The notes under the pieces were generated by a model, which saw nothing but the letters and a program-made list of their open reading frames with translations, had not been told where the DNA came from and did no database searches. This document shows positions 1 through 64,000 of a stretch of 64,000 nt of DNA, in pieces. Positions within the stretch are counted from its first letter, which is position 1, and the number at the start of each line of letters is the position of its first letter. This DNA comes from Aquimixticola soesokkakensis (lineage in GTDB: Bacteria > Pseudomonadota > Alphaproteobacteria > Rhodobacterales > Rhodobacteraceae): contig NZ_FWFS01000005.1 in the NCBI RefSeq assembly GCF_900172375.1, positions 1-64,000 of the forward strand, given 5' to 3'. The position numbers and the translations under genes were made by a program.

Positions 1-322
1 GCTCCTGTTCCACCTGATCAGCAAGCTCTATGAAAGCACCTCGATCATCGTCACAACTAACCTAGCTTTCGGCGAATGGCCCAGCGTCTTCGGCGATGCC
101 AAGATGACAACCGCGCTGCTCGACAGGCTCACGCACCACTGCGAGATCGTCGAAACCGGCAACGAAAGCTGGCGCTTCAAGAACCGCGTATAATGCCAAC
201 CCGAACCGCCGCAGGCCCGCCGCCGCTGCGCTATGTGAGGGCTACGCAGCGCCGGGCCTGCTCACCACAAAGGGGTCAATATTGGACGCCGATAGGGGGT
301 CAAAGTTCAATGCCGATTGACA
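1..322 (+). mobile_element. IS21-family insertion sequence, right-end fragment
   Basis: The first 322 bases hold the 3' end of an istB gene followed by about 130 non-coding bases with two copies of a 22-bp motif (272-293 and 296-317) that begins GGGGTCAA and ends GCCGAT. Repeated motifs of this kind just inside the terminus, followed by a final TTGACA, are typical of IS21-family ends. I place the right end at about 322, because from 323 outward the sequence belongs to an integrase gene. The rest of the element (istA, most of istB, the left end and any target duplication) lies outside the window. Confidence 0.8.
2..193 (+). CDS. istB: IS21-family helper ATPase IstB, C-terminal part only
   Basis: The window opens inside this gene; the frame starting at base 2 reads [13 protein letters not shown], then [15 protein letters not shown] and ends in a TAA at 191-193. 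The TTNL...F.EW..vfgD stretch and the following [14 protein letters not shown] are diagnostic of the AAA+ helper protein IstB, which assists the IstA transposase in IS21 transposition. Only about 63 residues are visible and the Walker A motif is outside the window. I infer that the gene is intact upstream but cannot see it. Confidence 0.9.
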
Positions 323-938
323 AGCTTGTCGGCGTGGTTCCATCGCGCAAGGCTGCGAGGCGGGCGGCGATGTACGCTTCGCGCAGTTGCCCGGTATGCT
401 CGGCGCTGGTGAAGTCCGGGGTCTTGATGTCTGGAAAGGTCTGCTGGATCCGGCGCGTTTCTTCCGGGGACTGGATGCGGCGGGCTTCCACCGAATACAG
501 GTGCATCGCGATAACCAGGGTCTCCGGCGACCATTCAGGGTCGACCCGCTGCAGCGGGAGTCTGTCGCGGATACCATCCTCCAGAAGGCTCTGCAGGATC
601 ATGGGCATCAGGGAGAGGCGCGTTTCATCGTTGGCACCGAACCTGCCGCTCATCCGGGCCATGCGCACTTGGCGCCGCAGGGTGAACAGGCTGTCTTCGA
701 GGCAATGGCGGAAATAACGGGTCACGAGATCGTCGGGCAGCGGCGGCGCCATGAAAACGAAACTGTCGAACATCTGGTCGGACTCCTGGGTCAGGTGTCT
801 TACCCAGTTATGCGCAAGATTTTGGTCTGTCGTCCCCAAGGGCAAAGAAATTGCAGGAATGGATGAAGAAATTCCGGGGAGCCGTCGGCGAAAGTGAAAG
901 CGGTTGCCCTTGCGGTGCAGGTATCGGCACGTCGTCAT
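300..938 (-). pseudogene. DUF6538-type tyrosine recombinase, truncated by IS21
   Basis: The reading frame begins at an ATG (936-938) preceded by GAGGA at good spacing and encodes MTTCRYLHRKGNRFHFRRRL, the opening seen in the DUF6538 N-terminal domain of phage-like tyrosine integrases. About 205 native residues follow before the frame runs into the IS21 terminus at 322 and stops at 300, so the catalytic domain (R..H-R..H..Y) is missing. Its position beside the 3' end of tRNA-Asn, reading away from it, fits the integrase of a genomic island. It should be inactive. The rest of the gene may lie beyond the IS element, outside the window. Confidence 0.8.
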
Positions 939-1104
939 GACAGTCCTCATCGGTTGAGGCCGTCGTGAATACTTGGTGGGACACATCATGTTTGACATCT
1001 GTGACCCCCTTGTGTGCCGCCCGTGAGACGGTAGGGTGTCAAAGTCTGAAAGTGAACGGATCTAGTTTCCGTTTCCTTTCAGCATCAACGGGTTAGGTTG
1101 ATTA

Positions 1105-1130
1105 TGGCTCCGGCGGTAGGGATCGAACCT
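1105..1130 (-). other. Candidate island attachment site in the 3' part of tRNA-Asn
   Basis: Tyrosine integrases of tRNA-targeting islands usually recombine within the 3' end of the tRNA gene and lie next to it. Here a broken integrase lies about 165 bases from the tRNA 3' end with no gene between. The segment given covers the T-arm, acceptor and CCA; it is inferred from position only, because the second copy would be outside the window. Confidence 0.3.
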
Positions 1131-1179
1131 ACGACCAATTGATTAACAGTCAACTGCTCTACCGCTGAGCTACGCCGGA
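1105..1179 (-). tRNA. tRNA-Asn (GTT)
   Basis: On the minus strand the sequence folds as a full cloverleaf: acceptor TCCGGCG with CGCCGGA, D-arm GTAGCTCAGCGGTAGAGC, anticodon loop CTGTTAA with anticodon GTT, and T-arm GTAGGTTCGATCCCTAC. The discriminator G and an encoded CCA end the gene at 1105. It decodes AAC/AAT. It is intact even though it borders a probable integrated island. Confidence 0.95.
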
Positions 1180-1269
1180 ACTGGGGGCTGTATAGCTATC
1201 GTGTTTGGGGGCTGCAAGGGGCTTTTTTCAGGAAAATGCGAAAAAGTTTCGGGGCGGGGGAGCGGGGCT

Positions 1270-2235
1270 CTAGGGGCGGGAAAACTGCGCGTTGGCGCAG
1301 AGGTTCGGGTGGGCGATTGCGCGGTTTTGTTGCGTGAGGTCAATGAGATGGGCGAGGGTGTTGCGCTCGGCGGCGGGCAGAAAGGCGCCGGGCGTGTCGG
1401 CGTAGGCGGCCTTGGTAATTGCGCTGAGGCTGCTTGGGACTCCCGTCAGGCTGGCCAGAATGCGTGCCTCGCGCCTTTGGCGATGCTGGCGCAAGAATTC
1501 GATGCGGGCGGGCGCATCGTGGATCGGATCCCCGTGACCTGCGTGCAGCACGCGCGCCTGCCGGGCCTGCAAAACATCGAGCGACGCCCTGAAGGCGGCC
1601 GCGTCCCCGTCGGGGGGCGAAATGATCGAGCTGGCCCATCCCATCACAAGATCGCCGCAAAACACCACGTCGCGCCACGCAAAGCACAGATGGTTTCCCA
1701 TGTGCCCCGGTGTCCAGAGCGCGGTGACGGGGCCTGCGGGCGTGTCGATGACTTCGCCGTCGTGCAGGGAGCGGTCGGGAACAAACCCTGCGTCAACGCC
1801 TTCGCCGCCGCCGATTGCACCGGTTTCGGCGAGGCGCTGCATCAGCGGCGAGCGTCCCGCAAAAGCATCGCCAAAGGCCAGAACCGGCGCGCCGGTAAGC
1901 GACACCATGCGCGCCGTGTTGGCGCTATGGTCGCGGTGGGCGTGGGTGACGAGGATCAGGGCGATGTGCTCTTGCGCATCAAGCGCCCCCATCAGCGCCG
2001 CGCCATGGGCCGCGTCATCGGGGCCGGGGTCGATCAGCACGCGCGCGCCGCGCCCCAGAAGGTAGCTGTTGGTCCCGCGATAGGTCATCGCCGAGCGGTT
2101 GCCCGCCAGCACCCGCACCAGATCCGGTTCGAACTGCACGACAGGGTCGCGCGGCGACGGGGCAGGGGATTGGTCGTGTGGCTCTTTGGGGCCCTGATCG
2201 GGCGCTTGGCGATTTTGCGGCTCGGGCTGTGACAT
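1270..2235 (-). CDS. Metallo-beta-lactamase fold hydrolase (LACTB2/glyoxalase-II-like)
   Basis: This 321-residue protein has the HxHxDH zinc motif THAHRDH (residues 97-103), followed by the later ligands GHMGNH, CGDLVMGW and HAGHGDP in the usual order. The opening GNRSAMTYRGTNSYLL resembles the LACTB2 branch, whose members act as hydrolases or ribonucleases; the true substrate cannot be read from sequence. The C-terminal part carries the helical winged-helix-like tail common in this group. The longer frame starts upstream, but the ATG at 2235 has AAGGAAG at good spacing. It is divergent from the sensor kinase gene, with a 40-base gap. A proline-rich stretch of about 30 residues precedes the fold. 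Confidence 0.85.
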   Translation of the reverse strand: MSQPEPQNRQAPDQGPKEPHDQSPAPSPRDPVVQFEPDLVRVLAGNRSAMTYRGTNSYLLGRGARVLIDPGPDDAAHGAALMGALDAQEHIALILVTHAHRDHSANTARMVSLTGAPVLAFGDAFAGRSPLMQRLAETGAIGGGEGVDAGFVPDRSLHDGEVIDTPAGPVTALWTPGHMGNHLCFAWRDVVFCGDLVMGWASSIISPPDGDAAAFRASLDVLQARQARVLHAGHGDPIHDAPARIEFLRQHRQRREARILASLTGVPSSLSAITKAAYADTPGAFLPAAERNTLAHLIDLTQQNRAIAHPNLCANAQFSRP

Positions 2236-2275
2236 GTGACTTCCTTGTCGGCGACGCGCGGCGTAGAACAGCAGT

Positions 2276-3634
2276 ATGACCTTTGACTGGCTCAAACGCT
2301 ATGTCCCGCGCGGGCTGTACGGGCGCTCGGCACTCATTCTTTTGGTGCCGGTGGTTGTGTTGTTGATCGTGGTCTCGGTGGTGTTTGTCCAGCGCCATTT
2401 CGAAGGTGTGACCCGCCAGCTCATGATCGGCGTGCTGGCCGAAACCGAGGTCTACGCCACTGTTGTCGGTACGGCCGCGGACCCTGAAACCGCCCAAAGC
2501 GGCCTGGCCGAACTGGACCGTTTGATCGGGTTTACCACCACTCTGGGCGCGCCCGAGGCCGTCGCGAGTGCGCGCGATTGGTATGACCTTTCGGGGCGCG
2601 TCATCACGGCGATGATCACGGCGGCGGGGCTGGCGCAGAGCAGATATGCCCAGATCGCCTTCGTCGAAGGGGTGGATTTGAAAACCAACCCGCGCGCGGT
2701 TCTGTTCAGTTTCCAGACGGAAAAAGGCCGCCTGACGCTGTCGGTCCCGCGCGGGCGCACATCGGCCTCCAACCCGCATCAGTTGCTGGTGTTGATGATT
2801 CTGACCGGCATTTTGATGACCGCTATTTCGGGGATTTTCCTGCGCAACCAAATGCGCCCGATCCAGCGGCTGGCGCGCGCTGCCGAGGAGTTCGGGCGCG
2901 GGCGCATCACCGTCTATCGCCCGGCAGGGGCGACCGAAGTGCGTCAGGCGGGCACAGCGTTTCTGGACATGCGCGCGCGCATCGAGCGCCAGATCGAGCA
3001 GCGCACAATGATGCTTTCGGGCGTGAGCCACGATCTGCGCACGCCGGTGACGCGGATGAAATTGCAATTGTCCATGATGCCCGAAGACGAGGACACCGAA
3101 GCCTTGGCGCAGGATTTGCGCGACATGGAACGCCTGCTTGAAGAATTTCTGGCCTTTGCGCGCGGCGATGCTCTGGACGACCCCGAACGTGTCGATCCTT
3201 TTGCGCTGCTCGAGGATATCGTGGCGCGCTATGACCCACAAAAGGTGACACTCGGGGCGCTGGATGGCGCGCAAGGCGGCGAGGTGATCATCCGCCCGTT
3301 GGCCATCGAGCGGGCGTTGCAAAACCTCATCGGCAATGCGTTGCGCTATGGCAAGGAAGCCCGCGTGAGCCTTGCGGTGACGGATAAGGCGGTGCGGTTT
3401 CGCATCGAGGATCGCGGCCCGGGAATCGCGCCCGAACGCCGCGAGGAAGCGCTGAAACCCTTTGTGCGCCTGGACCCTGCGCGCAATCAGAATGCCGGAA
3501 GCGGCGTCGGGCTTGGCCTTGCGATCGCTGCCGATATCGCGCGCCGTCACGGTGGCGCCCTGCGGCTGGGCGAAAGCGCGGATTTGGGCGGTCTGCAAGT
3601 CGATCTGGTGCTGGCACGCTCAATCACCGGCTAG
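2276..3634 (+). CDS. EnvZ-like sensor histidine kinase
   Basis: The protein has 452 residues: a membrane segment at about 17-38, a periplasmic domain of about 130 residues, a second membrane segment at about 170-190, a HAMP linker, a dimerisation domain with the phospho-acceptor His252 in SHDLRTPVTRMK, and an ATPase domain with N box NLIGNALRYG, DRGPGIAP and GSGVGLGLAIA. The layout and the H-box match the EnvZ/OmpR class. No response regulator gene adjoins it, which is unusual for this class; the neighbour is a hydrolase on the opposite strand. The start has no strong Shine-Dalgarno sequence. The signal sensed is unknown. Confidence 0.88.
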   Translation: MTFDWLKRYVPRGLYGRSALILLVPVVVLLIVVSVVFVQRHFEGVTRQLMIGVLAETEVYATVVGTAADPETAQSGLAELDRLIGFTTTLGAPEAVASARDWYDLSGRVITAMITAAGLAQSRYAQIAFVEGVDLKTNPRAVLFSFQTEKGRLTLSVPRGRTSASNPHQLLVLMILTGILMTAISGIFLRNQMRPIQRLARAAEEFGRGRITVYRPAGATEVRQAGTAFLDMRARIERQIEQRTMMLSGVSHDLRTPVTRMKLQLSMMPEDEDTEALAQDLRDMERLLEEFLAFARGDALDDPERVDPFALLEDIVARYDPQKVTLGALDGAQGGEVIIRPLAIERALQNLIGNALRYGKEARVSLAVTDKAVRFRIEDRGPGIAPERREEALKPFVRLDPARNQNAGSGVGLGLAIAADIARRHGGALRLGESADLGGLQVDLVLARSITG

Positions 3635-3670
3635 GACCGGCGGGGGCGTGTGACGGATGGGGGCGGAAAG

Positions 3671-3747
3671 TGGTAGGCCCGGCAGGACTTGAACCCGCAA
3701 CCAAAGCGTTATGAGCGCTCTGCTCTAACCAATTGAGCTACAGGCCC
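3671..3747 (-). tRNA. tRNA with CAT anticodon, probably tRNA-Ile2
   Basis: On the minus strand the acceptor GGGCCTG pairs with CGGGCCT (two G-U pairs), with a D-arm, an anticodon loop CTCATAA, T-arm TGCGGGTTCAAGTCCTGC, discriminator A and encoded CCA, 77 bases in all. CAT can be elongator Met or the lysidine-modified Ile2. The GGGCCTG acceptor and the GGTTCAAGTCC T-arm look more like isoleucine tRNAs of this group, so I favour Ile2; the assignment rests on memory of family sequences. Confidence 0.85.
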
Positions 3748-3893
3748 GCCTGCGCGCTTGGATAGGGGCTGCGCGCGGGGCGGTCAAGCATTTGGCGCGT
3801 GTGCCCAAGCATTGGCAGGGGCTGCGGGCTTTTCTTTGAACCTGCTTTGTCGTAAAGCAGCGCAATATCAAGTTTACGGGAGCCACACGCGCC

Positions 3894-4940
3894 ATGTCTG
3901 ACGGGAAAAACAGCCTCACCTACGCCGATGCCGGCGTGGATATTGACGCGGGCAATGCCCTGATCGAACGGATCAAACCGGCGGCAAAGCGCACGCAGCG
4001 CGCGGGCACCATGTCCGGGCTTGGCGGCTTTGGCGCGTTGTTCGACCTCAAGGGCGCGGGCTACAAAGACCCCATTCTGGTCGCGGCAACGGACGGCGTT
4101 GGCACCAAGCTGCGCATCGCGATTGACACGGGCAACGTGTCGACCATTGGCATCGATCTGGTGGCCATGTGCGTCAACGATCTGGTGTGCCAAGGTGCGG
4201 AACCTCTGTTTTTCCTGGATTATTTTGCAACCGGCAAGCTGGAGCTCGATCAGGCGACCGCGATCATCGAAGGCATCGCGACGGGCTGCGAGCTGTCGGG
4301 CTGTGCGCTGATCGGCGGCGAGACCGCGGAAATGCCGGGCATGTATCACAAGGGCGATTTCGACCTTGCGGGATTTGCGGTCGGGGCGATGGAGCGCGGC
4401 GAAGACCTGCCTTCGGGTGTGGTGGCGGGCGATGTGTTGCTTGGCCTTGCGTCGGACGGGGTGCATTCCAACGGCTATTCTCTGGTGCGCAAAACCGTCG
4501 AGCGCTCCGGCCTTGCCTGGGGCGATGCATGCCCCTTTGGCGCAGGCACTTTGGGGGAGGCGCTGTTGGCCCCGACCCGTTTGTACGTCAAACAGACCCT
4601 CAAAGCGGTGCGCGCCGGTGGCGTTCATGCGCTGGCCCATATCACGGGCGGCGGTCTGACCGAAAACCTGCCGCGCGTCCTGCCCGAGGGGCTTGGCGCG
4701 CAGATCGACCTGACCTCTTGGGAATTGCCCCCTGTTTTCAAATGGATTGCGGGGGTTGCGGGGCTGGAACAGGGCGAAATGCTCAAAACCTTCAACGCGG
4801 GCGTTGGCATGGTGTTGTCGGTTGGTGCCGATGAGGCCGAGGCGCTCAAGGCGCTGCTCGAAGCGGAGGGCGAAACCGTCTACCGGCTTGGCACTGTGGT
4901 TGAGGGCAGCGGCGTTTCCTACAGCGGCGCGCTGAAGTGA
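3894..4940 (+). CDS. purM: Phosphoribosylformylglycinamidine cyclo-ligase
   Basis: PurM makes aminoimidazole ribonucleotide from FGAM with ATP, step five of purine synthesis. The 348-residue protein has the usual length and family motifs: [17 protein letters not shown] at the start, then [34 protein letters not shown] and THITGGGL-like [17 protein letters not shown]. The start is the ATG after GGAGCC. It overlaps purN by four bases (GTGA), so the two are co-translated. An AT-richer spacer of about 145 bases after the tRNA gene probably holds the promoter. Confidence 0.97.
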
Positions 4941-5527
4941 AACGGGTCGCGATCCTGATTTCGGGGGGCGGGTCCAACATGGTCTCGCTCGCCCAAAGCA
5001 TGACAGGCGCGCATCCCGCGCGGCCCTGTCTGGTGCTGTCGAATGTGGCGGGCGCGGGCGGTCTGGCAAAAGCCGAGGCGCTGGGGATCGACACGGCGGT
5101 GGTGCCGCACAAACCCTTCGGCAAGGATCGCGCGGCTTTCGAGGCCGCCTTGATCGAGGTGATCGATGCAGCGGCCCCCGATGTCATCGCGCTGGCGGGG
5201 TTCATGCGCATTCTGACACCGGTTTTCATCAATCACTACGCCGGTCGGATGCTCAATATTCACCCGTCTTTATTGCCCAAATACAAAGGGTTGCACACCC
5301 ATCTTCGCGCAATCGAAGCGGGGGATGCGCAGGCGGGCTGCTCGGTGCATGAGGTGACCGCAGAACTCGACGGCGGGCCGATTTTGGGCCAGGGGCGGGT
5401 GGCAATCGAAGCGGGCGACACCGCTGAGGCTTTGGCCGCGCGGGTGCTGCCCATGGAACACCGTCTTTATCCGGCTGTGCTGGAACGCTTCGTTCAGGGC
5501 AACCGCGAGATGCTGCTGCTCGACTGA
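4937..5527 (+). CDS. purN: Phosphoribosylglycinamide formyltransferase
   Basis: PurN transfers a formyl group from 10-formyl-tetrahydrofolate to GAR, step three of purine synthesis. The 196-residue sequence shows [10 protein letters not shown] (phosphate-binding N-terminus), the catalytic region LAGFMRIL and [17 protein letters not shown], and the folate-site [13 protein letters not shown]. Translation starts at a GTG that overlaps the stop codon of purM, an arrangement seen in many alphaproteobacteria. A strong terminator follows at 5555. Confidence 0.97.
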
Positions 5528-5554
5528 TTGCCCCACATATTTGAACGCCATGAT

Positions 5555-5577
5555 ACAGCCCTTCGGGGCTGTTTTTA
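5555..5577 (+). terminator. Rho-independent terminator of purMN
   Basis: A 7-bp stem ACAGCCC/GGGCTGT closed by a stable TTCG tetraloop is followed by TTTTT, 27 bases after the purN stop codon. Confidence 0.9.
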
Positions 5578-5631
5578 TGGGCACGACAGCGTGCTTCCTT
5601 TGACGCAGCCGCGCATGGCGTTGCGGCCAGG

Positions 5632-5687
5632 GTTTGAGGCACGCGGTTGAAGGCACGCAGTTTGAGGCACGCGGTTGAAGGCACGGG
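5632..5687. repeat. 28-bp tandem duplication
   Basis: Two adjacent 28-bp units (5632-5659 and 5660-5687) beginning GTTTGAGGCACGCGG agree at all but the last two or three positions. They lie in the 210-base gene-free spacer between purN and tRNA-Gly; no coding function is visible there. Confidence 0.85.
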
Positions 5688-5737
5688 GAGGCGGCATGGG
5701 GTTCGGGCCATGGCGTTAAGCGAAGATGGGGGAGGTT

Positions 5738-5811
5738 TGGAGCGGGTGAAGGGAATCGAACCCTCGTATTCAGCTTGGGAAGCTGCTGCTCTACCATTGA
5801 GCTACACCCGC
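5738..5811 (-). tRNA. tRNA-Gly (CCC)
   Basis: On the minus strand, acceptor GCGGGTG pairs with CACCCGC, the anticodon loop is TTCCCAA giving CCC, and the T-arm GAGGGTTCGATTCCCTT is closely similar to that of E. coli glyU. Discriminator T and CCA are encoded. The top pair of the anticodon stem is a G-A mismatch. Confidence 0.93.
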
Positions 5812-5882
5812 GTTGGGGCGGAAATAGGCGAAGGGCGCGGGCGGGTCAAGCGGATTTGACGCCCGCGTCCTTCAGAATGACC

Positions 5883-7940
5883 TCAGCGCGCCCGGCGGCG
5901 ACGGCGCCCGCCGTTTTCGCCATCGCCACCGCCACCTGCGTTAAAGCTCGGGTCGGGAAGCGGCGCGATGCTGCGCAGCGTAGCAAAGGGCGCCGTGGCA
6001 TGGGGAATGGCGTTTGCGGCGACGAAATGTTCCTGAAACCGTGGGGAAATGGCGGTCTCGACCTTGGTGATCCGATGCACCTGCGCCTCGATTTCACGCC
6101 GTGCGGCCACCGAATGCAGCGCCATGCGCGCGCCCGTGCCCGCCGCGTTGCCCGCAGACACCACAGCCTCCAGCGGCGCATCGGGGATCATGCCCAAAAC
6201 CATCGCGTGCTTGGGGCTGATGTGCGCGCCAAAGGCCCCCGCCAGCACGATGCGCTCCACCGTGTCGGTGCCGATTTCATCCATGAGCAGCCGCGCCCCT
6301 GCGTAAAGCGCTGATTTTGCGAGCTGAATCGCGCGAATATCGGCCTGGGTGACGGTGATCACGGGGCCGCCCGAAGCGCTGCCATCAAAAATCAGGTACT
6401 CATGGGTGCGCCCCGTGGGGCGGCAGCGCGGCGTTCCGGTGGCCTCGGCCGAACCGATCAACCCGGAGGCATCGACAAGCCCGCTCATGCGCATTTCGGC
6501 CACGGCCTCGATGATGCCGGAGCCGCAAATGCCCGTGACTTGCGGCACTTGCGCGGCAAAATCCGCCGCGTCGGACCACAGGTCGCAGCCGATCACGCGA
6601 AAGCGCGGCTCTTTGGTGACGGGGTCGATTTCCAGCCGCTCGATGGCCCCCGGCGCGGCGCGTTGGCCGCTGGAAATCTGCGCGCCCTCAAAGGCAGGGC
6701 CGGTGGGCGAGGAGCAGGCCAGCACGTGTTCCTTGTTGCCCAGCAGGATTTCGGCGTTGGTGCCCACATCCACGATCAGCGTCAGCGCTTCGGCTTTATG
6801 GGGCGCTTCGGCCAGGGCCACGGCGGCGGCATCGGCCCCTACATGGCCTGCGATCAGCGGCAACATATAGGCGCGGGCCTGCGGGTTGAGGTGCATCCCG
6901 AGACCTGTGGCGGGCAGGGTGATCGCCGAAGAGGTGGTCAGCGCAAAGGGAGCCTGGCCCAGATCAACGGGGTCAATGCCAAGGGCAAGGTGGTGCATCA
7001 CGGGGTTGCAGACCACGACCGCCTCATAGATTGCCGCCGTGTCCACCCCCGCCTCTTCGGCCAGCCTGCGCGCAAGGTCATCGAGCGCTTCCTGAACGGC
7101 AGCGGTCATTTCCACCGCCCCGCCCGGGTTCATCATCGCATAGGACACACGGCTCATCAGGTCTTCGCCAAAGCGGATTTGCGGGTTCATCAGCCCGCCC
7201 GAGGCCAGCACAGCGCCGGTCGTCAGATCGCACAAATGCCCCGCGATGGTGGTCGAGCCAAGATCGATGGCCAGTCCGTAGAGCCCGCCCTCATGCAGGT
7301 CGGGCCACAGGTCAAGAATGTCGTGGCTGCCATCGGGTTGGCGGTACAGCGCCAGCGTGATGCGGTTTTTTCCCTTGTTGAGCAAAGGGTTGAGGCGCGC
7401 CAGCAGGGCGGGCGGCAGGGTGACATCGCCGATCTGCCACTGCGCGGCCAGCGCCTCGCGCAGGCGTTCGAGCGATCCGGTGGGCGAATGCATGTCGGCC
7501 TCGGCGACTTCGACAAAGGCAAGCCGCGTGGCGGGGTCCATGACCATTGCGCGATCCGAAGCGGCCTTGCGGATCACCTGTTTGTGGACCTGACTTTCGG
7601 CGGGCACATCGACGACGATATCGCCCTGCACCGTCGCCTGACACCCCAGACGGCGCCCGGCTTTGAGGCCGCGAATGCGGTCATAGCGCTCTTCAACGGC
7701 GTTGAAAGGCGACAGGGCATCGGCGGTGACATGCAGACCCAATTTGGGGAAATCCCCGACACCGGGCTGGATCTGGCATTTCGAACAAATGCCGCGCCCG
7801 CCGCAGACGCTGTCCAGATCAACGCCCAGACTGCGCGCGGCCTGCAAGATCGGCGTGCCGACAGCAAAGCGGCCGCGTTTGCCTGAGGGAGTAAAGACGA
7901 CAAGCGGGTTCTGGGCGGGATCGGGGGTATTTTCAGTCAT
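5883..7940 (-). CDS. Corrinoid-protein reductive activator (RamA-like, DUF4445/ASKHA, with [2Fe-2S] domain)
   Basis: The 685-residue protein has an N-terminal plant-type ferredoxin domain with cysteines 46, 52, 55 and 100 (SVCGGRGICSKCQ and GRRLGCQ), a linker, and an ASKHA-fold ATPase with GLAIDLGSTTIAGH, DVGTNAEILLGN and GICGSGIIEAVAEM. This is the layout of activators that use ATP to drive reduction of inactive Co(II) corrinoid proteins. I recall that a protein of this family supports a split B12-dependent methionine synthase in Phaeobacter; the methyl-tetrahydrofolate-binding protein at 9195 makes the same role likely here. It follows rluE with a 3-base gap. The C-terminus is very rich in arginine. 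Confidence 0.85.
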   Translation of the reverse strand: MTENTPDPAQNPLVVFTPSGKRGRFAVGTPILQAARSLGVDLDSVCGGRGICSKCQIQPGVGDFPKLGLHVTADALSPFNAVEERYDRIRGLKAGRRLGCQATVQGDIVVDVPAESQVHKQVIRKAASDRAMVMDPATRLAFVEVAEADMHSPTGSLERLREALAAQWQIGDVTLPPALLARLNPLLNKGKNRITLALYRQPDGSHDILDLWPDLHEGGLYGLAIDLGSTTIAGHLCDLTTGAVLASGGLMNPQIRFGEDLMSRVSYAMMNPGGAVEMTAAVQEALDDLARRLAEEAGVDTAAIYEAVVVCNPVMHHLALGIDPVDLGQAPFALTTSSAITLPATGLGMHLNPQARAYMLPLIAGHVGADAAAVALAEAPHKAEALTLIVDVGTNAEILLGNKEHVLACSSPTGPAFEGAQISSGQRAAPGAIERLEIDPVTKEPRFRVIGCDLWSDAADFAAQVPQVTGICGSGIIEAVAEMRMSGLVDASGLIGSAEATGTPRCRPTGRTHEYLIFDGSASGGPVITVTQADIRAIQLAKSALYAGARLLMDEIGTDTVERIVLAGAFGAHISPKHAMVLGMIPDAPLEAVVSAGNAAGTGARMALHSVAARREIEAQVHRITKVETAISPRFQEHFVAANAIPHATAPFATLRSIAPLPDPSFNAGGGGDGENGGRRRRRAR

Positions 7941-7943
7941 GGC

Positions 7944-8759
7944 TCAGCTTTTGCGACCCTTGGGGCTATTTGGCAAGGGCGGACGGTTGCCCGCCGCGCG
8001 CTTCGGCTTGGATTGAGGACCGGATTTGGGGCTCGATTTGGGCGCGGAGTTACGGGCGGTGCCCGCCGCTGCGTCTTTGTCGCGCGGGGGACGCGCGCCG
8101 TGCGGGGAAGGCTTGCCAGAGGGGCGGCGCCCATCGTCGGTGTCCGGCGTCCAAACGGGTTTGCGCCCGCGTTTGGCAGGTTTGGGAGCGCCAAAGGCGG
8201 GAACATCGACCGCGCGCCAGTCCCCGCTTTCAATGCCCTCGATCGACCAGTCCCCGATGCGCAGACGGATGAGCCGCAGGGTCGCAAACCCGACCGCCGC
8301 CGTCATGCGCCGCACTTGGCGGTTGCGCCCTTCGGTGATGGTGAGCTCGATCCAGGAGGTCGGGATCGCGGCGCGGTAGCGCACGGGGGGCACGCGTGGC
8401 CAAAGCCAGCCCGGCGCATCCGCGCGCCGCGCCTTGGCCGGCAGGGTGAGCCCGTCTTTAAGCGTCACACCGCGCGACAAAGCGCGCAGGGCTTCCTGGC
8501 TGACTTCGCCCTCGACCTGGGCAAGATAGGTCTTTTCGACCTTGAACTTCGGGTCGGAAATATGCGCCTGAAGCCGCCCGTCATCGGTGAGCAGCAACAA
8601 GCCCTCGCTGTCGCGATCCAGCCGCCCTGCGGGATAGACATCGGGGATTTTGACGTATTTGGACAGCGTGTCACGCGGCCCGCCCTGGGTGCCTTTGTCG
8701 GTGAATTGCGACAGCACATCAAAGGGTTTGTTGAGCAGGATGAGGCGGCTCACAGGCAC
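7944..8759 (-). CDS. rluE: 23S rRNA pseudouridine synthase, RluE/RsuA family
   Basis: The first 190 residues are an RsuA-family pseudouridine synthase: LLNKPFDVLSQFTD, the catalytic loop PAGRLDRDSEGLLLLT with Asp in GRLD, and the RNA-binding EGRNRQVRRMTAAVG. There is no N-terminal S4 domain, as in RluE, which modifies U2457 of 23S rRNA. The last 80 residues are a basic Pro/Arg/Lys/Ala-rich tail without a recognisable fold, probably an RNA-binding extension. A large hairpin lies just before the start codon. It is followed almost directly by the corrinoid activator gene. Confidence 0.88.
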   Translation of the reverse strand: MPVSRLILLNKPFDVLSQFTDKGTQGGPRDTLSKYVKIPDVYPAGRLDRDSEGLLLLTDDGRLQAHISDPKFKVEKTYLAQVEGEVSQEALRALSRGVTLKDGLTLPAKARRADAPGWLWPRVPPVRYRAAIPTSWIELTITEGRNRQVRRMTAAVGFATLRLIRLRIGDWSIEGIESGDWRAVDVPAFGAPKPAKRGRKPVWTPDTDDGRRPSGKPSPHGARPPRDKDAAAGTARNSAPKSSPKSGPQSKPKRAAGNRPPLPNSPKGRKS

Positions 8760-8770
8760 CGGCTCCGGGG

Positions 8771-8823
8771 CAAATTCTTCGCCGAAGAATTTGACAGGGC
8801 CGTTTCTTTTGCAAAGAAACGGC
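8771..8823 (-). promoter_or_regulatory. Two consecutive perfect hairpins upstream of rluE
   Basis: Positions 8771-8793 form a 10-bp stem with a 3-base loop (AAATTCTTC/GAAGAATTT core), and 8799-8823 an 11-bp stem with a 3-base loop (GCCGTTTCTTT/AAAGAAACGGC). They lie between the stop codon of the small gene at 8829 and the start of rluE. Neither has a run of T after it in the minus direction, so they may be RNA processing or attenuation structures instead of a simple terminator. Confidence 0.55.
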
Positions 8824-8828
8824 TACCC

Positions 8829-9065
8829 TCAGCAGATGATTTCAACCGGATCCTGGGTGCAGAAAATAACATATTGTGCGCCGCAGGTGACAAGGTGAAA
8901 GCCCCGTCTGCGACATTCGAGTTCCAGCCTGTCCCGTCCGATTTCACGATCCACATCCCTTTTGGCGCGGCGCACCACGCCGCCGATATGAGCGGCGCGG
9001 GCGTCAAAAATTTGGTCCACCCAAGATTGGACCGGCACGCGGGAGGAAGAAGGCACATATGTCAT
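8829..9065 (-). CDS. Small conserved protein of unknown function
   Basis: The frame encodes 78 residues starting MTYVPSSSRVPVQSWVDQI, with a basic middle (VVRRAKRDVDREIGRDRLEL) and a hydrophobic end GFHLVTCGAQYVIFC. I recall very similar short proteins in Rhodobacteraceae, often labelled 'N-(5-phosphoribosyl)anthranilate isomerase'; nothing here resembles the TrpF barrel and I do not adopt that name. The start at 9065 has AAGG upstream; another ATG at 9083 lies within the hairpin repeat and is less likely. The function is unknown. Confidence 0.6.
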   Translation of the reverse strand: MTYVPSSSRVPVQSWVDQIFDARAAHIGGVVRRAKRDVDREIGRDRLELECRRRGFHLVTCGAQYVIFCTQDPVEIIC

Positions 9066-9076
9066 GCCGTCAGCCT

Positions 9077-9144
9077 TGAGCATTTTTGGTTAAAAATGCG
9101 TTACCGCCTGTGAGCATTTTTAGTTAAAAATGCGTTACCGCCTG
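9077..9144. repeat. Two 34-bp tandem repeats, each containing a hairpin
   Basis: The unit TGAGCATTTTTGGTTAAAAA plus 14 more bases occurs at 9077-9110 and 9111-9144 with one difference (G/A in the loop). Each unit contains the inverted repeat GCATTTTT/AAAAATGC. A third partial echo, GGTTACCGC, follows at about 9187. The block lies between the methyltransferase stop codon and the small gene and could end transcription in both directions. Confidence 0.8.
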
Positions 9145-9194
9145 TGGGTTTTCAGGGGGTTTTTACCCGTTTTATGCGGGGCTTGGTTACCGCT

Positions 9195-10181
9195 TTAGCC
9201 GCGACGCCGCCGCCCGCCGCCCTCGCGCCCGCGGCGTCCCGCCGATGCGGCGGCCTTGGAAGCCTCTGCAAAGCTGGTGCCGTCTTTCATCAGTTCCAGC
9301 ACCCGCGCAAAGCCGATCCAGGCGGTGCCGTTGGGGTCGTGGTTCATCAGCAGGTTGGCGGCGCGGATCGCTTCCATTTCCTGCACACGGATCGGGTTCA
9401 TGATCGCCGATGTCATGCCTGCGGCAATGGCCATGGGCAAAAAGGCCGCGTTGATGCCGTGGCGCTCGGGCAGGCCAAAGGACACGTTGGAGGCGCCGCA
9501 GGTGGTGTTCACGCCCAGCTCGTCGCGCAAGCGGCGCACGAGGGCAAAGACCTGTTGGCCCGCGCTCGCCATGGCCCCGATGGGCATGACCAGCGGGTCC
9601 ACCACGATGTCATGGGCGGGAATGCCGAAGTCGGCGGCGCGCTGGACGATCTTCTTGGCCACTTCAAAGCGCACATCGGGGTCTTCGGAAATGCCCGTGT
9701 CATCGTTGGAAATCGCCACGACGGGCACGTTGTATTTTTTGACCAGCGGCAGCACCAGTTCAAGGCGTTCCTCTTCGCCCGTCACCGAGTTCAAGAGCGG
9801 GCGACCTTGGGCAGCGGCAAGGCCCGCCTCAAGCGCGGCCGGGACCGAGCTGTCGATGCACAGCGGGGTGTCGACCACGGCCTGCACCCGTTTGATCAGT
9901 TCGGGCATGAGCATCGGCTCGACAAAGTTGTTGTCGGCGTAGCGCGGGTCTTGGGCCATTTTGTTGGAAAACACCGCGCCCGAATTGATGTCGAGCACCA
10001 TTGCGCCGCACGCGGCCTGTTCAATCGCATCGCGCTCGACGGTGGAATAGTCGTCAAGTTCCAGTTCGGCGGCCAGTTTCTTGCGTCCCGTGGGGTTGAT
10101 GCGTTCGCCGATGACGCAAAAGGGTTCGTCAAAGCCGATGGTGACGGTCTTGGTTTTGCTCTCGATGACGGTGCGGGTCAT
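9195..10181 (-). CDS. Methyl-tetrahydrofolate-binding corrinoid methyltransferase (pterin-binding family, MetH-split type)
   Basis: This 328-residue protein is a pterin-binding (DHPS-like) barrel: FCVIGERINPTGRKKLA at the N-terminus, QAACGAMVLDINSG, TPLCIDSS, GRPLLNSVTGEEER, VVDPLVMPIGA and the NTTCGASNVSFGLP region. These match methyl-tetrahydrofolate:corrinoid methyltransferases and the folate module of MetH. No corrinoid-binding or homocysteine domain is fused or nearby, so they must be encoded elsewhere. The true start is the ATG at 10181, next to the stop codon of the upstream gene; the longer open frame is an overlap. The last 20 residues are Gly/Arg-rich (GRRGREGGGRRRRG), which is not part of the barrel. 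Confidence 0.85.
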   Translation of the reverse strand: MTRTVIESKTKTVTIGFDEPFCVIGERINPTGRKKLAAELELDDYSTVERDAIEQAACGAMVLDINSGAVFSNKMAQDPRYADNNFVEPMLMPELIKRVQAVVDTPLCIDSSVPAALEAGLAAAQGRPLLNSVTGEEERLELVLPLVKKYNVPVVAISNDDTGISEDPDVRFEVAKKIVQRAADFGIPAHDIVVDPLVMPIGAMASAGQQVFALVRRLRDELGVNTTCGASNVSFGLPERHGINAAFLPMAIAAGMTSAIMNPIRVQEMEAIRAANLLMNHDPNGTAWIGFARVLELMKDGTSFAEASKAAASAGRRGREGGGRRRRG

Positions 10182-10182
10182 G

Positions 10183-10509
10183 TCAGATGTCCTTTGAAAC
10201 GGGGGCAGAGGAGGGCGCTTTGCCCTCGTTGTCGACCAGCGCCTTGAGGCGGGTCGCGTCATATTCTGTGTCGATGCGGGCTGCTTCGCGCGCGGCAATC
10301 TCCTGGGGGGTGCCCTCGGCGACGCGCACGCGGTCCTTGCGCCATTCGGCCATATAGGCGTCGGCATCCTTGGCCCCGATGCGCATGGCGACGCGGTCGA
10401 TGGCTTGTTCGAACCGCTCGGGCAGCGGGGCTTTTGCGCCGGTGCGGCCACGGCCCACGATGACCTGCGCGGGGATGTCGCGCCAGTAGACGATGGTGGC
10501 TTCGCTCAT
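10183..10509 (-). CDS. 'Virulence factor' family protein (PF13769-like)
   Basis: The 108-residue protein starts MSEATIVYWRDIPAQVIVGR, with AGGA before the ATG, and continues as an acidic/basic alpha-beta protein with RFEQAIDRVAMRIGAKDADAY. I recall this family as being annotated 'virulence factor' on weak grounds and commonly lying beside methyl-tetrahydrofolate methyltransferases in Rhodobacteraceae. Here it is the first gene of the pair with the 9195 gene, nearly touching it, so a role in the corrinoid methyl-transfer system is the best inference. No enzyme motif is visible. Confidence 0.7.
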   Translation of the reverse strand: MSEATIVYWRDIPAQVIVGRGRTGAKAPLPERFEQAIDRVAMRIGAKDADAYMAEWRKDRVRVAEGTPQEIAAREAARIDTEYDATRLKALVDNEGKAPSSAPVSKDI

Positions 10510-10721
10510 AACAGGTCCTTTCGGGTGGCTGTGGACCGCTCCGGCCCGTTGGGGCAATGGCTATGCGATGGGATCGGGCAAGGAAAGGGTAGGAATTGGG
10601 AAAAATATTCAATACGTTTATGAGATCGAATGTTTTTCAGGATCGGATGTGTCAGGCGTTCTTGCGTTTGCTGCGATCAGGTGCCGCCGGTGGCGGCGCC
10701 GTTAGTCGAAGGGAAGTTTGC

Positions 10722-11447
10722 ATGGGCGTGTATTTACCGGACCATCATATTCACTACATGGCGACGCCGAAAGTGGCCTGCACCTCCGTTAAGGCGGCGC
10801 TTGCGCAGATTGCGGGCAAGCTGAGCGCAACGGAGGCCGCAAAGGTGGATAACCTGTGGCTGCATAAAACCTATCCCACGCGGCGGTTCTGGGAAAACCG
10901 CGACCGCAAGCGTCAGCCCGACGAGTGGCGCTTTTGCGTGGTGCGCGATCCGGTGGCGCGGCTGTTGTCGCTCTGGCTCGACAAGGTCGCCGGTGCCAAG
11001 GACATGGCCAATTCGCGCAAACTCAATGCGCAAAGCGAACTGCCCCTCACGCCCGATCCCGATTTCTTTTTCGAAAACCTGCGCCGCTACATGGATCTGT
11101 CCTCGGTGATCAAAAGCCATGCCTTGCCCCAGAAAGTGTTCATCGGCCTCGATCTGAGCGATTACGACGCCCTCTATCGCACCAGTGCTTTGGGGGAACT
11201 GGCGCAGGACCTGAGCGAGAGAGCGGGCAAGCAGATCGTTTTGCCGCGCCTCAATTCCACCAGCGCGCGGCTGGAGTTCCAGGATCTCGGCCTGCCCGCA
11301 CGGCGCGCGGTTCTGGCGCATCTGGAAGCGGATTATGCCCTGCTTAAGGATCATTACACCGCGCCAGCGCTGGTCAGCGCCAAGCGTATGGGGCTTGTAA
11401 AACCGACAAAAGCATCCCCGGGCGCTACGGACAGGCTTGCGGGTTAG
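10722..11447 (+). CDS. Sulfotransferase family protein
   Basis: The protein (241 residues) has the two PAPS-binding signatures of the sulfotransferase-2 type family: the 5'-phosphosulfate loop ATPKVACTSVK (residues 14-24) and the 3'-phosphate motif FCVVRDPVARLLSLW (71-85). The open frame extends upstream, but the ATG at 10722 has AGGGAAG at good spacing. There is no signal peptide. The acceptor is unknown, perhaps a surface polysaccharide. It is divergent from the corrinoid pair, with a shared spacer of about 210 bases, and is followed by an unrelated phosphatase. Confidence 0.8.
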   Translation: MGVYLPDHHIHYMATPKVACTSVKAALAQIAGKLSATEAAKVDNLWLHKTYPTRRFWENRDRKRQPDEWRFCVVRDPVARLLSLWLDKVAGAKDMANSRKLNAQSELPLTPDPDFFFENLRRYMDLSSVIKSHALPQKVFIGLDLSDYDALYRTSALGELAQDLSERAGKQIVLPRLNSTSARLEFQDLGLPARRAVLAHLEADYALLKDHYTAPALVSAKRMGLVKPTKASPGATDRLAG

Positions 11448-11495
11448 GGTCTTGGGGCGTAGGCTGTAGGCAACTTGAAATGGAGGGCGTGTCCA

Positions 11496-12608
11496 ATGGC
11501 GCCCAAGCGTCCCGCGGGTGCGGGCGCGTTCCCGATTGCGGTCGAGCCGCCAGCGCCCGAACCCCGTGATCCGACGCAGCTTTATGCAGCGCTGGACCTC
11601 GGAACCAATAGCTGTCGCATGTTGATTGCCCAACCCAAGGGCAGCCAGTTCCATGTGATCGATAGTTTCTCCAAATCCGTGCAACTGGGCGCGGGGCTGG
11701 AAGCCTCGGGGCGTTTGTCCCGCGGGTCGATGGCGCGCACCGTGCAGGCCCTGAAGGTCTGTCGCAAGAAGCTCGAGAAACACAACGTCAAGAACATGCG
11801 GCTGGTCGCGACCGAAGCCTGTCGGCGGGCGCGCAATTCGCGGGACTTTCTGCGGATGGTCAAACGCGAGGCGGGCATCTCGCTGGAGATTATCGAACCC
11901 GAGGAAGAAGCGCGTCTGGCGGTGATTTCCTGCGCTCCGCTCGTTTCGACCAAGACCGAGCAGCTTTTGGTGGTCGATATCGGTGGCGGCTCGACCGAAC
12001 TTGTGTGGATCGACCTTACCAATGTGCCCGCGCGCGAACGCCCGCGCGCCATCATGCGGCTGCATGCGGGATTTACCTCCGAGGACACGTTGTTTCCCCA
12101 TGCCAAAGTGGTGGACTGGATTTCCGTGCCGCTTGGCGTGGCGACGCTGAAGGACCAGTTCGAGGATGTCGATGACGATGCGGCGCGCTTTGCGCTGATG
12201 TCGTGGTTCTTTGAGGAAAACCTTGCGTCCTTTGCGCCCTACGGCAAAATTCAGGACCGCGAGGGGTTCCAGATCATCGGCACCTCGGGCACGGTGACCA
12301 CGGTTGCCGCCAGCCATCTGGGATTGCGCCGTTATGACCGCAACAAGGTTGACGGGCTGCGCATGTCGTCCGATCAGATCGACAAGGTCATTCAGGGCTA
12401 CCTGCACCTCGGTCCCGAAGGGCGGCGCAACGATCCGCGCATCGGGCGCGACCGCCAGACGCTGATCATGTCGGGATCTGCGATCTTGCAGGCCTTGTTG
12501 CGGATCTGGCCGACCGACCGTCTGTCGGTCGCGGATCGGGGCCTGCGCGAGGGGCTGCTGTATGCGCAGATGTCGGCGCATGGCGTCCTGGAAGATGCGC
12601 CCTATTAA
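11496..12608 (+). CDS. Ppx/GppA family exopolyphosphatase/guanosine pentaphosphatase
   Basis: The 370-residue protein shows the ASKHA-type phosphate loop ALDLGTNSCRMLIA, the ATEACRRARN region, VVDIGGGSTELVW and GTSGTVTTVAA. These identify the Ppx/GppA family, which cleaves polyphosphate or pppGpp. It lacks the C-terminal HD-type half of E. coli Ppx, as is usual for this short form. The TTG at 11475 is in frame, but the ATG at 11496 has GGAGG at proper spacing and is the better start. The N-terminal 30 residues are proline/alanine-rich. Confidence 0.88.
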   Translation: MAPKRPAGAGAFPIAVEPPAPEPRDPTQLYAALDLGTNSCRMLIAQPKGSQFHVIDSFSKSVQLGAGLEASGRLSRGSMARTVQALKVCRKKLEKHNVKNMRLVATEACRRARNSRDFLRMVKREAGISLEIIEPEEEARLAVISCAPLVSTKTEQLLVVDIGGGSTELVWIDLTNVPARERPRAIMRLHAGFTSEDTLFPHAKVVDWISVPLGVATLKDQFEDVDDDAARFALMSWFFEENLASFAPYGKIQDREGFQIIGTSGTVTTVAASHLGLRRYDRNKVDGLRMSSDQIDKVIQGYLHLGPEGRRNDPRIGRDRQTLIMSGSAILQALLRIWPTDRLSVADRGLREGLLYAQMSAHGVLEDAPY

Positions 12609-12668
12609 TTTGAATTCTCCCGCGTCTTGCTCGAGCTTGCGGCGCGGCGTGACAAGAACGGAGACACC

Positions 12669-13778
12669 ATGAGCGCGATCACGATGGCAGAGCTTGCAAC
12701 CCGCATCGGGGGGCAGCTTGTGGGCGATGGCACGGTCGTTGTGACCAGCGCCGCCGAGCCCAAAGACGCCGGCGCGCAGGATGTGGCGCTGGCGATGGAC
12801 CCGCGGTTTGCGCAAGGGTTGGCGGGCAGCGGCGCTGTTGCGGCTGTCCTCTGGGCGGAGGCGGATTTTGCCACGCTTCAGCAGCAGAGCAATCTGAAAG
12901 CCGCCATTCTGGTGGGGCGCGCGCGGCTGGCCATGGCGGGGATTACCGCCAGTTTCGACCGCTCGATGCAGGTCGAGGCGGGGATTCATCCGATGGCCTA
13001 CGTTGATCCCACTGCTGAACTCGGCGCGGATGTCGCGCTTGGGCCTTTCGTCTGCGTCGGCGCGGGGGCGAAAATCGGCGCGCGCAGCAGGATTGGCGCG
13101 AATGTGTCGATTGGCGCGGGTGTGGTGATCGGTGAGGGCGCCGTTATTCACGCCGGCGTGGTGCTCAACGCCCATGTCACCATCGGGGCGCGGTTCATCG
13201 CCCAGCCCAATGCGGTCGTCGGGGGAGACGGGTTTTCCTTTGTCACTGCCGAGAAATCCAACATGGAAGAGGCGCGCGAAACCCTGGGCACCGCCTCGGT
13301 GGATCACGGCGCCCAGGACTGGCTGCGCATTGCCTCCATCGGCGGCGTAGTGATTGGCGACGACGTTGAAATCGGGTCGAATGCCTGCGTCGATCAGGGC
13401 ACAATCCGCGCGACCCGCATCGGCTCGGGCACGAAAATCGACAATCAGGTGCAGGTCGGCCACAACGTGGTGATCGGGCGCAATTGCCTGCTGTGTGGGC
13501 AATCGGGGGTCGCCGGATCGGCGGTGATCGGTGACAATGTGGTGATCGGCGGGCGGGCGGCGATTGCCGACAACCTCAAGATCGGCGATGGCGCGATCAT
13601 CGGCGGGGGCGCGGGAGTGTTGTCCAATGTGCCTGCCGGTCGCGCGATGATGGGCACCCCTGCAGTGCAGATGAAAACCCATGTCGAAATGTATAAGGCG
13701 CTGCGCCGCTTGCCACGGGTGTTGCGCGACATGACGGCGTCACAAAAACCTGTTTCAACCACAGAAAATTCGGACTAA
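12669..13778 (+). CDS. lpxD: UDP-3-O-(3-hydroxyacyl)glucosamine N-acyltransferase
   Basis: LpxD adds the second 3-hydroxyacyl chain in lipid A synthesis. The 369-residue sequence has the N-terminal uridine-binding domain (SAITMAELATRIGG, then ADFATLQQ), the start of the left-handed helix GIHPMAYVDPTAELGADV, many hexapeptide turns, and the catalytic-site region VDHGAQDWLRIASIGGVVIG. The start has GGAG upstream. Unlike in most proteobacteria it is not between ompH and fabZ (see 38427-39667) but forms a set with an acyl carrier protein and a ketosynthase. Confidence 0.95.
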   Translation: MSAITMAELATRIGGQLVGDGTVVVTSAAEPKDAGAQDVALAMDPRFAQGLAGSGAVAAVLWAEADFATLQQQSNLKAAILVGRARLAMAGITASFDRSMQVEAGIHPMAYVDPTAELGADVALGPFVCVGAGAKIGARSRIGANVSIGAGVVIGEGAVIHAGVVLNAHVTIGARFIAQPNAVVGGDGFSFVTAEKSNMEEARETLGTASVDHGAQDWLRIASIGGVVIGDDVEIGSNACVDQGTIRATRIGSGTKIDNQVQVGHNVVIGRNCLLCGQSGVAGSAVIGDNVVIGGRAAIADNLKIGDGAIIGGGAGVLSNVPAGRAMMGTPAVQMKTHVEMYKALRRLPRVLRDMTASQKPVSTTENSD

Positions 13779-13822
13779 AAATCCGCCCAAGATCAGACAG
13801 ACAGAAAGCGGGAGGCAAGAGC

Positions 13823-14089
13823 ATGGCCGAGAACGTGAAAGACAAAGTCATCGCGATCATCGCGGAACAGGCAGTTCTCGACGAAAGCGATGTGTCCATG
13901 GACCAATCGCTCGAGGCGCTCGGGATCGACAGCCTTGGCCTTGTCGAAAGCATCTTTGCGATCGAGGAAGCCTTTGACATCACCGTGCCCTTCAACGCCA
14001 ACGAACCCGAACAGTCGGAGTTCGACATCTCGTCGGTGGCCTCGATTGTGGCGGCGGTGGAAAAACTTGTCGCTGAACAAACCGCATGA
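13823..14089 (+). CDS. Acyl carrier protein (dedicated, not the fatty-acid-synthesis AcpP)
   Basis: This 88-residue acidic helical protein has the phosphopantetheine site EALGIDSLGLVES with Ser37. It lacks the AcpP consensus (LGADSLDTVEL) and does not lie between fabG and fabF, so it is a specialised carrier. The start codon overlap (ATGA) couples it to the downstream ketosynthase, and lpxD is 44 bases upstream. It is reasonable to infer that it carries an acyl chain for lipid A or a related lipid, comparable to AcpXL in rhizobia although its sequence is different. Confidence 0.85.
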   Translation: MAENVKDKVIAIIAEQAVLDESDVSMDQSLEALGIDSLGLVESIFAIEEAFDITVPFNANEPEQSEFDISSVASIVAAVEKLVAEQTA

Positions 14090-15297
14090 AACGGGTCGTC
14101 ATCACCGGCGCGGGCACGGTCAACGCGCTTGGTTTGAGCGTTCCGGCCACGATGGAGGCCATGCGCGAAGGGCGTTGCGGCATTTCCGAGCTGAACTTTC
14201 GTGACGTGGATCGACTTGCGATCAAGATCGGCGGGCAGGTCCATAACTGGGATGCCGAGAACCGGTTCAACCGCCAGCAAATCGCGCTCTATGACCGCTT
14301 TACCCAATTCACCCTGCATGCCGCCAAAGAGGCCATTGGCCAATCCGGCCTGACCTTTATCGGGGAACTGGCTGCCACATCCGGTGTCATTCTGGGCACC
14401 TCGGGGGGCGGGCTGACCACGCAGGACGAAAACTACCGTGTGGTCTATGAAGAGGGCAAGAACCGCGTTCATCCCTTTGTCGTGCCCAAGCTGATGAACA
14501 ATGCCGCCTGTAGCCATGTGTCGATGGAATATAACCTCAAGGGGCCGTCCTTTACGGTGGCCACGGCCTGTGCGTCGTCCAACCACGCCATGGGGCAGGC
14601 GTTCAACATGATCCGCTGTGGCATGGCAACCGCGATGGTCACGGGCGGGTCGGAATCCATGCTGTGCTTTGGCGGGGTGAAGGCGTGGGAGGGGCTGCGC
14701 GTCATGTCCAAGGATGCCTGCCGCCCGTTTTCCCTGAACCGCAACGGCATGGTACAGGGCGAGGGCGCGACGGTGTTCGTGTTCGAGGATTATGACTATG
14801 CCAAAGCCCGCGGCGCGGATATTCTGGCCGAGGTGATCGGTTTCGCCATGACCTCGGATGCGTCCGATATCGTGATGCCCTCCAAACAGGGGGCGGCGCG
14901 TGCAATTTCGGGCGCGATGAAAGACGCCAAAATCAACGCCGAGGATATCGGCTACATCAACGCGCATGGCACGGGCACCGCTGCCAATGACAAAACCGAA
15001 TGCGCGGCGGTGGCCGACGCCTTGGGGCACCATGCCGACAAGGTGATGATGTCCTCGACCAAATCCATGCACGGGCATTTGATCGGTGGCACGGGGGCGG
15101 TCGAATTGCTGGCCTGTATCATGGCGCTGCGCGACGGGGTGATTGCGCCCACGATCAATTACGAAGAACCCGACCCCGAATGCGCGCTGGACGTGGTACC
15201 CAACGAAGCGCGCGATGTGCCGGTGGATGTGGTGTTGTCGAACGCTTTTGCCTTTGGCGGGTTGAATGCGGTTCTGGCCCTGCGCAAAGCCGCCTGA
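14086..15297 (+). CDS. Beta-ketoacyl-ACP synthase (KAS II-like)
   Basis: The 403-residue thiolase-fold protein has the catalytic triad Cys162 (TACASSNHAMG), His294 (INAHGTGTAANDK) and His331 (KSMHGHLIGGTGA), so it is a condensing enzyme with decarboxylation activity. It overlaps the ACP gene by four bases. The pairing with a private ACP and lpxD suggests elongation of an acyl chain for lipid A or another envelope lipid; the main fabF of this organism is presumably elsewhere. A bidirectional terminator follows. Confidence 0.9.
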   Translation: MKRVVITGAGTVNALGLSVPATMEAMREGRCGISELNFRDVDRLAIKIGGQVHNWDAENRFNRQQIALYDRFTQFTLHAAKEAIGQSGLTFIGELAATSGVILGTSGGGLTTQDENYRVVYEEGKNRVHPFVVPKLMNNAACSHVSMEYNLKGPSFTVATACASSNHAMGQAFNMIRCGMATAMVTGGSESMLCFGGVKAWEGLRVMSKDACRPFSLNRNGMVQGEGATVFVFEDYDYAKARGADILAEVIGFAMTSDASDIVMPSKQGAARAISGAMKDAKINAEDIGYINAHGTGTAANDKTECAAVADALGHHADKVMMSSTKSMHGHLIGGTGAVELLACIMALRDGVIAPTINYEEPDPECALDVVPNEARDVPVDVVLSNAFAFGGLNAVLALRKAA

Positions 15298-15317
15298 GGC
15301 CTACGACCTCAGGACAT

Positions 15318-15350
15318 GAAAAAGGCGCGGAGTGACCCGCGCCTTTTTTG
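15318..15350. terminator. Bidirectional terminator
   Basis: An 11-bp stem AAAAGGCGCGG/CCGCGCCTTTT with a short loop and runs of A and T on each side separates the convergent KAS and ialB genes. Confidence 0.9.
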
Positions 15351-15367
15351 TCGTCTTTGCCGCCAGC

Positions 15368-16099
15368 TTACTGTGCGTTGGCGTCGGCCAGCGGCTTGTT
15401 GGCCTCAATCGATGCCGCATAGGCGGCGGTAAAGCCCGAGAGCGACAGGTTCAGCGCCACGGGCTGATCGGCGGCAGCCACGGGCACCACGGTGATCGTG
15501 GCCTGCTTGCCTGCTTTGAAACCGGCAATTTCTTCCGGGGTCAGGCCGATGCGGGAAAAACAGCCCATTTCGGTGCAAAAGGCGTAAGGGTAGCGCATGG
15601 CCTCGCCGTTATCGACGGCCAGTGTCAGCGGCACGGTCAGCAGGGTGCCCAGCGGCGCAATCACGGTCGCACCGGCTTCGGCACCGCCTTCAGAGGAGGG
15701 CAGTTGGAAGAGGGTGATTTCAGCGACATTGTTGCCTTTGTCGTCTTGCAGCAACTGGTAGATGTTGCAGCTATCCAGCCCGCTATCGACTTCGCGGCAG
15801 CGCAATTGCCAATCCCCGTGAGTCGACACAAGGCGGCTGCCATCGGGCATCACGTTGCTGTCGCTCGAATCGCTGGTTTGGGCGGTTGCCGCGTCTGATG
15901 CGGTCTCTGCGGGCGCCGGTGTGCTTTCTTGGGGCGCGCTCTCTTGGGTGGCGTCCGCTTGGGGGGCAGTGTCCTGTGCGGCAGCGTCCTGTGCGGCGGT
16001 GTCTTGGGCAAAGGCAAGGGGTGCAAAGCCCAGCCCGAGGACGGTTGCCAAAGCAAGCGATGCGGTGCGACCGGAAAGGCGGCCTGTGATTTGTGTCAT
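15368..16099 (-). CDS. IalB (invasion-associated locus B) family exported protein
   Basis: The 243-residue protein has a signal peptide (residues 1-31, ending LAFA before QDT), then about 50 residues of Ala/Gln/Asp/Pro/Thr-rich repetitive linker (AAQDAAAQDTAPQ), then the IalB domain with HGDWQLRCR and two cysteine pairs (CREVDSGLDSC and FCTEMGC), probably disulfides. IalB proteins are periplasmic or outer-membrane associated in alphaproteobacteria; the name comes from Bartonella and does not imply virulence here. The linker length is probably variable because the DNA under it is repetitive. Confidence 0.88.
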   Translation of the reverse strand: MTQITGRLSGRTASLALATVLGLGFAPLAFAQDTAAQDAAAQDTAPQADATQESAPQESTPAPAETASDAATAQTSDSSDSNVMPDGSRLVSTHGDWQLRCREVDSGLDSCNIYQLLQDDKGNNVAEITLFQLPSSEGGAEAGATVIAPLGTLLTVPLTLAVDNGEAMRYPYAFCTEMGCFSRIGLTPEEIAGFKAGKQATITVVPVAAADQPVALNLSLSGFTAAYAASIEANKPLADANAQ

Positions 16100-16721
16100 G
16101 ATCGTCCTGTGGATTTAAGTGACTTTGCAGCGTCTCTATCACGTGGGCCAAGGACTGTCAGGCGGATTTGGATCAATCGGTGGTGATCTGCTGATCCGCC
16201 TTTGGCGGGGGGGCTTTGGCGCGGCTGTGCGGGAGCCGTTTGTGCACCAAGCGCTTGTGGTGGAACAAAAAAAAATGGTGGTGACATGAAAAAAGGACCG
16301 CAAAAACGCGATCCTTTTTTACATTTTTATTCCCTGTCAGACTTGGCTGATCTGTTATTCTCCAGACGCTAGACGAAGACAAAAAGGCCGTCAACAGCCC
16401 ACATTACATTTGTGCGACAGCGCCCGTGCAGTGCGCGGCAGCCGGTCTGATGTGCAAAATAATTCAGCAGTTTATGCGGCGTGAGTGTGGCCTGTCGCGC
16501 TGCGGCCCGCGCGGGTTGTGGGGCGCGGGTTATGCGGCGTCCTTTGGGCAAAAAAAACCGCGCGCTCCGATGAGCAACGCGGCCAGTCTGACAGGGAGGA
16601 AGTCAATCCAGATCGAAGAGGAGGACGATCTGGACAGGTTCACACTGGCACAAAAGGGTTAATTTTGTATTGTCGCGGGGAACCGGTGGTGAACTTAAAG
16701 AGAACGGGAGTGTCGGGCGCG
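16100..16721. other. 622-base gene-free region between ialB and the HerA-like gene
   Basis: No convincing gene is present. Short frames here (for example 30 residues from 16570) have no ribosome site or recognisable content. The region contains a terminator-like hairpin at 16288-16321 that belongs to neither neighbour, AT-rich DNA at about 16260-16350, and GC-rich DNA with GCGCGGGTT-type repeats at 16500-16560. Both flanking genes are transcribed away from it, so it holds two promoters and perhaps a small RNA. Confidence 0.5.
16288..16321. terminator. Orphan terminator-like hairpin
   Basis: A 13-bp stem with one mismatch (AAAAAAGGACCGC/GCGATCCTTTTTT) and a loop of AAAAAC is flanked by A and T runs. 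It could end transcription in either direction, but both adjacent protein genes are transcribed away from it. Confidence 0.7.
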
Positions 16722-18284
16722 ATGAGCGAAAGCATTTTTATCGGAGGCGGCGGCGCAGATTACGGCGCGGCGCAGGGGTTGTTGTTGAAATACGGCAACC
16801 GCCACGGGCTGATCGCGGGGGCCACCGGCACCGGCAAAACGGTCACCCTGCAGATTCTCGCTGAAGGCTTTGCGGCGCAGGGCGTTCCGGTGTTCCTCTC
16901 TGACGTGAAAGGCGATCTGTCGGGGTTGGCCAAATCGGGCACACCAGAGGCCAAGCTGCATGAGGCCTTTGTGTCGCGCGCACAAAAGATCGGCTTTCAA
17001 GACTACGCCTATAGCGCCTTTCCCGTGACCTTCTGGGACCTGTTTGGCGATCAGGGCCACCCGATCCGCACCACCGTTGCGGAAATGGGCCCGCTGTTGT
17101 TGAGCCGCCTGATGGAGCTGAACGATGCCCAAGAGGGTGTGTTGAACATTGCTTTCCGCGTATCGGATGAACAGGGGCTACCGCTGCTGGACCTCAAGGA
17201 TCTTCAGGCGCTGCTGGTCTGGGTGGGCGAAAACGGCAAGGACTTGAGCCTGCGCTACGGCAATGTGTCGGCGGCCTCCGTGGGGGCGATCCAGCGCGCG
17301 CTTTTGGTGCTCGAAAACCAGGGCGGGGCGCATATGTTTGGCGAACCGGCGCTGGAACTGTCGGATATCATCCGCACCGATGCCGACGGGCGCGGGCGGA
17401 TTTCCATCCTTGCGTCGGATAAATTGATGAACAGCCCGCGTTTGTACGCGACATTTCTGCTATGGCTGTTATCCGAACTTTTTGAGGAGCTTCCCGAAGT
17501 TGGCAATCCCGACAAGCCCAAGCTTGTGTTCTTTTTTGATGAGGCGCATTTGCTGTTCGATGACGCGCCCAAGGTTCTGGTCGATAAGGTCGAACAGGTC
17601 GCACGCCTGATCCGCTCGAAAGGTGTCGGCGTCTATTTCGTCTCCCAGAACCCCGCCGATATCCCCGAAGACATTTTGGGGCAGCTGGGCAACCGCGTAC
17701 AACACGCGCTGCGCGCGTTTACGGCGCGCGATCAAAAGGACCTCAAGCTGGCCGCGAAGACCTATCGGCCCAACCCCGCATTCGTCATCGAAGACGCGAT
17801 CCGCGATGTCGGCACGGGCGAGGCCGTCACCTCTTTGTTGCTCGACAAGGGCATTCCGGGAATCGCGGAACGCACCTTGATCCGCCCGCCCTCCAGCCAG
17901 CTTGGGCCGATTACCGCTGGCGAGCGCGCAGATTGCATCGCAACCTCGCCCATCGCCGGCAAATACGAGGCCAAAATTGACCGCGTGTCAGCCATGGAAA
18001 TGCTGACGGCCCGCGCAAGCAAAGCCGCAGAAGCGGCCGCCGCCGCAGAGGCCGAGGCCGAGCGCCTGGAGGCGCAGGAAAAACAAGAAGCGCAAGCGGC
18101 GCGCGAATTCCAGAAGGCGCGCCGCTATGATGGGGGCACGACGACCTCGCGGCGCAGTTCACGTGCCAAAGGATCGGATGCCTTGAGCGCCCAACTGGGC
18201 AAAATGGTGATGAAGGAATTGACCGGCACCACCGGAAAGCGCATCGTGCGCGGCATTTTGGGCGGGCTGTTCAAATCGCGCTAG
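16722..18284 (+). CDS. HerA/FtsK-like helicase, DUF853 (YjgR) family
   Basis: The 520-residue protein begins [15 protein letters not shown] and has Walker A GATGTGKT (residues 33-40), [11 protein letters not shown], Walker [47 protein letters not shown] and a C-terminal alanine/glutamate-rich coiled coil before [16 protein letters not shown]. This is the DUF853 or YjgR family of HerA-like ATPases, whose cellular role is not settled. A GTG at 16710 is also in frame; the ATG at 16722 is chosen because GGGAG lies 11 bases upstream and family members begin this way. Confidence 0.88.
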
Positions 18285-18314
18285 CCTCGCATCAAGGCGC
18301 TGTTTTATAAGGAT

Positions 18315-18342
18315 AAAGGGCACTGCGCGGCGGTGCCTTTTT
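18315..18342. terminator. Terminator between convergent genes
   Basis: A GC-rich stem (AAAGGGCAC/GGTGCCTTTT, with a one-base bulge) followed by T6 separates the HerA-like gene from rlmJ. Confidence 0.7.
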
Positions 18343-19143
18343 TCATGCCAGCGTTTTGAAAAGCTTGGTCAATCGCGCGATTTCCCCGCTCAGCCCGTAG
18401 GGCGTGTTCACCATGAACAGGCCCGATCCGACCATGCCGTGCCCTTTGCGCGCGGGGGGGAACGCGACCTCGAAGCGTGTGGTGTCGGGCAGATTGGCCG
18501 CTTCGAGCGCGCCCAGCATGGCATGATGCGCCCCGGATGTGAGGATCGGATACCACAACAGGATCACCCCTACATTCCATTTGCGATGCAGCTGCTGGAT
18601 CGTTTTGGGGATCGTGTCGTAGTCGGTTTTGATCTCGTAGGAGGGATCGATCAGCATCAGCCCGCGCCGCGGATCGGGCGGGCAGATAGCCTGTGCCATT
18701 TCAAAGCCGTCACGCTTGTGCGTGGTGACTTTTGGCATGTCGCCCAAGGGGTTACCCGCCAGATTTCGCTCAAGGGCGGCATGTTCTTGCGGGTGGAGTT
18801 CGGCCAGTTGCATTCGATCCTCGGGGCGCAGAAGGCTTGCAGCAACCGCAGGCGATCCGGGATAGGCGCTCTGTCCAAAGCCGCGCTGCACCTGCGCAAT
18901 GGCGCGCGCATAGGGGTGGTCGGGCTGGAACCAATGGGCAAACCGTTCGATCCCCTGCGCTGCTTCGCCGGTCTTCAGCGCCTCGGCCGCGTCCAGATGA
19001 TACAGGCCACGACCCGCGTGGGTTTCGATATAGGTGAGAGGTTTGGGTTTTTGCGTGAGATAGTCCAGCGCGGTTGCGAGAACCGCGTGTTTTTGCACAT
19101 CCGCCAAATTGCCCGCGTGGAAAATATGTTGATAAGACAGCAT
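18343..19143 (-). CDS. rlmJ: 23S rRNA (adenine(2030)-N6)-methyltransferase
   Basis: RlmJ methylates A2030 of 23S rRNA with SAM. The 266-residue protein opens MLSYQHIFHAGNLADVQKHAVL, the family signature, followed by YIETHAGRGLYHL (SAM motif) and the catalytic motif LMLIDPSYEIKTDYDTIP. The usual DPPY is DPSY here; this is a mild change and I recall it in relatives. Translation starts at 19143, one base after the corC stop codon, so a longer upstream start is unlikely. Confidence 0.93.
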   Translation of the reverse strand: MLSYQHIFHAGNLADVQKHAVLATALDYLTQKPKPLTYIETHAGRGLYHLDAAEALKTGEAAQGIERFAHWFQPDHPYARAIAQVQRGFGQSAYPGSPAVAASLLRPEDRMQLAELHPQEHAALERNLAGNPLGDMPKVTTHKRDGFEMAQAICPPDPRRGLMLIDPSYEIKTDYDTIPKTIQQLHRKWNVGVILLWYPILTSGAHHAMLGALEAANLPDTTRFEVAFPPARKGHGMVGSGLFMVNTPYGLSGEIARLTKLFKTLA

Positions 19144-19144
19144 C

Positions 19145-20461
19145 TTAGAGCGGGCGGATTTTGAGCTTGGCAATGCGGTTGGCCTCGCGCGTCACCACCT
19201 CGAAGCGAAAGCCGTGGAAGGAAAACACCTGCCCCTGCGCGGGGATGGTCTGGGCCTCATGGATCACCAGACCGGCGACCGTATTGGCGTAATCATCGGG
19301 CAATGCCCAATCGGTGGCGCGGTTAAGGTCGCGAATGGTGGTGGTGCCTTCAACGACATAATCGCCTGATTTCAAGCGTTTGAACGGGCTTGGCGCATCT
19401 TCGTCGAACTCGTCGGTAATTTCCCCCACGATTTCTTCAAGGATGTCTTCCAACGTGATCAGGCCGCGCAGGGACCCGTATTCATCCACAACCAGCGCGA
19501 AATGCGTGTGACGGCGCAAAAACTGGCGCATCTGGTCGTCTAGCGTCGTGGTTTCGGGGACGAAATAGGGCTTCATCGCCACGGACATCACGTCGAAATC
19601 GGCCATGCTGGTATCGGTTTTTCCGGCCTCGTCGCGGCGGGCATGCATGGCGCGCAGCATGTCTTTGGCATGAAGAACACCGACGATATTTTCGGGATCG
19701 TCGCGATAAAGCGGCAGGCGGGTGTGCGGGGAATTAAGTGACTTTTCAAGGATTTGATCGGCAGGCAGCGCGGCGTCCACCATTTCGATCTGACTGCGGT
19801 GCAGCATGATTTCCTCGACCGTGCGATCCGCCAGATCCAGCGCGCCGAGCAGGCGGTCGCGGTCTTCTTTTTCCACGGCGCCCTCGGAGTGGCCCAGCGA
19901 AATGGCGCCCGCGATTTCCTCGCGCACGGCCAGAATCTGGCTGTCGGGGTCGGTGGTCACCCCGAAAAGCGACAAAAGCCCGCGCACCAGCGCGCGCACC
20001 GCCGCCACGATGGGCGAAAAGATCAGGATGATCCCCGCGATGGGCGCAGCCACGCGCGAGGCCGCGGTTTCGGGGTTGGTGATCGCATAAGTCTTTGGCA
20101 AGACTTCAGAAAATACCAACACCAAGAGCGTCATGATCAAGGTCGCCAGCGCCACGCCGCCATCCCCCACAACACGCGTCATCAGCGCGGTGGTCAGCGA
20201 TGTGGCCAGAATATTCACCAGGTTATTGCCCAGCAAAACCGAGCCGATCAGGCGTTCGTTGTCCTCGGTAATGTCAAGCGCGCGCTTGGCCCCTTTCGAC
20301 CCTTTGTCGGCCTGCGAGCGCAGCTTGCCGCGCGAGGCCGCGGTCAGCGCGGTTTCCGAGCCGGAGAAAAACGCGGAAGCCACCAGCAGGGCGATGATCC
20401 CCGCGGCTGTCAGCCAGAATGCTGCATCCAGTTGCGCAAGAAAAGACGTGTCAGAAGTCAT
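19145..20461 (-). CDS. CNNM/CorC-type membrane protein with CBS pair
   Basis: The 438-residue protein has an N-terminal CNNM (DUF21) domain with three or four membrane segments (AAGIIALLVASAFFSGSETALTA is the first), then two CBS repeats (about 205-330) and a CorC_HlyC C-terminal domain (KSGDYVVEGTTTIRDLN onward). Family members are linked to Mg2+ or Co2+ efflux and are often misnamed hemolysins. It is followed by rlmJ with a 1-base gap and preceded by xerD with a 30-base gap, so xerD-corC-rlmJ may be one transcript. Confidence 0.88.
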   Translation of the reverse strand: MTSDTSFLAQLDAAFWLTAAGIIALLVASAFFSGSETALTAASRGKLRSQADKGSKGAKRALDITEDNERLIGSVLLGNNLVNILATSLTTALMTRVVGDGGVALATLIMTLLVLVFSEVLPKTYAITNPETAASRVAAPIAGIILIFSPIVAAVRALVRGLLSLFGVTTDPDSQILAVREEIAGAISLGHSEGAVEKEDRDRLLGALDLADRTVEEIMLHRSQIEMVDAALPADQILEKSLNSPHTRLPLYRDDPENIVGVLHAKDMLRAMHARRDEAGKTDTSMADFDVMSVAMKPYFVPETTTLDDQMRQFLRRHTHFALVVDEYGSLRGLITLEDILEEIVGEITDEFDEDAPSPFKRLKSGDYVVEGTTTIRDLNRATDWALPDDYANTVAGLVIHEAQTIPAQGQVFSFHGFRFEVVTREANRIAKLKIRPL

Positions 20462-20491
20462 TGTTTTTACAAAGGTCGCTTTTGTTTGAGG

Positions 20492-21442
20492 TCAGTCGTC
20501 TTTGGCCAGCGGATGATGGGTCAGCACCAGATCGCGCAGGCGGTCTTGCAGAACATGGGTGTAAATCTCGGTCGTGGAAAGGTCTGCATGGCCCAAAAGC
20601 GTCTGGATGGCGCGTAAATCTGCACCATTGGCAAGTAAATGGGTCGCAAAGGCGTGGCGCAGCGTGTGCGGGGTGACGGTTGCGGGCGACACGCCGCCGT
20701 TCACCGCGATGTCTTTGAGCAGCAGGAAAAAGCCGGTGCGCGTGAGATGCCCCAGCTTGCCGCGTGAGGGAAACAGGAATTTCGACGCAGGCTTGCCCTT
20801 GGCGCGGGCCGCATCCTCAAGGGTGTCACGGGTTTCGAGCCATGCGATCAACACGTCGCGCGCGGGCGGCGACAGGGGCACCATGCGTTCCTTGCCGCCT
20901 TTTCCGCGCACCAGAAGCATCTGCGGATTGCCCCGCGCCGCCGCGACGGGCAGGCTGACCAATTCGCTCACCCGCATGCCGGTGGCATAGAGCAGCTCCA
21001 TCAGGCAGGTGTTGCGCAGACGGTCCTCTGCCGTGCGCCCCGTTTCGCGCGCTGCCGTCAGGAGCCGCTCGACCTCTTGCACGCTGAGGGTTTTGGGCAG
21101 GGCTTTCGTGCGCCCCGGTCCGCGGATCTGGATCACCGGATTGTCGTCGCGCCACCCTTCCTCGAAGGCAAAGCGGTAGAGTTGTTTGATCGAAGACAGG
21201 CGGCGCGCACGGGTGGATTGTGCCAGTCCCTGTGCTTCGCAAAACACCAGATAGTTTTCGACATCGGCGCGGCTGGCCGTGGCGAAATTACGACCCTCAC
21301 GTGTCAAAAAGTCCCCAAAATCAACCAGATCTCGGGCATAGCTCAGGCGTGTGTTTTCCGCCGCGCCAAGTTCGGCGGCCTGTGCCTCGCTAAAGGCCTG
21401 AAGCCAGAGTGCACCCTGTACCGCAGCTTTGGGACCGCTCAT
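20492..21442 (-). CDS. xerD: Tyrosine recombinase XerD
   Basis: XerD, with XerC, resolves chromosome dimers at dif. The 316-residue protein shows the N-terminal SAM-like domain (NTRLSYARDLVDFGDFL), then ATGMRVSELVSLP with the first catalytic Arg, GKGGKERMVPL with the Lys, HTLRHAFATHLL, and GHADLSTTEIYTHV with the final Tyr. Its ATG overlaps the stop codon of the upstream gene (ATGA). Placement next to aroKB is usual in this group and supports XerD over a mobile integrase. Confidence 0.92.
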   Translation of the reverse strand: MSGPKAAVQGALWLQAFSEAQAAELGAAENTRLSYARDLVDFGDFLTREGRNFATASRADVENYLVFCEAQGLAQSTRARRLSSIKQLYRFAFEEGWRDDNPVIQIRGPGRTKALPKTLSVQEVERLLTAARETGRTAEDRLRNTCLMELLYATGMRVSELVSLPVAAARGNPQMLLVRGKGGKERMVPLSPPARDVLIAWLETRDTLEDAARAKGKPASKFLFPSRGKLGHLTRTGFFLLLKDIAVNGGVSPATVTPHTLRHAFATHLLANGADLRAIQTLLGHADLSTTEIYTHVLQDRLRDLVLTHHPLAKDD

Positions 21443-23238
21443 GCGCCACGGTCCATCAACAGGGCCTCGATGCCGGCGCGCCGTGCCGTTTCTTCCAGGC
21501 CCGCCGCGCGCAAAAAGGCCAAAGCGTCGCGCAGCTCGTCAAGATCGACCAGCGCATTGCCATCCAGAAGCGCCAGCGCGGCCAGAATGCCTTCGCCAAG
21601 CTGGGCGTTTTGCGTGTAGCCCGACAGGCGCTCGGGCACGCCGCGCATCGCAAACCCGTCGCGGATCGCCAGCATCAGCGGCGTCGGGCGGTCGGGCAGC
21701 ACGGGCGCCCCCAGCGCAAGGCTTTCGGCCAACGCAAGGGGCGCGCTGGCGGGGCTGTCGCTGCGCGCGCCCGCCTCGTAATCGGGCGACAGCAAGACGA
21801 TCGTGCGCGCGATATCGCTGTGATCGGGCAGGGCGCTCGCATCATCGAGAAAGGGTAGCAGGCGCGCGGCAAACAATGTCGCAAACGGGTCTGTCGTGCC
21901 GCCCTCGATCATCGCGGGCCACACAACGTCCAGCGCCCCGTCCAGCGCCCCGTCCAGCGACCCGTCCAGCGCTTCGGGCGTTCCGGCCTCTGCCGCGCTT
22001 AGCGCCCGCTCGAAATTTTGCAGGGCGCTGACACGATCCCAGATTCCGCCCGAGGCCGCGGGACCGGCTTCGGTCCAGATGCCGAGCCACCGGTTGGCAT
22101 CCAGCGCCCCCGCACGCGCCAGCCGTTCGGAGGCGATGATGCGCGCGCGCCAGCCGATGACATCGCGCAAATCGCTTTGGGCAAAGGCCAGAGGCAGGGT
22201 GTTTGTAGGGATCGGTTCGCCCACCGCTTCGAGCATGCGAAAGGCCAGCGGGGTGAGCGGTTGGGGCACATCCAGTTCGCTGGCCTCGTCAAACAGATCG
22301 GGGTCGAGAAATTTGGTGATCAGCGCGTCTTCTTGCGCGGAGATGAGGTCGAGCGCCTCGGCGGTCGCCAGCGTCACCGCCGCCGCATCCCAGCGCCCGC
22401 CACGCGCCAGACAAAAGATGCGCGCAGGATAGGTCGGCGACAGGTTGGGCAGCGCATCAAGGCGCGCGCAGGCCTGATTTTCCGTGCCCAGCAGCAGTTT
22501 GACATCGAACCAGCGGCGAAAGAATTCGGGACGGCTGACCTGGGCGCGCTCGATCAGCGCCTCGGCCTCGTCCAGCGCGCCCATTTCCAGCAGCGCATCG
22601 AGGCGGGCGATCAGCAGGATGGCATCCGGGTCAAGGGCGGGGGGATCGAGTTCGGCGAGCAAGAGCGTGTGAAACAGGCGCTGCGCGGCGGGCAAGAGGT
22701 CGCGCTGCGACAGGTCGCTGATCTGGCGCGCAAGGCTGCGCGCATCCGAGGCCCCCCAGAGATCGGCGGGCAGGCCGGTGACAGAGGGGGGCAACAGCCC
22801 CGCTGCATTCGGGTCGGGGGCATCGAGCGCGCGCACGGTGACGTTTTCGGGCAGGGCATTGGTCGCCAGATCAAGCGGGTCGGGCGCGCCGGTCGTGCCG
22901 ATAGAGCGGTTCGAGGCGGTGGGCGACTGGGGCGCGGCAACGGAATCCGACAGCCAGTCGATGGCCGACAGGGGCGCTTCCCCGGTGGCGGGGACTGCGG
23001 CGGGAATTGGGGGGCTGGCTTGCGCGACGGCGCTGGTGGCGGGCAGGCACAGGCACAGCGCCAGCAGGCTGCTTGCCCCGTGCAACCGGTGCAACCGGCG
23101 CAACCGGCGCCACACAGGCAGCTGCGCATTCAGGCGCGCGTTCTGGCGCGCGCGCAGGGCGGCGCGCTCAGGACGGATCGCAGGCCCGATTGCAGGCCAG
23201 AACGCGAACCGGATCGGGGCGGGCAGAAATCGCATCAT
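21439..23238 (-). CDS. Large Ala/Leu-rich exported protein of unknown function
   Basis: About 599 residues if started at the MMRF pair at 23238. A basic 55-residue N-region is followed by a hydrophobic segment ending PATSAVAQA, which looks like a signal peptide; a later start such as a GTG closer to it is possible, since a proper signal peptide is shorter. The rest is helical, alanine- and leucine-rich and shows helix-turn-helix periodicity like TPR or Sel1-type repeats (GRWDAAAVTLATAEALDL). I recall homologues in Rhodobacteraceae labelled 'antifreeze glycopeptide polyprotein', a name that is not informative. It sits between a micro-membrane gene and xerD, overlapping xerD by four bases. Confidence 0.7.
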   Translation of the reverse strand: MMRFLPAPIRFAFWPAIGPAIRPERAALRARQNARLNAQLPVWRRLRRLHRLHGASSLLALCLCLPATSAVAQASPPIPAAVPATGEAPLSAIDWLSDSVAAPQSPTASNRSIGTTGAPDPLDLATNALPENVTVRALDAPDPNAAGLLPPSVTGLPADLWGASDARSLARQISDLSQRDLLPAAQRLFHTLLLAELDPPALDPDAILLIARLDALLEMGALDEAEALIERAQVSRPEFFRRWFDVKLLLGTENQACARLDALPNLSPTYPARIFCLARGGRWDAAAVTLATAEALDLISAQEDALITKFLDPDLFDEASELDVPQPLTPLAFRMLEAVGEPIPTNTLPLAFAQSDLRDVIGWRARIIASERLARAGALDANRWLGIWTEAGPAASGGIWDRVSALQNFERALSAAEAGTPEALDGSLDGALDGALDVVWPAMIEGGTTDPFATLFAARLLPFLDDASALPDHSDIARTIVLLSPDYEAGARSDSPASAPLALAESLALGAPVLPDRPTPLMLAIRDGFAMRGVPERLSGYTQNAQLGEGILAALALLDGNALVDLDELRDALAFLRAAGLEETARRAGIEALLMDRGA

Positions 23239-23278
23239 GCTGTGGGGGCGCTCAGGTCTACGCAGGCGGTCGGCGGGG

Positions 23279-23416
23279 TCATTGCGCCTCCAGCGTGACG
23301 GGAACGCGAACCTCGCTTTGGTTGGCCGAAAGATTGCCCAGGTAGCCATAGCCGATCAGCCCCAAGAGGCCTGCGACCACAATGACCAGTACCAATCGTC
23401 CCAAGAACTTGCCCAT
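23279..23416 (-). CDS. 45-residue single-pass membrane protein
   Basis: The ATG at 23416 follows AAAGG at about ten bases and the frame encodes MGKFLGRLVLVIVVAGLLGL, then IGYGYLGNLSANQSEV and RVPVTLEAQ. It is a single membrane helix (residues 7-25) with a short polar tail predicted outside. It lies 40 bases upstream of the large exported protein in the same direction, so the two are probably co-transcribed and may act together. It is too short for most gene callers. No function can be assigned. Confidence 0.75.
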   Translation of the reverse strand: MGKFLGRLVLVIVVAGLLGLIGYGYLGNLSANQSEVRVPVTLEAQ

Positions 23417-23548
23417 ACGCACCAGCCTTTCGTGTTCCATGCCTCATTCTGCGCATCTGTCGGCGCAGCGTTGCATTTATATATGGCATTTTTCCGCAGA
23501 TCACGCCATTGAGGGGCCGGAATTTTTTTCAAGCAGGAAGATGCCGGT

Positions 23549-24100
23549 TTGGCGTGGAAGCTTAACAGAACGGTCGCCCTCGTGGGCATGATGGGCGCAG
23601 GTAAAACTGCGGTGGGCATGGCGCTGGCACGCAAGTTGTCCGTGCCCTTTGTCGATTCGGACGCCGAAATCGAAGAAGCGGCGAACCGCACCATTGCAGA
23701 AATTTTCGAACGCGACGGAGAGGCGTTCTTTCGCGAAAAAGAGGCGCAGGTCATTTCGCGTCTTCTGGACGGATCGCGGGTGATCCTCTCGACGGGCGGC
23801 GGCGCTTTTCTGGCGGAACGCAACCGCGAGGCGATTGCCGCGCGCGGGGTGGCGGTCTGGCTCAAGGCCGACGCCGACCTGTTGTGGAACCGCGTGCGGC
23901 ACAAAACCAACCGGCCGTTGTTGCGCACGGAAAACCCCTATGAAACCCTGTCCGCGCTGTGCACGACGCGCGCGCCCTTCTACAGCAAGGCGGGCGTCAT
24001 TGTTGAGGCCGAAACGGGCATGCCGATCGAGGCCATGGCGCAAAAAGTGCTGTCGGCGCTGGCGGCACATCAAGATATTCTGGAGGAGATCCCCGCATGA
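23549..24100 (+). CDS. aroK: Shikimate kinase
   Basis: AroK phosphorylates shikimate. The 183-residue protein has the P-loop LVGMMGAGKTAVG, shikimate-binding FVDSDAEIE, the FREKEAQVI region and the lid/adenine motif STGGGAFL. The only sensible start is a TTG at 23549, placed seven bases after AGGAAG; the in-frame upstream sequence has no ATG. It overlaps aroB by four bases, as in many proteobacteria. The 130-base spacer upstream is shared with the divergent micro-membrane gene. Confidence 0.95.
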   Translation: MAWKLNRTVALVGMMGAGKTAVGMALARKLSVPFVDSDAEIEEAANRTIAEIFERDGEAFFREKEAQVISRLLDGSRVILSTGGGAFLAERNREAIAARGVAVWLKADADLLWNRVRHKTNRPLLRTENPYETLSALCTTRAPFYSKAGVIVEAETGMPIEAMAQKVLSALAAHQDILEEIPA

Positions 24101-25221
24101 CCACGACCATTCGCACCGTGCATGTTCCCTTGGGCGAACGCGCCTATGATGTCCGGATCGGGGCGGGGCTTTTGGCGCGCTCGGGCCGTGAAATCGCGCC
24201 GATGCTGGGCACCCAGAAACGCGCCTTCGTGGTGACAGATACCAACGTCGGCGCAACACATCTGCCCGCTCTGACGGCGGCGCTGGCCGAGGAGGGCATC
24301 GCGCTGCACGCGCTGACATTGCCTGCGGGCGAGGCGACGAAATGCTGGGCCGAACTGAGCCGCACGGTCGAGTGGTTGCTGGCCGCGCGGGTGGAACGTC
24401 GCGATATCGTGATCGCCCTTGGCGGCGGTGTGATCGGCGATCTGGTCGGATTTGCCAGCGCGATTCTGCGCCGCGGTGTGCGATTCGTCCAGGTGCCGAC
24501 AACATTGCTGGCGCAGGTCGACAGTTCGGTCGGCGGCAAGACCGGCATCAACACCGAACACGGAAAGAACCTTGTGGGGGCGTTCCACCAGCCCAGCCTT
24601 GTGCTCGCGGATACCGGCATCCTGCAAACCCTGCCGGCGCGCGATTTTCTGGCCGGCTACGGCGAGGTGATCAAATACGGGCTGCTCGGGGATGAATTGT
24701 TCTTTGAGTGGCTGGTTGAAAACGGTCCCAAAATGGCCGCAGGCGACCTTGCCGCGCGCACCTATGCCGTCAAACGCTCGGTCGAGATGAAATCGGAAAT
24801 CGTGGTACGTGACGAAACCGAACAGGGTGACCGGGCGCTGCTTAATCTGGGCCACACGTTTTGCCATGCGCTGGAAAAGGCCACCGGCTATTCGAGCCGC
24901 CTGTTGCACGGTGAAGGCGTCGCCATCGGCTGTGCTTTGGCGTTCGAGTTGTCGTCGCGTCTGGGTCTGTGCCCCCAGGAAGACCCCAGCCGCCTGCGCG
25001 AGCATCTTGGGGCGATGGGCACCAAAGTCGATCTGCGCGACATCGACGGGGACTTGCCCGATGCCGATACTCTGCTCGATCTGATGGGGCAGGACAAGAA
25101 AGTGCTCGATGGCCAGTTGCGCTTTATTCTGGCGCGCGGGATCGGAAAGACCTTTGTGACTTCGGATGTGCCGCGCGAGGTGGTGCGTGATCTTCTGAGC
25201 GAGGCGCTGGCTGCGCGCTGA
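24097..25221 (+). CDS. aroB: 3-dehydroquinate synthase
   Basis: AroB makes 3-dehydroquinate from DAHP using NAD and a metal. The 374-residue protein shows FVVTDTNVG, LPAGEATKCW, the glycine-rich GGGVIGDLVGF, QVPTTLLAQVDSSVGGKTGIN, GYGEVIKYG, and the metal ligands in NLGHTFCHALE and HGEGVAIG. It is translationally coupled to aroK. A hairpin terminator follows at 25262. Confidence 0.97.
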   Translation: MTTTIRTVHVPLGERAYDVRIGAGLLARSGREIAPMLGTQKRAFVVTDTNVGATHLPALTAALAEEGIALHALTLPAGEATKCWAELSRTVEWLLAARVERRDIVIALGGGVIGDLVGFASAILRRGVRFVQVPTTLLAQVDSSVGGKTGINTEHGKNLVGAFHQPSLVLADTGILQTLPARDFLAGYGEVIKYGLLGDELFFEWLVENGPKMAAGDLAARTYAVKRSVEMKSEIVVRDETEQGDRALLNLGHTFCHALEKATGYSSRLLHGEGVAIGCALAFELSSRLGLCPQEDPSRLREHLGAMGTKVDLRDIDGDLPDADTLLDLMGQDKKVLDGQLRFILARGIGKTFVTSDVPREVVRDLLSEALAAR

Positions 25222-25261
25222 TTTGCGCTGGACGCTTGCCGCGAGCCATTGATGATACGAA

Positions 25262-25289
25262 AAAGGAGCGTCCCGCGGGGCGCTCCTTT
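25262..25289. terminator. Bidirectional hairpin after aroB
   Basis: A 9-bp stem AAAGGAGCG/CGCTCCTTT with an internal GC-rich loop separates aroB from the convergent ssb gene. T runs are weak (TTTGGTGTTTT), so the strength is uncertain. Confidence 0.7.
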
Positions 25290-25290
25290 G

Positions 25291-25320
25291 GTGTTTTGCG
25301 GTGTTTTGCGGTGTCTTGTG
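25291..25320. repeat. Three 10-bp direct repeats
   Basis: GTGTTTTGCG occurs twice, followed by GTGTCTTGTG, directly after the aroB hairpin and before the ssb stop codon. Confidence 0.75.
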
Positions 25321-25338
25321 CGGGGATCAGAACGCGGA

Positions 25339-25869
25339 TCAGAACGGGATTTCGTCGTCATCCATCGACGAGCGACCGCCGCCAAAGCCGCCGCCGCTTT
25401 GGGAGCCGCCCGACGGTGCGCCACCACGGTCGTCATAGCCACCGCGATCATCGTAGCCGCCACCCGATTGCCCACCGCCGCCGTAGCTGCCTTGGCCGCC
25501 GCCCTGACCGCCATCGCCACGACCGCCCAGAAGGGTCAGTTCGCCGCGATAGGGGCGCAGCACGACTTCTGTCGAATAGCGGTCGTTGCCCGATTGGTCC
25601 TGCCATTTGCGGGTTTCGAGCTGGCCCTCGATGTAGACCGTCGAGCCTTTGCGCAGATATTTCTCCGCAATATTGCCCAGCGGCTCGGAGAAAATCGCGA
25701 CCGAATGCCATTCGGTGCGCTCTTTGCGCTCGCCGGTGGTGCGGTCTTTCCAGTTTTCCGAGGTGGCGATGCGCAGGTTGACCACTTTGCCGCCGTTTTG
25801 GAAATTGCGCACTTCGGGATCGCGCCCGAGGTTGCCGACGATGATAACCTTATTTACCGAACCTGCCAT
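25339..25869 (-). CDS. ssb: Single-stranded DNA-binding protein
   Basis: The 176-residue protein has an N-terminal OB fold ([20 protein letters not shown] ... [24 protein letters not shown]) of about 110 residues, a Gly/Asp/Arg-rich flexible linker, and the acidic tip MDDDEIPF that recruits partner proteins. The linker is made of repeated GGYDD- and GGQ-type units. Its promoter lies in the 330-base spacer shared with the lytic transglycosylase gene. An inverted repeat at 25912-25925 may be an operator, but it does not match the usual SOS box. Confidence 0.96.
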
Positions 25870-26203
25870 GGGGACCTCTTTTTTGCCGTACTGTCTTTGG
25901 TGAAATCATGCGTTCGAATCTCGAACCTGTCTGGGCGGTGTTACACCACTGCCGCCCCCTTTGTGAAAGTATAAAACGGGCGCGCGCGCGGCGAAAGGCC
26001 TCATCGGACCTGCGCCGCGCGCCGCATGCAGGCAGCTGGACCCTTGGATTGAACGCGCGTTTTCCCAAGCGGTGCAAGCGCGGATCCCCCGGGCCAGGTC
26101 GGCGGATTTCCCCGATTGCGCGAAAAACAGTCAAAACTTGCGCTGGAAATACAGGGGTCCGCCCGTATAGTGCCCGATAACAAAAACGACGGTCGAGGGA
26201 CTG
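25870..26203. promoter_or_regulatory. 334-base divergent spacer between ssb and the transglycosylase gene
   Basis: No gene is seen. It must hold both promoters. The half sites GTTC and GAAC face each other with seven bases between them at 25912-25925 (GTTCGAATCTCGAAC is nearly palindromic). Alphaproteobacterial LexA sites use direct repeats, so this is probably not one. GC-rich runs at 25978-26020 have no obvious structure. Confidence 0.4.
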
Positions 26204-26875
26204 ATGTGGTATTTGACGGATGACGCGCAGGGCGCTGCGGGGCAAAATGCTTGGCCTGTGGTGCGGGTAAAACGGCGGATGATCTGCGGCGCGCTGGCCC
26301 TTGGGCTGGTGGTTGCGGCGGGGTTTGGGCCCGCGGCAAAGGCCAGCGCTGACAGTATCAGCTTTTCGTCCAAATCGCGCAATTCGGTCTATGCCTCGCA
26401 GCTTTCGGTGCTCGACGGGCGCGCAGCGCAGCAATATTCCAGATCCGTCGAACTGGCCCCCAAAGGCGCGGCGGTGCCCAGCAGTTTTTCGGGCAGCTAT
26501 ACGGGCAAATATGCCGGTCCCTATCTGGCGATGGCGCGCAGCACGGCGCGCAAACACGGGGTTCCAGAAGAATTGTTCTTGCGGCTTGTGCAGCAGGAAA
26601 GCGGTTGGAATGCCAGCGCAAAGTCGCATAAGGGCGCGATCGGGCTGGCGCAGCTGATGCCCGACACCGCGCGGGTTTTGGGGGTCAATCCCAACAATCC
26701 GTCCGAAAATCTCGACGGCGGTGCGCGCTATCTCAAAATGATGCACGCCAAATTCGGCTCGTGGCGTCTGGCGCTGGCGGCCTATAACGCCGGTCCCGGA
26801 GCGGTCGAGAAATACAACGGCGTGCCCCCGTACCGCGAGACCAAGAACTACGTCCTGCGCATCATGGGCAGCTAG
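26204..26875 (+). CDS. Lytic transglycosylase (SLT domain, exported)
   Basis: The 223-residue protein has a 25-residue N-region, a hydrophobic segment [20 protein letters not shown] and then a soluble domain. Residues about 105-220 are a Slt70-like catalytic domain: catalytic Glu in [37 protein letters not shown] and [17 protein letters not shown]. It cleaves the glycan chains of peptidoglycan in the periplasm. The ATG at 26204 has GAGGG at proper spacing, though the hydrophobic segment would suit a start at 26279 as well. Confidence 0.9.
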
Positions 26876-27055
26876 AGCCCGCACGAGAGACCCGGCAGCG
26901 AGAAGTCCAGTAGCGAGAGGGCCGGCCGTGATGCCCAAGCTGTGATCCGCGGCGTCCTGTGGGCGCGGAACCTTTGCGAAATCCCACGCGTTGTCCTGTC
27001 AATCCCGCCCGCAGACACCCGTCTGGCCGGCGTCCCCCGATTGAAAGGAACGACC

Positions 27056-27586
27056 ATGAAACGTTCGATTATTGCAACTCTTGCCGCCACCACTGTTTTG
27101 GCCACCTCTGCCGGGGCTTTTGCCCAGTCGATGAGCTACTCCAGTGTCGAAACCAAAACCGAACTGGAAGCCGTTGACAGCAACGCGCTGACCTATTGGC
27201 CGGAAATTTCCGCTGATGTGGACATGGCCGTTCTCGGGGCGATTGACCCGATGATGGTGGAGGATGGCAACAAGGTTGAAGTCGCCATCGAGGAAATTTC
27301 GCTGGGCGGCACCACGATGCTGAACGCGCAGGGCGAATTCAACACGCTGATCGGCGAAGTGCGCATTTACACCCAAGATGACGCCCTTGTGGACAGCTTC
27401 CCCGTGTCGCTGACGGCCGAGGTCGGTTCGCTGCCGATGATGCCGCAAGACGCGATCGTCGTGGCCCCGTCACGCGCGGATTTCTACGATGCGATGGTCG
27501 GCGTCTTTGCCAATGACGTGGCCGAGCGTCTCGTGTTGCAAGGCAACATTCAGGAGATGATCAACGACAGCCCCAACGCAGGCTGA
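27056..27586 (+). CDS. Small periplasmic protein of unknown function
   Basis: The ATG at 27056 follows AAAGGA and gives 176 residues. A signal peptide (MKRSIIATLAATTVLATSAG, cleavage near AFAQ) precedes an acidic beta-rich protein with no recognised domain; its final part (FANDVAERLVLQGNIQEMIN) is helical. A strong terminator follows, so it is a single-gene unit. The 180-base spacer upstream is gene-free. I cannot assign a function. Confidence 0.75.
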   Translation: MKRSIIATLAATTVLATSAGAFAQSMSYSSVETKTELEAVDSNALTYWPEISADVDMAVLGAIDPMMVEDGNKVEVAIEEISLGGTTMLNAQGEFNTLIGEVRIYTQDDALVDSFPVSLTAEVGSLPMMPQDAIVVAPSRADFYDAMVGVFANDVAERLVLQGNIQEMINDSPNAG

Positions 27587-27606
27587 CCCTTTCGCACGAC
27601 AGTCAT

Positions 27607-27642
27607 GATCCGCCGCAAGCCTTTGCTTGTGGCGGATTTTTA
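27607..27642 (+). terminator. Rho-independent terminator
   Basis: A 12-bp stem ATCCGCCGCAAG/CTTGTGGCGGAT (one G-T pair) followed by TTTTTAT lies 21 bases after the stop codon of the periplasmic protein gene. It also borders the convergent AraC-type gene. Confidence 0.9.
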
Positions 27643-27647
27643 TGTGC

Positions 27648-28646
27648 TCAATGCGTCTGGCGGGGCGGATGGCTTTTGCGAAATGCCGAGGGGCTTTGAC
27701 CCGTGTGGCTCTGGAATGCGCGGGTGAAATAGGCCGCAGAGCGATAGCCCAGAGTGCTGGCGATATCTTTGATTTGCAGGTTGCTATCAATCAACAGGCG
27801 GCGCGCCTCAAACAGGATACGATCCGCCAAAAGCGACGAGGCAGGGCGACCGCAGGCCAGATTGCAGGCGCGGCTGAGATGGGTGGTCGAGACGCCAAGT
27901 TCGGCCGCGTAATGGGTGAGATTGGCCCCTGAGGTGAATTCTTCTTCGACCAGAGCGGTGAAGGCGGCGGCAAGTTTGCGCGAGGCATCGGGCGTCAAAC
28001 CGGCATCCGGCATGCCCGCGGTTTGCCGGTTCAACCACACCCCGATCAGCCCCGAAATGTGAAACAAGGCCGTCGCGCGGTCGGGATGTCCCGCATCGAT
28101 TTCGCGCGACAACTGGTCAATAAGCGATGTAATTTCCGTCTGTTGTCCGACATCGCGAAAGCGAAGGTGGAGCGGCTCGCGGGGCAGGGACAGCCGGTCT
28201 GTGTCGGGAAAATGCACCAGAGAGCCATAGATCGCGCCCGTCACTTCAAAGCCATACATGGTGCGCGGTGGCAGGAACAGCAGGTTATGAGGCCCAAAGC
28301 CGCGCGTGATCCCTGACATGGTGATGCGGCCCTGCCCACGGGTAAACCACAACAGGCTCGGCGTGCGGTGCGAGCGCATGGCCTCGGTGCGCCAGCGTTC
28401 GCCCTGCGCCATGCGCGTGAGGGCGCTGATCGCGTAATCACCGGCCTGCGGGTGGTCTTGGGCCAGAACCTCTTGGGCCAGTCTTTCTTGGGCCAGTACT
28501 TCTTGGGCCAGTCTTTCATGGGCCTGAACTGCGGGAGGCGGTGTTGTCGTGCTGGCCGCCGTGCCGGAGGTGGTGCGCGCGTTCAGGGGCGCGCGCTGCG
28601 CCTCAAACGGCAGATCAGCGGGCAACAGCGGCTGGGAACGGGCCAT
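27648..28646 (-). CDS. AraC-family transcription regulator
   Basis: The 332-residue protein has an AraC-type cupin-like domain (about 80-200: SLLWFTRGQGRITMSGITRGFGP) and a C-terminal double helix-turn-helix (AAELGVSTTHLSRACNLACG, and SNLQIKDIASTLGYRSAAYF). The effector is unknown. Residues about 42-64 are a run of a five-residue repeat LAQE(V/R), encoded by 15-bp tandem repeats at 28456-28530. The ATG at 28646 is preferred; a TTG at 28727 is in frame but has no ribosome site. It lies between an unknown periplasmic gene and miaA, giving no hint of its target. Confidence 0.82.
   Translation of the reverse strand: MARSQPLLPADLPFEAQRAPLNARTTSGTAASTTTPPPAVQAHERLAQEVLAQERLAQEVLAQDHPQAGDYAISALTRMAQGERWRTEAMRSHRTPSLLWFTRGQGRITMSGITRGFGPHNLLFLPPRTMYGFEVTGAIYGSLVHFPDTDRLSLPREPLHLRFRDVGQQTEITSLIDQLSREIDAGHPDRATALFHISGLIGVWLNRQTAGMPDAGLTPDASRKLAAAFTALVEEEFTSGANLTHYAAELGVSTTHLSRACNLACGRPASSLLADRILFEARRLLIDSNLQIKDIASTLGYRSAAYFTRAFQSHTGQSPSAFRKSHPPRQTH
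28456..28530 (-). repeat. Five 15-bp tandem repeats inside the AraC-type gene
   Basis: TCTTGGGCCAGAACC and four variants (TCTTGGGCCAGTCTT, TCTTGGGCCAGTACT, TCTTGGGCCAGTCTT, TCATGGGCCTGAACT) follow each other without gaps. Since 15 is a multiple of three, changes in copy number lengthen or shorten the protein by five residues without shifting the frame. Confidence 0.95.
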
Positions 28647-28756
28647 GAGCACAGACTCCAAATGTTCGATTTGTGCAAGAGTACCAAATCTCCACCGAAA
28701 ATGCGACAAAAAATCTTTTGTGCTCAATCGGTTGGTCGGGGTGGCTTATCTTGGGG

Positions 28757-29680
28757 TCAGTCCGTTTCGGGCAGCGAAATGCGGTGCCAATCGGCCATTT
28801 TCGAGCGGAACCACGTCCGCTGGCGTTTGGCATATTGGCGCGAAGCGGCCTGCGCGCGCTGGCGGGCCGTATTGAGGTCGATCTCGCCGCGCAGATAGGC
28901 GATCAGCTCCGGCGCGCCGATGGCTTTGGCGGAAGGGGCGGCAGGGGTCCAGTTCGCCAGATTGGCGCGGGCTTCGTCCAGCGCGCCGCCCGCGAGCATC
29001 AGATCAAAGCGCCGGTCGATCCGCTCGGCCAGCCAGTCGCGCTCGGCGTCCAGAACCAGGGGCGTCACCTGATCGAGCGCCAGCAGCGGCGCAGGCGTGT
29101 CGGCGCGCCATGCCGCAATGCCGCGCCCCGTGGCCTGCAGGACCTCCCAAGCGCGCTGCACCCGCATGGGGTTTTGGCGATCGAGCGCCTGCGCCGAGGT
29201 CGGGTCCCGCGCGTCCAGTTCGGCCAAAAGCCCCTCGAACCCGTCGCGGGCAACGCGCGCATCCGCCTCGGCGCGCAGGGCGGGCGGGGTTGGGGGGATC
29301 TGCGCAAGCCCTTGTGTCAGAGCGGTAAAATACAGCCCCGTGCCGCCGGTGATGATCGGGCGCGGCCCGCCGGCGCGCCAGTCGGACAGGATGTCGTCCA
29401 CCTCGCGCAACCAATGACCGACGGAATAGGCGCAGTCGCCCGCCAGATGGCCGTACAAGCGGTGGGGCACGCGGGATTCTTCATCCTTCGAGGGGCGCGC
29501 GGTCAGGACGCGCCAGTTGCCAAAGACCTGAAGCGCATCGGCATTGACGATCACGCCGCCCTCGCGTTGCGCAATTTCGAGGGCCAGGGCCGATTTGCCG
29601 CTGGCAGTGGGGCCTGCGATCAGCACCGGCCTGTCTTTTGCGTTTGCGAGGCCGTCAGGCATTGAACTGCGGTCGAACAT
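28757..29680 (-). CDS. miaA: tRNA dimethylallyltransferase
   Basis: MiaA adds dimethylallyl to A37 of tRNAs that read UNN codons. The 307-residue protein has the P-loop [10 protein letters not shown] (residues 21-30), [27 protein letters not shown], the TGGTGLYF substrate site and RTWFRSK at the end. Two in-frame ATGs (29680 and 29662) exist, neither with a strong ribosome site; the first is given. It is divergent from pyrH. Confidence 0.95.
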
Positions 29681-29846
29681 TTGGCAATTGACCTATCGAG
29701 GCGCCAATGGGGCGCGATTATCTGCACGTGTCCATTGTGTCGCGCGCCCGTTCAGGGCAGGGTCGCACAAGGTTTACACGCCAAGCGTAGGGATCCATTT
29801 TATGACCGAGCAGCCCAAAGGCCAAGACGATATTCAGGGGACCCCG

Positions 29847-30569
29847 ATGACCAGAAATACCAGCAAATACAAGCGCGTTATGCTCAAGATTTCCGGTGAG
29901 GCGCTGATGGGAGATCAGGGGTTCGGCCTGCATCCGCCCACCGTCGAACGTATCGCGCGCGAAGTGCAAAAAGTGCAGGAAATGGGTGTCGAGATTTGCA
30001 TGGTGATCGGCGGGGGCAATATTTTCCGCGGTTTGCAAGGCTCGGCGCAGGGCATGGAACGCACAACGGCCGATTACATGGGGATGCTCGCAACGGTGAT
30101 GAACGCGCTGGGGATGCAGGCCGCGTTGGAAGCCCTCGGGCTGCACACCCGCGTTATTTCCGCGATCACCATGAACGAGGTGGCCGAACCCTACATTCGC
30201 CGCCGCGCCGTGCGTCACCTTGAAAAGAAACGCATTTGTATCTTTGCCGCCGGTACGGGCAACCCCTATTTCACCACCGACACAGCGGCGACCCTGCGTG
30301 CCAACGAAATGGCCTGCGAGGCGATTTTCATGGGCAAAAACGGTGTCGATGGCGTTTATGACAAAGACCCCAAAACCAATGCCGATGCCAAACGCTACGA
30401 GAATATCAGCTACGACGAGGTCTTGTCCAAGCATCTCAAGGTGATGGACGCCTCTGCAATCGCTCTGGCGCGCGACAATGATCTGCCACTGATTGTGTTC
30501 TCCCTTGATGAACCGGGGGGCTTTCGCACCATCCTCGAAGGGCATGGCACCTATACAACTGTCAGCTGA
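29847..30569 (+). CDS. pyrH: UMP kinase
   Basis: PyrH phosphorylates UMP. The 240-residue sequence has [25 protein letters not shown], the [16 protein letters not shown] region, [15 protein letters not shown] and DNDLPLIVF. An ATG at 29802 is in frame, with TAGGGA upstream, and would add 15 polar residues; I choose 29847 because AGGGG precedes it and the product then matches the usual family length. It is the first gene of the envelope cluster, 100 bases upstream of frr. Confidence 0.93.
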
Positions 30570-30671
30570 TTGCGGTATAAGCGCGCAGAAATGCTGCGCG
30601 CCGCATCGCGCCCAATACCACAGGGCCCGCACAGGCAGCGGGCCAAAGACGAGAATACCGGGAAAAAAACC

Positions 30672-31235
30672 ATGTCCGACGAAATCGAAATCGACCTTGA
30701 TGACCTGAGCCGCCGCATGGAAGGCGCGATGAGTTCGCTCAAGACGGAATTTGCCTCCCTGCGCACCGGTCGCGCCTCCGGCTCGATGCTTGATCCGATC
30801 ATGGTGGACGCCTACGGGTCGAGCACGCCGATCAACCAGGTTGGCACCGTCAACGTGCCCGAGCCGCGCATGGTCACGATCAACGTCTGGGACAAGGGCT
30901 TGGTCGGGAAGGTCGAAAAAGCCATTCGTGAAAGCGGTTTGGGCATCAATCCCCAGCTCAACGGCACGATCATCATGCTGCCGATCCCCGAGTTGAACGA
31001 GGAACGCCGCCGTGAACTGACCAAAGTCGCCGCAAGCTACGCCGAACATGCGCGCGTTTCCGTGCGCAACGTGCGCCGCGACGGGATGGACCAGATCAAG
31101 AAAGCCAAAGCGGCGGGCATGTCCGAGGACGACCAGAAGCTCTGGGAAGGCGAAGTGCAGGAGACCACGGATAAATACATCAAAATGGTCGACGCCGCGC
31201 TTGAAAACAAACAAGCCGAAATCATGCAGGTCTAA
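30672..31235 (+). CDS. frr: Ribosome recycling factor
   Basis: The 187-residue protein starts [20 protein letters not shown], with [19 protein letters not shown], the [22 protein letters not shown] region and helical ends, as in RRF, which splits post-termination ribosomes with EF-G. It shares the plus-strand run with pyrH and uppS. A GGGAA element lies nine bases before the ATG. Confidence 0.97.
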
Positions 31236-31356
31236 GCGACAGGATTGGGCGGCGCGCGTCTTCCCGCCACAGAGTGGCGAGGTTTTTGCGCGCCGCGTGT
31301 TTTGCTGGTAAGAGGGTGCGACGGGTAACGCGCGCGCAGCGTGCAGGAGCAGGGTC

Positions 31357-32076
31357 TTGAAGGACGTGACAGTAACAGGGCCCGCGCATGTGGCCATCAT
31401 CATGGATGGCAATGGCCGCTGGGCGACCACCCGTGGCAAGCCGCGCCTGTTCGGTCACACCGCCGGGGCCAAACGCGTCAAGGAAATCGTGCGTGCCTGC
31501 CCTGATGTTGGTGTCAAATACCTGACGATATTTGCTTTTTCGACTGAAAACTGGAAACGGACCCAATCGGAGGTCTCCGGTCTTATGTCACTGTTTCGCC
31601 GCTATATCATGGGCGAAATGAAAGACCTCGTGTCCGAAGGGGTGCGGGTGCGCTTTATCGGAGACCGCCACCGGCTTGACAGGAAACTGGTCGCGCTGAT
31701 GGACGAGCTGGAAACTGTGACCGCCTGCAACGACACTGTGCATCTGACGATTGCCCTGAATTACGGTGGGCGTGACGAGGTGGCGCGCGCGGTCAAGGAT
31801 CTGGCGCGCGACGTGGCTGCGGGCAAGCTTGATGCGGAAACGGTCAGCGAAGTGACTCTGGCCAGCTATCTTGACACCCATGTGCTGCCCGACCCCGATT
31901 TGGTGATCCGCACCTCGGGCGAGGCACGGGTGTCCAACTTTCTGCTCTGGCAATCGGCCTATGCGGAATACGAATTTATCGACACGCTCTGGCCGGATTT
32001 CACCCGCGAGATTTTCGCGCAATGTGTGGACCGGTTTGCCGCGCGCGACCGCCGGTTCGGCGCCGTGAAAGCCTGA
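31357..32076 (+). CDS. uppS: Undecaprenyl diphosphate synthase
   Basis: UppS makes the C55 lipid carrier from FPP and IPP. The 239-residue protein has HVAIIMDGNGRWAT (catalytic Asp), GHTAGAKRVKEI, YLTIFAFSTENWKR, LNYGGRDE and DLVIRTSGEARVSNFLLWQ. The start is likely the TTG at 31357 with GGAG upstream; a GTG at 31366 is an alternative. Together with cdsA and dxr it forms the lipid-precursor part of the cluster. Confidence 0.95.
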   Translation: MKDVTVTGPAHVAIIMDGNGRWATTRGKPRLFGHTAGAKRVKEIVRACPDVGVKYLTIFAFSTENWKRTQSEVSGLMSLFRRYIMGEMKDLVSEGVRVRFIGDRHRLDRKLVALMDELETVTACNDTVHLTIALNYGGRDEVARAVKDLARDVAAGKLDAETVSEVTLASYLDTHVLPDPDLVIRTSGEARVSNFLLWQSAYAEYEFIDTLWPDFTREIFAQCVDRFAARDRRFGAVKA

Positions 32077-32129
32077 CCGGACGCAGGAGACGCGGCGGCG
32101 CGGTGCAAGGCGGAGCTTGAGGAGGACAG

Positions 32130-32810
32130 ATGGCCAGCAAACTACGGGAAAAATGGGGCGACCTCGGGGTGCGCGTCACCACGGGCGTTGCGCTGGGGCT
32201 GGTGGGCTTGGCCGCGATTGCCGCCGGACCACGGGTGTTTTCCGTGCTGGTGCTGGTCTGCGGTTGCATCATGATCGGCGAACTTGCCGTGATGCTGCGC
32301 GCGGGGCTTGAGCGCAAGCGCGACTGGGGCATCGCCATCGGCTATGGCGCGCTGATTATCCTTGGATCGCAAGGGCTTGTCGCGCTGGCGCTGGACGGCG
32401 GGCGCGCGGAGCTGGTGTTTTACATCGGGCTTGTGGTGGTCACGGATGTGATGGGCTATTTCGTCGGACGCGCTGTGGGAGGCCCGAAATTCTGGCCCTC
32501 CCTCAGCCCCAAGAAAACTTGGTCCGGCGCGATTGGCGGCTGGGTCGGGGCGGCGGTTTTGGCCGTGCTCTGTCATGGTGGTCTGGCGGCGGTGACCATG
32601 CCGCTTATGGTGTTTGTCGCGCTGTCGGTCGCCATTTCCTTTGCCAGCCAAATGGGTGACATTGCCGAAAGCGCGATCAAACGGCACGCCGGTGTCAAGG
32701 ATGCGTCCAATATTCTGCCCGGCCATGGGGGGGTGATGGACCGCTTTGACGGGCTCGTGGGGGTTGGCGCATTGTACTATCTGCTGCATCTGATCGACGG
32801 GGTGCTTTAG
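32130..32810 (+). CDS. cdsA: Phosphatidate cytidylyltransferase
   Basis: CdsA makes CDP-diacylglycerol at the inner membrane. The 226-residue protein has about six hydrophobic segments and ends with the CTP-transferase signature SQMGDIAESAIKRHAGVKD and ILPGHGGVMDRFDGLVG. GAGGAGG lies before the ATG. It is followed by dxr after four bases. Confidence 0.95.
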   Translation: MASKLREKWGDLGVRVTTGVALGLVGLAAIAAGPRVFSVLVLVCGCIMIGELAVMLRAGLERKRDWGIAIGYGALIILGSQGLVALALDGGRAELVFYIGLVVVTDVMGYFVGRAVGGPKFWPSLSPKKTWSGAIGGWVGAAVLAVLCHGGLAAVTMPLMVFVALSVAISFASQMGDIAESAIKRHAGVKDASNILPGHGGVMDRFDGLVGVGALYYLLHLIDGVL

Positions 32811-32814
32811 GCCC

Positions 32815-33984
32815 ATGCGCAGAATTTCCATATTCGGATCAACGGGCTCCATCGGCCAGAACACCATCGACCTGATCCGCCGCGCCCCGCAGGACTATGA
32901 GGTGGTGGCGCTTACGGGCGGCGCGAATATCGCCCTTCTGGCGCGCGATGCCCGCGAGTTTCGCGCACAAATCGCCGTCACGGCAGATGAAAGCCGTCTG
33001 GCCGAGCTGCGCGACGCTTTGGCCGGATCGGGGGTGCAGGCCGCCGCCGGTCGCCACGCCCTGCGCGAGGCCGCAAGCCGTCCTGCCGACTGGGTGATGT
33101 CGGCGATTGTCGGCGCGGCAGGACTTGCGCCGGGACTTGAGGCGCTGAGCCACGGCACGACCTTGGCCCTGGCCAATAAGGAAAGCCTCGTCACTGCGGG
33201 GCCGCTGTTGATGGGGGAGGCACAGGCACATGGCGCGCGCATCCTGCCCGTCGACAGCGAACATTCGGCAGTGTTTCAGGCGCTGGTGGGCGAAGAGCGC
33301 AGCGAGGTCGAGCGGGTCATCATCACCGCCTCCGGCGGCCCGTTTCGCACATGGGATCAGGCGCGGCTTGAGGGGGCGACGCTGGAACAGGCCTGCAAGC
33401 ATCCCAATTGGGCGATGGGCCAGCGCATCACGATCGACAGCGCCTCGATGTTCAACAAGGCGATGGAGGTCATTGAAACCAAAGAATATTTCGGATTTTT
33501 GCCCGAACAGATCGAGGTGCTCGTGCATCCCGAAAGCATGGTGCACGCGCTCGTGGGCTTTCGCGACGGGGCGCTGATGGCGCATCTGGGGGCGCCCGAT
33601 ATGCGCCACGCCATCGGCTATGCGCTGCACTGGCCCGAGCGGCGCGATCTGCCCGTGGCGCGGCTCGATCTGGCCAAACTGGGCAGGCTGCGCTTCGAGG
33701 CCCCCGACGAAGTCCGCTTTCCCGCGCTGCGTCTGGCGCGCGAGGTCATGGCGACAGGCGGGTTGGCGGGGGCGGCATTCAACGCGGCCAAAGAGGCGGC
33801 GCTGGATTTGTTCATCGCCCAGCGCATCGGCTTTTGTGACATGGCGCGGCTGGTGGAACAGGTGCTCGCGGCAATGTCAGCGCGCGGTGAGCTGGCAAGC
33901 ACTGGTCTGACGCTGGAATGCGTGGCACAAGCCGATGAGGTTGCCCGCGCGCGGCTTTTGGACGGCGCGCAGGTGAAAGCATAG
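32815..33984 (+). CDS. dxr: 1-deoxy-D-xylulose 5-phosphate reductoisomerase
   Basis: Dxr carries out the second step of the MEP isoprenoid pathway with NADPH. The 389-residue protein has RISIFGSTGSIGQNT, LALANKESLVTAG, ILPVDSEHSAVFQ, the substrate loop TASGGPFRTW, and WAMGQRITIDSASMFNKAMEVIE. It is placed as usual between cdsA and rseP. No oddities were seen. Confidence 0.97.
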   Translation: MRRISIFGSTGSIGQNTIDLIRRAPQDYEVVALTGGANIALLARDAREFRAQIAVTADESRLAELRDALAGSGVQAAAGRHALREAASRPADWVMSAIVGAAGLAPGLEALSHGTTLALANKESLVTAGPLLMGEAQAHGARILPVDSEHSAVFQALVGEERSEVERVIITASGGPFRTWDQARLEGATLEQACKHPNWAMGQRITIDSASMFNKAMEVIETKEYFGFLPEQIEVLVHPESMVHALVGFRDGALMAHLGAPDMRHAIGYALHWPERRDLPVARLDLAKLGRLRFEAPDEVRFPALRLAREVMATGGLAGAAFNAAKEAALDLFIAQRIGFCDMARLVEQVLAAMSARGELASTGLTLECVAQADEVARARLLDGAQVKA

Positions 33985-34061
33985 CACACGCGGTTTTAAC
34001 GATTTGACGCCAGAATGAGGCAGGCCAGAAGGTCGCCCGACAGACGAGCAGAGGACACCCC

Positions 34062-35396
34062 TTGGACATCAGCAGCTTGATCCCGCAGTTCGGATCTTTG
34101 ATTTTCACCCTTGTGGCCTTTGTTGTCGCGCTTTCGGTGATCGTGACCATCCACGAATACGGCCATTACATCGTCGGGCGCTGGTGCGGGATCGGCGCCG
34201 AAGTGTTTTCCGTCGGCTTCGGTCCGACCCTGATCAGCCGCACCGACAAGCGCGGCACGGTCTGGCAGATCGCGGCCTTGCCCTTTGGCGGCTATGTGAA
34301 ATTCGCCGGTGATGGCGATGCAGCCTCGAAACCCGACAGCACCCGCACCGAGGGGCTGAGTGCGGCCGAGCGCCGGCGCACCATGGCCGGCGCGCCGCTC
34401 TGGGCGCGCGCGCTGACGGTCGCTGCCGGCCCCGTGTTCAACTTTATCCTGTCGATTGCGGTCTTTGCGGGCTTTATGATGGTGCAGGGCACGGCGTCCA
34501 ACCCGCTGACCATCGCCAAGCTCGACCCGCTGCCCTTTGTGAACGAGTTGCAAGCGGGCGATGAAATCCTTGCCATTGCCGGTCTTCAAACCCCTGCGGT
34601 GGAAAACCTTGACGGCTATGTTGCCAGCCTGCCGCAAGAGGCCCAACTGCCCTATACCATCCAGCGCGACGGGGCGCAGATGGAAGTCACGGGGCCCCAT
34701 CCCTTTCCGGCGCTGGCCAAGGGGATTTCGCCCAAATCCGCCGCTTTGGATGCGGGGATCGAGGCGGGCGATGTGATCATGGCCATCGACGGGCAGGACA
34801 TCGCAACCTTCGAGCAGATGCGCGAGGTCGTCGTGGCGTCGCAGGGCAAGGCACTGGATCTGACGGTCTGGCGTGATGGCGAGACCTTGTCCAAAGTGCT
34901 CGAACCGCGCCGCCGTGACCTTCCCTTGCCCGATGGCGGGTTTGAAACCCGCTGGTTGATCGGCATTTCCGGCGGCTTCTTTTTCACCCCGGCAACCCAA
35001 AGCCAGGGGCTGTTTGAAAGCCTGTCCTACGGCGTCACCCAGACCGGCGATATCATCGCCACCTCCCTGTCGGGCCTGTGGCACATGATCACCGGCGCGA
35101 TCTCGACCTGCAACCTGTCGGGGCCGATCGGCATTGCCGAAACCTCCGCCACGATGGCCTCGCAGGGGGGCGCGAATTTCATCTGGTTCATCGCCATGCT
35201 GTCGACGGCCATCGGGATGTTGAACCTGTTCCCGATCCCCGTGCTTGACGGCGGGCATCTGGTCTTCTTTGCCTATGAGGCCGTGGTGCGCAAACCGCTG
35301 CCCGAACGCGCCATCCGCGTGATGATGACGCTGGGGTTGGGGCTGATCCTTGTGATGATGCTGGCCGGACTTGGCGCGGATTTGTTCTGCGTCTGA
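34062..35396 (+). CDS. rseP: Site-2 intramembrane protease RseP
   Basis: RseP cleaves anti-sigma factors and signal peptides within the inner membrane. The 444-residue protein has the zinc motif HEYGH (residues 31-35) in the first membrane helix, two PDZ domains (for example AALDAGIEAGDVIMAIDGQ) and the C-terminal site FPIPVLDGGHLVFF. The start is a TTG with GAGGAC upstream. The 346-base spacer that follows holds tandem repeats and a micro-membrane gene, which interrupts the usual rseP-bamA pairing. Confidence 0.95.
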   Translation: MDISSLIPQFGSLIFTLVAFVVALSVIVTIHEYGHYIVGRWCGIGAEVFSVGFGPTLISRTDKRGTVWQIAALPFGGYVKFAGDGDAASKPDSTRTEGLSAAERRRTMAGAPLWARALTVAAGPVFNFILSIAVFAGFMMVQGTASNPLTIAKLDPLPFVNELQAGDEILAIAGLQTPAVENLDGYVASLPQEAQLPYTIQRDGAQMEVTGPHPFPALAKGISPKSAALDAGIEAGDVIMAIDGQDIATFEQMREVVVASQGKALDLTVWRDGETLSKVLEPRRRDLPLPDGGFETRWLIGISGGFFFTPATQSQGLFESLSYGVTQTGDIIATSLSGLWHMITGAISTCNLSGPIGIAETSATMASQGGANFIWFIAMLSTAIGMLNLFPIPVLDGGHLVFFAYEAVVRKPLPERAIRVMMTLGLGLILVMMLAGLGADLFCV

Positions 35397-35463
35397 GGGG
35401 ACGGCGTGCTGTTTGGCGACGCTGACGCGGGCAGGGGGAAACCTCTGCCCGTTTTGGGTGCGC

Positions 35464-35587
35464 CGAAAGACAGGCACGCTGGCCCGAAAGATAGGGCGCT
35501 GGCCCGAAAGATAGGTGCGCGCGCAGACAGGTATGCTGGAAGATGGGCACGCTTGAAGACAGGCACGCTTGAAGACAGGCATGCGGG
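35464..35587. repeat. Degenerate tandem repeats between rseP and bamA
   Basis: An 18-bp unit GCTGGCCCGAAAGATAGG occurs at 35478-35495 and 35498-35515. A 15-bp unit GCTTGAAGACAGGCA occurs at 35551-35565 and 35567-35581, and several variants of GACAGGYAYGCTKG fill the rest. Frames on both strands translate to low-complexity text, so I consider it non-coding. With the flanks it makes up the 346 bases between rseP and the micro-membrane gene. Confidence 0.8.
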
Positions 35588-35742
35588 GGGGGCTGCCCTG
35601 AAAACGCCACAATTGCGCACCACGAATGCCGCAAAGGTTGCATAGCAAGGTCTCAGCGCAGGAACGCACTTGCGCGTTTTCGCAGCCGCCCGTCGGGCCC
35701 TCTGGAAAGGGTCCCCCCGGCCCCCTGTTCAGGAGTGACCAC

Positions 35743-35880
35743 ATGACCGCAATTCAGGCCAGCTACCGCAGCTTGTCGCTTCTTGCCGATCTGAACTGGG
35801 ACCGTTTGCTTTATGGCGCAACGATTGTGTTGGCGCTGTATACGGGCAGTCAGCTTGGCACTGTGCTGATGGCCCCCTAG
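35743..35880 (+). CDS. 45-residue membrane protein between rseP and bamA
   Basis: The ATG has AGGAG at ideal spacing (35731-35735). The product MTAIQASYRSLSLLADLNWD continues RLLYGATIVLALYTGSQLGT with one membrane helix at about 24-42. I recall similar micro-proteins in other Rhodobacteraceae, but no function. Its place in the envelope-stress cluster suggests a role at the inner membrane; this is position-based inference only. Confidence 0.7.
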   Translation: MTAIQASYRSLSLLADLNWDRLLYGATIVLALYTGSQLGTVLMAP

Positions 35881-36012
35881 GGGCGGCGAGGGCGCGCGCC
35901 CCCGGCCCGGCTGACATCAGCAAAGTTTCGCCGATTTCCCCCAAGGATGCGTTCAAACCCTGTCATATTGACGACACCCTCGCGGTCAGTGACCGACGGG
36001 GGCTTTGGGTTT

Positions 36013-36041
36013 TTGACAAGCCCTGCGGATACAGGTACTCA
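36013..36041 (+). promoter_or_regulatory. Possible sigma-70 type promoter for bamA
   Basis: TTGACA at 36013-36018 is followed after 17 bases by TACTCA at 36036-36041, and transcription would start about 25 bases before the bamA start. A small palindrome CGGTCAGTGACCG lies upstream at 35983-35995. The -10 is a weak match. Confidence 0.4.
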
Positions 36042-36073
36042 ACAAGAAAAACACGGGACAGGTGAGCACGCCT

Positions 36074-38425
36074 ATGACGCTTTCGCGCAACCGCATTCTT
36101 GCGACGACTTCGACGAGCCTGCGGGCTTTTGCACTGGCAAGCACGGCATTGACGGTCTCGCCGTTGGTGCTTCCTCAACTGGGACTGACCACGGCCTTTC
36201 AGGCTGAGGCGCAAAGTTTTGCCTTCAACACGGTGCGCGTCGAGGGCAACGGGCGCGTGGCCACCGACACGGTCCTGTCCTACGCCGGGATTGCGCGCGG
36301 TCAGACGGTCAGCGGCGCAGAGCTGAACGATGCCTATCAAAGCGTCGTCGCCTCGGGGCTGTTTGAAACCGTTGAATTCACGCCCCAGGGATCGACGCTT
36401 GTCATCCGCGTGAGCGAATATCCCACGGTGAACGCCATTTCCATCGAGGGAAATGCGCGGATGAAGGATGACGATCTGCTGCCCATTCTGGGCACCCAGG
36501 TCCGGCGCGTCTATTCGCCCACGCAGCTCGAAAACGATGCCGCCGCCATTGCCGAAGTCTATGAGGTCAAGGGCCGTCTGGCTGCCACAGTGACACCGCG
36601 AATCATTCGCCGCGACCAGAACCGCGTCGATGTGGTGTTCGAAGTGACCGAGGGCAAAGTCGTCGAGGTCGAGCGCCTCAGCTTTGTCGGCAACCGCAGT
36701 TTCTCCGACGGGCGTTTGCGCCGTGTTCTGGAAACCAAACAGGCCGGTTTCCTGCGCGCCATCATCCAGCGCGACACGTTTTCGCCTGCGCGTCTGGATT
36801 TCGACAAACAGGTGCTCACCGATTTCTACACCTCGCGCGGCTATGTCGACTTTCAAATTCTCGATGTGAATGCCGAGTTTACCCGTGACCGTTCGGCCTA
36901 TTTCCTGACCTTCTCGCTGCAGGAAGGCCAGAGTTTCGACTTTGGCAATGTCACCGTCTCCTCGGAGATCGCGGGGGTCGATGCCAGCGCCTATGCGGAT
37001 GTGATCAATGTGCGCGCGGGGCAGACCTATTCGCCCGTGGCCATCGAAACCGTCATCAGCCGCATGGAAGCCGTCGCCGAGCGCGAGGGTGTCGATTTCC
37101 TCAACATCGAGCCGCGCGTGACCCGCAACGACCGCGCCCAGACGCTGGATGTCGACTTCGTGCTGACCCGTGGTCCGCGCGTTTTTGTGGAACGCATCGA
37201 TGTGCAGGGCAATGTCACCACGCTTGACCGCGTTGTGCGCCAGCAGTTCGACACGGTTGAGGGCGATCCTTTCAACCCCCGCGAGATCCGCAAGGCCGCC
37301 AGCCGTATCCGCGCGCTTGGCTTCTTTTCCGATGCCAGCGTCAATGCGCGCGAAGGCTCCAGCCCCGATCAGGTGGTGGTCAATGTCGATGTGACCGAAC
37401 AGCCCACGGGCAGCTTCTCGATCGGCGGCAACTACTCGATTTCCGACGGGTTCAACCTTGTGGCTTCCTATTCCGAGCGCAACTTTCTGGGCCGTGGCCA
37501 GACCCTTTCGTTCGATCTGACCACCCAGCTTGATGACGGCTCGCTCAGCTTCAATTTCCTTGAGCCGCGCTTTTTGGGGCGCAATGTCGGCTTTGGTTTG
37601 AACGCCTATTATCGCAATGTGAACTACAGCTACGCGGATTTCGGTGTCGATACCTACGGTTTCTCGCCGGAATTGACCTTTCCGCTGTCTGAAAATGCCC
37701 GTCTGGCGGTGAATTACGAAATTTCGCGCGACGAGGTGACGCTGGATTCCGACGGCACTGTGCCCGCCTATATCCAGAAAGACATCGACCAGGGGATGGT
37801 GACCGAAAGCACCGTTGGCTATGCCTTGAGCTATGACAACCGCCGCTCCGGTCTGAACCCCGATGCGGGCATCGTGCTGCGCTTTGGTCAGGATTATTCC
37901 GGCGCGGGGGGGGATGTCGAATTCCTCAAAACCAACGCAACCGCTGCCGCCGAGACCAAAGTGTTCAACGGGGATGTGACCCTGCGGGCGATCCTTGAAG
38001 GGGGCCATGTCGAAAGCTTTGACGAGAACGGCACCCGTGTGACGGATCGCTACATGAACTCGCCCTCGATGATCCGTGGCTTCGAGCCGGGCGGCATCGG
38101 GCCGCGCGCGCAGGATGGCACGCCGCTGGGCGGCAATTCCTATGCCGTGCTGCGTCTGGAAAGCGAATTTCCCCTTGGTTTGCCCGAAGAATACGGCATT
38201 TCGGGCGGTTTGTTTGTCGATTACGGCTCGGTCTGGGGCTTGGATGATTTTGGCGACATGAGCACCATCGACGGTCTGGATTTCACGCCGCGCGGTGTGG
38301 TCGGGGCGACGATCTTCTGGACGACGCCGCTGGGGCCGTTGCGCTTCAACTTCACCCATGCCTTCCAGAAAGAAGACTACGACGAAGAACAGACCTTTGA
38401 TCTGACCATTTCGACGAGCTTCTAG
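36074..38425 (+). CDS. bamA: Outer membrane protein assembly factor BamA
   Basis: BamA inserts beta-barrel proteins in the outer membrane. The 783-residue protein has a signal peptide (ends near TAFQAEAQ), five POTRA domains (first: FNTVRVEGNGRVATDTVLSY; last near RVFVERIDVQGNVTTLDRVV) and a C-terminal Omp85 barrel ending EQTFDLTISTSF, with the terminal Phe expected of barrels. The ATG at 36074 is chosen because AGGTGAG precedes it; a GTG at 36062 is also in frame. OmpH/Skp follows after one base. Confidence 0.96.
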   Translation: MTLSRNRILATTSTSLRAFALASTALTVSPLVLPQLGLTTAFQAEAQSFAFNTVRVEGNGRVATDTVLSYAGIARGQTVSGAELNDAYQSVVASGLFETVEFTPQGSTLVIRVSEYPTVNAISIEGNARMKDDDLLPILGTQVRRVYSPTQLENDAAAIAEVYEVKGRLAATVTPRIIRRDQNRVDVVFEVTEGKVVEVERLSFVGNRSFSDGRLRRVLETKQAGFLRAIIQRDTFSPARLDFDKQVLTDFYTSRGYVDFQILDVNAEFTRDRSAYFLTFSLQEGQSFDFGNVTVSSEIAGVDASAYADVINVRAGQTYSPVAIETVISRMEAVAEREGVDFLNIEPRVTRNDRAQTLDVDFVLTRGPRVFVERIDVQGNVTTLDRVVRQQFDTVEGDPFNPREIRKAASRIRALGFFSDASVNAREGSSPDQVVVNVDVTEQPTGSFSIGGNYSISDGFNLVASYSERNFLGRGQTLSFDLTTQLDDGSLSFNFLEPRFLGRNVGFGLNAYYRNVNYSYADFGVDTYGFSPELTFPLSENARLAVNYEISRDEVTLDSDGTVPAYIQKDIDQGMVTESTVGYALSYDNRRSGLNPDAGIVLRFGQDYSGAGGDVEFLKTNATAAAETKVFNGDVTLRAILEGGHVESFDENGTRVTDRYMNSPSMIRGFEPGGIGPRAQDGTPLGGNSYAVLRLESEFPLGLPEEYGISGGLFVDYGSVWGLDDFGDMSTIDGLDFTPRGVVGATIFWTTPLGPLRFNFTHAFQKEDYDEEQTFDLTISTSF

Positions 38426-38426
38426 G

Positions 38427-39137
38427 ATGCGGGGCAGGGATCTGCTCGATGGCTTGGCCCTGCGCGTTCTGCGCGGGGCTTTGGTCGCTGTATGCGCAGC
38501 AGGCCCGCTGGGCGCGCAGGAGGCATCGACAGCGGCGCAGGCCACATCCGCGGCCAGTCAAGCAACCGGTGAGACAACCCCGTTTTTGCCGGTGCTGGTG
38601 TTCGATCAGGCACGGGTGCTTGAAAACTCGATTTTCGGCGCGGATTTGCAGCGCCGTGTTGCCACAGCGCGCGATGCGTTGATCGCGGAAAACGACAGCG
38701 TGCAGACCGCCTTGCAAGACGAGGAACTGGCCCTCACCGAGGCGCGCAAGACGCTTGCGGTCGAGGAGTTTCGCGCCAAGGCCGAAGCGTTTGATGCCAA
38801 AGTCGTGCGTATCCGCGCCGAACAGGATGCGAAATCCCAAGCCATCCAAACGCTTTACGAAGACGGTGTTGCCGCTTTCGATCTGGAATTGCGCCCCGTC
38901 CTGGCGGCCATCGCACGCGATTTTGGCGCGCTGGTGATGCTGGAACGCGGGCAGGTGTTCTTGCTGTCCGATAGCGTCGATGTGTCGGCGCAGGCGGTGG
39001 AAATGTTGAACGCACGCGCGCGTGCCCAAGGGTTGAGCGCCCCCGATGGCGCGCCAGATAGCGGTCCCGCGAATGGAACCGAGGGCGCATCAGACCTGCT
39101 TGATGCCCCGATTGTCCCTGACCCAAGCGCAAATTGA
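38427..39137 (+). CDS. OmpH/Skp family periplasmic chaperone
   Basis: The 236-residue protein has a signal peptide (through GPLGAQEA), then a short beta segment (LPVLVFDQARVLENSIFGADLQ) and a long helical arm (about 85-150) rich in Glu, Ala and Lys, as in Skp, which holds unfolded outer membrane proteins. A C-terminal low-complexity Pro/Ala/Ser tail is extra. It starts right after bamA and is followed by fabZ with no lpxD between; in most proteobacteria lpxD lies there. Confidence 0.88.
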   Translation: MRGRDLLDGLALRVLRGALVAVCAAGPLGAQEASTAAQATSAASQATGETTPFLPVLVFDQARVLENSIFGADLQRRVATARDALIAENDSVQTALQDEELALTEARKTLAVEEFRAKAEAFDAKVVRIRAEQDAKSQAIQTLYEDGVAAFDLELRPVLAAIARDFGALVMLERGQVFLLSDSVDVSAQAVEMLNARARAQGLSAPDGAPDSGPANGTEGASDLLDAPIVPDPSAN

Positions 39138-39208
39138 GCCGTCACGCGCTTGTCATAAAGCGCGCGGATTGCTAGATACGTTCGACTGAGATTGCAAGAG
39201 GACGCCCG

Positions 39209-39667
39209 ATGCCCGAGACCTTGAAAACCGCAGATATCGATCTGATTCAGCGGATTATTCCGCACCGTTACCCGTTTCTGCTGGTGGATCGTGTGGTCGA
39301 CATCGACGGCTCCAAGACCTGCACAGGTCTTAAGAATGTGACCTTCAACGAGCCGCATTTTCAGGGCCATTTCCCGGGCGCACCGATCATGCCCGGCGTG
39401 ACGATCATCGAAGCGATGGCCCAGACATCGGCGGTGATGGTGGGCGTGGACCTCGATCTCGCGGATAAAGACTTTTTGGTCTATTTCATGAATATCGAAA
39501 GCGCGAAATTTCGCCGCAAGGTCGTGCCCGGCGATGTGCTGAAAATGCACATCACCACCAAGCGCGGCGGCGGCAAGGTCTGGAAGTTCGAAGGCCGTGC
39601 CGAAGTGGACGGGGAACTGGCCTGCGAGGCCTCCTTCACCGCGATGATGGACCTCCCCAAAGACTAA
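39209..39667 (+). CDS. fabZ: 3-hydroxyacyl-ACP dehydratase FabZ
   Basis: FabZ dehydrates 3-hydroxyacyl-ACP in fatty-acid synthesis and balances the pool used for lipid A. The 152-residue hot-dog protein has [28 protein letters not shown] with catalytic His, and EAMAQ with Glu. AAGAGGA lies before the ATG. Next in line is lpxA. Confidence 0.97.
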
Positions 39668-39757
39668 CAGTATCAAAGGGCGCGGGACTGTCTCGCGCCT
39701 TTCTACGCTGTGGGCCGCTCTGGCCCCGAGCTTTCGCCCCAGCCTTTGGAGACCCCG

Positions 39758-40555
39758 ATGAGCATCCATCCCAGCGCCACGATCCACCCCTCCAGCGTGA
39801 TCGAAGAGGGAGCCGTGATCGGCGCGGGCTGCACGATCGGCCCGTTCTGCCTTGTGGGTCCCAAAGTCGTTCTGGCCGAAAATGTCACCCTCAAAAGCCA
39901 TGTTGTCGTGACGGGGCGCACCGATGTGGGCGAGGGCAGCGAAATTTTTCAATTCGCCTCCGTCGGGGAAGTACCGCAGGACCTGAAATATGCGGGGGAG
40001 GATTCGCGGCTGGTCATCGGCAAGCGCAACCGCATCCGCGAGGGCGCGACCCTCAACCTTGGCACGCAGGGCGGGGGCGGGGTGACCACGGTGGGCGACG
40101 ATTGCCTCTTTATGACCGGCGCGCATGTGGGCCATGACTGTGTGATTGGCAACCGCGTGATCGTGGTGAACCAATCGGCCGTCGCGGGGCATTGCCACAT
40201 CGGGGATGACGTGATCATCGGCGGGCTGTCGGGCATCCATCAATGGGTGCGCGTGGGGCATGGCGCGATCATCGGCGCGGTGACGATGGTCACGGCGGAT
40301 GTGCTGCCCTACGGGTTGGTGCAGGGGCCACGCGGTGAATTGGACGGGCTGAACCTTGTGGGGCTCAAGCGGCGCGGGGTTGCGCGCGCCGACATCACGG
40401 CCCTGCGTGCGGCGCTGCAGATGCTGCGCCAGGGCGAGGGCAGTTTCCAGGACCGCGCGACGCGTCTGGGCGAGGAAACCGATAGCGATTATGTGCGCGA
40501 GATTGTCGATTTCATCCTCGGCCCGTCTGATCGCCATTTCCTGACCCCGAGCTGA
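39758..40555 (+). CDS. lpxA: UDP-N-acetylglucosamine acyltransferase
   Basis: LpxA transfers a 3-hydroxyacyl chain to UDP-GlcNAc, the first step of lipid A. The 265-residue protein has hexapeptide repeats from IHPSATIHPSSVIEEGAVIG, with catalytic His in MTGAHVGHDC, and a helical C-terminal domain. The start at 39758 has GGAG upstream; an in-frame start at 39710 has none. Confidence 0.96.
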   Translation: MSIHPSATIHPSSVIEEGAVIGAGCTIGPFCLVGPKVVLAENVTLKSHVVVTGRTDVGEGSEIFQFASVGEVPQDLKYAGEDSRLVIGKRNRIREGATLNLGTQGGGGVTTVGDDCLFMTGAHVGHDCVIGNRVIVVNQSAVAGHCHIGDDVIIGGLSGIHQWVRVGHGAIIGAVTMVTADVLPYGLVQGPRGELDGLNLVGLKRRGVARADITALRAALQMLRQGEGSFQDRATRLGEETDSDYVREIVDFILGPSDRHFLTPS

Positions 40556-40562
40556 GGCCGCC

Positions 40563-41375
40563 ATGCCCCGTCCCGCCATGCCTCTTTCAGCCATGCCCCG
40601 CACGGCCATCATTGCTGGCACCGGTGATTTGCCGGTCCAGCTTGCAGGGCAGCTTGAGAACCCCGTTTATGTGACCTTCGATGACAGCCCGCCGCCCGAT
40701 GGCGTTGTTCCACAGGCGGCGCGGATTGAAAAATTAGGGCGTCTGTTCAAGGATTTGAAGGCGCTTGGCGTGAGCGAGGTCTGTTTTGCAGGGGCCATGG
40801 TGCGCCCCCAGATCAACCCGTTGCTGCTGGATCGTCACGCGCTGAGACTGGCGGCGAAATTGCCCAAGGGCGATGATGCGCTGCTGCGCGAAGTGCTGGC
40901 GGTGTTCGAGGAAAGCGGTTTTGCCATTCGCGGTGCGCTGGACATTGCCCCTGCGCTGGCGCTGCCTGCGGGGACGCTTTGGGGGCGCAAACCGAGCGCG
41001 GGGGACCTTGAGGATGCGCAAAAGGCGCGCGCTGTGATCGACGCTCTGGCCGCGCAGGACGTGGGCCAGGGGGCGGTTGTTGCGGGCGGGCTGGTGATCG
41101 GGATCGAGACGCTGCAAGGCACCAATGCGCTGCTGAAATTTGTGGGCGAGACGCCCAAGCGCCTGCGCCGCGCCAAAGGCGTCTTTGTCAAACAGCCCAA
41201 ATCGGGACAGGATTTACGCATTGATGCCCCCGCGATCGGCCCCAAAACCATACAGGCGGTGACACAGGCCGGACTTGCGGGCCTCGTCATCGCGGCCAAT
41301 CGGACTATAGTCTTGCAACAGGCCGCCACCCGTGCGGCGATCGAGGAGGCAGGACTGTTCCTGAAAGCGGAATGA
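40563..41375 (+). CDS. lpxI: UDP-2,3-diacylglucosamine pyrophosphatase LpxI
   Basis: LpxI (DUF1009) replaces LpxH in alphaproteobacteria and cleaves UDP-diacylglucosamine to lipid X. The 270-residue protein has TAIIAGTGDLPVQLAGQL, the GRLFKDLKALGVSEVCFAG region, KGVFVKQPKSGQDLRIDAPAIG and AGLAGLVIAANRTIVL. Three in-frame ATGs lie in the first 30 bases (40563, 40578, 40593), produced by a near 15-bp repeat; the first is given. It overlaps lpxB by four bases. Confidence 0.93.
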   Translation: MPRPAMPLSAMPRTAIIAGTGDLPVQLAGQLENPVYVTFDDSPPPDGVVPQAARIEKLGRLFKDLKALGVSEVCFAGAMVRPQINPLLLDRHALRLAAKLPKGDDALLREVLAVFEESGFAIRGALDIAPALALPAGTLWGRKPSAGDLEDAQKARAVIDALAAQDVGQGAVVAGGLVIGIETLQGTNALLKFVGETPKRLRRAKGVFVKQPKSGQDLRIDAPAIGPKTIQAVTQAGLAGLVIAANRTIVLQQAATRAAIEEAGLFLKAE

Positions 41376-42553
41376 CATTGAAAGTATTCATCATTGCAGG
41401 CGAGCCGTCAGGGGACCAACTGGGCGCGGCTGTCATGGCGGGCCTGCGTGAGCTGACCGCTGCGGGCGGCGACTCGGGCGTCGACACGGGCGTCGAATTT
41501 CGCGGGATCGGCGGCGATGCGATGCAGGCGGCGGGCCTGAGCTCGCTGTTCGACATGTCGGAACTGTCGGTGATGGGCCTTGCCGAAGTGCTGCCCAAAT
41601 ACGGCCATCTGGTGCGCCGCAAGGATGAAACCGCGAATGCGATCGTGAAATGGCACCCCGATCTGGTGCTGACCATCGACAGCCCCGATTTCTGCCTGCG
41701 GGTCGTCGAGGCGGCGCGCAAACAAGTGCCCGACCTGCGGTTTGCCCATTACGTGGCGCCGACGGTCTGGGCCTGGCGTCCCGAACGCGCTGCGAAAATG
41801 AAGCGCACGGTGGATCAGGTACTGGCACTGTTTCCCTTCGAGCCGCCACATTTCCAACGCGAGGGCCTGCGCTGCGATTTTGTGGGCCATCCGGTGGTGG
41901 CCCAACCCCAAGCCAGCGCAGCCGAGATCGCGACCTTTCGCAGCGCCCACGGCCTGAAAGACCGCCCCTTGGTTCTGGTGCTTCCCGGGTCGCGCAGAGG
42001 CGAAGTCAACCGGCTCGCCCCGACCTTTGGTGCAGCACTTGGCTATTTCGCCCAAAGCCACCCCAACGCGGCCTATGTTTTGCCCGTGGCGGGGGCTGTG
42101 GCGGAGGATGTCAAACGGCTGGTCGCAGACTGGCCTGTAAAGCCGATCCTCATTGCGGCCAATGATGCGGCGCGCAAACGCGCGGCATTTGGCGCGGCTG
42201 ATGTGGCGCTTGCCGCCTCCGGCACCGTCAGTTTGGAACTTGCGGCGGCCCGCACGCCGATGGTGGTGGCCTATGACATGAACTGGCTTACCCGCCAGAT
42301 CGTGAAACGCAAACTTCTGGTCGATACGGTCACTTTGGTGAACCTTGTCAGCGAGACCCGCGTGGTGCCGGAATTTTTGGGCGAGCGCTGCCAGCCCGGG
42401 CCAATTGCCTTGGAACTGGGACGTGTGATGGACGCCCCAGAGGATCAGTACAGCGCGCTCGATGTGACGATGGAACGCCTGGGGCGGGGCGGAGAAGCGC
42501 CGGGACTGCGGGCGGCGCGTGCCTTGCTGGAGGGGATGCCGGTAAAATCGTGA
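41372..42553 (+). CDS. lpxB: Lipid-A-disaccharide synthase
   Basis: LpxB joins UDP-diacylglucosamine and lipid X. The 393-residue protein has IIAGEPSGDQLGAAVM, FRGIGGDAMQAAGL, the VVxxGLAEVLPKYG-like region, HYVAPTVWAWRPERA, VLPGSRRGEV and ASGTVSLELAAARTPMVVAY. It ends the plus-strand envelope cluster, with a terminator 45 bases later. Confidence 0.96.
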   Translation: MTLKVFIIAGEPSGDQLGAAVMAGLRELTAAGGDSGVDTGVEFRGIGGDAMQAAGLSSLFDMSELSVMGLAEVLPKYGHLVRRKDETANAIVKWHPDLVLTIDSPDFCLRVVEAARKQVPDLRFAHYVAPTVWAWRPERAAKMKRTVDQVLALFPFEPPHFQREGLRCDFVGHPVVAQPQASAAEIATFRSAHGLKDRPLVLVLPGSRRGEVNRLAPTFGAALGYFAQSHPNAAYVLPVAGAVAEDVKRLVADWPVKPILIAANDAARKRAAFGAADVALAASGTVSLELAAARTPMVVAYDMNWLTRQIVKRKLLVDTVTLVNLVSETRVVPEFLGERCQPGPIALELGRVMDAPEDQYSALDVTMERLGRGGEAPGLRAARALLEGMPVKS

Positions 42554-42597
42554 CACATTCTTTGCGCTGAAAGGTCAGCGAAATTCTGCAGGCATGC

Positions 42598-42629
42598 AAA
42601 AAGGGGCCACATGCTGCGGCCCCTTTTGT
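42598..42629. terminator. Terminator of the lpx cluster
   Basis: An 11-bp stem AAAAAGGGGCC/GGCCCCTTTTG with a 9-base loop, A-rich before and T-rich after, works for both the plus-strand lpxB and the convergent mnmA. Confidence 0.9.
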
Positions 42630-42689
42630 TGTCTTTGATCCGGTTATTTTCAAAATTCCGGTGATTTTAACCCTGCAAGGCGGGGCGGC

Positions 42690-43835
42690 TCAATAGCCGC
42701 GCCAGATCCAGCCCCCCCCGAAAATCCGGCTGGAGGCATCGTCGTAGAAGACACAGGCCTGACCGGGCGAGACGCCTTCCTCGGCGACGACAAGTTCCAC
42801 CTCGGCTTCGGTTTCGGAAATGGGCCGGATGATCGCATCGCGCGGCGGGCGGGTCGAGCGCACTTTGACGCCCATGTGCCATTCCGTGCGCGCGGTGAAG
42901 GGTTCATCGCCAAGCCAGTTGATCTCGCGTACCGGGATCTTGCGCGTGGCCAGCAATTCTTTGGGGCCGACGATGACGCGATGCGCCTCGACATCCAGCT
43001 TCACCACATACAGCGGCTCGCTCAGCCCGCCGATCCCCAGCCCCCGCCGCTGGCCAACGGTGTAGTGCAAGACGCCATTGTGGGTGCCCAGCACATTGCC
43101 CTCCATATCGACGATCTCGCCGGGTTCTGCCGCGCCGGGGCGCAGTTTCTCGATCACGCTGGCATAATTGCCATCGGGCACGAAACAGATGTCCTGACTG
43201 TCGGGCTTGTCGGCCACCGCCAATCCGTATTTCGCCGCCAGGGCGCGGGTTTCGGCTTTGGACGCCAAATGTCCCAGAGGAAAGCGCAGATAGGACAGTT
43301 GCTCGGGGGTCGTGGAAAAGAGGAAATAGCTCTGGTCGCGATTCGCATCGGCGGCCGAGTGCAACTCTGCGCCGTGATTTCCCGCCTTGCGCTGGATATA
43401 ATGTCCGGTTGCCATACAATCCGCATCCAGATCCTTGGCGGTATTCAGCAGGTCCTTGAACTTCACGCGCTCGTTGCAGCGGATGCAGGGCACGGGGGTG
43501 GCGCCCGCCAGATAGCTATCTGCAAATTCGTCGATCACCGCGTCCTTGAAGACGTTTTCATAGTCGAGCACATAGTGGGGAAAGCCCATTTCCTCGGCCA
43601 CGCGGCGGGCATCGTGAATGTCGCGCCCGGCACAGCAGGCCCCCTTTTTTGCAAGGGCCGCGCCGTGGTCATAAAGCTGGAGCGTCACGCCCACCACATC
43701 GTATCCTTCCTCCTTCAACTGCGCGGCCACGACCGAGCTGTCGACGCCGCCCGACATCGCCACGACAACGCGTGTCTCGGCGGGGGGCTTGGCGAAACCA
43801 AGGGAGTTGAGCGGGTGTTTGCTGTCCAGAGCCAT
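42690..43835 (-). CDS. mnmA: tRNA-specific 2-thiouridylase MnmA
   Basis: MnmA adds sulfur to U34 of Lys, Glu and Gln tRNAs. The 381-residue protein has the PP-loop [15 protein letters not shown], the active cysteines in [13 protein letters not shown] and in [12 protein letters not shown], and [10 protein letters not shown]. The ATG at 43835 has AAGGA upstream. The first 20 residues before the PP-loop are a short extension. Confidence 0.95.
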
Positions 43836-43966
43836 GAACAAATCCTTTCCGGAAAGAGCAAGTAATATAGGAAAATCCTACCTATTCTCAAGGGGCGGTT
43901 TCATGCCGCATTAAGACGATTGGCCCACAGTCACCTTTGCGAGACGAATAAAGGGGGTGTGACCCA

Positions 43967-44245
43967 ATGTATCTAAGAAAAGTAGACGGCCCGCGCGCTG
44001 TGACCCTGCCCGATGGCACCGTCATGACCCGTGCGGATTTACCGCCGGCCCAAACGCGGCGTTGGGTGGCGTCGCGCAAGGCTGCGGTCGTCAAGGGCGT
44101 GGCCTATGGGCTGATTCCCTTGTCGGAGGCGCTTAGCCTCTATGGGCTGAGCGAAGAGGAGTTCAACGCATGGCGCGATGCGATTCAAAGCCATGGCGAG
44201 GCGGCCCTGAAGGCCACAAATGTGCAAAAATACCGACAACCTTGA
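43967..44245 (+). CDS. sciP: CtrA inhibitor SciP (DUF1153)
   Basis: The 92-residue helical protein (TLPDGTVMTRADLPPAQTRR, WVASRKAAVVKGVAYGLI, LSLYGLSEEEFNAWRDAIQS) matches SciP, which in Caulobacter blocks CtrA-dependent transcription in G1. It lies directly upstream of ctrA, as expected in Rhodobacteraceae. The spacer upstream, shared with mnmA, contains the palindrome TAGGAAAATCCTA at 43868-43880. Confidence 0.92.
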   Translation: MYLRKVDGPRAVTLPDGTVMTRADLPPAQTRRWVASRKAAVVKGVAYGLIPLSEALSLYGLSEEEFNAWRDAIQSHGEAALKATNVQKYRQP

Positions 44246-44272
44246 GTTGAAATCACAATTTGGTTAAAGCTA

Positions 44273-44287
44273 GTAACGTGTAGTTAA
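44273..44287 (+). promoter_or_regulatory. CtrA-like binding box upstream of ctrA
   Basis: GTAA-N7-TTAA (44273-44287) differs from the CtrA consensus TTAA-N7-TTAA at one base. It lies within a larger inverted arrangement of GGTTAA (44262-44267) and TTAACC (44284-44289). It is 54 bases before the ctrA start and fits direct autoregulation. Confidence 0.55.
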
Positions 44288-44340
44288 CCATTTTGCGTCA
44301 GTCTAAATGGTGAACGAATGACGCAGTGGAGACCGAGTAT

Positions 44341-45054
44341 ATGCGCATCTTGCTAGTCGAAGACGACCCGACGACCTCCAAAAGCATCGAGCTGATGCTG
44401 GGGCACGCCAATCTCAACGTCTATACGACGGACCTTGGCGAGGAAGGGATCGATCTGGCAAAGCTTTATGACTACGATCTTATTCTGCTCGACCTCGGTC
44501 TGCCGGATATGAACGGGCATGAGGTTCTGCGCCAGTTGCGTCTTGCGCGTATCGAGACGCCGATTCTGATCCTGTCGGGGGCCGATGACACCGAAAGCAA
44601 GATCAAGGGATTCGGTTTCGGGGCAGATGACTACCTTACGAAACCGTTTCATCGCGAAGAACTTGTGGCGCGAATCCATGCGATCATCCGCCGCTCCAAG
44701 GGTCATTCGCAATCGGTTATCCGCACCGGCAAGATCGACGTGAATCTGGATGCAAAAACCGTGTCTTCGGCCAATAAGACCATTCACCTGACCGGCAAAG
44801 AATATCAGATGTTGGAACTGTTGTCCCTGCGCAAGGGCACCACGCTGACCAAGGAAATGTTCCTCAACCACCTCTACGGGGGAATGGATGAGCCCGAGCT
44901 GAAGATCATCGACGTTTTCATCTGCAAACTTCGCAAGAAGCTGGCAAATGCGACCGACGGGGACAACTATATCGAAACGGTCTGGGGCCGTGGCTATGTG
45001 TTGCGCGACCCTGAACCCAATGAAATGGACCAGCCGCTCGCCGTGGGCGCGTAA
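44341..45054 (+). CDS. ctrA: Cell-cycle response regulator CtrA
   Basis: The 237-residue OmpR-class regulator starts [20 protein letters not shown], has the phospho-acceptor Asp51 in [13 protein letters not shown], Lys in DDYLTKPF and a winged-helix domain ending in the family signature [15 protein letters not shown]. The N-terminal half is close to CtrA of Rhodobacteraceae. In this group CtrA controls motility, gene transfer agents and quorum-linked genes and is often not essential. The in-frame start at 44326 is not preferred. The kinase chain (CckA, ChpT) is not in the window. Confidence 0.95.
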
Positions 45055-45205
45055 TGGGCGCATAAGAGAAACCTGCGCTTTGCCCTCAGGCTGGGCTTTT
45101 GGTGTGTGCAAAAGCGCGCGAATTGCGCTTGGGCGGACCAGTTGGGGCCGGATCGCGCCTGAGCGGGCCAGCAGGGCGCGATGGCCTTTGTGGCACAAGA
45201 TGCCA

Positions 45206-45335
45206 GCGCTTGATCTCCACGGCGCTTGATCTCCACTGCGCGTGACCTCCATCGGGCTCGTTCTTTCCACTGCGCCTGACTCGCGCTGCGCCTAACCTCC
45301 ACGGCGCTTGATCTCCACTGCGCGTGACCTCCACT
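45206..45335. repeat. Interspersed short repeats between ctrA and ligA
   Basis: A 33-bp block starting ACGGCGCTTGATCTCCACTG is present without change at 45219-45251 and 45301-45333. Shorter copies of GCGCTTGATCTCCAC lie at 45206-45220 and inside both blocks. Variants of TGCGCSTGACYTCC fill the gaps. The whole 370-base spacer carries no convincing gene. Confidence 0.85.
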
Positions 45336-45398
45336 GTCTATCGCGTTTTTTGCGACGCTCGTCGGCATGCTCTGGACCTCCTTGGGGTCGTCTCCTAA

Positions 45399-49630
<4,232 letters not shown>

Positions 49631-49735
49631 GTCATTTCACATCCAGAAAGATTGCTGTTTCGCGCCTGTTTTTTGACAGGGCGGCAGCGATGCTCTGGCA
49701 CGATGTTCTCCTGTTTTTTACATTTGTTCACGAAT

Positions 49736-49750
49736 GTTCTCATAAAGTTC
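49736..49750 (+). promoter_or_regulatory. LexA/SOS box (GTTC-N7-GTTC)
   Basis: GTTCTCATAAAGTTC is an exact match to the alphaproteobacterial LexA consensus GTTC-N7-GTTC. Further GTTC half sites lie at 49705 and 49726, GAAC at 49774 and 49795, and the 10-bp arms TGTTCTCATA (49735-49744) and TATGAGAACA (49769-49778) form an inverted repeat. It is 76 bases before the 40-residue gene at 49826. Confidence 0.7.
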
Positions 49751-49825
49751 TTTACTCAAAGGTTAAGATATGAGAACAAAGGGTCAACAAGAGAGAACGA
49801 CAGCTTAGCCAGACAGGAGGCTCCT

Positions 49826-49948
49826 ATGGTCCATGACATCAAAACTGCCTTTAAACGGTCGCGTAGCACGCTTGCTCAGGATTTTTTGGGGGCAGCATCG
49901 CTTTTGGTTATTCTGGTGGGCGGCCTCTACGTCCCGGGAATGCTTTAG
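49826..49948 (+). CDS. 40-residue membrane protein, probably SOS-controlled
   Basis: The ATG follows CAGGAGG at good spacing and encodes MVHDIKTAFKRSRSTLAQDF and then LGAASLLVILVGGLYVPGML. The layout is a 17-residue basic amphipathic start followed by one membrane helix that ends at the C-terminus. A terminator follows at 50063, so this is a complete transcription unit after an SOS box. SOS-induced micro-membrane proteins are known cell-division inhibitors in Caulobacter (SidA); the sequence similarity to them is not evident, so the function is inference. I recall similar short proteins in relatives. Confidence 0.7.
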   Translation: MVHDIKTAFKRSRSTLAQDFLGAASLLVILVGGLYVPGML

Positions 49949-50062
49949 CTTCTCTCTTTTCGCGTTTCTGCCTGCGTTTGGTATCGGTTCGCCCTTGTCC
50001 CCGAGGGTCCTGCATATTGCTTGTTCCCGTGAGTATGCCCTGAACCGGTAAAAACGTCACTT

Positions 50063-50095
50063 CTGCCGCCTCTTCGGAGCGCGGCAGTTTTTTTA
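50063..50095. terminator. Bidirectional terminator
   Basis: A 7-bp stem CTGCCGC/GCGGCAG with a hairpin-forming loop is followed by T7. It ends the 40-residue gene and overlaps the stop codon of the convergent receptor gene. Confidence 0.85.
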
Positions 50096-51511
50096 TATCG
50101 TATAGGCCAGCCGCAATCCGCCCCAATGGCGTCCCTGCACAACGATGGGCGCGGATAGATCCTTCATCATGGCAAAACTGCCGCCCCCCATGTCGCGCCG
50201 ATAGACCTGCAATAGAAAGGGATCTGTGTTGCGTCCGGCTTTCAAGCCGACCCGGTCGTTAAAGATCCGGCGATTGCGGCAATTGGCGGCATTCCATGCG
50301 GCGTCCTGCCCCTGGGGCTGCGAGAACTTGCGGTTATGGGTCGGCAGGTAGCCGTTGTGATCGACGGCCGCGCAAAAGGCAACGCGCGGGTCAAGCGTCA
50401 GGGCCGCTTCCAGAATCTCGGGCAGGATCGCATCGGTGAATTTGGTAAATCCGGTTTCGACCTGCGGGGGATTGGTGCCGCTGATCTCGCGGTAGCGTTG
50501 ATCAAACAGGGCCTCGCGGGTGATCTGTCCCGACTCCAGCGCGCGTTCGAACAGCCCGGAGATACGCGCCGCATCCGCTTGCACCCGCGCGATAAATTTC
50601 TCGTCGTCACTCGCAGCCCCGAGCGCCACGGTGGTTTGCACGATGCTTTCCGAACGGTCAATCAGCCCGTTCACGCGCTCGCGTGCCGCATGGATTTCCT
50701 GGGCCACGTCCTTGGCAGAATGATCGATTTCGCTCAGGATCGGCGCAAAGCGATTGGTGGCTGTCTGCACCGCTTCCGCCTGATGGGCAATATTTTGAGC
50801 CGCCTCATGGGTTGCGCCGATTGCTTGTGAAATCGAGGTCAGCGCGGCATCGGTTTTGTCACTATCGCTGATCACCTGATGCGCGTGTTTGCTGACATCC
50901 CCGCTTTCGTCGCGCATCTGTTCGATCCAGGTGCCCAAGGTTTGGGTGTTGGTCTGGATCCCCTCGGCGGCTTTCGCGGTCTTGCGGCTCAATTCGTTGA
51001 TCGCCTCCGCCACCACCCCAAAGCCGCGCCCGGACGAGCCAGCGCGCGCGGCCTCGATCTTGGCGTTGATCGCGAGAATGTTGACCTGCTTGGCGATGGC
51101 CGAAATTTCCGCATTGTCCGATTGCACCGCCTTCAAAGCGTTGGCGATGCTGTCCATACTGATGGCAAGGTCCGTGACCCAGCGCGCAACCCCGTGAGAG
51201 ACCTCGCTGGAGGCGCGCACGAATGTCACCGATGTGGCCACGATGTCGCGGGTTTCCTCGGTGTGCCGCGTCACTTGCCCGACGGCCTCGCGCACATGCG
51301 CGTTCGCGCTGATCACCTCAGACGCGCTGCTGTGAACGGTGCGCAAGGCATCGACCTGCGCGCGCGACTGACCGTCAACCTGATCTAGAAATCCTGCGAT
51401 ATCAACCACTTCAAATCCAAGCTGCGCCGCAATCTTGGCCAGTAGGGTCAGTCGCGCATCCGGCGGTTGCGCATCGCTGCCATCGGTCGTGAAATTGGGA
51501 TTGGGAATCAT
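50093..51511 (-). CDS. Soluble methyl-accepting chemotaxis-type receptor
   Basis: The 472-residue protein has no membrane segment. Its middle contains the receptor hairpin tip ([20 protein letters not shown], then [20 protein letters not shown]). The C-terminal 150 residues are a sensor-like domain with [25 protein letters not shown] and [20 protein letters not shown], a pattern seen in cytoplasmic receptors of this group. The ligand is unknown. GGAGAG precedes the ATG at 51511. No other chemotaxis gene is near, so it may serve a non-motility pathway. Confidence 0.85.
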
Positions 51512-51570
51512 CGCGCTCTCCGTAGACTGCACATAGCCTAAAGACAGCAACTTTCTGTGAGGTTAACAGC

Positions 51571-52020
51571 CTAAGGGGCAGCCTGCGGTTTCGCAGCGGC
51601 AAACGCGTCCAGGGTCGCATCCAGCGCCAAAAGGATCGAGGCGTGGCGATTGCCATAGTCCTTGGCGGCGCGCAACACCTCCAACCCGTCGAAAGGCGCG
51701 CTGGGAACGGGGCCGTCCTCGCGCAGCATCGCCGCCAGTTGCGCGCGCGCTTGTGCGATCTGCGCCTGCGTCGTGCCGATCACGACCGATCCCACAACGC
51801 TGGCCGCCGCCTGACCCAAAGCGCAGGCTTTGACGTCCTGGGCAAATGCGACCACACGCTCCCCGTCGAGCACCAGATCAACGCTGACCGTTGATCCGCA
51901 CAGCGGCGCGCGGCGCTTGGCCGAAACCGTTGGCGCGGGCAGGCGGCCCGTGTGCGGGATCGCTGTGGTCAGCGCCAGAATTCGCCCCGAATAAAGGGAC
52001 ATCAAGTCCGCATCGCTCAT
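51571..52020 (-). CDS. NifU/SufU-like iron-sulfur scaffold protein
   Basis: The 149-residue protein has the NifU_N-like fold with RRAPLCGSTVSVDL and VKACALGQAAAS, matching two of the three cysteines of SufU/IscU. At the third site it has NRHASILL, with Ser where Cys is expected, so its cluster binding may be altered or it may act in another way. It is divergent from hisI, with a 64-base gap. The start follows AAAGG. Confidence 0.8.
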   Translation of the reverse strand: MSDADLMSLYSGRILALTTAIPHTGRLPAPTVSAKRRAPLCGSTVSVDLVLDGERVVAFAQDVKACALGQAAASVVGSVVIGTTQAQIAQARAQLAAMLREDGPVPSAPFDGLEVLRAAKDYGNRHASILLALDATLDAFAAAKPQAAP

Positions 52021-52084
52021 GGTTTGCCTTTCGTCGTTCAACTTCCTAGATAGGGCGACAGATCCCCCTTGGAAAGGAGTGACC

Positions 52085-52444
52085 ATGGCCTTTGATCTGA
52101 ACAGCCTGACTTTCGACGCAAATGGCTTGATTCCGGCAATCGCGCAGGACCATGTCAGCGGCGAGGTGCTGATGATGGCGTGGATGAACGCCAAAGCCGT
52201 GGAACAGACGCTGGCCACAGGGCGCGTGACCTACTGGAGCCGCTCGCGCCAAGCCTTTTGGATCAAGGGCGAAACATCGGGTCATGTGCAAAAACTGGTG
52301 GATTTTCGGGTCGATTGCGACCGTGACTGCCTTTTGCTGCGCGTCGAACAAGAGGGCCCGGCATGCCACACCAATCGCCGCTCGTGCTTTTACACCGCCG
52401 TGCGGGATCAGGACGAGGTCGAATTGATGACGCCGATGACCTGA
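52085..52444 (+). CDS. hisI: Phosphoribosyl-AMP cyclohydrolase
   Basis: HisI opens the ring of PR-AMP in histidine synthesis. The 119-residue protein has LIPAIAQDHVSGEVLMMAWM, TYWSRSRQAFWIKGETSG and the zinc/metal site VDCDRDCLLLRVEQ plus GPACHTNRRSCFY. It is the stand-alone form without the HisE domain, as usual in alphaproteobacteria. AAAGGAG precedes the ATG. Confidence 0.96.
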   Translation: MAFDLNSLTFDANGLIPAIAQDHVSGEVLMMAWMNAKAVEQTLATGRVTYWSRSRQAFWIKGETSGHVQKLVDFRVDCDRDCLLLRVEQEGPACHTNRRSCFYTAVRDQDEVELMTPMT

Positions 52445-52458
52445 GGCAACGGGTCTGT

Positions 52459-52479
52459 TTCTTTCGGATAAAAATACCC
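52459..52479. repeat. 21-bp element, copy 1 of 2
   Basis: The 21-bp sequence beginning TTCTTTCGGATAAAAATACC recurs unchanged at 61023-61043. Both copies lie in short spacers between convergent genes. Confidence 0.8.
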
Positions 52480-52493
52480 GAAATCCCGAACGA

Positions 52494-53348
52494 TCAGCCC
52501 AGACCGACCATGGTGCGGATGTCACGCGGGCTCAGCCCCTGCGCGCGGTACAGCTCTAAGGCGCGCGCGTCATCGCGTTTGGCCAACCGCTTGCCAGAGG
52601 CGTCGCGGATCAAGGGATGGTGGTGGTATCTGGGTGTGGGAAGGTCCAGAACCCGTTGTAACAGAACATGAATTTGGGTCGCCTCAAAAAGGTCCGCCCC
52701 ACGCGTGACATCCGTAATCCCCTGGGCGGCATCATCGACAACCACAGACAAATGGTATGATGTCGCCATGTCGCGCCGCGCAAGAACAATGTCGCCAACC
52801 TCCTTGACCAGCTGCGCGCCGGATCGGGTGTGCGGGCCTCTTACCCCATGCACCATTTCAGTGAAGTGTATGAAATCAATGCCTTGAGTGGCGCGGCTCA
52901 CGTCAATCCTTAGGGTTGCGTCTTGCGGGCGGGGGCCGCAGGGCGGCGATTTGGCGCGGCAGGTCCCCGGATAAATCATCCCGTCCGGCCCGATTGCGGG
53001 CTGACCCTCTTGCGGGGCACGGCTGGCCTCGCGGATGTCGCGCCGCGTGCAGGTGCAGGGGTAAAGAAGCCCTAAGTCCCATAATTTATCAAGGGCTTGG
53101 GCGTATGATTTAAGGTTGTCGGATTGGCGCAAGACCGGCTTGGGCCAGTCCAGACCGAGCCAATGCAAATCGTCAAATATCTGCGTTTCCCATGAGGGGC
53201 GTGCGCGGCTTTGATCGATGTCTTCGATGCGCAGCAAAAACGTGCCGCCCGCCGCCTGCGCGAGGTCAAACGCGCTCATCGCCGCGAATGCATGGCCCAG
53301 ATGCAACGGGCCGGTCGGGCTGGGAGCGAAACGGGTGATCACCCCCAA
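52494..53348 (-). CDS. gluQRS: Glutamyl-Q tRNA(Asp) synthetase
   Basis: GluQRS charges glutamate onto queuosine 34 of tRNA-Asp. The 284-residue protein has the class I HIGH-type motif FAPSPTGPLHLGHAF, RIEDIDQSRARP, a zinc-site start YPCTCTRRDIREA and a KMSKS-like GKRLAKRDDARALE. It lacks the anticodon-binding half of GltX, as expected. A TTG at 53348 follows AGGGCG; a GTG at 53342 is the alternative start. Confidence 0.93.
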   Translation of the reverse strand: MGVITRFAPSPTGPLHLGHAFAAMSAFDLAQAAGGTFLLRIEDIDQSRARPSWETQIFDDLHWLGLDWPKPVLRQSDNLKSYAQALDKLWDLGLLYPCTCTRRDIREASRAPQEGQPAIGPDGMIYPGTCRAKSPPCGPRPQDATLRIDVSRATQGIDFIHFTEMVHGVRGPHTRSGAQLVKEVGDIVLARRDMATSYHLSVVVDDAAQGITDVTRGADLFEATQIHVLLQRVLDLPTPRYHHHPLIRDASGKRLAKRDDARALELYRAQGLSPRDIRTMVGLG

Positions 53349-53354
53349 AGCGCC

Positions 53355-53543
53355 CTAGTGCCCCCGGCTTTCGCGTGACTGGAAAATGATGAGCCAGGCC
53401 AGCAGAATAAACATCGGATGGGTCAGCCCACCCGAAAAGATGAGCGCGGGAATCCAGATGATAAAGGTGACAATGGCCAGAAAAATCCGCCCTGTCAGCG
53501 CAATCGACAGCGGGGGAAGCAGGATGGCAAGAATGTAGTTCAT
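53355..53543 (-). CDS. Pmp3/YqaE-like small membrane protein
   Basis: The 62-residue protein [20 protein letters not shown] then [20 protein letters not shown] has two membrane helices and the ILLPPL motif of the Pmp3/YqaE family, linked elsewhere to salt or membrane stress. Its start overlaps the trmFO stop codon (ATGA) and its stop lies just before gluQRS, so the three genes are probably one transcript. Confidence 0.75.
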
Positions 53544-54892
53544 AGGGTAACCTCTTGATCTTGCAACCAGTTGGTGAAATCTGCTTTGGCACGGTCCGTA
53601 TAGGCCTTGTAGCGGTCCTTGCGGCCACGACGACCGCCCTTCAACCCCTCGACGGCGGGAAACAGGCCGAAGTTTACATTCATGGGCTGGAAGGTTTTCG
53701 CATCCGCTCCGCCCGTGATGTGATGGATCAGCGCGCCCGTCGCAGTGGTGCCAGAAGGGCTTTCCAGCGCACGCCCCTGAATTTCTGCCGCGGCCAATCG
53801 ACCGGCAAGCAGGCCCATGGCGGCTGACTCCACATAGCCCTCGACACCGGTGACCTGACCCGCAAAGCGCAGGTTGGGGCGCGATTTCAGACGCATCTGA
53901 TCGTCAAGCAGCGTGGGAGAGTTCAAAAACGTATTGCGGTGGATCCCCCCCAGACGTGCAAAACTTGCGTTCTCCAGTCCGGGAATCATTTTAAAAACAG
54001 ATGTTTGCGCGCCGTACTTCATTTTTGTCTGGAAGCCGACAATATTGTAGAGTGTCCCCAAAGCATTGTCGCGGCGCAGTTGCACGACCGCATAGGCTTT
54101 GGTCTGGGGATCATGGGCATTGGTGAGGCCCACAGGTTTCATCGGCCCAAAGCGCAGCGTCTCGCGGCCGCGCTCGGCCATCACCTCGATGGGCAGGCAG
54201 CCATCGAAATAGGTCGCTGTTTCGCCTTCGTGAAACTCGGTTTTCTCCGCTGCCAGCAGCGCGTCGATGAAGGCCTCATATTGGTCTTTGGTCATCGGGC
54301 AGTTGATATAGGCGCGCTGTTCCTCTTGGGTGTCGCCCTTGTCGTAGCGGCTTTGCTCCCAAGCCACCGACATATCGATGCTCTCGGTGTAGACAATCGG
54401 CGCGATGGCGTCGAAAAATGCCAGACGGTCGGTTCCCGTCGCTTCGGCAATCGCCGCGCCAAGGCTTGGAGAGGTCAAGGGGCCGGTGGCCACGATCCAA
54501 TGGCCGCTGTCGGGCAGGGCGGTGATTTCACCTGCCTCGATCCGCACATTGGGATGGGCATGCAGGCGCGCGGTCACAGCACCTGCGAAGGCCTCGCGGT
54601 CGACGGCCAGAGCGCCACCCGCGGGCAGCTGATGCGCATCTGCCATGGCCATAATCAGCCCGTTTGCCGCGCGCATTTCCCAATGCAGCAGGCCCACCGC
54701 GTTCTGTTCGTCGTCATCCGAGCGAAAGGAATTCGAGCAGACCATTTCGGCCAGATCGCCCGATTGATGCGCGAATGTGCCCACCTTGGGGCGCATTTCA
54801 TGGATAACCACCTGCACGCCCGCATTTGCGGCCTGCCAGGCGGCTTCTGATCCGGCCATTCCGCCGCCGATGATATGAAGTTCTTGTGTCAT
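53540..54892 (-). CDS. trmFO: Folate-dependent tRNA-m5U54 methyltransferase TrmFO
   Basis: TrmFO methylates U54 of tRNA using methylene-tetrahydrofolate and FAD. The 450-residue protein starts [20 protein letters not shown] (FAD dinucleotide fold), continues [38 protein letters not shown], and [19 protein letters not shown], and ends with [19 protein letters not shown]. The frame upstream of 54892 is open, but the given start matches the family. It substitutes for TrmA in this lineage. Confidence 0.95.
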
Positions 54893-55016
54893 GCTGCCCA
54901 TGTAGTCCAAGCAGCCCGCCGCGAAAAGGGGGGCTGCGCGGGGTGGCTTAGAAAAGCGCGCACAGAAACGGGCGACCCGAGGCCGCCCGATCCTTGTCTC
55001 TGTTCAGGGCGCGACC

Positions 55017-55919
55017 CTAGTCGACAAAAACGTCGAGAAACGCAGGCAGCGCCTCGGAATAGTCGTCGCGGAACTTTTGCCCTTGCAGCGCGCGCCGTCC
55101 CGTTTCGACCGACAGTTCCAATGTGATCACATGTGCCACATCGTCGCCCTCTGCCCAGACCTTGCCGCCGGTCAGATCCATCCATGTCCCGTTCTGGAAC
55201 TGATAGCCCCCGCCAATGCTGGCCACGGTCAGATCGCTCTCGCCCAGATCGGCGTAAAAGACCTCGCCCAGTGCGCGAAAATTGCGCCCGATGTTGTATT
55301 TCACATCCAGCGCCGCAAGTGTTGTGTCTTCGTCGCTGTTGAACAGCAGGGCCGCATCCGAGGCGTAGCTGCCTGTATCGTTGCCCAGCGCAAGGATGAC
55401 ATCGGTGCTGTCTTCGTAGAGGAACGCGCCGGCGGTGGCATAGAGGCCGCCCGCGTCATAGCCGGCAAAGATCGCCGTATTCGAGGTGTCGTCGCCGTCG
55501 CTGGCATAGCTGACACCCGCCGAAAAGCTGCCGGAGTGATATTCGCTTCCAAGGGTGTAGGTCTCGAACAGCGCGCCCTCGATTTTCGTGGCCCCATAGC
55601 CTGCGCTCAGCGTGAAATCGGGCAAAACGCGGTAGCCCGCGGTGATGTCCCCGCCGTAGATGTTCAGCTCGCCGTCGCTGCTGTCATCGGTGTAGGCCTT
55701 GGCGGCGCTCAGCGCGCCCGACAGAACGACATTGCCAAAGCTGTAGTCGGCCGCGACGTCAAGTTCGGGCAGGTAGATCGCGCCATCGCCATCGCCAAAC
55801 GCGGTAAAGCTGGAACTATAGGACAGGTAATCGGGGCCTGCGATCGCCGCAAGCGGAAGGCCTGTCAGCGTCAGCGCGCCGAGCGCAAGGCCAAGGGTGG
55901 GGCGCAGGGTCAAGGTCAT
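55017..55919 (-). CDS. Exported beta-rich protein (porin-like), unknown function
   Basis: The 300-residue protein has a signal peptide (MTLTLRPTLGLALGALTLTG, cleavage near AIAG) and then alternating beta segments rich in Gly, Asp, Ala and Tyr (LSGALSAAKAYTDDS, FTLSAGYGATKIEGA, ASIGGGYQF), like a small outer-membrane barrel. It does not end in Phe, so a classical barrel signal is missing. No known family is recognised. It is isolated between trmFO and a LysR gene. Confidence 0.7.
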   Translation of the reverse strand: MTLTLRPTLGLALGALTLTGLPLAAIAGPDYLSYSSSFTAFGDGDGAIYLPELDVAADYSFGNVVLSGALSAAKAYTDDSSDGELNIYGGDITAGYRVLPDFTLSAGYGATKIEGALFETYTLGSEYHSGSFSAGVSYASDGDDTSNTAIFAGYDAGGLYATAGAFLYEDSTDVILALGNDTGSYASDAALLFNSDEDTTLAALDVKYNIGRNFRALGEVFYADLGESDLTVASIGGGYQFQNGTWMDLTGGKVWAEGDDVAHVITLELSVETGRRALQGQKFRDDYSEALPAFLDVFVD

Positions 55920-56057
55920 GGGAGGAGCTCCAGAATTCGGGATATCCGCCTGCATAGGCCGCGCGCCCTGCCACGGCTAGGTCGCGCGCGCGGGCGGTGA
56001 AACTGCGCGCCTCTGTGTGGCTTTGCAGAAACAGGCGGCCCCGGCAGGCCCCCGATC

Positions 56058-56085
56058 AAACCGGTGCCGCGCGCAGGCACCGGTT
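56058..56085. terminator. Strong hairpin, possible bidirectional terminator
   Basis: An 11-bp stem AAACCGGTGCC/GGCACCGGTTT with a 6-base GC loop is followed by TTTTG only on the plus strand. It lies downstream of the LysR gene. Confidence 0.5.
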
Positions 56086-56110
56086 TTGCAGGTCGCGCGA
56101 CCCGTTGTGC

Positions 56111-56166
56111 CTAACCGGCTGTCGGGGGCCTAGCCGGCTGTCGGGGGCCTAACCGGCTGTCGGGCC
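56111..56166 (-). repeat. Three 19-bp tandem repeats over the LysR stop codon
   Basis: CTAACCGGCTGTCGGGGGC, then CTAGCCGGCTGTCGGGGGC, then CTAACCGGCTGTCGGGCC lie head to tail. The last copy carries the stop codon of the LysR gene on the minus strand. Nineteen is not a multiple of three, so the copies are read in different frames. Confidence 0.9.
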
Positions 56167-57000
56167 GTTCTGTTCGAGGTAGGTGAAAGCATCGGCAATA
56201 AAGCGGGTGGTGGCTTCGATGGCGGGATCGCCTTTGCGGCTTTCGTGGTAGCACATGAAAATATCCGCCACCCGCGTGAGGTCCTCGACGCGCTCGAGAT
56301 GCGGTTCCTCTTCGCCCACCAAGGTCGGCAGGATGCCCGCAAAGCCGGTGGCCTGCATGACATTCTGGATGTGCTGGAACGTATCGACGCGGATACGCGG
56401 CTCGGTGCCGAAATGGTCCTGCACCACATCGCCCAACTCGAAGGGCTGGATATTGGCCGGAATGCTGACCCAATCCTTGGTGTCGCGGTTGTCTTTGTGG
56501 ACATAGGCGGCCATGCCGAAGGCCCCGACCTTACGCACCATCAGACGCCCGTTGGAGGGCTGTGCAACGGTCAGGATCACGTCGTTATCCGACAGGGTTT
56601 CCACCAGAATACGGTCCTGAAACGTCAGGCGCATGGTCTCCAGCAGGTTGGGATCGCGCTTGAGGTGGGGAAACAGGATGCGGTTGGAAATCACCGGCGA
56701 GCAGCCGATACAGATATCGGACGGGCCGACCCCCGTGCGCGAGCGCAGGATGTTCTTTTCGCGGCGGATATGTTCCTGAAAGGAATCCGAGGCATCGATC
56801 AGCGCCGCAATCTCGGGGTTCGGTCCCCAGCCCGAGGGGGTCTTGATCACCGGTGTGACGCCCAACTCTTCGGAGAGGCGGTCCATCCGGCGCGACACTG
56901 TAGCGGCATTCGTTCCAAGCAGGCGGGCGGCCGAAGCCATCGTGCCTGTCTTTGAAATGGCCAGAAGAAATTTCAGGTCATCCCAGCGGTCCATATGCAA
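56149..57000 (-). CDS. LysR-family transcription regulator
   Basis: The 283-residue protein has an N-terminal winged helix (MHMDRWDDLKFLLAISKTGTMASAARLL begins it, with ATVSRRMDRLSEELG) and an effector domain with ICIGCSPVISNRILFPH. The end is NGPTAG, encoded within the 19-bp repeats. The ATG at 57000 has AGGAAC at good spacing; a second ATG at 56994 exists. The target is unknown; the 613-base spacer upstream holds AT-rich repeats that may be its operator. Confidence 0.87.
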   Translation of the reverse strand: MHMDRWDDLKFLLAISKTGTMASAARLLGTNAATVSRRMDRLSEELGVTPVIKTPSGWGPNPEIAALIDASDSFQEHIRREKNILRSRTGVGPSDICIGCSPVISNRILFPHLKRDPNLLETMRLTFQDRILVETLSDNDVILTVAQPSNGRLMVRKVGAFGMAAYVHKDNRDTKDWVSIPANIQPFELGDVVQDHFGTEPRIRVDTFQHIQNVMQATGFAGILPTLVGEEEPHLERVEDLTRVADIFMCYHESRKGDPAIEATTRFIADAFTYLEQNGPTAG

Positions 57001-57537
57001 GTTCCTTTAGCACCCGGGTCTGTCGCCCGATTGGATTGTTGTTGGCTTTGCGTGGCCCCAAAGGGGGTGCGTCCAGCAAAGAGAGTGGCCCCGGGGGGCC
57101 AAAAACGGTCCGCGTGGCAGGGCCAAGCGTGTCAACTGTCTGGTCAGCGCGCGGGTCGCTGGGTGTCTGTCCAGCCTTGGCGCAAAGGCCGCAGCGTCTC
57201 GGTGAGGCCGCTACCCAAAGCCTGCTTTGGGTATACCCCCACAAAACCTAGTATAAGGTATTTTTGCAATACCACTTTTCGCCACTCAATTTTGCAAATA
57301 TGCTTTTGCGAAAATGAAGGATCACCATCACTTTTGCGAATATCCGGCGCAGCTGCAATCTTTGAAAACCGATTTTGGCAAATTTTACCTAAATTTTAAC
57401 TTTGACCCTGCGTCAGTCGCGGGTCTGGCAGATCACAGCACTGCTTTCGCTGCGATTGCGCTCACGAAACCGTGATGCCTTGGCGTGGCGCACAAAGCTA
57501 TCTGGCGCGAAAACCGCAAAGGTCAAACCGGCTTTTG
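57001..57537. promoter_or_regulatory. Large spacer between lysR and gyrA terminator, with AT-rich block
   Basis: No gene is seen in over 500 bases. The first 250 are GC-rich; then 57255-57410 is AT-rich and contains five copies of TTTTGC or TTTTGG, mostly as TTTTGCRAAW, at roughly 57262, 57290, 57304, 57331 and 57374. The sharp composition change is unlike the surrounding DNA. It may carry promoter or operator functions for the LysR gene or an unrecognised transcript. Confidence 0.5.
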
Positions 57538-57578
57538 TCAAAAAAAACGGGGTGCGACTGGCGCACCCCGATCTTTTT
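57538..57578. terminator. gyrA terminator
   Basis: A 9-bp stem CGGGGTGCG/CGCACCCCG with loop ACTGG has A and T runs on both sides; on the minus strand it lies 36 bases after the gyrA stop codon and ends in a T run. Confidence 0.9.
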
Positions 57579-57613
57579 TGCTCACGGGTCGGCGTTTTGA
57601 CGCAGCGCCCGCC

Positions 57614-60415
57614 TTAGCGCGCATCCTCACCCGGTTCCGGGGCACTGTCCGTGCCGGTTTGCGCTTCGGCCTCGCCGGTTGTCGCCTCGAGTTCGTCATC
57701 CGGTTGCTCGGCAATCCACGCAACCGAAACGACCTCTTCACCGCGACCGGTATCGAAGACCTTCACCCCCCCTGCAGCGCGCGAGCGGAAGGAAATCCCG
57801 CCCACAGGGCAGCGGATCGACTGGCCTTTCGAGGTGGCCAGCATGATCTGGTCGCCCATCGACACGGGGAAGGAGGCCACAAGGTCGCCGCCGCGCATCG
57901 CCTTGTCCATCGCCATCACGCCCATGCCGCCGCGACCGCGGATCGGATAGCCATGCGATGAGGACAGCTTGCCCGTGCCGCCTTTGGAAATGGTCAGGAT
58001 CAGCTCTTCTGCCGCCTGCATTTCCTCAAAGCGCTCGGCGGTGATCGTGCCTTCCACCGCGTCTTCGTCTTCATCCGCGACTTCGGTCTCGTCCAGGCCC
58101 GCCATCTGGCGGCGCATCTTGAGATAGGCGGTGCGCTCTTCGGAGGAGGCCTCGAAGTGTTTGAGCACCGACATCGACACCACTTCGTCGCCGCCCGACA
58201 ATTTCACCCCGCGCACGCCCATGGAGGCGCGCGAGTTGAACACCCGCACGTCCGGCACCGGGAAGCGAATGGCGCGGCCCGAATTGGTGACCAGCATCAC
58301 ATCGTCATTCTCGTCGCAGATGCGCGCGTTGATCAAGCGTGCGCCCTCGTCGTCGCCCTCGAATTTCATCGCGATCTTGCCGTTGGCCTTGACGTTGGTG
58401 AAATCCGACAACCGGTTGCGCCGCACCGATCCTTTGGAGGTCGCAAACATGATTTGCAGGTCGTCCCAATCCTTTTCGTCGCGATCCACCGGCATGATGG
58501 CCGCGATCGACACGCCCGTCGGGATCGGCAGGATATTGACGATCGCTTTGCCTTTGGACGTGCGACCGCCCTGGGGCAGGCGCCAGGTCTTGAGCTTGTA
58601 GACCATGCCATCGGTGGTAAAGAACAACAGCTGCGTGTGGGTATTGGCCACGAAGAGCGTTGTGATCACATCCTCGTCCTTGGTCGCCATGCCCGACAGA
58701 CCCTTGCCGCCCCGACGCTGCGCGCGGTAATCGGCCAGCGGTGTGCGCTTGGCCCAACCCGAGGCAGTGATGGTCACGACCATATCTTCGCGCTCGATCA
58801 GATCCTCGTCGTCCATATCGCCGGACCAATCGACGATTTCCGTGCGCCGTGGCACGGCAAAAAGGTCGCGGACCTCACGCAATTCGTTGGAAATGATTTC
58901 CATGATCCGCGCGCGGCTCGACAGGATTTCCAGATACTCGCGGATGCGACCGGCCAGCACTTTCAACTCGTCGGTGACTTCCTGAACGCCCAGTTGCGTC
59001 AGGCGTTGCAGCCGCAGTTCCAGAATGGCCCGCGCCTGCGTTTCCGACAGGTTATAGGTGCCATCCTCATTCATCGTGTGGCTGGGGTCATCCACCAGCT
59101 TGATGTATTCGGCAATGTCCATCGCCGGCCAGCGCCGCGTCATCAGCTTGCTGCGCGCTTCGGCTGCATCCGCAGAGGAGCGGATTGTCGCCACCACCTC
59201 GTCCACATTGGTCACAGCCACAGCCAGACCACACAGAATATGCGCGCGATCGCGGGCCTTGCGCAGCTCGAAGGCAGTGCGCCGCGCCACAACTTCCTCG
59301 CGGAAGCTGATGAAATGACGCAGGAAATCGGGCAATGTCAGCTGTTCGGGGCGACCGCCATTCAGCGCCAGCATGTTACAGCCGAAATAGGTCTGCATCG
59401 GGGTAAAGCGGAACAGCTGGTTCAGCACCACCTCGGCCGTGGCATCGCGTTTCAACTCGATCACCACGCGCACACCGACACGGTCGGATTCATCCTGAAC
59501 GTGGGCAATGCCCTCGATCTTCTTGTCGCGCACCATCTCCGCGATCTTCTCGATCATCGCGGCCTTGTTCACCTGATAGGGAATCTCGTCGACGACAATG
59601 GCAAAGCGGTCCTTGCGGATCTCCTCGACGCGCGTTTTGGCACGGATCACGACCGACCCACGCCCCTCAAGATAGGCTTTGCGCGCGCCCGAGCGGCCCA
59701 AAATGATGCCCCCCGTGGGAAAATCGGGCGCAGGCACGATTTCCATCAGACGCTCGGTGGAAATATCGGGATTCTCGATCATCTCGAGCGTGGCATCCAC
59801 GACTTCGCCCAGGTTATGGGGCGGAATATTGGTCGCCATCCCGACCGCAATACCCCCCGCACCATTCACCAGCATATTGGGGAAACGGGCAGGCAAAACA
59901 GTGGGTTCGCGGTCCTTGCCATCATAGTTCAGGGTGAAATCAACGGTGTCCTTGTCGATATCGGCCAAAAGGAACGAGGCAGATTTGGCCATCCGCACCT
60001 CGGTATAGCGCATCGCGGCCGCGCTATCGCCATCCATCGAACCGAAGTTGCCCTGACCATCAAGCAGCGGCAGCGACATCGAAAACGGCTGCGCCATCCG
60101 CACCAGAGCATCATAAATCGCGCTATCGCCATGGGGGTGGTATTTCCCCATCGTATCCCCCACGGCGCGGGCGGATTTGCGATAGCTTTTGTCAAACGTA
60201 TTGCCGCCCTCATGCATCGCAAACAGGATGCGCCGGTGCACGGGCTTCAACCCGTCGCGCAGATCGGGGATCGCGCGGCTGACGATAACGCTCATTGCGT
60301 AATCAAGATAAGAAGACTTCATTTCCTCGGTGATGGAAATCTGCGGACCGGTCCATGCGGACTTGGGTGCGGGCTTTTCGTCTTCTGTTTCAGGGGTTTG
60401 AGGAGTGTCGGTCAC
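57614..60415 (-). CDS. gyrA: DNA gyrase subunit A
   Basis: GyrA makes and rejoins the double-strand break during negative supercoiling. The 933-residue protein has the winged helix with [20 protein letters not shown] (quinolone region with Ser98 and Asp102, sensitive-type residues), the active Tyr137 in [11 protein letters not shown], and the GyrA box [10 protein letters not shown] needed for DNA wrapping, then an acidic tail. The start is a GTG at 60415, since the ATG upstream is out of frame. It is longer than E. coli GyrA, mainly in the C-terminal domain. Confidence 0.97.
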
Positions 60416-60678
60416 GTCATCCGCCCGTTGTTTTCTGTGATGCACGCCCGCAAACGGGGCTTGCCTACATATTGTTGTCACAGACCTTACCCCAGACAGG
60501 ATGCAGGGTGCAATGGGGCCAAAGACGGTTTTGAAAGCCTTTCTGACACAGCGCGGCACGCAAATTTGGCAGCCAGGGTGACGCCCTGCTAACAAGCTGT
60601 TTTTGTTGATTTTTAACCAAAGAGGCGCAGGCTGTCAGTCAGGGCCACAGGCAAAGGTGGCCCCTCAGCAGAAAGCAG

Positions 60679-60999
60679 ATGCCAATGACCTCCCACGCCC
60701 CAGGCCCAAGCCTGCACCACGAACCCCGACCCGACCTGTCGGAAACCGAATTGATGCTCCGCGGATACGGCCTGACCACCGCCGAATTCATCTACCACAT
60801 GCCCGACTTCACCCATGTGCTCAACAGCTTCACATGGCAGGACTACGACCTTGCGCCCGATCACCCGCGCCTGTTCAAATTCATCGCATTCTGGCAGGCC
60901 GAAATCGAAGGCAAACTGGCCTTCGTGCGCTTTACCCATCGCAAGATGATCGGCCCGAACGAATGGCGCAATGTCGCGGGCGAATTCACGGTCCATTGA
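60679..60999 (+). CDS. Usg family protein
   Basis: The 106-residue protein with LSETELMLRGYGLTTAEFIY, HMPDFTHVLNSFTWQDYDLA and FKFIAFWQAEIEGKLAFVRF is the Usg family of alphaproteobacteria (named from a gene near trpF). The function is not known. An in-frame ATG at 60685 could also be the start. It is divergent from gyrA and convergent with the next gene. Confidence 0.85.
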   Translation: MPMTSHAPGPSLHHEPRPDLSETELMLRGYGLTTAEFIYHMPDFTHVLNSFTWQDYDLAPDHPRLFKFIAFWQAEIEGKLAFVRFTHRKMIGPNEWRNVAGEFTVH

Positions 61000-61022
61000 G
61001 GCAATCGGGCGCGCTACCAGCC

Positions 61023-61043
61023 TTCTTTCGGATAAAAATACCC
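61023..61043. repeat. 21-bp element, copy 2 of 2
   Basis: Same 21-bp sequence as at 52459-52479. It lies in the 66-base spacer between the convergent usg gene and the next minus-strand gene. Confidence 0.8.
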
Positions 61044-61065
61044 AAAAGACATCCGCCAAAGGCGC

Positions 61066-61302
61066 TCAGCCCAGAAAATAGACCGCAGCGCCAATCACGG
61101 CGAGGATCAGCACCAGCCGCAGCAGCGTCGCTGAGTTTGCCTGTGCGCGCGATTGCGGGGCAGGGCGGCCCGTCGCGCCGCGCGATCTGGCAAACCGCGC
61201 GCGCAGCGCCTCGGCGTGACGATCGGCGGCCGCGCCGCCCAGAGTCTTGCGCTTCTTGCGCCGCGCGGCTTTGAGGTCGATGACCTTGTCGTCGTCACGC
61301 AT
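61066..61302 (-). CDS. Small tail-anchored protein of unknown function
   Basis: The 78-residue protein MRDDDKVIDLKAARRKKRKT has a very basic N-half and a C-terminal membrane helix (LLRLVLILAVIGAAVYFLG), that is, a tail anchor. I cannot name the family. Its start lies six bases after the dsbB stop codon, so they are co-transcribed. The frame is open far upstream, but the ATG at 61302 is the only sensible start. Confidence 0.65.
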   Translation of the reverse strand: MRDDDKVIDLKAARRKKRKTLGGAAADRHAEALRARFARSRGATGRPAPQSRAQANSATLLRLVLILAVIGAAVYFLG

Positions 61303-61307
61303 GGCGC

Positions 61308-61778
61308 TCACGCTTTGCGCAGGGCCGCAAGCACCCAGATCACCGCCAGCGCTCCGGCAAAGAGGAAATTCCAGCCCGCCATCGTCACACCGAACAGGTC
61401 CCAGACGATGGCATCGCACATCACGATCCCCGAGGTCGCGGACCCGGGCAAAAGATCGCTGCCCGCAAGCCCCGACAAGGCATCGCCCGCGCCAGTGCAC
61501 GACGTCGGGCCCTCCCACCATTTCTGCTCGACGCCGGCGTGAAAGGCGCCGATCGCGCTGGTGCTGGCCGCTGCCAAAGCGCCCAGCCAGCACAAAAGCC
61601 GCGATTTCGTGGCAAAATAGGCCGCGCCAATCACCAGCGCCAGCGCATGGGGCCAGCGTTGCCACAGGCACATCTTGCAAGGCGCATATCCGGCCAGCTG
61701 AAAGCCCAAAGCCCCCAGCAAAAGCGCGCCGGACCCTGCGGTGGCGATGGTGACAAGCGTGGATCGGGTAAGTTTCAT
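61308..61778 (-). CDS. dsbB: DsbB-type disulfide bond formation protein
   Basis: DsbB reoxidises DsbA and passes electrons to quinones. The 156-residue protein has four membrane helices and the two cysteine pairs: Cys34 and Cys37 in YAPCKMCLWQRWPH, and Cys94 with Cys121 in PTSCTGAG and IVMCDAI. The distance between the last two is typical. GAGG precedes the ATG at 61778. It is close to the DedA-like gene upstream, which has the same direction. Confidence 0.9.
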   Translation of the reverse strand: MKLTRSTLVTIATAGSGALLLGALGFQLAGYAPCKMCLWQRWPHALALVIGAAYFATKSRLLCWLGALAAASTSAIGAFHAGVEQKWWEGPTSCTGAGDALSGLAGSDLLPGSATSGIVMCDAIVWDLFGVTMAGWNFLFAGALAVIWVLAALRKA

Positions 61779-61786
61779 CACAGACC

Positions 61787-62365
61787 TCAGAGATATTTCA
61801 AAAGGACGAAACCGCCCACAAGAAGGACGCAAAAGGCGATAAACACCAGCCCCAGGCGTTTTTCGATAAAGTCGCGGATCGGCGCGCCGAATTTCCACAA
61901 CAAGGCCGCGACGACAAAAAACCGCAATGCCCGCGCCACGACCGAGGACAGGATAAAGACGGGCAGCGACAGTTGCGTCCAACCCGACATGATCGTGATC
62001 ACCTTATAGGGGAAGGGCGTAACACCTGCGATCAGAACCGCCCAGGCACCCCAGTCGTTGAACCGCGCGCTAAAGGCTTCGGCCTGCGCCGCCTTGCCAT
62101 ACAGCTCCAATACCGGCTGGCCGACCACATCAAACAGCGCATAGCCGATCAGATAGCCAAACATCCCGCCCAGCACCGAGGCCAGCGTGGCAATGCCCGC
62201 GATTTTGAACGCCGCCTTGGGACGGGCGATGATCATCGGGATCATCAAAATATCGGGGGGGATCGGAAAGACCGAACTTTCAACAAAGGCCACAAAAGCC
62301 AAAATCCAGAGCGCATGGCGGCTTTGGGCCTGTGCCAGCGTCCACGCGTAAAGTCGTTTGAGCAT
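61787..62365 (-). CDS. DedA/YqaA-like membrane protein
   Basis: The 192-residue protein has five or so membrane helices with SSVFPIPPDILMIPMIIARP (the conserved re-entrant region with Pro and Asp) and LIAGVTPFPYKVITIMSGW (the second re-entrant loop). It belongs to the VTT/SNARE-associated superfamily, YqaA branch; homologues act as lipid scramblases or flippases. Only a weak ribosome site lies before the ATG at 62365; the open frame continues upstream. Confidence 0.85.
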   Translation of the reverse strand: MLKRLYAWTLAQAQSRHALWILAFVAFVESSVFPIPPDILMIPMIIARPKAAFKIAGIATLASVLGGMFGYLIGYALFDVVGQPVLELYGKAAQAEAFSARFNDWGAWAVLIAGVTPFPYKVITIMSGWTQLSLPVFILSSVVARALRFFVVAALLWKFGAPIRDFIEKRLGLVFIAFCVLLVGGFVLLKYL

Positions 62366-62517
62366 AAAATATCCGTTGAATGCCGCGTGCTGCGGTGCCT
62401 GTGCTTTAGGGCATTTTGTGCGCCATGCGTCAACCTTGGCTGCGGCTTTGGGCACTTGAGGCGGGGCAAGTTCACGCTAGAGTGAGGCGCGACGACAATT
62501 TGAAGGGCAGGCGCAAG

Positions 62518-63363
62518 ATGAAATGGCAAGGGCGGCGCGGTTCGCGCAATATCGTAGACCGGCGTAGTTCGGGCGGGCGCGTTGCCGGCGGCGTGGGCGG
62601 GCTGGGATTGGTGGCCATCGTGCTGATCGGCTGGGTGCTGGGCGTCGATGTCACCCCCCTGCTCAATGGCGCCACAAGCGGCGCGGCCCCCTCCAGCCAG
62701 ACCACGTTAAGCGCAGCCGACGCGCAGGCGGGCGCGTTTGTGTCGGTCACTCTGGCCGACACCGAAGCCGCTTGGGCCGATATTCTGGCGCAATACGGGC
62801 ACGACTATGATCCCGTCACGCTGGTTCTGTTCACGGGCGCCACCGCCTCGTCCTGTGGCAGCGCCTCCGAGGCGACGGGACCGTTCTATTGCCCCGTCGA
62901 TCAGCGCATCTATCTGGACACGGCGTTTTTCACCACGCTGTCGCAGCGTCTGGGCGCGCAGGGCGATTTCGCCGCCGCCTATGTGGTGGCCCATGAGGTC
63001 GCGCATCACGTGCAGGATGAACTGGGCATTCTGGGGCAGGCCAACCAGATCCGCGCCACCGCCTCACAGGCGCAATCCAACGCGATTTCCGTGCGGATCG
63101 AATTGCAGGCCGATTGCTACAGCGGCATCTGGGCGCGCTACGCCCAAGACACGCTTGGCACATTGGAGCGCGGCGATATCGGTGAAGCGATGACGGCAGC
63201 CGCGCAGATCGGGGATGACACGCTGCAGCGCAATGCAGGCCAGCGCCCCATGCCCGACAGTTTCACCCATGGCACCTCCGCGCAGCGCCAGCGCTGGTTC
63301 GACATCGGCTACACCAGCGAAGATCTCAACGCGTGCGATACGTTCAGCGCGCAGACCCTGTGA
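62518..63363 (+). CDS. YpfJ-type neutral zinc metallopeptidase
   Basis: The 281-residue protein has an N-terminal basic region and a membrane helix (GLVAIVLIGWVLG), then the metallopeptidase domain with YVVAHEVAHHVQDELG (HExxH) and the downstream ligand RIELQADCYSGIWA. These fit the KPN_02809/YpfJ family of putative metalloproteases with a single membrane anchor. The substrate is unknown. The start follows GGGCAGG. Confidence 0.9.
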   Translation: MKWQGRRGSRNIVDRRSSGGRVAGGVGGLGLVAIVLIGWVLGVDVTPLLNGATSGAAPSSQTTLSAADAQAGAFVSVTLADTEAAWADILAQYGHDYDPVTLVLFTGATASSCGSASEATGPFYCPVDQRIYLDTAFFTTLSQRLGAQGDFAAAYVVAHEVAHHVQDELGILGQANQIRATASQAQSNAISVRIELQADCYSGIWARYAQDTLGTLERGDIGEAMTAAAQIGDDTLQRNAGQRPMPDSFTHGTSAQRQRWFDIGYTSEDLNACDTFSAQTL

Positions 63364-63369
63364 CCCGGA

Positions 63370-64000
63370 TCAGCCAAACACCGTGCCCAAAGTGATCACC
63401 GCGACCAGCGCCACCATCGGCACCGCAACCGCGACCACGAAAATATCGGGATAGCTTTTGCGGTGGTTGAGGCCCGTGATTGCGAGCAAGGTGATCACCG
63501 CGCCGTTATGGGGCATGCAATCAAACCCGCCCGATGAAATCGCGGCCACGCGGTGCAGCAACTCGGGGCTGATGCCCGCCGCCTGACCGAGTTGCGCATA
63601 GGTATCGCCCAGCGTTTGCAAGGCAATCGACAAGCCGCCCGAGGCCGATCCGGTGATCCCCGCCAGCGCATTGACCGCGATGGCTTCGGAAATCAGCGGG
63701 TTGGAGGGAAACAGGCCGGTGACCGCCGTCGCAATCACGGCAAAGGCGGGCAGGCTCGCAATCACCGAGCCATAGCCCACTTCGGAGGCCGTGTTGAAAA
63801 TCGGCAGGAAGGCCCCCGTCGCCCCCAGACCCAAGGTCTCGCGCAGATCGCCGCGCAGGCGGGCGAAATTCGTCGCGACCAACACCAGCACGGCGGCAAA
63901 AAGCGCCGCGATGATCGCCCAGACTCCGCGCACGTCATCCAGCCCGACCGCGCCGAACTGCTCTTGCGCCAGATAGGAGGTGTCAAGCGCGGGCAGCACA
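63370..64000 (-). CDS. GntP-type permease, C-terminal part (5' end outside window)
   Basis: The visible 209 residues hold several membrane helices (WAIIAALFAAVLVLVATNFA; VIASLPAFAVIATAVTGLF; VVAVAVPMVALVAVITLGTV) and the family stretch NALAGITGSASGGLSIALQT, then GFDCMPHNGAVITLLAITGL. This matches GntP/gluconate-type or citrate-type proton symporters. The substrate cannot be fixed without the first half. It ends a few bases from the metallopeptidase gene, convergent with it. Confidence 0.85.
   Translation of the reverse strand, partial: VLPALDTSYLAQEQFGAVGLDDVRGVWAIIAALFAAVLVLVATNFARLRGDLRETLGLGATGAFLPIFNTASEVGYGSVIASLPAFAVIATAVTGLFPSNPLISEAIAVNALAGITGSASGGLSIALQTLGDTYAQLGQAAGISPELLHRVAAISSGGFDCMPHNGAVITLLAITGLNHRKSYPDIFVVAVAVPMVALVAVITLGTVFG

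Follow-up and report, generated by a model that had tools for sequence, protein, structure and literature searches.

SidA of Caulobacter, a protein of 29 residues, acts on FtsW, and a second Caulobacter inhibitor, DidA, acts on FtsN and is damage-induced but not LexA-controlled (PMC4211646). YneA uses its membrane helix to bind FtsW, on which low-confidence models also place SosA, ChiZ and SidA (PMC13396833). The operator motif of the alphaproteobacterial SOS response is established as well, the LexA box being GTTC-N7-GTTC (PMC12700426, PMC3323433). In the literature that we searched, no DNA-damage division inhibitor of Rhodobacteraceae was found. Members of this family are among the most abundant bacteria in the sea and in soil.

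Here we describe a 40-codon gene located in a stretch of 64,000 nucleotides from Aquimixticola soesokkakensis (contig NZ_FWFS01000005.1, positions 1 to 64,000; hereafter the window). A sequence-only reading of the window had pointed to an SOS box and an array of half-sites in front of this frame, and had proposed a separate damage-induced division checkpoint or membrane effector in Rhodobacteraceae. Our comparison across the family suggests that the gene, which is single, precisely placed and near-universal, is the strongest candidate to date for the DNA-damage division brake still to be found in Rhodobacteraceae.

Results

The small gene (MVHDIKTAFKRSRSTLAQDFLGAASLLVILVGGLYVPGML) occupies positions 49826-49948 on the forward strand, with a ribosome-binding site, AGGAGG, at 49815-49820, five bases 5' of the ATG. 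A single-sequence search with the 40-residue frame matched 24 of 61 genomes, all of them Rhodobacteraceae, and an HMM profile built from these 24 members found the gene in 356 of 398 Rhodobacteraceae genomes, corresponding to 319 of 353 genera. This frequency (89%) is a lower bound, since divergent copies escape the profile: in at least two genomes without a match (G023 and G081) and in one with a weak match (G030), the same operator is followed by a divergent copy. The same profile gave no convincing match in approximately 380 alphaproteobacterial genomes outside the family, where four partial matches, all of them weak (E 1e-4 to 8e-3), look like chance. Codon-position entropy (1.22, 0.78 and 1.59 for positions 1, 2 and 3) follows the pattern expected of coding DNA, and pN/pS was 0.27 over 23 close pairs, with pN below pS in every one of them. 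Judged by these substitution patterns, the frame is a true gene under purifying selection.

The position of the gene is equally constant. It directly follows recG (47540-49630, forward strand, outside the unit) on the same strand in 151 of 152 distinct loci, so that the conserved frame after recG, on which the sequence-only reading had staked its proposal, is indeed found in relatives. The lone exception (L022) lacks recG on the upstream side but retains the NifU-like and hisI genes, which also lie downstream of the small gene in the window. Since L022 keeps the small gene without recG, the gene forms a separate unit and does not belong to a recG operon. In the Paracoccus-type loci L174, L236 and L295 (the latter from G023) the N-terminal half is shortened and very different while the operator and the D-x-x-G helix are kept, and the N-terminal half of the protein may thus be dispensable.

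Downstream, an intrinsic terminator at 50063-50094 (forward strand) consists of a 10-bp stem closed by a UUCG loop and followed by seven U. A simple terminator consensus scan of the locus returned nothing; folding instead revealed the hairpin (-17.7 kcal/mol, z -5.0) and bears out the terminator that had been read from the letters. A hairpin with a T-run follows the small gene in 144 of 149 loci, a figure that comes without a random control. By this arrangement the gene is monocistronic, with its own terminator and no linked partner gene.

The protein had no match beyond chance in Pfam, NCBIfam, PHROGs or PDB, and when Pfam was run on the 24 family members no model was significant, PF03846 (SulA domain) included. 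A mobile or phage origin was considered and rejected, with no plasmid or phage match. No publication on the gene was found in the open-access literature searched, which is no proof of absence. Genes of such extreme shortness are easily overlooked in annotation, and this one has no family model.

The letters on which the sequence-only reading relied (the exact box, the half-sites, the inverted arms, the ribosome-binding site and the 40-codon frame) are all present. The box, GTTCTCATAAAGTTC, lies at 49736-49750 on the forward strand and is an exact copy of the alphaproteobacterial motif GTTC-N7-GTTC. It was found upstream of the small gene in all 52 loci that had been selected by protein alone, for a chance expectation of 0.2% per 140 bp. 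A conserved second box, opposed to the first, had been overlooked at 49774-49788; it reads GAAC-N7-CAAC, or GTTG-N7-GTTC on the minus strand, and by its letters comes close to a perfect LexA box. Each of the 52 protein-selected loci has a GAAC-N7-NAAC that starts 37-39 bp downstream of the first base of box 1, and in several genomes (e.g. G367, G113, G318, G406, G074, G345 and G147) this second box is a perfect GAAC-N7-GAAC. The 10-bp inverted arms, TGTTCTCATA at 49735-49744 and TATGAGAACA at 49769-49778, follow from the opposed orientation of the two boxes.

The array of half-sites (GTTC starting at 49705, 49726, 49736 and 49747; GAAC starting at 49774 and 49795) survives in part. An extra GTTC at 49726-49729 (forward strand), 6 bp before box 1 in the arrangement GTTC-N6-GTTC-N7-GTTC, is present in 47 of the 52 loci and conserved at 86-93% per base over 148 loci, and the GAAC at 49774 belongs to box 2. 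In contrast, conservation is seen neither for the GTTC at 49705 nor for the GAAC at 49795, nor for the 21-bp spacing; they were rejected as parts of the operator and are probably due to chance.

When the two-box pattern was used as a query, 300 of 398 genomes contained it, usually with one match per genome, whereas the reversed control gave about 2. In all 110 pattern-selected loci the profile matched, weakly in a few of them, a frame lying 38 to 131 bp downstream. Among DNA of 84,980 species there were at least 80 matches, and all 80 of the matches listed, which do not amount to an exhaustive specificity test, belonged to Rhodobacteraceae or to unclassified alphaproteobacterial bins. The operator consensus is tttGTTCnCaaATGTTCTcAaAAAGTTCTTTACa-N11-atATGAGAACAAAgnggCAACAaa, in which GTTC, GAAC and some neighbouring letters are partly fixed by locus selection, the 52 protein-selected loci providing the unbiased count. 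The boxes keep a fixed distance, and the letters between them vary freely (0.24 bit per base), as would be expected for a rigid promoter on which both sites are bound.

Exact boxes were not significantly frequent in the window (5 versus 2.1 expected), nor were they enriched in the organism's own genome (85 versus 141 for the reversed control pattern), and for this reason conservation and not number was used as evidence. The window supplies a built-in negative control in the HerA-like ATPase gene (PF05872; 16722-18284, forward strand), which has a triple GAAC-N7-GAAC-N7-GAAC at 16680-16705, 17 bp before it. The box pair of this gene is conserved in none of 29 relatives, and represents either recent SOS recruitment or chance.

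A putative promoter fits between and into the boxes. A -35-like TTTACT (49751-49756, forward strand) directly follows box 1, with TTTAC or TTGAC in 45 of the 52 loci, and 17 bp further an extended -10-like element, TGn-GAACAA (49771-49779, forward strand), would run into box 2; the TG just before box 2 is found in 50 of the 52 protein-selected loci and GAACAA is conserved. A simple sigma-70 consensus scan recognised no promoter at the locus, and the putative -10, GAACAA, is non-consensus and far from TATAAT. If these elements are used as we infer, the promoter would be masked at either end.

The lexA gene of the same genome (G000:C12:88299) has three GAAC-N7-GAAC upstream, the same type of box is found ahead of lexA in 29 of the 30 loci of relatives, and it also occurs before recA in the organism's own genome. 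The own lexA (L148) displays four GAAC half-sites in 11-bp steps, i.e. three overlapping boxes, just after TTGACA, and the lexA genes of relatives mostly have one or two boxes. Elsewhere in the own genome (L056, L057, L063 and L069), exact boxes are located near uvrA, a UvrD/PcrA-like helicase gene and radA, and before recA; from these boxes the genes are likely SOS genes.

The small gene was absent from 7 of 13 genomes in which LexA was not detected, compared to 35 of 385 genomes with LexA (Fisher p 1e-4). This result is supportive only, since close relatives are not independent and some genomes are fragmented bins; when the apparently LexA-less genomes were rechecked, G013 and G072 did have LexA and several others were fragmented bins. 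G163 is a nearly complete, 3-contig genome that carries both the small gene and the two-box pattern, and neither a Pfam model nor a protein search found LexA in it. Taken from motif and conservation, LexA control of the small gene is very likely. The description of the locus as encoding a LexA-controlled small membrane protein of Rhodobacteraceae accordingly finds strong support in the comparison of genomes, with frame, box and place all conserved. Two conditions set to refute the sequence-only reading, lack of a conserved frame and lack of a conserved box in relatives, do not hold.

AlphaFold models the protein as a single helix spanning residues 2-39 (pLDDT 84.5). The hydrophobic stretch covers residues 16-40, the N-terminal part is net positive, and positions 20-40 are devoid of charged residues in each of 110 forty-residue members; from the charge distribution an N-in topology is expected. 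The product is thus predicted to be a single-helix inner-membrane protein with its N-terminus inside. A fold search with the predicted structure was uninformative, the structure being a single helix only. Conservation is concentrated in a stripe along one helix face: D19 (99%), G22 (100%), L26 (96%), L30 (86%), L34 (98%) and P37 (93%). The conservation moment at 100 degrees exceeded that of 98.9% of shuffles (p 0.011). The stripe suggests helix-to-helix binding to a membrane partner, but it could equally serve self-dimerisation.

Discussion

We lean towards the view that the small protein, once induced in the SOS response, inhibits septal wall synthesis at the FtsW/FtsI/FtsN complex in a manner analogous to SidA. 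SOS-controlled small membrane proteins that are retained as core genes are mostly division inhibitors. SulA was not found in any of 61 genomes of relatives, and as far as SulA is concerned the post of division inhibitor is therefore vacant. It is for these two reasons together that an inhibitor of septal wall synthesis is preferred.

According to this hypothesis the gene by itself would make up an SOS unit. As long as cells are healthy, both opposed boxes would be occupied by dimers of LexA, flanking and covering the promoter, with box 1 against the -35 and box 2 over the -10 and the start, and the gene would be shut very tightly. RecA-driven cleavage of LexA would open it upon damage. The protein of about 40 residues would then enter the inner membrane, leaving its basic N-terminus on the inner side. 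Through its conserved face (D19, G22, L26, L30, L34, P37) it would pack against a membrane-spanning helix of another protein, for which FtsW or one of its neighbours in the septal peptidoglycan synthase is the likeliest candidate. Division would consequently be delayed until the DNA is repaired. The separate division checkpoint of the sequence-only reading may then exist, an inference from the SidA/YneA/SosA kind of protein, the absence of SulA and the conserved helix face. Whether it amounts to an ancestral SOS checkpoint that Rhodobacteraceae have as their own, with a near-universal family of mini-proteins, a two-box LexA clamp that each genome has at essentially this gene only, and septum synthesis stopped via one helix face, we regard as an even bet.

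A less probable, though still credible, alternative is that the protein is an SOS-induced small membrane regulator with another target, i.e. a transporter, a membrane protease, a respiratory complex, a kinase such as CckA or the DNA-uptake machinery, which would be tuned during repair. The conserved stripe fits any helix-to-helix partner. However, the best-known single-helix SOS proteins encoded by core genes are division inhibitors, and a monocistronic gene with its own terminator offers no linked partner gene that would indicate such a target. The kinase variant gains from the report that LexA reaches CtrA/CckA-linked traits in Rhodobacteraceae (PMC6473078).

It is rather improbable that the gene encodes a membrane toxin of the TisB/DinQ type, which would depolarise the membrane and put damaged cells to sleep, even if the probable LexA control, the small size, the basic N-terminus, the one helix and the very tight operator would all suit such a toxin. 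The leader is short, unconserved (mean 0.15 bit per base) and not unusually structured (z-score +1.4), and nothing in it points to a type I antitoxin RNA; nor did Rfam yield a convincing match, the one hit being a chance match to mir-1305 (E 0.73). These tests should be interpreted with some caution insofar as an unconserved antisense RNA would escape leader conservation, folding and Rfam alike. The distribution of the gene, near-universal, syntenic and mostly single-copy in Rhodobacteraceae, also differs from that of toxin-antitoxin loci, which are patchy, and the lack of any charged residue at positions 20-40 in the 110 forty-residue members speaks against a toxin as well.

We consider it very unlikely that a regulator other than LexA, likewise recognising GTTC repeats, reads the operator. 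The extra GTTC at 6-bp spacing and the persistence of pattern and gene in G163 would be in keeping with such a regulator, but the motif is identical to the LexA box known from alphaproteobacteria (PMC12700426, PMC3323433) and also to that of lexA itself, and genomes without detected LexA more often lack the small gene. Finally, chance boxes before a meaningless open frame, a reading to which the lack of box enrichment in the own genome might seem to lend itself, are refuted, since over 300 genera keep the frame, the boxes and their spacing, whereas the window's other exact tandem box, that of the HerA-like gene, is conserved in 0 of 29 relatives.

Two opposed boxes on one promoter with fixed spacing across hundreds of genera would also provide a natural model of tight LexA repression.

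Compared with known systems, the small protein would resemble SulA of Escherichia coli in being, by hypothesis, an SOS-induced division inhibitor, but the two proteins show no similarity, and SulA is a soluble inhibitor of FtsZ. With TisB and DinQ of E. coli it shares the nature of a hydrophobic mini-protein under probable LexA control; TisB and DinQ belong to the type I toxins and are paired with an antisense RNA, whereas the small gene is a syntenic core gene with no conserved leader or RNA. Like the Gram-positive SOS membrane division inhibitors YneA, SosA and ChiZ, it has a single predicted membrane helix and is, from its operator, putatively SOS-induced, but these proteins carry an extracytoplasmic extension (LysM in YneA and ChiZ, an extended helix in SosA), while the small protein ends right after the helix. 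The closest likeness we draw is to SidA of Caulobacter crescentus, which is SOS-induced and binds FtsW; it is a likeness in way of working, drawn by analogy rather than from sequence homology. Both would be very small inner-membrane proteins under alphaproteobacterial LexA control, and the small protein is set apart from SidA by its 40 residues, its two opposed LexA boxes and its D-x-x-G-led helix.
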